Below the pieces are notes generated by a model. That model did no database searches. It saw only the letters and a list, made by a program, of their open reading frames with translations, and was not told the DNA's origin. The position numbers and the translations under genes were made by a program. Shown in pieces: positions 1 through 10,694 of a DNA stretch of 10,694 nt. The stretch comes from Candidatus Zixiibacteriota bacterium. GTDB taxonomy: Bacteria; RBG-13-66-14; B26-G2; WVWN01. The stretch spans positions 1-10,694 of the forward strand of contig JAUWLW010000068.1 of assembly GCA_030613505.1 (NCBI GenBank). Reading direction: 5' to 3'. Numbering within the stretch: position 1 is the stretch's first letter; each line of letters starts with the position of its first letter.

Positions 1-50
1 GGGTGGTAACACCCGCCGCCCCCGTTGCCGTCAGTTGGTAACAACTGACG
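1..50. repeat. Two adjacent hairpins with GTAA loops
   Basis: Two perfect inverted repeats share the same loop. The first (1-14) has 5-bp arms GGGTG/CACCC around GTAA. The second (29-50) has 9-bp arms CGTCAGTTG/CAACTGACG around GTAA. In RNA both loops would read GUAA, a member of the stable GNRA tetraloop class, and both are closed by the same TG..CA pairs. Neither is followed by a T-run on the plus strand, so they do not look like simple terminators. The first touches the window edge, so more copies may lie to the left. Function is unknown; a structured RNA end or a REP-like element are both possible. Confidence 0.55.
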
Positions 51-102
51 CCACGGAGGATTATACCCCAAACCGGCGCCGCGGTAAAGGCCAACAGGAT
101 AA

Positions 103-130
103 ACCGCCCGGTTTACCGGGCGGTGTTTTA
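103..130. terminator. Strong GC-rich hairpin, possible bidirectional terminator
   Basis: A perfect 9-bp stem ACCGCCCGG/CCGGGCGGT (103-111 with 116-124) encloses the loop TTTA. On the plus strand it is followed by GTTTTA, and on the minus strand by TTATCC, so both sides have a short T-rich tail. It could end transcripts of the minus-strand operon that stops translating at 215, or transcripts arriving from an unseen gene on the left. The tails are weak, so termination efficiency is uncertain. Confidence 0.5.
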
Positions 131-147
131 CCCAAGTAAAGGTCGAA

Positions 148-167
148 CCGCCGGCTTAAGCCGGCGG
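148..167. repeat. Perfect 20-bp GC palindrome
   Basis: The arms CCGCCGGC/GCCGGCGG surround TTAA, giving a fully self-complementary 20-bp sequence. Its CGCCGGCTTA half recurs exactly at 8171-8180 in another intergenic hairpin, and a similar palindrome built around TTTAA lies at 4119-4143. It is the middle one of three hairpins lying 3' of the minus-strand operon. It may belong to a dispersed intergenic hairpin family. There is no T-run next to it. Confidence 0.5.
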
Positions 168-172
168 CGACG

Positions 173-206
173 GCGGCCGGAGCCGTCCTTAAACAACTCC
201 GGCCGC
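173..206 (-). terminator. Hairpin just after the coiled-coil protein gene
   Basis: A perfect 10-bp stem GCGGCCGGAG/CTCCGGCCGC (173-182 with 197-206) has a 14-nt loop. It begins 8 bp beyond the TAA stop of the last gene of the minus-strand operon, which is where a 3'-end structure is expected. No T-tract follows on the minus strand, so it is more likely an mRNA-stabilising 3' structure or the first element of a multi-hairpin terminator than a canonical intrinsic terminator. Confidence 0.4.
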
Positions 207-214
207 TCGCGAGG

Positions 215-559
215 TTACAGGTCGCGGTTCGAGATGTCCTCGGCGATTTCCTTGAGGCGCTCGCCCTTCACCTTCATCTCTTTCTCGAGCTCCCCCATGC
301 GCCGTTCTTTCTCCGCCGGATTTAGGTTGGGGTCCATCGCGATCGTCGCGATTTCCTTCGTCAGCTCCGCGAGCTCCTGGTTGAGCTGCTGGAGCTCTTT
401 CTCGTGTTCTTTCGCGGCGTGGGGGTCGGGGATGCCGGAGTCCTTCATCCCGGGTACCATGTCGAGGTCGGCCTTCTCCGCGCAACCGCGACAGCCGCCG
501 GCGCCGAGGGCAGCGGTCAAAACTGTGGCGGCAGCCAGGAGCGTTATGGCGTATTTCAA
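215..559 (-). CDS. Small exported acidic coiled-coil protein, possible lipoprotein
   Basis: I do not recognise a named family for this 114-aa protein. The N-terminus has a basic residue followed by a hydrophobic stretch (about residues 4-20) ending in GAGGC, so Cys23 could be lipidated. The lipobox is poor because Leu is at -5 rather than -3, and plain Sec cleavage is an alternative. A further Cys is at 26. Residues 48-74 and 81-110 are rich in Glu, Lys and Leu with heptad-like spacing, separated by a DPNLNP break, suggesting an antiparallel helical hairpin or coiled coil in the periplasm or at the envelope. The start is TTG, supported by an AGGAGG six bases upstream, the best ribosome-binding site in the window. 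It lies 27 bp after the MrfB-like gene and is probably the last gene of that operon. Its link to DNA repair is unclear, and it may simply be co-transcribed. Confidence 0.75.
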   Translation of the reverse strand: MKYAITLLAAATVLTAALGAGGCRGCAEKADLDMVPGMKDSGIPDPHAAKEHEKELQQLNQELAELTKEIATIAMDPNLNPAEKERRMGELEKEMKVKGERLKEIAEDISNRDL

Positions 560-565
560 TTCGGT

Positions 566-571
566 CCTCCT
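566..571 (-). promoter_or_regulatory. Strong Shine-Dalgarno for the TTG-started coiled-coil gene
   Basis: AGGAGG on the minus strand with a 6-nt spacer to the TTG at 559. It decides that start, since no ATG or GTG offers a full signal peptide. It is a perfect site where the helicase, VanZ-like and nuclease genes have no clear one, so this gene can be translated independently of its upstream neighbours. Confidence 0.8.
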
Positions 572-586
572 GTGTTGGCGTTTGGT

Positions 587-1351
587 TTACGTGCGCAAAG
601 CGTTTTCTTGCGCGCAGAGCCGCTGGTAGATCATGGCGGCCAGCGGTATGAGATTTTTCGTATCGGCGGCGTTGTAGCGCAGCAGGCGCTCGAGCGCGCC
701 GCGCTTCCCGCGGCAGTGGGCCTGCCAGAGCTTTACGGCGTCGTAGCCGTCGAGGCCGTCGACATCGCCGTCGCGGGCGATGCCAAATTGTTTCTCGACC
801 TTTTTGAGGCCGCCCTTGACGCCGAGCCTCTTGGCCGCGAAGCAGATGTCGTAGTGGGGGAACTCGAGTCGCAGGTACGAGAACTCCCGCTTTAGAAACG
901 GCACGTCGAAGTTCGCGCCGAAGAACGTAACGAGGAGCTTGACCCCATCCAGCGCGGCGTCCACGGCGTCGCCGCAGAGGTCGCGCCCGGCGACGAGCTG
1001 GGTCAGGCCCCGCCCCGGCCTGTAGACGCCGACGACCGTCGTCTCGTCGTGCGGCGGCGCCTGGCCGGTGGTCTCGATGTCCAGACACGCCACGCCGTCG
1101 CAGAACGCGTCGAACAATCGCCAGTGCTCGTTCCGCTGTAGCCTTTGGTGGAAGAACTTTTCGTCGCGCCGGCCCAGCGCGTCGCGCCACCGCGCCAGCT
1201 CCTCGGTCCACAGCTCGTTGCGCCACGCGGGGGTAAACGTAACGCCGCCGCGCGCGAGGAAGTCGTCCCAACAAGAGATCCCCTCGCGCCGGATGCGACG
1301 TTCGGTATATGGCCCCACGCCGTTCAATATTCGAAAAGTGTGTCTTATCAA
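587..1351 (-). CDS. mrfB: YprB/MrfB-family DnaQ-fold exonuclease
   Basis: This 254-aa protein carries an RNase H-like 3'-5' exonuclease domain of the YprB type (RNase_H_2). The N-terminal segment TFRILNGVGPYTERRI followed by WDDFL (residues 5-32) is the family's characteristic leader. Metal-binding acidic motifs are all present: DIE at 91-93, NFD at 147-149, HYD with Asp168, and YNAAD at 226-230, making it a DEDDy-type enzyme. In Bacillus subtilis, MrfB works with the helicase MrfA in repair of mitomycin-type lesions, and here the mrfA homologue is in the same operon. This protein is shorter than the roughly 410-aa B. subtilis MrfB (size from memory) and has no C-terminal extension. The start is a TTG two bases after the VanZ stop, chosen because it gives the family N-terminus MIRHTF. 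There is no clear Shine-Dalgarno, so translation is probably coupled. Confidence 0.85.
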   Translation of the reverse strand: MIRHTFRILNGVGPYTERRIRREGISCWDDFLARGGVTFTPAWRNELWTEELARWRDALGRRDEKFFHQRLQRNEHWRLFDAFCDGVACLDIETTGQAPPHDETTVVGVYRPGRGLTQLVAGRDLCGDAVDAALDGVKLLVTFFGANFDVPFLKREFSYLRLEFPHYDICFAAKRLGVKGGLKKVEKQFGIARDGDVDGLDGYDAVKLWQAHCRGKRGALERLLRYNAADTKNLIPLAAMIYQRLCAQENALRT

Positions 1352-1353
1352 AT

Positions 1354-1737
1354 TTAGTTATCCGTTTCCGCGGGGCGGCCGGCGAACGCCCAGACGTACG
1401 CCGACGCGCCGAATATGCCGCCCGCCAGGTCCGCGCCCAGGTCGACTACGTCGGCGCTGCGGCCCGGGACGAAGGCCTGGATGATTTCCGTCCCGGTGCC
1501 GACCAGGAGTACCGAGAAAAAGGCGACGACGAAGGCGAACGTTCCACCGCGACGCGCGGCGCCCGCCATGGCCCGGGCGGCGAGGGCGCCCAGCAGCGCG
1601 TAAGCCGCGGCGTGGCGCACTTTGTCTATGTTGAGGGCGCGCGGCTGCGGCGCCTCCGGCAACGCGACGAACGCGAAGAACACCAGCACCGCGACCCACG
1701 CGGCCCAGGGTAGATAATAAGATTTAATATTGCTCAC
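1354..1737 (-). CDS. VanZ-like small membrane protein
   Basis: A 127-aa integral membrane protein with four likely membrane segments (about 10-27, 43-59, 66-84 and 99-120). VanZ-family hallmarks are present: DKVRHAAAYALLG at 38-50, and EIIQAFVPGRSADVVDLGAD at 84-103, whose E..Q..vPgR..d..D pattern is typical. VanZ itself gives low-level teicoplanin resistance, but most VanZ-like proteins have no known role. The start is a GTG that overlaps the helicase stop codon in a GTGA arrangement, with no visible Shine-Dalgarno, so re-initiation after the helicase is likely. The longer upstream reading frame is the helicase sequence in another frame and is not used here. Its place between a helicase and its partner nuclease is unexpected and may be an operon insertion or a genuine envelope link. 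Confidence 0.8.
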   Translation of the reverse strand: MSNIKSYYLPWAAWVAVLVFFAFVALPEAPQPRALNIDKVRHAAAYALLGALAARAMAGAARRGGTFAFVVAFFSVLLVGTGTEIIQAFVPGRSADVVDLGADLAGGIFGASAYVWAFAGRPAETDN

Positions 1738-4031
1738 GTCAACAGCGCGCGGACCAGCGCGAGCGCGGCCTCCTTGTGGGGCAGGTAGTGGCCGCGGCGA
1801 AGGTCCGGGTCGCGGACCTGGTTGGGCGTGAACGTCGCGACGCCGACGCAACTCGGGCAGCCGTTCTCGCACTCGCAGCCGGCGATGAGTTCTTCGCAGC
1901 TCTTGAGGACCTCGTCCAACCGGCGGTAGGCGTGCTCGGCGTAACCCAGGCCGCCGGGGTAGACGTCGTAAATGAACGCCGCCGGCGCGCCCAGGTTCGA
2001 CGAGTCGACCACGCCGCGCAGGTCGCGCGGGTCGCACATCGCGAACAGCGGTATCACCGCCTGCAGCACGTTCTTCAGGCCGACCAGCCCCTCGAACGGA
2101 TTATAACCCATACGCGAGACGTCGCTTAGGACCTCCGGCCCGGGCGCGACGTAGAGCGCCACCGTCGGGAGCTCCACCGCCGGCAGCTCCAAGGGCGACC
2201 AGCCGATGGACTCCAGCGAGTAGAACTTTATCTTCTTGAAGCCGATGGTTCGCCACGTTACGAGCGCCTCCACCACGCCGAAGGCGCCGGCGGCGTTCTC
2301 GTGGGATTCAATTGTCTTGAGGACCCGCAGCGTCGCCTCCACCATGGCCTGGGTGTAGTAGTCGACGTCGCGCCGCTCGACGAACGCGACCTTTTGGCCC
2401 AGGTCGAGCTCGCGGACGAAGTACGTATCGCCCTGCTGCAGGTATATAGCCTCCGGGTAGAGCTGCTCCAGCGCGCTCTCGTAGTCCAGCGTGCCGACGA
2501 CGGCGTTCTCGCTGCCCGCGTCCATTATCGTTACGGTGTTGTCGGAGGAGGAGCGGAGGTTCACGTCCGCCGCGGGGTAGTCGCTCGAGAGCCACCAGTA
2601 CTTGCCGTCCTTGGCGGCCATGTTGCCCTCTTCCGCGACGACCTCGGCCACGTCGGGAGCGCTCGAGCCGAAGGCCGCCAGGTCGTCGGCGGTGAGCGGC
2701 AGCTCTGCCGCGGCGCAGCGCAGGTGTCCCGAGAGGATGTATACGTTCTCCGGGTCGATGATAGCGGCCTCGGGCGAGCGGCCGAAGACGTACTGCGGGT
2801 GGCGGGCGAGGTACTGGTCCACCGGGTCATCGTACGCCACCAGCACCGCCAGCGACGCGCCGGCGCGCCGCCCCGCGCGGCCCGACTGCTGCAGTAGCGA
2901 CGCGATGGACCCCGGGAAGCCGACGACGACCGCGGCGTCCATTCCCCCCACGTCGATGCCGAGCTCGAGCGCGTTGGTGGCGGTTACGCCTAGAAGCTGG
3001 CCGCCGAAGAGCTGCTTCTCTATCTCGCGCCGCTCCCGGGGGAGGTAGCCGCCGCGGTAGCTGCGCAGCTTGCCGTCGAACTTGGGCCCCAGCGCCTCGC
3101 GGGTGTACTTGTATATGAGTTCGGCGACGACGCGCGCCCGGGCGAAGGTCACCGACTGGACCCCCTCCTTCACCAACGCCTGAAGGATTTCCGAGGCCTC
3201 GACGTTGGCGGAGCGGCGCAGGCCCAGGCCCCGGTCCGAGAGCGGCGGGTTCAGGATGACGAAGTAGCGGTCGCCCTGCGGCGCGCCGGACTCGTCTATC
3301 AGCGTCACGTCGTCGCCCACCAGCCGCTCGGCGTGCTCCTTGGGGTTGGCGATGGTGGCGGAGGTCAGCAGGAACTGCGGCGCCGCGCCGTAGTGGGAAG
3401 CGACGCGCCGAAGCCGCCGCAGGACGTTGGCGACGTGCGAGCCGAAGATGCCGCGGTAGGCGTGGAGCTCGTCGACGACGACGTAGCGCAGCGACGAGAA
3501 GAAGCGGCCCCACCGCGCGTGGTGGGGGAGGATGCCGGCGTGGAGCATGTCCGGATTGGTGATGAGGAGGTTGGCGCCGTCGCGGAGCTTGCGGCGCGCG
3601 GTCGCCGGCGTGTCGCCGTCGTAGACGCCGGGCGTGACGCGCGATGCCACCGGCGGCGCGAGCGCCAGAAACCGGTTGAGGTTGCGGAGTTGGTCCTGGC
3701 TCAGCGCCTTGGTGGGGTAGAGGAAGAGCGCGGCGCCGCCGCCCTCGTCGTAGAAGCGCTCGAGCACCGGCAACAGGAAGCAGTACGTCTTGCCGGAGGC
3801 GGTGGGCGTCACGGCGACGACGTTTTGGCCTGCCCGGGCGGCCTCGACGTACTCGGCCTGGTGGCTGTAGAGCTCCGTGATGCCCAGGTGCCGGAGCGCC
3901 TCGGCCAGCGGCGGCGCCAGCGGCGGCTCGAGCTCGCGGTAGCGCGCCTCGCGCGCCGGGACGTGTTCGACGTGGCGGATGGCGTCGCCCTTGGTGAGCT
4001 GCAGCTCGGCGAGTACGGCGTCGATTTTCAT
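1734..4031 (-). CDS. mrfA: DEAD/DEAH-box helicase with DUF1998, MrfA/YprA family
   Basis: A complete 765-aa superfamily 2 helicase. Core motifs in order: SHQ at 56-58, Walker A TPTASGKT at 75-82, TNPDMLH at 158-164, DELH at 187-190, SAT at 224-226, ATNALELGIDVGGMD at 351-365 and QQSGRAGRR at 381-389. The C-terminal third is the DUF1998 region with YPGGLGYAEHAY near 691-702 and four cysteines (719, 721, 725, 728) in a CxCx3Cx2C cluster expected to bind zinc. This architecture and length match YprA, renamed MrfA in B. subtilis, a 3'-5' DNA helicase acting with MrfB in mitomycin-lesion repair. The start chosen is the ATG giving MKIDAVLAEL. The frame stays open upstream to 4253 but that part reads through intergenic hairpins. 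No Shine-Dalgarno precedes the ATG; a TATAAT ends 7 bases before it, so the mRNA may be leaderless. It heads the minus-strand operon. Confidence 0.93.
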   Translation of the reverse strand: MKIDAVLAELQLTKGDAIRHVEHVPAREARYRELEPPLAPPLAEALRHLGITELYSHQAEYVEAARAGQNVVAVTPTASGKTYCFLLPVLERFYDEGGGAALFLYPTKALSQDQLRNLNRFLALAPPVASRVTPGVYDGDTPATARRKLRDGANLLITNPDMLHAGILPHHARWGRFFSSLRYVVVDELHAYRGIFGSHVANVLRRLRRVASHYGAAPQFLLTSATIANPKEHAERLVGDDVTLIDESGAPQGDRYFVILNPPLSDRGLGLRRSANVEASEILQALVKEGVQSVTFARARVVAELIYKYTREALGPKFDGKLRSYRGGYLPRERREIEKQLFGGQLLGVTATNALELGIDVGGMDAAVVVGFPGSIASLLQQSGRAGRRAGASLAVLVAYDDPVDQYLARHPQYVFGRSPEAAIIDPENVYILSGHLRCAAAELPLTADDLAAFGSSAPDVAEVVAEEGNMAAKDGKYWWLSSDYPAADVNLRSSSDNTVTIMDAGSENAVVGTLDYESALEQLYPEAIYLQQGDTYFVRELDLGQKVAFVERRDVDYYTQAMVEATLRVLKTIESHENAAGAFGVVEALVTWRTIGFKKIKFYSLESIGWSPLELPAVELPTVALYVAPGPEVLSDVSRMGYNPFEGLVGLKNVLQAVIPLFAMCDPRDLRGVVDSSNLGAPAAFIYDVYPGGLGYAEHAYRRLDEVLKSCEELIAGCECENGCPSCVGVATFTPNQVRDPDLRRGHYLPHKEAALALVRALLT

Positions 4032-4037
4032 TATAAT

Positions 4038-4043
4038 ATTATA
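4038..4043 (-). promoter_or_regulatory. Probable -10 element for the mrfA operon
   Basis: A consensus TATAAT on the minus strand, with six bases between it and the A of the mrfA ATG. Normal -10 to +1 spacing puts the transcript start at or next to the ATG, giving a leaderless mRNA. That fits the absence of a Shine-Dalgarno. The best -35 at 17-bp spacing is only TTCCGC (4061-4066), so the promoter would be weak or activator-dependent. Confidence 0.5.
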
Positions 4044-4068
4044 AGATTTCGCGGCCGCAGGCGGAAGT

Positions 4069-4105
4069 AAAAAGCCGTAGCGGCAGACAAAACGCCTGCC
4101 GTTAC
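4069..4105 (-). terminator. Terminator-like hairpin between divergent promoters
   Basis: Arms GTAGCGGCAG (4077-4086) and CTGCCGTTAC (4096-4105) pair over 10 bp with one G-T wobble and a 9-nt loop. On the minus strand the hairpin is followed three bases later by TTTTT (4073-4069), the pattern of an intrinsic terminator. It lies upstream of the mrfA -10 element, so it would stop minus-strand transcripts starting further right, either insulating the two operons or attenuating a second upstream promoter. Confidence 0.4.
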
Positions 4106-4118
4106 CCCCTGCGAAAGT

Positions 4119-4143
4119 AGCGGCGGACTTTAAGTCCGCCGCT
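4119..4143. repeat. Palindromic GC hairpin in divergent region
   Basis: Near-perfect inverted repeat with 10-bp outer arms AGCGGCGGAC and GTCCGCCGCT around TTTAA. It has the same design (GC-rich arms, TTAA-type centre) as the palindrome at 148-167. It sits 24 bp upstream of the putative -35 element of the permease operon. It could be a dispersed intergenic repeat or an operator for a dimeric regulator; the sequence does not decide. Confidence 0.45.
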
Positions 4144-4166
4144 TCGAGAAATGAAGCAACATTCCC

Positions 4167-4195
4167 TTGGGTTCGATACGTATATAAGGTATAAT
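4167..4195 (+). promoter_or_regulatory. Probable sigma-70-type promoter of the permease operon
   Basis: A perfect TATAAT (4190-4195) lies 17 bp after TTGGGT (4167-4172), which matches the first three bases of the -35 consensus. A start near 4202 gives a leader of only about 10 nt containing AAGGG just before the ATG at 4212. The surrounding AT-rich stretch stands out sharply from the GC-rich genes. Confidence 0.6.
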
Positions 4196-4211
4196 CGATA
4201 TCGTAAGGGTT

Positions 4212-5477
4212 ATGAAATTTTCCCGCGAGAGGTTCGTCGTCTTTCGGGCGCACTTGCGCGAGGCCTTCGCGCTGGCGGCGCGGTCGCTGTGGGCCAACAA
4301 GATGCGCTCGCTTTTGACGGTGCTGGGCGTCTTCATCGGCGTCGCCACCGTCGTGGGCCTTATCTCGCTCATCGCCGGCCTGCGCAGCTACGTCACCAAC
4401 GTCTTCGCCACCGCCGGGACCGACACCTTCTTCGTAATGCGGATGAGCTTCATCACCACCGATTGGGAGGACTGGTACGAGGGTTTAAAGCGGCCGGACA
4501 TCACCGTCGCCGACGCCGCGGCCATCGCCGCGAGCTGTCCCTCGGTGGATTACACCGCGCCCCGCAACGTGGCGCTGAAGGAGGTCTCGTTCCGCGAGAA
4601 GAAGGTCAAGGGCGTCATCGTCATCGGGACGACGGAGGAGTTTCAGCAGATGGAGGGGCTCAAGATACGGCGGGGCCGCTTCATGACGAACGCCGAGGTC
4701 GACCACTCGAGGCAGGTTACGGGGGTGGCCTACGAGGTCGCCGACAAGCTCTTCGGCTCGAGCTCGGGCGTGGGGGAACGGATAAAAGTCGGCGGCCACG
4801 CCTTCACCGTCGTCGGCGACGCGTACCCCATGGGCTCGGTGTTCGGCCAGAACCGCGACAACAGCGTCATCATCCCCATCACGACTTTCGAGAAGATGTT
4901 CGGGACGCGCGGCATCGCGCACGGCCTGGCGGTGATCGCCCGACCCAAGCTGCCGGAGCTGGAGGGCCGGGCGGTGGACGAGGTGACGGCCCTCATGAGG
5001 CGGCGCCACCGCCTGGGGCCGGAGGAGGAGAACGACTTCGAGATCATCACCCAGGCGGCGATGGTGCGGGCGTTCGACGCGCTGACCGCGGCGCTCTTCG
5101 TCGTCATCGTCGCGGTGGGGAGCATATCGCTGCTGGTGGGCGGCGTGGGTATCATGAACATCATGATGGTCTCGGTCACGGAGCGAACGCGGGAGATAGG
5201 CGTCCGGAAGGCGGTGGGCGCGCGGCGGTCCGACATCCTGATGCAGTTTCTTATCGAGGCCGTGGTGCTCTCGGCCGGCGGCGGCGTGTTGGGCGTGGCC
5301 GGCGGCACGGCGTTGGCCTATATAATAGGGGCCGTGACGCCGGTGCCGGCCTCGCTCTCGGGCGGGGCGGTGGTGCTGGGCGTCGTCTTCTCGACGGCGG
5401 TGGGCGTCTTCTTCGGCCTGTATCCCGCGCGGCGCGCCGCCGGCATGGAGCCCATAGCCGCGCTGCGGTACGAGTAG
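4212..5477 (+). CDS. MacB/FtsX-type ABC permease subunit 1
   Basis: A 421-aa inner-membrane permease with the four-helix MacB layout: cytoplasmic N-terminal helix ending in ARSLWANKMRSLLTVLG (23-39), TM1 at about 33-56, a large periplasmic domain (about 57-288), then TM2 (291-315), TM3 (348-373) and TM4 (383-404). The loop after TM2 has the family signature SVTERTREIGVRKAVGARR (321-339), the coupling helix that contacts an ATPase, and the C-terminus ends LYPARRAAGMEPIAALRYE. Proteins of this class do not move substrate through a channel but transmit mechanical force across the membrane, as in MacB efflux or LolCDE lipoprotein extraction. It is the first gene of the plus-strand operon and is followed 4 bp later by a paralogue. 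No ATPase gene is present. Substrate cannot be inferred. Confidence 0.9.
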   Translation: MKFSRERFVVFRAHLREAFALAARSLWANKMRSLLTVLGVFIGVATVVGLISLIAGLRSYVTNVFATAGTDTFFVMRMSFITTDWEDWYEGLKRPDITVADAAAIAASCPSVDYTAPRNVALKEVSFREKKVKGVIVIGTTEEFQQMEGLKIRRGRFMTNAEVDHSRQVTGVAYEVADKLFGSSSGVGERIKVGGHAFTVVGDAYPMGSVFGQNRDNSVIIPITTFEKMFGTRGIAHGLAVIARPKLPELEGRAVDEVTALMRRRHRLGPEEENDFEIITQAAMVRAFDALTAALFVVIVAVGSISLLVGGVGIMNIMMVSVTERTREIGVRKAVGARRSDILMQFLIEAVVLSAGGGVLGVAGGTALAYIIGAVTPVPASLSGGAVVLGVVFSTAVGVFFGLYPARRAAGMEPIAALRYE

Positions 5478-5481
5478 CGTT

Positions 5482-6783
5482 ATGAAACCGCTGTGGCATA
5501 ATCTGCGCCGGCAATACTACCAATACCGCGAGGCGGCGGCGCTGGCGTTCTCGTCGCTGTGGGCCCATAAGATGCGCGCCCTCTTGACGGTCTTGGGCGT
5601 CGTCATCGGCGTCACGACCGTCATCGCGATGGTCAGCATCATCGACGGCCTGAACCAGTCCTTCGCCAACCAGATGGGTTTCCTGGGCGCCGACACGTTC
5701 TTCCTCCAGAAATATAAAGCCATCCAGTTCGGCCCCCGCCGCGAGGAACCCCGCAAAGACTTCGAGGAGGAAGACGCCGAGGCGATAATGCGCCGCTGCC
5801 CGGCGGTATCGGTGGCCGACTTCTATACCGAGATCGTCGGGCGGGCGACGTACGGCGGCAAGAAGACGGCCCTCCTCGCCATCGGCTCCACGCAGACGGA
5901 GAAGTTCGACGAGATCTTCTCGTGGTGGGTGGATGACGGCCGGATGTTGACGCAGGCCGACATCGACGCCGACCGGTACGTCGCGGTGGTGGGTTCGGCG
6001 GTGGCGGAGGCGCTGGCGCCGGAGGGCAGGATAATCGGCGAGCGGATAAAGGTCAACGGCCACCGCTTCCAGGTGGTGGGCGTCTTCGGTTACAAGGGCG
6101 AGATCTTCGGCGTCTCGATGGACAACTACATCGTCGTACCGCACGGCGCCGGCCGTAAGGCTTTCGGCAAACCCGCCGACGAAATGGGGACGGGGGGCTC
6201 GGTGATTACGGTGCGGGCGAAGTCGCCCGAGCTTCTCAATGCCGCCATCGACCAGGCCGAAGTGGTAATGCGGGAGCGGCGCAGGGTACCGCCCGAGGCC
6301 GACAACGACTTCGAGATCTATACCGCCGACTCGCTAATGGAAATATATAACCAGATAACGGGCGCGGCCTTCGCCGTCATGATCGGCATCTCCGCGGTGT
6401 CGCTTCTGGTGGGCGGCATCGGCATTATGAACATCATGCTGGTCTCGGTTACGGAGCGCACGCGCGAGATAGGCGTCCGCAAGGCGCTCGGCGCGCGCCG
6501 GCGCGACGTCATGGCGCAGTTCATCGCCGAGGCCACCGTAATCTCGCTCACCGGCGGCATAATCGGCATCGTCATCGGCGCCGTCATCGGCGAAGGGGTG
6601 AGCTTGTTGACGAAAGTCCTGTCGGACGCCGGCGCGCCGGTGCCGTTCCTGCCGGCGGCTATCAAGGTATGGTCGGTTTCCCTGGGGTTCCTGTTTTCGC
6701 TGGCGGTGGGCCTCTTCTTCGGCATCTACCCGGCGAACAAGGCGGCGAAGTTGAACCCCATCGAGGCGCTGCGCTACGAATAA
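5482..6783 (+). CDS. MacB/FtsX-type ABC permease subunit 2
   Basis: A 433-aa paralogue of the preceding permease with the same topology: TM1 about 33-56 after SSLWAHKMRALLTVLG, periplasmic domain to about 290, TM2 293-317, TM3 349-370, TM4 397-415. The coupling region SVTERTREIGVRKALGARR (322-340) is almost identical to that of subunit 1, while the periplasmic domains differ much more. The two probably form a heterodimer, as LolC and LolE do. The periplasmic part includes an acidic PRKDFEEEDAE stretch (90-100). It starts 4 bp after subunit 1 with only a weak GAG upstream, so translation is probably coupled. The ATPase that powers it must be encoded elsewhere. Confidence 0.9.
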   Translation: MKPLWHNLRRQYYQYREAAALAFSSLWAHKMRALLTVLGVVIGVTTVIAMVSIIDGLNQSFANQMGFLGADTFFLQKYKAIQFGPRREEPRKDFEEEDAEAIMRRCPAVSVADFYTEIVGRATYGGKKTALLAIGSTQTEKFDEIFSWWVDDGRMLTQADIDADRYVAVVGSAVAEALAPEGRIIGERIKVNGHRFQVVGVFGYKGEIFGVSMDNYIVVPHGAGRKAFGKPADEMGTGGSVITVRAKSPELLNAAIDQAEVVMRERRRVPPEADNDFEIYTADSLMEIYNQITGAAFAVMIGISAVSLLVGGIGIMNIMLVSVTERTREIGVRKALGARRRDVMAQFIAEATVISLTGGIIGIVIGAVIGEGVSLLTKVLSDAGAPVPFLPAAIKVWSVSLGFLFSLAVGLFFGIYPANKAAKLNPIEALRYE

Positions 6784-6799
6784 AGCGGCGAGGTTTTCT

Positions 6800-7351
6800 A
6801 TGAGGAACATAACGGCGAAGGTTTACCCGTATCTGTTGACTGTCGGCCTCGCGGCCGCGAGTTTCGCCGCGGAGGATGAGATAACTAAGACGCCGGCCGG
6901 CCTCGAGATCGAACCCGTGACGGCTACGTGCGAAGAGGTCCTCGCGCCCAACGTCGTGCGCGTCAGGGTATTGGGCGAGTGCGCCCTGATCGGCGTCCAA
7001 CCCGTCGGGAAGAAAGCCCCCTATTACGGCGAGGCGCTGTCGTTCGTTCGGGAGCGGGTCGCGGGCCGCGAGGTCCGCGTCGAGGTTTGCCCCAATATCC
7101 CGGCGAACGAGAAGGGGCAAAACCGCGCCGTCATTTACTATCGCCGCGACGGCAAGTGGTGGAACCTCAACGTCGAGCTCATAAGCGCGGGCCTCGCGAA
7201 AGTCGCCGACGTCCCGGCGTGCCACGTTCCGACGAAGTCCTGGCTCACGTACGAGAAAGAGGCGCGCGACGCGCGGCGCGGGATGTGGACGGACCTCCCG
7301 GTCCCCAAGCCGTCCACGAGCGAGGGGCCCGACATCTCCGACTTCGAGTGA
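6800..7351 (+). CDS. Exported SNase-fold protein lacking catalytic residues
   Basis: A 183-aa protein with a signal peptide (about residues 1-24, hydrophobic core 11-24) and a staphylococcal-nuclease (TNase) fold. Landmarks that align to the family are YYGEALSFVRERV (75-87), NLNVELISAGLAKVADV (122-138) and EARDARRGMWT (154-164). The active site is gone: aligned with Staphylococcus nuclease, Asp21 becomes Asn51, Arg35 becomes Ala62, Asp40 Gln67, Glu43 Gly70 and Arg87 Gln107. The reading frame is intact and the rest of the fold is conserved, so this looks like a retained pseudoenzyme, possibly a nucleic-acid- or protein-binding module as in Tudor-SN proteins. Four cysteines (44, 61, 97, 141) could form disulfides in the periplasm. 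An AGG seven bases upstream supports the ATG. It lies between the permeases and the second exonuclease, overlapping the latter by one base. Confidence 0.82.
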   Translation: MRNITAKVYPYLLTVGLAAASFAAEDEITKTPAGLEIEPVTATCEEVLAPNVVRVRVLGECALIGVQPVGKKAPYYGEALSFVRERVAGREVRVEVCPNIPANEKGQNRAVIYYRRDGKWWNLNVELISAGLAKVADVPACHVPTKSWLTYEKEARDARRGMWTDLPVPKPSTSEGPDISDFE

Positions 7352-8142
7352 TGGCCGACGCGCGCGACTTCCGGGCCAGGCTGCGCGAGATAGCTCGCGC
7401 CCGGGCGCGCGGCGACCACCCCCCAAAACCCGAGCCCCCCGCCGACAGCGTCGTCGCCGTAGACCAATTGTGGCCCGCATCGCGAGGGGAGAGTTTTTGG
7501 CGCTGCCGGCCCGAGTGGCCGGAGGGCTACCCGCCCCCGGAAATCCCCCCAACCTTTATCGGTACCTTCGCGGCCTTCGACGTGGAGTCGCTGGGCCGCA
7601 CGCCCAAGCCGCTCTTCCTCGTCGGCTTCGGCTATATATCGGCGGACGGCGTAGCGTTCGAGCAATACCTCGCGGGCCACCCGGATGAGGAGGGGGCGGT
7701 GCTTGAAGCTACGGCTCGAGCGCTCGCCGAAGCGGACGTCCTCCTCTCCTACAACGGCCGCACCTTCGACATCCCCATAATCCGCGACCGCCTGCGCTGG
7801 TGGCGGCTGCCGTACGAGGAGCCGCGGCACCACGTCGACCTCTTGTGGCTCGTCCGGAGGTATTACAAAGAGCGGCTAAGTATGCCCGCCTGCGGCCTGA
7901 CCGACGCCGAGCAATACGTCCTCGGCGTCCGAAGGCCGGCGGACATCCATTCCTCGCAGGTCCCGGAGCTTTACGAGCGCTTCGTAAAGGTGGGCGACGC
8001 GCGGCCGCTCGAGCCCGTACTCCGGCACAACCTCTACGACCTGGCGGCGACGGCGTTACTTTATCTTAGAGTATCGAGAGAAATACCCGAAGCGTTGGAG
8101 GATGGGGCGGATAACGGGGCGGATACAAAGGACCTTTTCTAG
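7351..8142 (+). CDS. Second YprB-type DnaQ-fold exonuclease
   Basis: A 263-aa RNase_H_2-family protein, a paralogue of the nuclease at 587-1351 but clearly diverged. The catalytic domain begins near residue 70 with FDVES (D77, E79), continues with SYNGRTFDIPII (133-144, D140) and HVDLLW (161-166), and ends with HNLYD (226-230). The His in the last motif makes it DEDDh-like, unlike the Tyr of its paralogue. Residues 1-69 form a Pro- and Arg-rich lead-in with a WPASRGESFW segment, resembling the linker seen before the nuclease domain in longer YprB proteins. There is no signal peptide, so it should be cytoplasmic although the gene before it encodes an exported protein. The ATG overlaps the upstream stop as TGATG, implying coupled translation. 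It is the last gene of the operon, before a hairpin terminator. Substrate is unknown; single-stranded or structured DNA is plausible. Confidence 0.82.
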   Translation: MADARDFRARLREIARARARGDHPPKPEPPADSVVAVDQLWPASRGESFWRCRPEWPEGYPPPEIPPTFIGTFAAFDVESLGRTPKPLFLVGFGYISADGVAFEQYLAGHPDEEGAVLEATARALAEADVLLSYNGRTFDIPIIRDRLRWWRLPYEEPRHHVDLLWLVRRYYKERLSMPACGLTDAEQYVLGVRRPADIHSSQVPELYERFVKVGDARPLEPVLRHNLYDLAATALLYLRVSREIPEALEDGADNGADTKDLF

Positions 8143-8164
8143 TTAGGGTTTTTATTACGAATGT

Positions 8165-8196
8165 AAAAAGCGCCGGCTTATTAAAGCCGGCTTTTT
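8165..8196. terminator. Bidirectional intrinsic terminator
   Basis: Perfect 8-bp stem GCCGGCTT/AAGCCGGC (8172-8179 with 8184-8191), loop ATTA, followed directly by TTTTT on the plus strand. On the left an AAAAA run (8165-8169) provides the T-tract for the minus strand. It sits between two convergent genes, 22 bp after the nuclease stop and 24 bp from the HEPN stop, and can serve both. Confidence 0.88.
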
Positions 8197-8219
8197 AAAG
8201 TATCCCTCTCTAAGCTTAT

Positions 8220-8600
8220 TCACTCGCGCGGGAAATTTTCTGAAAAAATATCGAAGAATTCCCGCATGACGTCGACGGCCTTTTCTGCTAACTGCCGGTC
8301 CGGCTTGCTGCCGGGGTATCGTACCTCTACCGCCGATACGCTCAAATTGACTAATGCTTCTTCGAGGTCGTTAAAAACGGGCGTTTTGCTCTTTATTAAA
8401 TCTTGCAGGAATTTCAAATCGTGCGTTCGAGGGAAGTCGACGCCGAGGTCTACCAGAAGGGCTTTCATCGCTTTCTCGACGGCTTGTTGGGCGTGGAAGC
8501 AAACCGCGCTGAAGGCGGGCGGCTCCGCGGCGAGTTCGCGTTCCGCGACGCGGAAATCCTCGTCGGCTTTGTTAAGCCACTCTTTAGCGAGTTGTTTCAC
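8220..8600 (-). CDS. HEPN-domain protein partnered with a nucleotidyltransferase
   Basis: A 126-aa all-helical HEPN-domain protein (Pfam HEPN type). Family landmarks are EWLNKADEDFRVAE (7-20), the FHAQQAVEKAMKALL core (35-49), THDLKFL (59-65) and RYPG (94-97). The RNase toxin motif Rx4-6H of HepT-like toxins is not visible: the only His after an Arg at short distance is R58-T-H60. It may therefore be a non-cleaving partner or substrate-binding subunit rather than an active toxin. The start is a GTG inside the end of the upstream nucleotidyltransferase gene (17-bp overlap), with GGAG four bases before it. The gene order nucleotidyltransferase then HEPN, on overlapping frames, is typical of MNT/HEPN pairs such as HI0073/HI0074. 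It converges on the terminator at 8165-8196. Confidence 0.87.
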   Translation of the reverse strand: MKQLAKEWLNKADEDFRVAERELAAEPPAFSAVCFHAQQAVEKAMKALLVDLGVDFPRTHDLKFLQDLIKSKTPVFNDLEEALVNLSVSAVEVRYPGSKPDRQLAEKAVDVMREFFDIFSENFPRE

Positions 8601-8910
8601 TTATCTCCAGGCCGGTCGACTCAATATGGCGGAAGAAGCCGTCGCCCAGCGCCAGCCGTTCGTCGAGTTGACCCCGCGTTCTCACCAATACGTCCACCGG
8701 GACCGGGAGCTCGAGCGCGGCCCGGGCGCGAGCCGCGGCCTCGACGGGCCCCTCTTCCGCGGCGTCAAGGACGATCAAAATGTCGACGTCGCTGTCGGGC
8801 GTCTCCTCGCCCGCCGCGTACGAGCCGAAAACCTTGACAGAAACCAGCCTCTCGCCAAACAAACGGCGTAAGGTTTCGGCGATGATGGCGAAAATTTCTT
8901 CCTTAACCAT
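8584..8910 (-). CDS. Minimal nucleotidyltransferase (MNT) of a HEPN/MNT pair
   Basis: A 108-aa protein of the DNA polymerase beta-like nucleotidyltransferase superfamily. The signature GSx10DxD is intact (G29, S30, D41, D43), and a third acidic residue is present in PVDVLV (D73), so the active site looks complete. Related MntA proteins transfer AMP to a HEPN toxin to silence it; whether this one does so depends on a suitable target in its partner. The start chosen is the ATG of MVKEEIFAI. The frame is open further upstream but that part lies in the gap after the glycosyltransferase. No Shine-Dalgarno is visible and an AT-rich -10-like box is very close, so a leaderless or near-leaderless mRNA is possible. 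It overlaps the HEPN gene by 17 bp, and the two are surely co-translated. Confidence 0.88.
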   Translation of the reverse strand: MVKEEIFAIIAETLRRLFGERLVSVKVFGSYAAGEETPDSDVDILIVLDAAEEGPVEAAARARAALELPVPVDVLVRTRGQLDERLALGDGFFRHIESTGLEISETTR

Positions 8911-8919
8911 TACGTTGTC

Positions 8920-8930
8920 AATATAGCATA
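8920..8930 (-). promoter_or_regulatory. Candidate -10 region for the MNT/HEPN pair
   Basis: Within the 43-bp gap after the glycosyltransferase gene, the minus strand reads TATGCTATATT. Either TATGCT (14 nt before the ATG) or TATATT (9 nt before) could act as a -10 element. No convincing -35 is seen. If used, the leader is under 10 nt and the pair is expressed separately from the genes to its right. Confidence 0.35.
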
Positions 8931-8953
8931 CTTCGACGGCGCGTAGCCGTTTT

Positions 8954-10036
8954 TCAGACGCGCTTGCCGAACCGCGTAGCCAACTCCACAAACGCCTCCT
9001 CGCTCCGCTTCATATTATCCCGCCAAAGGCCCTTGGCCAACACGACCGTGCGGTTGGCCTCCCGCGCGCGCTCGCGCAGGCCAACGTCGCGGGCGGCCTT
9101 TGTAATCGACTCGGCCAGCGCCGCGGCGTCGTCCAGCGGTACGGACAATCCCACGGCGCCGGCCTCGAGCCACTGCCGCGTCGCCGGGATGTCCGCCACC
9201 ACCGGGAAGCAGCCCGCCGCCAGCCCCTCCAATAGCGATATGTTCGCGCCGTCGGAGCGCGACGTCGTAACGAAGATGTCGGCGTCGCGCAGCTGCGCCG
9301 CTACCTCCGCGAGCGGTACCGACCCGAGGAACGAGACGCGCTCGGCCAGGCCCATCTCCCGGACTTGCGCCTCGACCTTGGGCCGGAGGATGCCGTCGCT
9401 CAGGAAGATGAGCTTCGCCCGCGGCAGCGCCTCGAAGACGGCGGGCAACGCCGCGAGCAGCTGCTCGAAGTTGTACACCGGCTTGAAGTGGCGCGTGTGG
9501 ATGAGGACGACGTCTTCCGGGGGCCGGGGCGCCCGCGTGGTCATCGTGAAAACGTCCGCGTCCACGCCGAAGTGGTTGACGACTACCCTGGCCCGGTCGC
9601 CCCCCAGCGCGACGATGCGCGCCGTCATGTGGTCCGCCATCGACGTAATGAGGTCGGCGCGCTTGAGGACGAACTGGATGCGCTTGCGGTGCAGCCACGA
9701 CCAGTCCGGCTCGAGCAGGACGTCGGTGCCCCAGGCCGAAGCCGCCACCGGCCTCGCGCCGCACAGTATCCCCAACGGCCCGTACGAGCCGAGCTCCTGC
9801 GCCGAGACGACGTCCGGGTTTATGGCGCGGGCGAGCTTGCGTACCGTCGGCAAGTGCGCGAGATATTTGAACATGAAGGCCCGCGGCAGGCGGCTTTCAA
9901 TATAATAGGTCTTGCCCGGGACGGGCGGACCCTCCTCGAACGTGATCAGGTGACACTCGTGGCCCGCGGCGTCGAAGTACTCCACCCAGCGGTGGGTGTG
10001 GTTCAGCGAGCGGTCCGATAGAAATAGTATCCTCAT
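8954..10036 (-). CDS. GT4-like glycosyltransferase
   Basis: A 360-aa GT-B-fold glycosyltransferase. The N-terminal acceptor domain opens with MRILFLSDRSLNHTHRWVEY, and the gene has the usual HFGVDADVF segment at 155-163 that precedes the nucleotide-sugar domain. The C-terminal domain carries the GT4-type pocket SRSDGANISLLEGLAAG (259-275), where D262 and E270 hold the places of the ExxxxxxxE pair. The Asp form is common in a GT4 subgroup. There is no signal peptide or membrane helix; such enzymes act at the cytoplasmic face on lipid- or glycan-linked acceptors, here unknown. The ATG overlaps the endonuclease III stop as ATGA, with GGA eight bases upstream, so it is the second gene of an operon with nth. 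Longer in-frame starts would run through nth and are rejected. No other polysaccharide genes are in view. Confidence 0.87.
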   Translation of the reverse strand: MRILFLSDRSLNHTHRWVEYFDAAGHECHLITFEEGPPVPGKTYYIESRLPRAFMFKYLAHLPTVRKLARAINPDVVSAQELGSYGPLGILCGARPVAASAWGTDVLLEPDWSWLHRKRIQFVLKRADLITSMADHMTARIVALGGDRARVVVNHFGVDADVFTMTTRAPRPPEDVVLIHTRHFKPVYNFEQLLAALPAVFEALPRAKLIFLSDGILRPKVEAQVREMGLAERVSFLGSVPLAEVAAQLRDADIFVTTSRSDGANISLLEGLAAGCFPVVADIPATRQWLEAGAVGLSVPLDDAAALAESITKAARDVGLRERAREANRTVVLAKGLWRDNMKRSEEAFVELATRFGKRV

Positions 10037-10694
10037 TCGAACGTTCCGCGCGAGGGGCAAAGGTCGGCCAGAACGCACGCGTCGCACGCGGGCCGCCGCG
10101 CCGCGCAGACGTCGCGGCCGTGTCGTATAAGGCCGAGGTGCAGCTCGCGCGCCCGGCCCTGCGGGCAATGTTCGTCCCAGAATTTGTGGGCCGCGTCCGC
10201 GGTCGCCTTGGCCGGGATGAAGCCGAGGCGCTTCGTCAATCTCAAGATGTGCGTGTCCACCGGGAAGACGTCTCGGCCGAACGAGAAGAGCAGGACGACG
10301 CGCGCCGTCTTGGCGCCGACGCCGGGCAGGCTCTCAAGCCACGCCAACGCCTCGCCGTCGGCCATCTTCTTTAATAAAAACAAGTCCGTGCTGCCGCGCC
10401 GCTTGAGGACTTCGCGGGTTATGTCTTTCAGGTATCGCGCCTTCACGCGCTCCAGGCCGCCGAGGCGGATGCGCGAGGCGATGGTCCGGACGTTCGCCGT
10501 CGCGAGGTCGTCGAGCCGCGGGAACCGTTCCTTAAGCGAGGCGTACGTCCGCGCGCTGTTCACGTCGGTGGTGTTCTGGCTGAGTACCGTTTGCACCAGC
10601 TCGTCGAAGGGGGGGCGGCGCCGCCGCCGGGGCGTGCCGTACGCCGCGGCCAACCGGCGTGCTACCGCGGCGACCCGGCGTTTTGTTTCGGCGC
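10033..10694 (-). CDS. nth: Endonuclease III (Nth), 5' end beyond the window
   Basis: A base-excision repair DNA glycosylase/AP lyase that removes oxidised pyrimidines. The helix-hairpin-helix reads LPGVGAKTARVVL, with the Lys equivalent to E. coli Lys120, followed by VDTHI with the catalytic Asp (E. coli Asp138). The [4Fe-4S] site is complete near the C-terminus: the cysteine spacing in CAARRPACDACVLADLC is Cx6Cx2Cx5C, exactly as in E. coli Nth. The segment FDELVQTVLSQNTTDVNS matches the N-terminal core. An internal TTG at 10653 could serve as start, but the frame stays open to the edge and encodes ETKRRVAAVARRLAAAYG, the expected first helix, so the true start lies beyond 10694 and the gene is incomplete here. 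It is followed with a 4-bp overlap by the glycosyltransferase. Confidence 0.93.
   Translation of the reverse strand, partial: AETKRRVAAVARRLAAAYGTPRRRRRPPFDELVQTVLSQNTTDVNSARTYASLKERFPRLDDLATANVRTIASRIRLGGLERVKARYLKDITREVLKRRGSTDLFLLKKMADGEALAWLESLPGVGAKTARVVLLFSFGRDVFPVDTHILRLTKRLGFIPAKATADAAHKFWDEHCPQGRARELHLGLIRHGRDVCAARRPACDACVLADLCPSRGTFE

Follow-up and report, generated by a model that had tools for sequence, protein, structure and literature searches.

A probably exported, single-domain SNase-fold protein conserved across a bacterial class without the active site of staphylococcal nuclease

Asp21 and Asp40 are the calcium ligands of staphylococcal nuclease (thermonuclease, PF00565). 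Catalysis involves a phosphate coordinated by calcium, a Glu43-bound water, and Arg35 and Arg87, two arginines that polarise the phosphate (PMC8436206). The fold is retained with degenerate metal-binding residues in Tudor-SN (SND1), a eukaryotic protein of tandem SN repeats plus a Tudor domain, in which the SN2, SN4 and SN5 domains are degenerate (PMC5900569). Degenerate SN domains in Tudor-SN, and pseudoenzymes as a class, are already known; what we did not find described, in a limited search of the open-access literature, is a free-standing bacterial SNase, probably exported and conserved without its active site, i.e. a lone bacterial family fixed over a class.

The window studied here, the whole 10,694-nucleotide stretch of a Candidatus Zixiibacteriota genome (G000), encodes a candidate for such a protein, called pseudo-SNase below (Table 1). 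Its frame is intact as the first-pass annotation had claimed, with ATG at 6800, TGA at 7349-7351 and 183 aa, and the coordinates and residue numbers given there are correct. The Pfam scan finds one SNase domain (PF00565, 40 bits, cut-off 21, E 5.7e-10) and no further domains. In the PDB its closest sequence is SND1 (Tudor-SN), and S. aureus thermonuclease is also among the nearest. By eye, the N-terminus reads MRNITAKVYPYLLTVGLAAASFA, with AE following the cut, and a similar hydrophobic N-terminus occurs in all six orthologues; the protein is probably exported.

All of the fold motifs quoted in the first-pass annotation are present, and both kinds of comparison it proposed, by HMM and by structure model, agree with its assignment of the fold. 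An AlphaFold model of residues 39-168 (mean pLDDT 93, pTM 0.87) matches S. aureus nuclease residues 9-141 with Z 19.6 and rmsd 1.6 Å over 122 residues, from an alignment of this segment with one orthologue (L018) and eight viral catalytic SNases that is biased to the SNase fold. A model from two sequences is of low confidence (pLDDT 51), and its best Foldseek matches are still SNases; we count it, with the family match, as further support because the larger alignment leans towards that fold. According to the high-confidence model, an SNase OB-fold barrel plus helices is present. In predicted fold, probable export and single-domain organization the protein resembles staphylococcal nuclease, from which it differs by the replacement of five catalytic positions and by newly fixed residues, R109 and W120 among them. 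With Tudor-SN it shares the retention of the fold beside degenerate metal-binding residues, but it is a single, probably exported bacterial domain, the Pfam scan of its 183 aa showing neither tandem SN repeats nor a Tudor domain.

Table 1. Positions of pseudo-SNase, its residues of interest and its neighbours in the window
Feature	Position	Strand	Basis and remarks
MacB-type permease 1 (MacB_PCD + FtsX)	4212..5477	+	probably same operon in this genus
MacB-type permease 2	5482..6783	+	ends 16 bases ahead of pseudo-SNase
Pseudo-SNase, 183 aa, probably exported	6800..7351	+	ORF; PF00565; orthologues in five other genomes
Probable signal peptide	6800..6868	+	residues 1-23, cut after SFA; read by eye
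SNase-fold domain	6914..7303	+	residues 39-168; AlphaFold model and match to SNase residues 9-141
N51 (Ca-binding Asp21 position)	6950..6952	+	alignment
A62 (catalytic Arg35 position)	6983..6985	+	alignment; Arg in G005 and G006 orthologues
Q67 (Ca-binding Asp40 position)	6998..7000	+	alignment
G70 (general base Glu43 position)	7007..7009	+	alignment; variable in clade (G/D/K/S/N/S)
R86	7055..7057	+	family-invariant; absent here in nine catalytic SNases
Q107 (catalytic Arg87 position)	7118..7120	+	alignment
R109 (SNase position 89)	7124..7126	+	family-invariant; Leu in 9/9 catalytic SNases compared
Y114	7139..7141	+	invariant, family-specific
W120 and N122	7157..7165	+	invariant, family-specific
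MrfB-like exonuclease (PF13482, 98.9 bits)	7351..8142	+	start overlaps pseudo-SNase stop
Terminator-like stem-loop	8172..8191		pattern scan; after exonuclease, could serve either strand

When the protein is aligned with G000:C86, the catalytic SNase that this genome encodes at another locus, and with further SNases, A49, N51, A62, Q67, G70 and Q107 fall at D19, D21, R35, D40, E43 and R87. Each residue that a catalytic SNase requires is replaced: the aspartates Asp21 and Asp40 by N51 and Q67, and Glu43, Arg35 and Arg87 by G70, A62 and Q107, a list on which the first-pass annotation was exactly correct. Against the NCBIfam EcnA profile for a calcium-activated nuclease, pseudo-SNase scores 22.9 bits, below the curated cut-off of 180 bits. 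D21, D40, E43 and R87 are absent from all six orthologues, while R35 is missing across the order yet kept in the two most distant ones (G005 and G006), so the active site was lost stepwise. This R35 is the one exception to the finding that no orthologue retains the Asp, Arg or Glu; orthologues that did retain them would, according to the first-pass annotation, have meant simple decay of this copy.

The former active-site columns vary across the family, D21 being N or V, D40 being Q, R, K or T, and E43 being G, D, K, S, N and S in turn, and therefore no new catalytic set stands in place of the old. In one profile alignment a G006 Arg falls in the R87 column; the family alignments put a Tyr there and align the Arg with R109 instead. 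That R109 is invariant in the family and lies two residues past the Arg87 position could point to a nuclease whose site has been rebuilt from this and other residues, but the D21, D40 and E43 columns hold no conserved carboxylates, and we consider such an enzyme very unlikely.

Loss on this scale is rare among SNases. A search of 290 genomes plus follow-up regions, once duplicates and the pseudo clade were set aside, gave 83 other SNase domains, which are part of the matches, strongest first, and hence tilted towards well-conserved domains. In this sample all five catalytic residues occur in 70 domains and four in nine; of the other four, L049 and L091 are partial matches, L123 has three of the residues, and L052, from G154, has none and is the only clear all-five loss. 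Judged by these sequence counts, loss of all five in pseudo-SNase is far from chance. In seven of the 83 domains (e.g. L054, L055, L069) the calcium ligand Asp40 is Asn in an otherwise intact site.

The L052 protein (also L104; G154:C1:1453507-1453842) is a second SNase-like, apparently exported protein that has lost all catalytic residues, in an unrelated genome; its gene lies downstream of a membrane-protein gene with a thioredoxin-like stretch. Like pseudo-SNase it is a single domain with a hydrophobic N-terminus and the five catalytic residues gone. The tree places it with the pseudo clade, but its branch there is very long and was flagged as unreliable by the program. Since its distances to the two profiles are about the same (36.5 bits to the pseudo family, 38.5 bits to the catalytic one), an independent loss is probable, even if the tree leaves room for another reading.

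Five other genomes have an orthologue of pseudo-SNase: G001 and G003 from the genus of G000, G004 from the same order, and G005 and G006 from the same class, making six genomes with G000. None turned up in the phylum's other family or in the additional genomes covered; 386 genomes searched with a profile gave no close relatives outside the class, and viral contigs contained no relatives of the family. The other SNases read from the phylum retain DGDT and most of the remaining catalytic residues. Loss of the gene from G002, also of this genus, was considered and rejected: the apparent absence is an assembly gap of Ns (L029 8320-8419) inside the second permease gene and is uninformative. The six pseudo-SNases form one clade (support 98/97) with the branching order of the genomes.

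Within the genus, the Nei-Gojobori dN/dS of pseudo-SNase is 0.148-0.210, no higher than that of the catalytic SNase paralogue of its own genome (0.202-0.286); values for the exonuclease and the second permease are 0.29-0.32 and 0.11-0.13. The gene is under purifying selection and is maintained. One might still see a decaying copy in the stepwise disappearance of the active site, with R35 remaining in G005 and G006. This is ruled out, or very nearly so, because dN/dS is 0.15-0.21, frames are intact in all six genomes, and the protein is conserved over the class, with structural motifs retained and a loss older than the class. As in pseudoenzymes generally, the catalytic residues are consistently missing while fold and selection are retained. 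We are highly confident that pseudo-SNase is conserved and that it does not catalyse by the SNase mechanism, and the suggestion that selection acts on a non-catalytic role gains support from this monophyletic, class-wide family without an active site.

The first-pass annotation put the gene between MacB-type permeases and an exonuclease; the permease pair lies upstream of it and the exonuclease, which is MrfB-like, downstream. The four genes run on one strand in this order in G000, G001 and G003, with gaps in the present genome of 4 bases between the permeases and 16 before pseudo-SNase, and a one-base overlap (TGATG, 7349-7353) with the exonuclease. Within the genus this shared strand, short gap and identical order fit the proposal that pseudo-SNase assists the two MacB permeases as an adaptor or accessory protein in the periplasm. 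The adjacency does not extend beyond the genus, however: the MacB pair of G004 lies at 1757 kb and pseudo-SNase at 1152 kb, ~600 kb apart, the closest MacB-type genes of G005 are ~15 kb off, and those of G006 are on another contig. MacA-type adaptors, moreover, have hairpin and lipoyl parts that a single OB-fold domain does not provide, and in the Pfam scan pseudo-SNase has its SNase domain only, with no hairpin, lipoyl or barrel domain. The adaptor role, raised in the first-pass annotation, thus finds little in its favour, and we regard it as highly improbable.

The exonuclease is the more widely conserved neighbour; it is shared with G001, G003 and G004, where it is still 3' of pseudo-SNase, a linkage one rank wider than the genus-only MacB adjacency. 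In G005 and G006 neither the permease pair nor the exonuclease adjoins the gene. The exonuclease matches Exonuclease MrfB 8un9 (E 1e-16), and by eye it retains the D/E/D/H/D residues; MrfB of B. subtilis is a DEDDh DNA exonuclease (PMC11194089). It has no visible signal peptide and is therefore probably in a compartment other than that of pseudo-SNase.

Some further genes in and around these loci can be mentioned. (i) The window has two RNase_H_2 genes of the MrfB-like kind, the neighbour at 7351-8142 (+) and one at 587-1351 (-; PF13482); near the latter, at 1734-4253 (-), is an MrfA/YprA-like helicase gene (DEAD, MZB, WHD_HRQ1; NCBIfam TIGR03817), and the two form an apparent MrfAB repair pair. 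(ii) At 8220-8991 (-) a HEPN protein and an MNT nucleotidyltransferase are encoded in overlapping frames, an arrangement resembling a toxin-antitoxin system, the MntA match being under its cut-off. (iii) An endonuclease III-like DNA glycosylase gene (HhH-GPD, EndIII iron-sulphur domain) at 10033-10692 (-) is truncated by the window edge. (iv) A gene pair for a TlpA-like thioredoxin and a putative outer-membrane barrel, recognized by eye, occurs near pseudo-SNase in G006 (L023 1759-3775), and a like pair is near the catalytic SNase in G000 (L024 10872-12962, G000:C86).

Certain residues are invariant among the six pseudo-SNases and absent at the same positions from nine catalytic SNases, namely R86, R109, V111, Y114, W120, N122, V135 and K153, where 'invariant' stands for few independent lineages, three of the six sequences being of one genus. 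Some of them may be structural. R86, R109, Y114, W120 and N122 are of kinds often seen in binding patches. Basic character is not conserved among the mature proteins: pI is 4.4-5.9 in five of the six and 8.4 in the G003 orthologue.

Binding of nucleic acid without cutting, perhaps to hold extracellular or incoming DNA or RNA in the periplasm, would have a precedent in the SN domains of Tudor-SN, which bind RNA despite mostly degenerate catalytic residues (PMC5900569), and the more conserved neighbour is an exonuclease. That enzyme, however, is probably in a different compartment, most mature pseudo-SNases are acidic (at pH 7 the charge is -12 in G004 and -17 in G005), and the two phosphate-polarising arginines of SNase, R35 and R87 (PMC8436206), are not retained together. 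We think this role unlikely, though worth keeping in mind. A protein or peptide would be a likelier ligand than bare nucleic acid, in view of the mostly acidic character of the family, the free variation of the old site, which has no conserved basic residues, and the newly fixed residues of the kinds seen in binding patches.

Regulation of a catalytic SNase paralogue, for example as its inhibitor or as partner in a heterodimer, is suggested by the co-occurrence of the two in five of the six genomes. But SNase is active as a monomer, the pseudo-SNase and catalytic genes are unlinked, and no catalytic SNase was found in G006 (91% complete), which has pseudo-SNase; we hold such regulation to be quite unlikely.

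On balance we favour, as somewhat better than an even bet, an exported, non-catalytic SNase-fold binding protein, a lineage-restricted pseudoenzyme kept as a non-enzymatic module of the envelope. Cleavage by the SNase mechanism would not take place, because nothing is left of the calcium-binding aspartates, the glutamate general base or the arginines. The probably exported protein would be retained as a non-enzymatic part of the cell envelope, its fold now serving as a binding platform. More speculatively, and with considerable doubt, a secreted nuclease may long ago have been turned, for the whole class, into a receptor or adaptor of the envelope: the old catalytic groove would have been freed from selection, and a new Arg/Tyr/Trp/Asn patch would have arisen to recognize a specific ligand, possibly in connection with the function of the MrfB-like exonuclease.

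A match to PF00565 is accordingly no proof that an exported protein is a nuclease. The family is a small, well-defined system for the roles of the SNase fold after catalysis, and most of its genomes supply a control in their catalytic paralogue.
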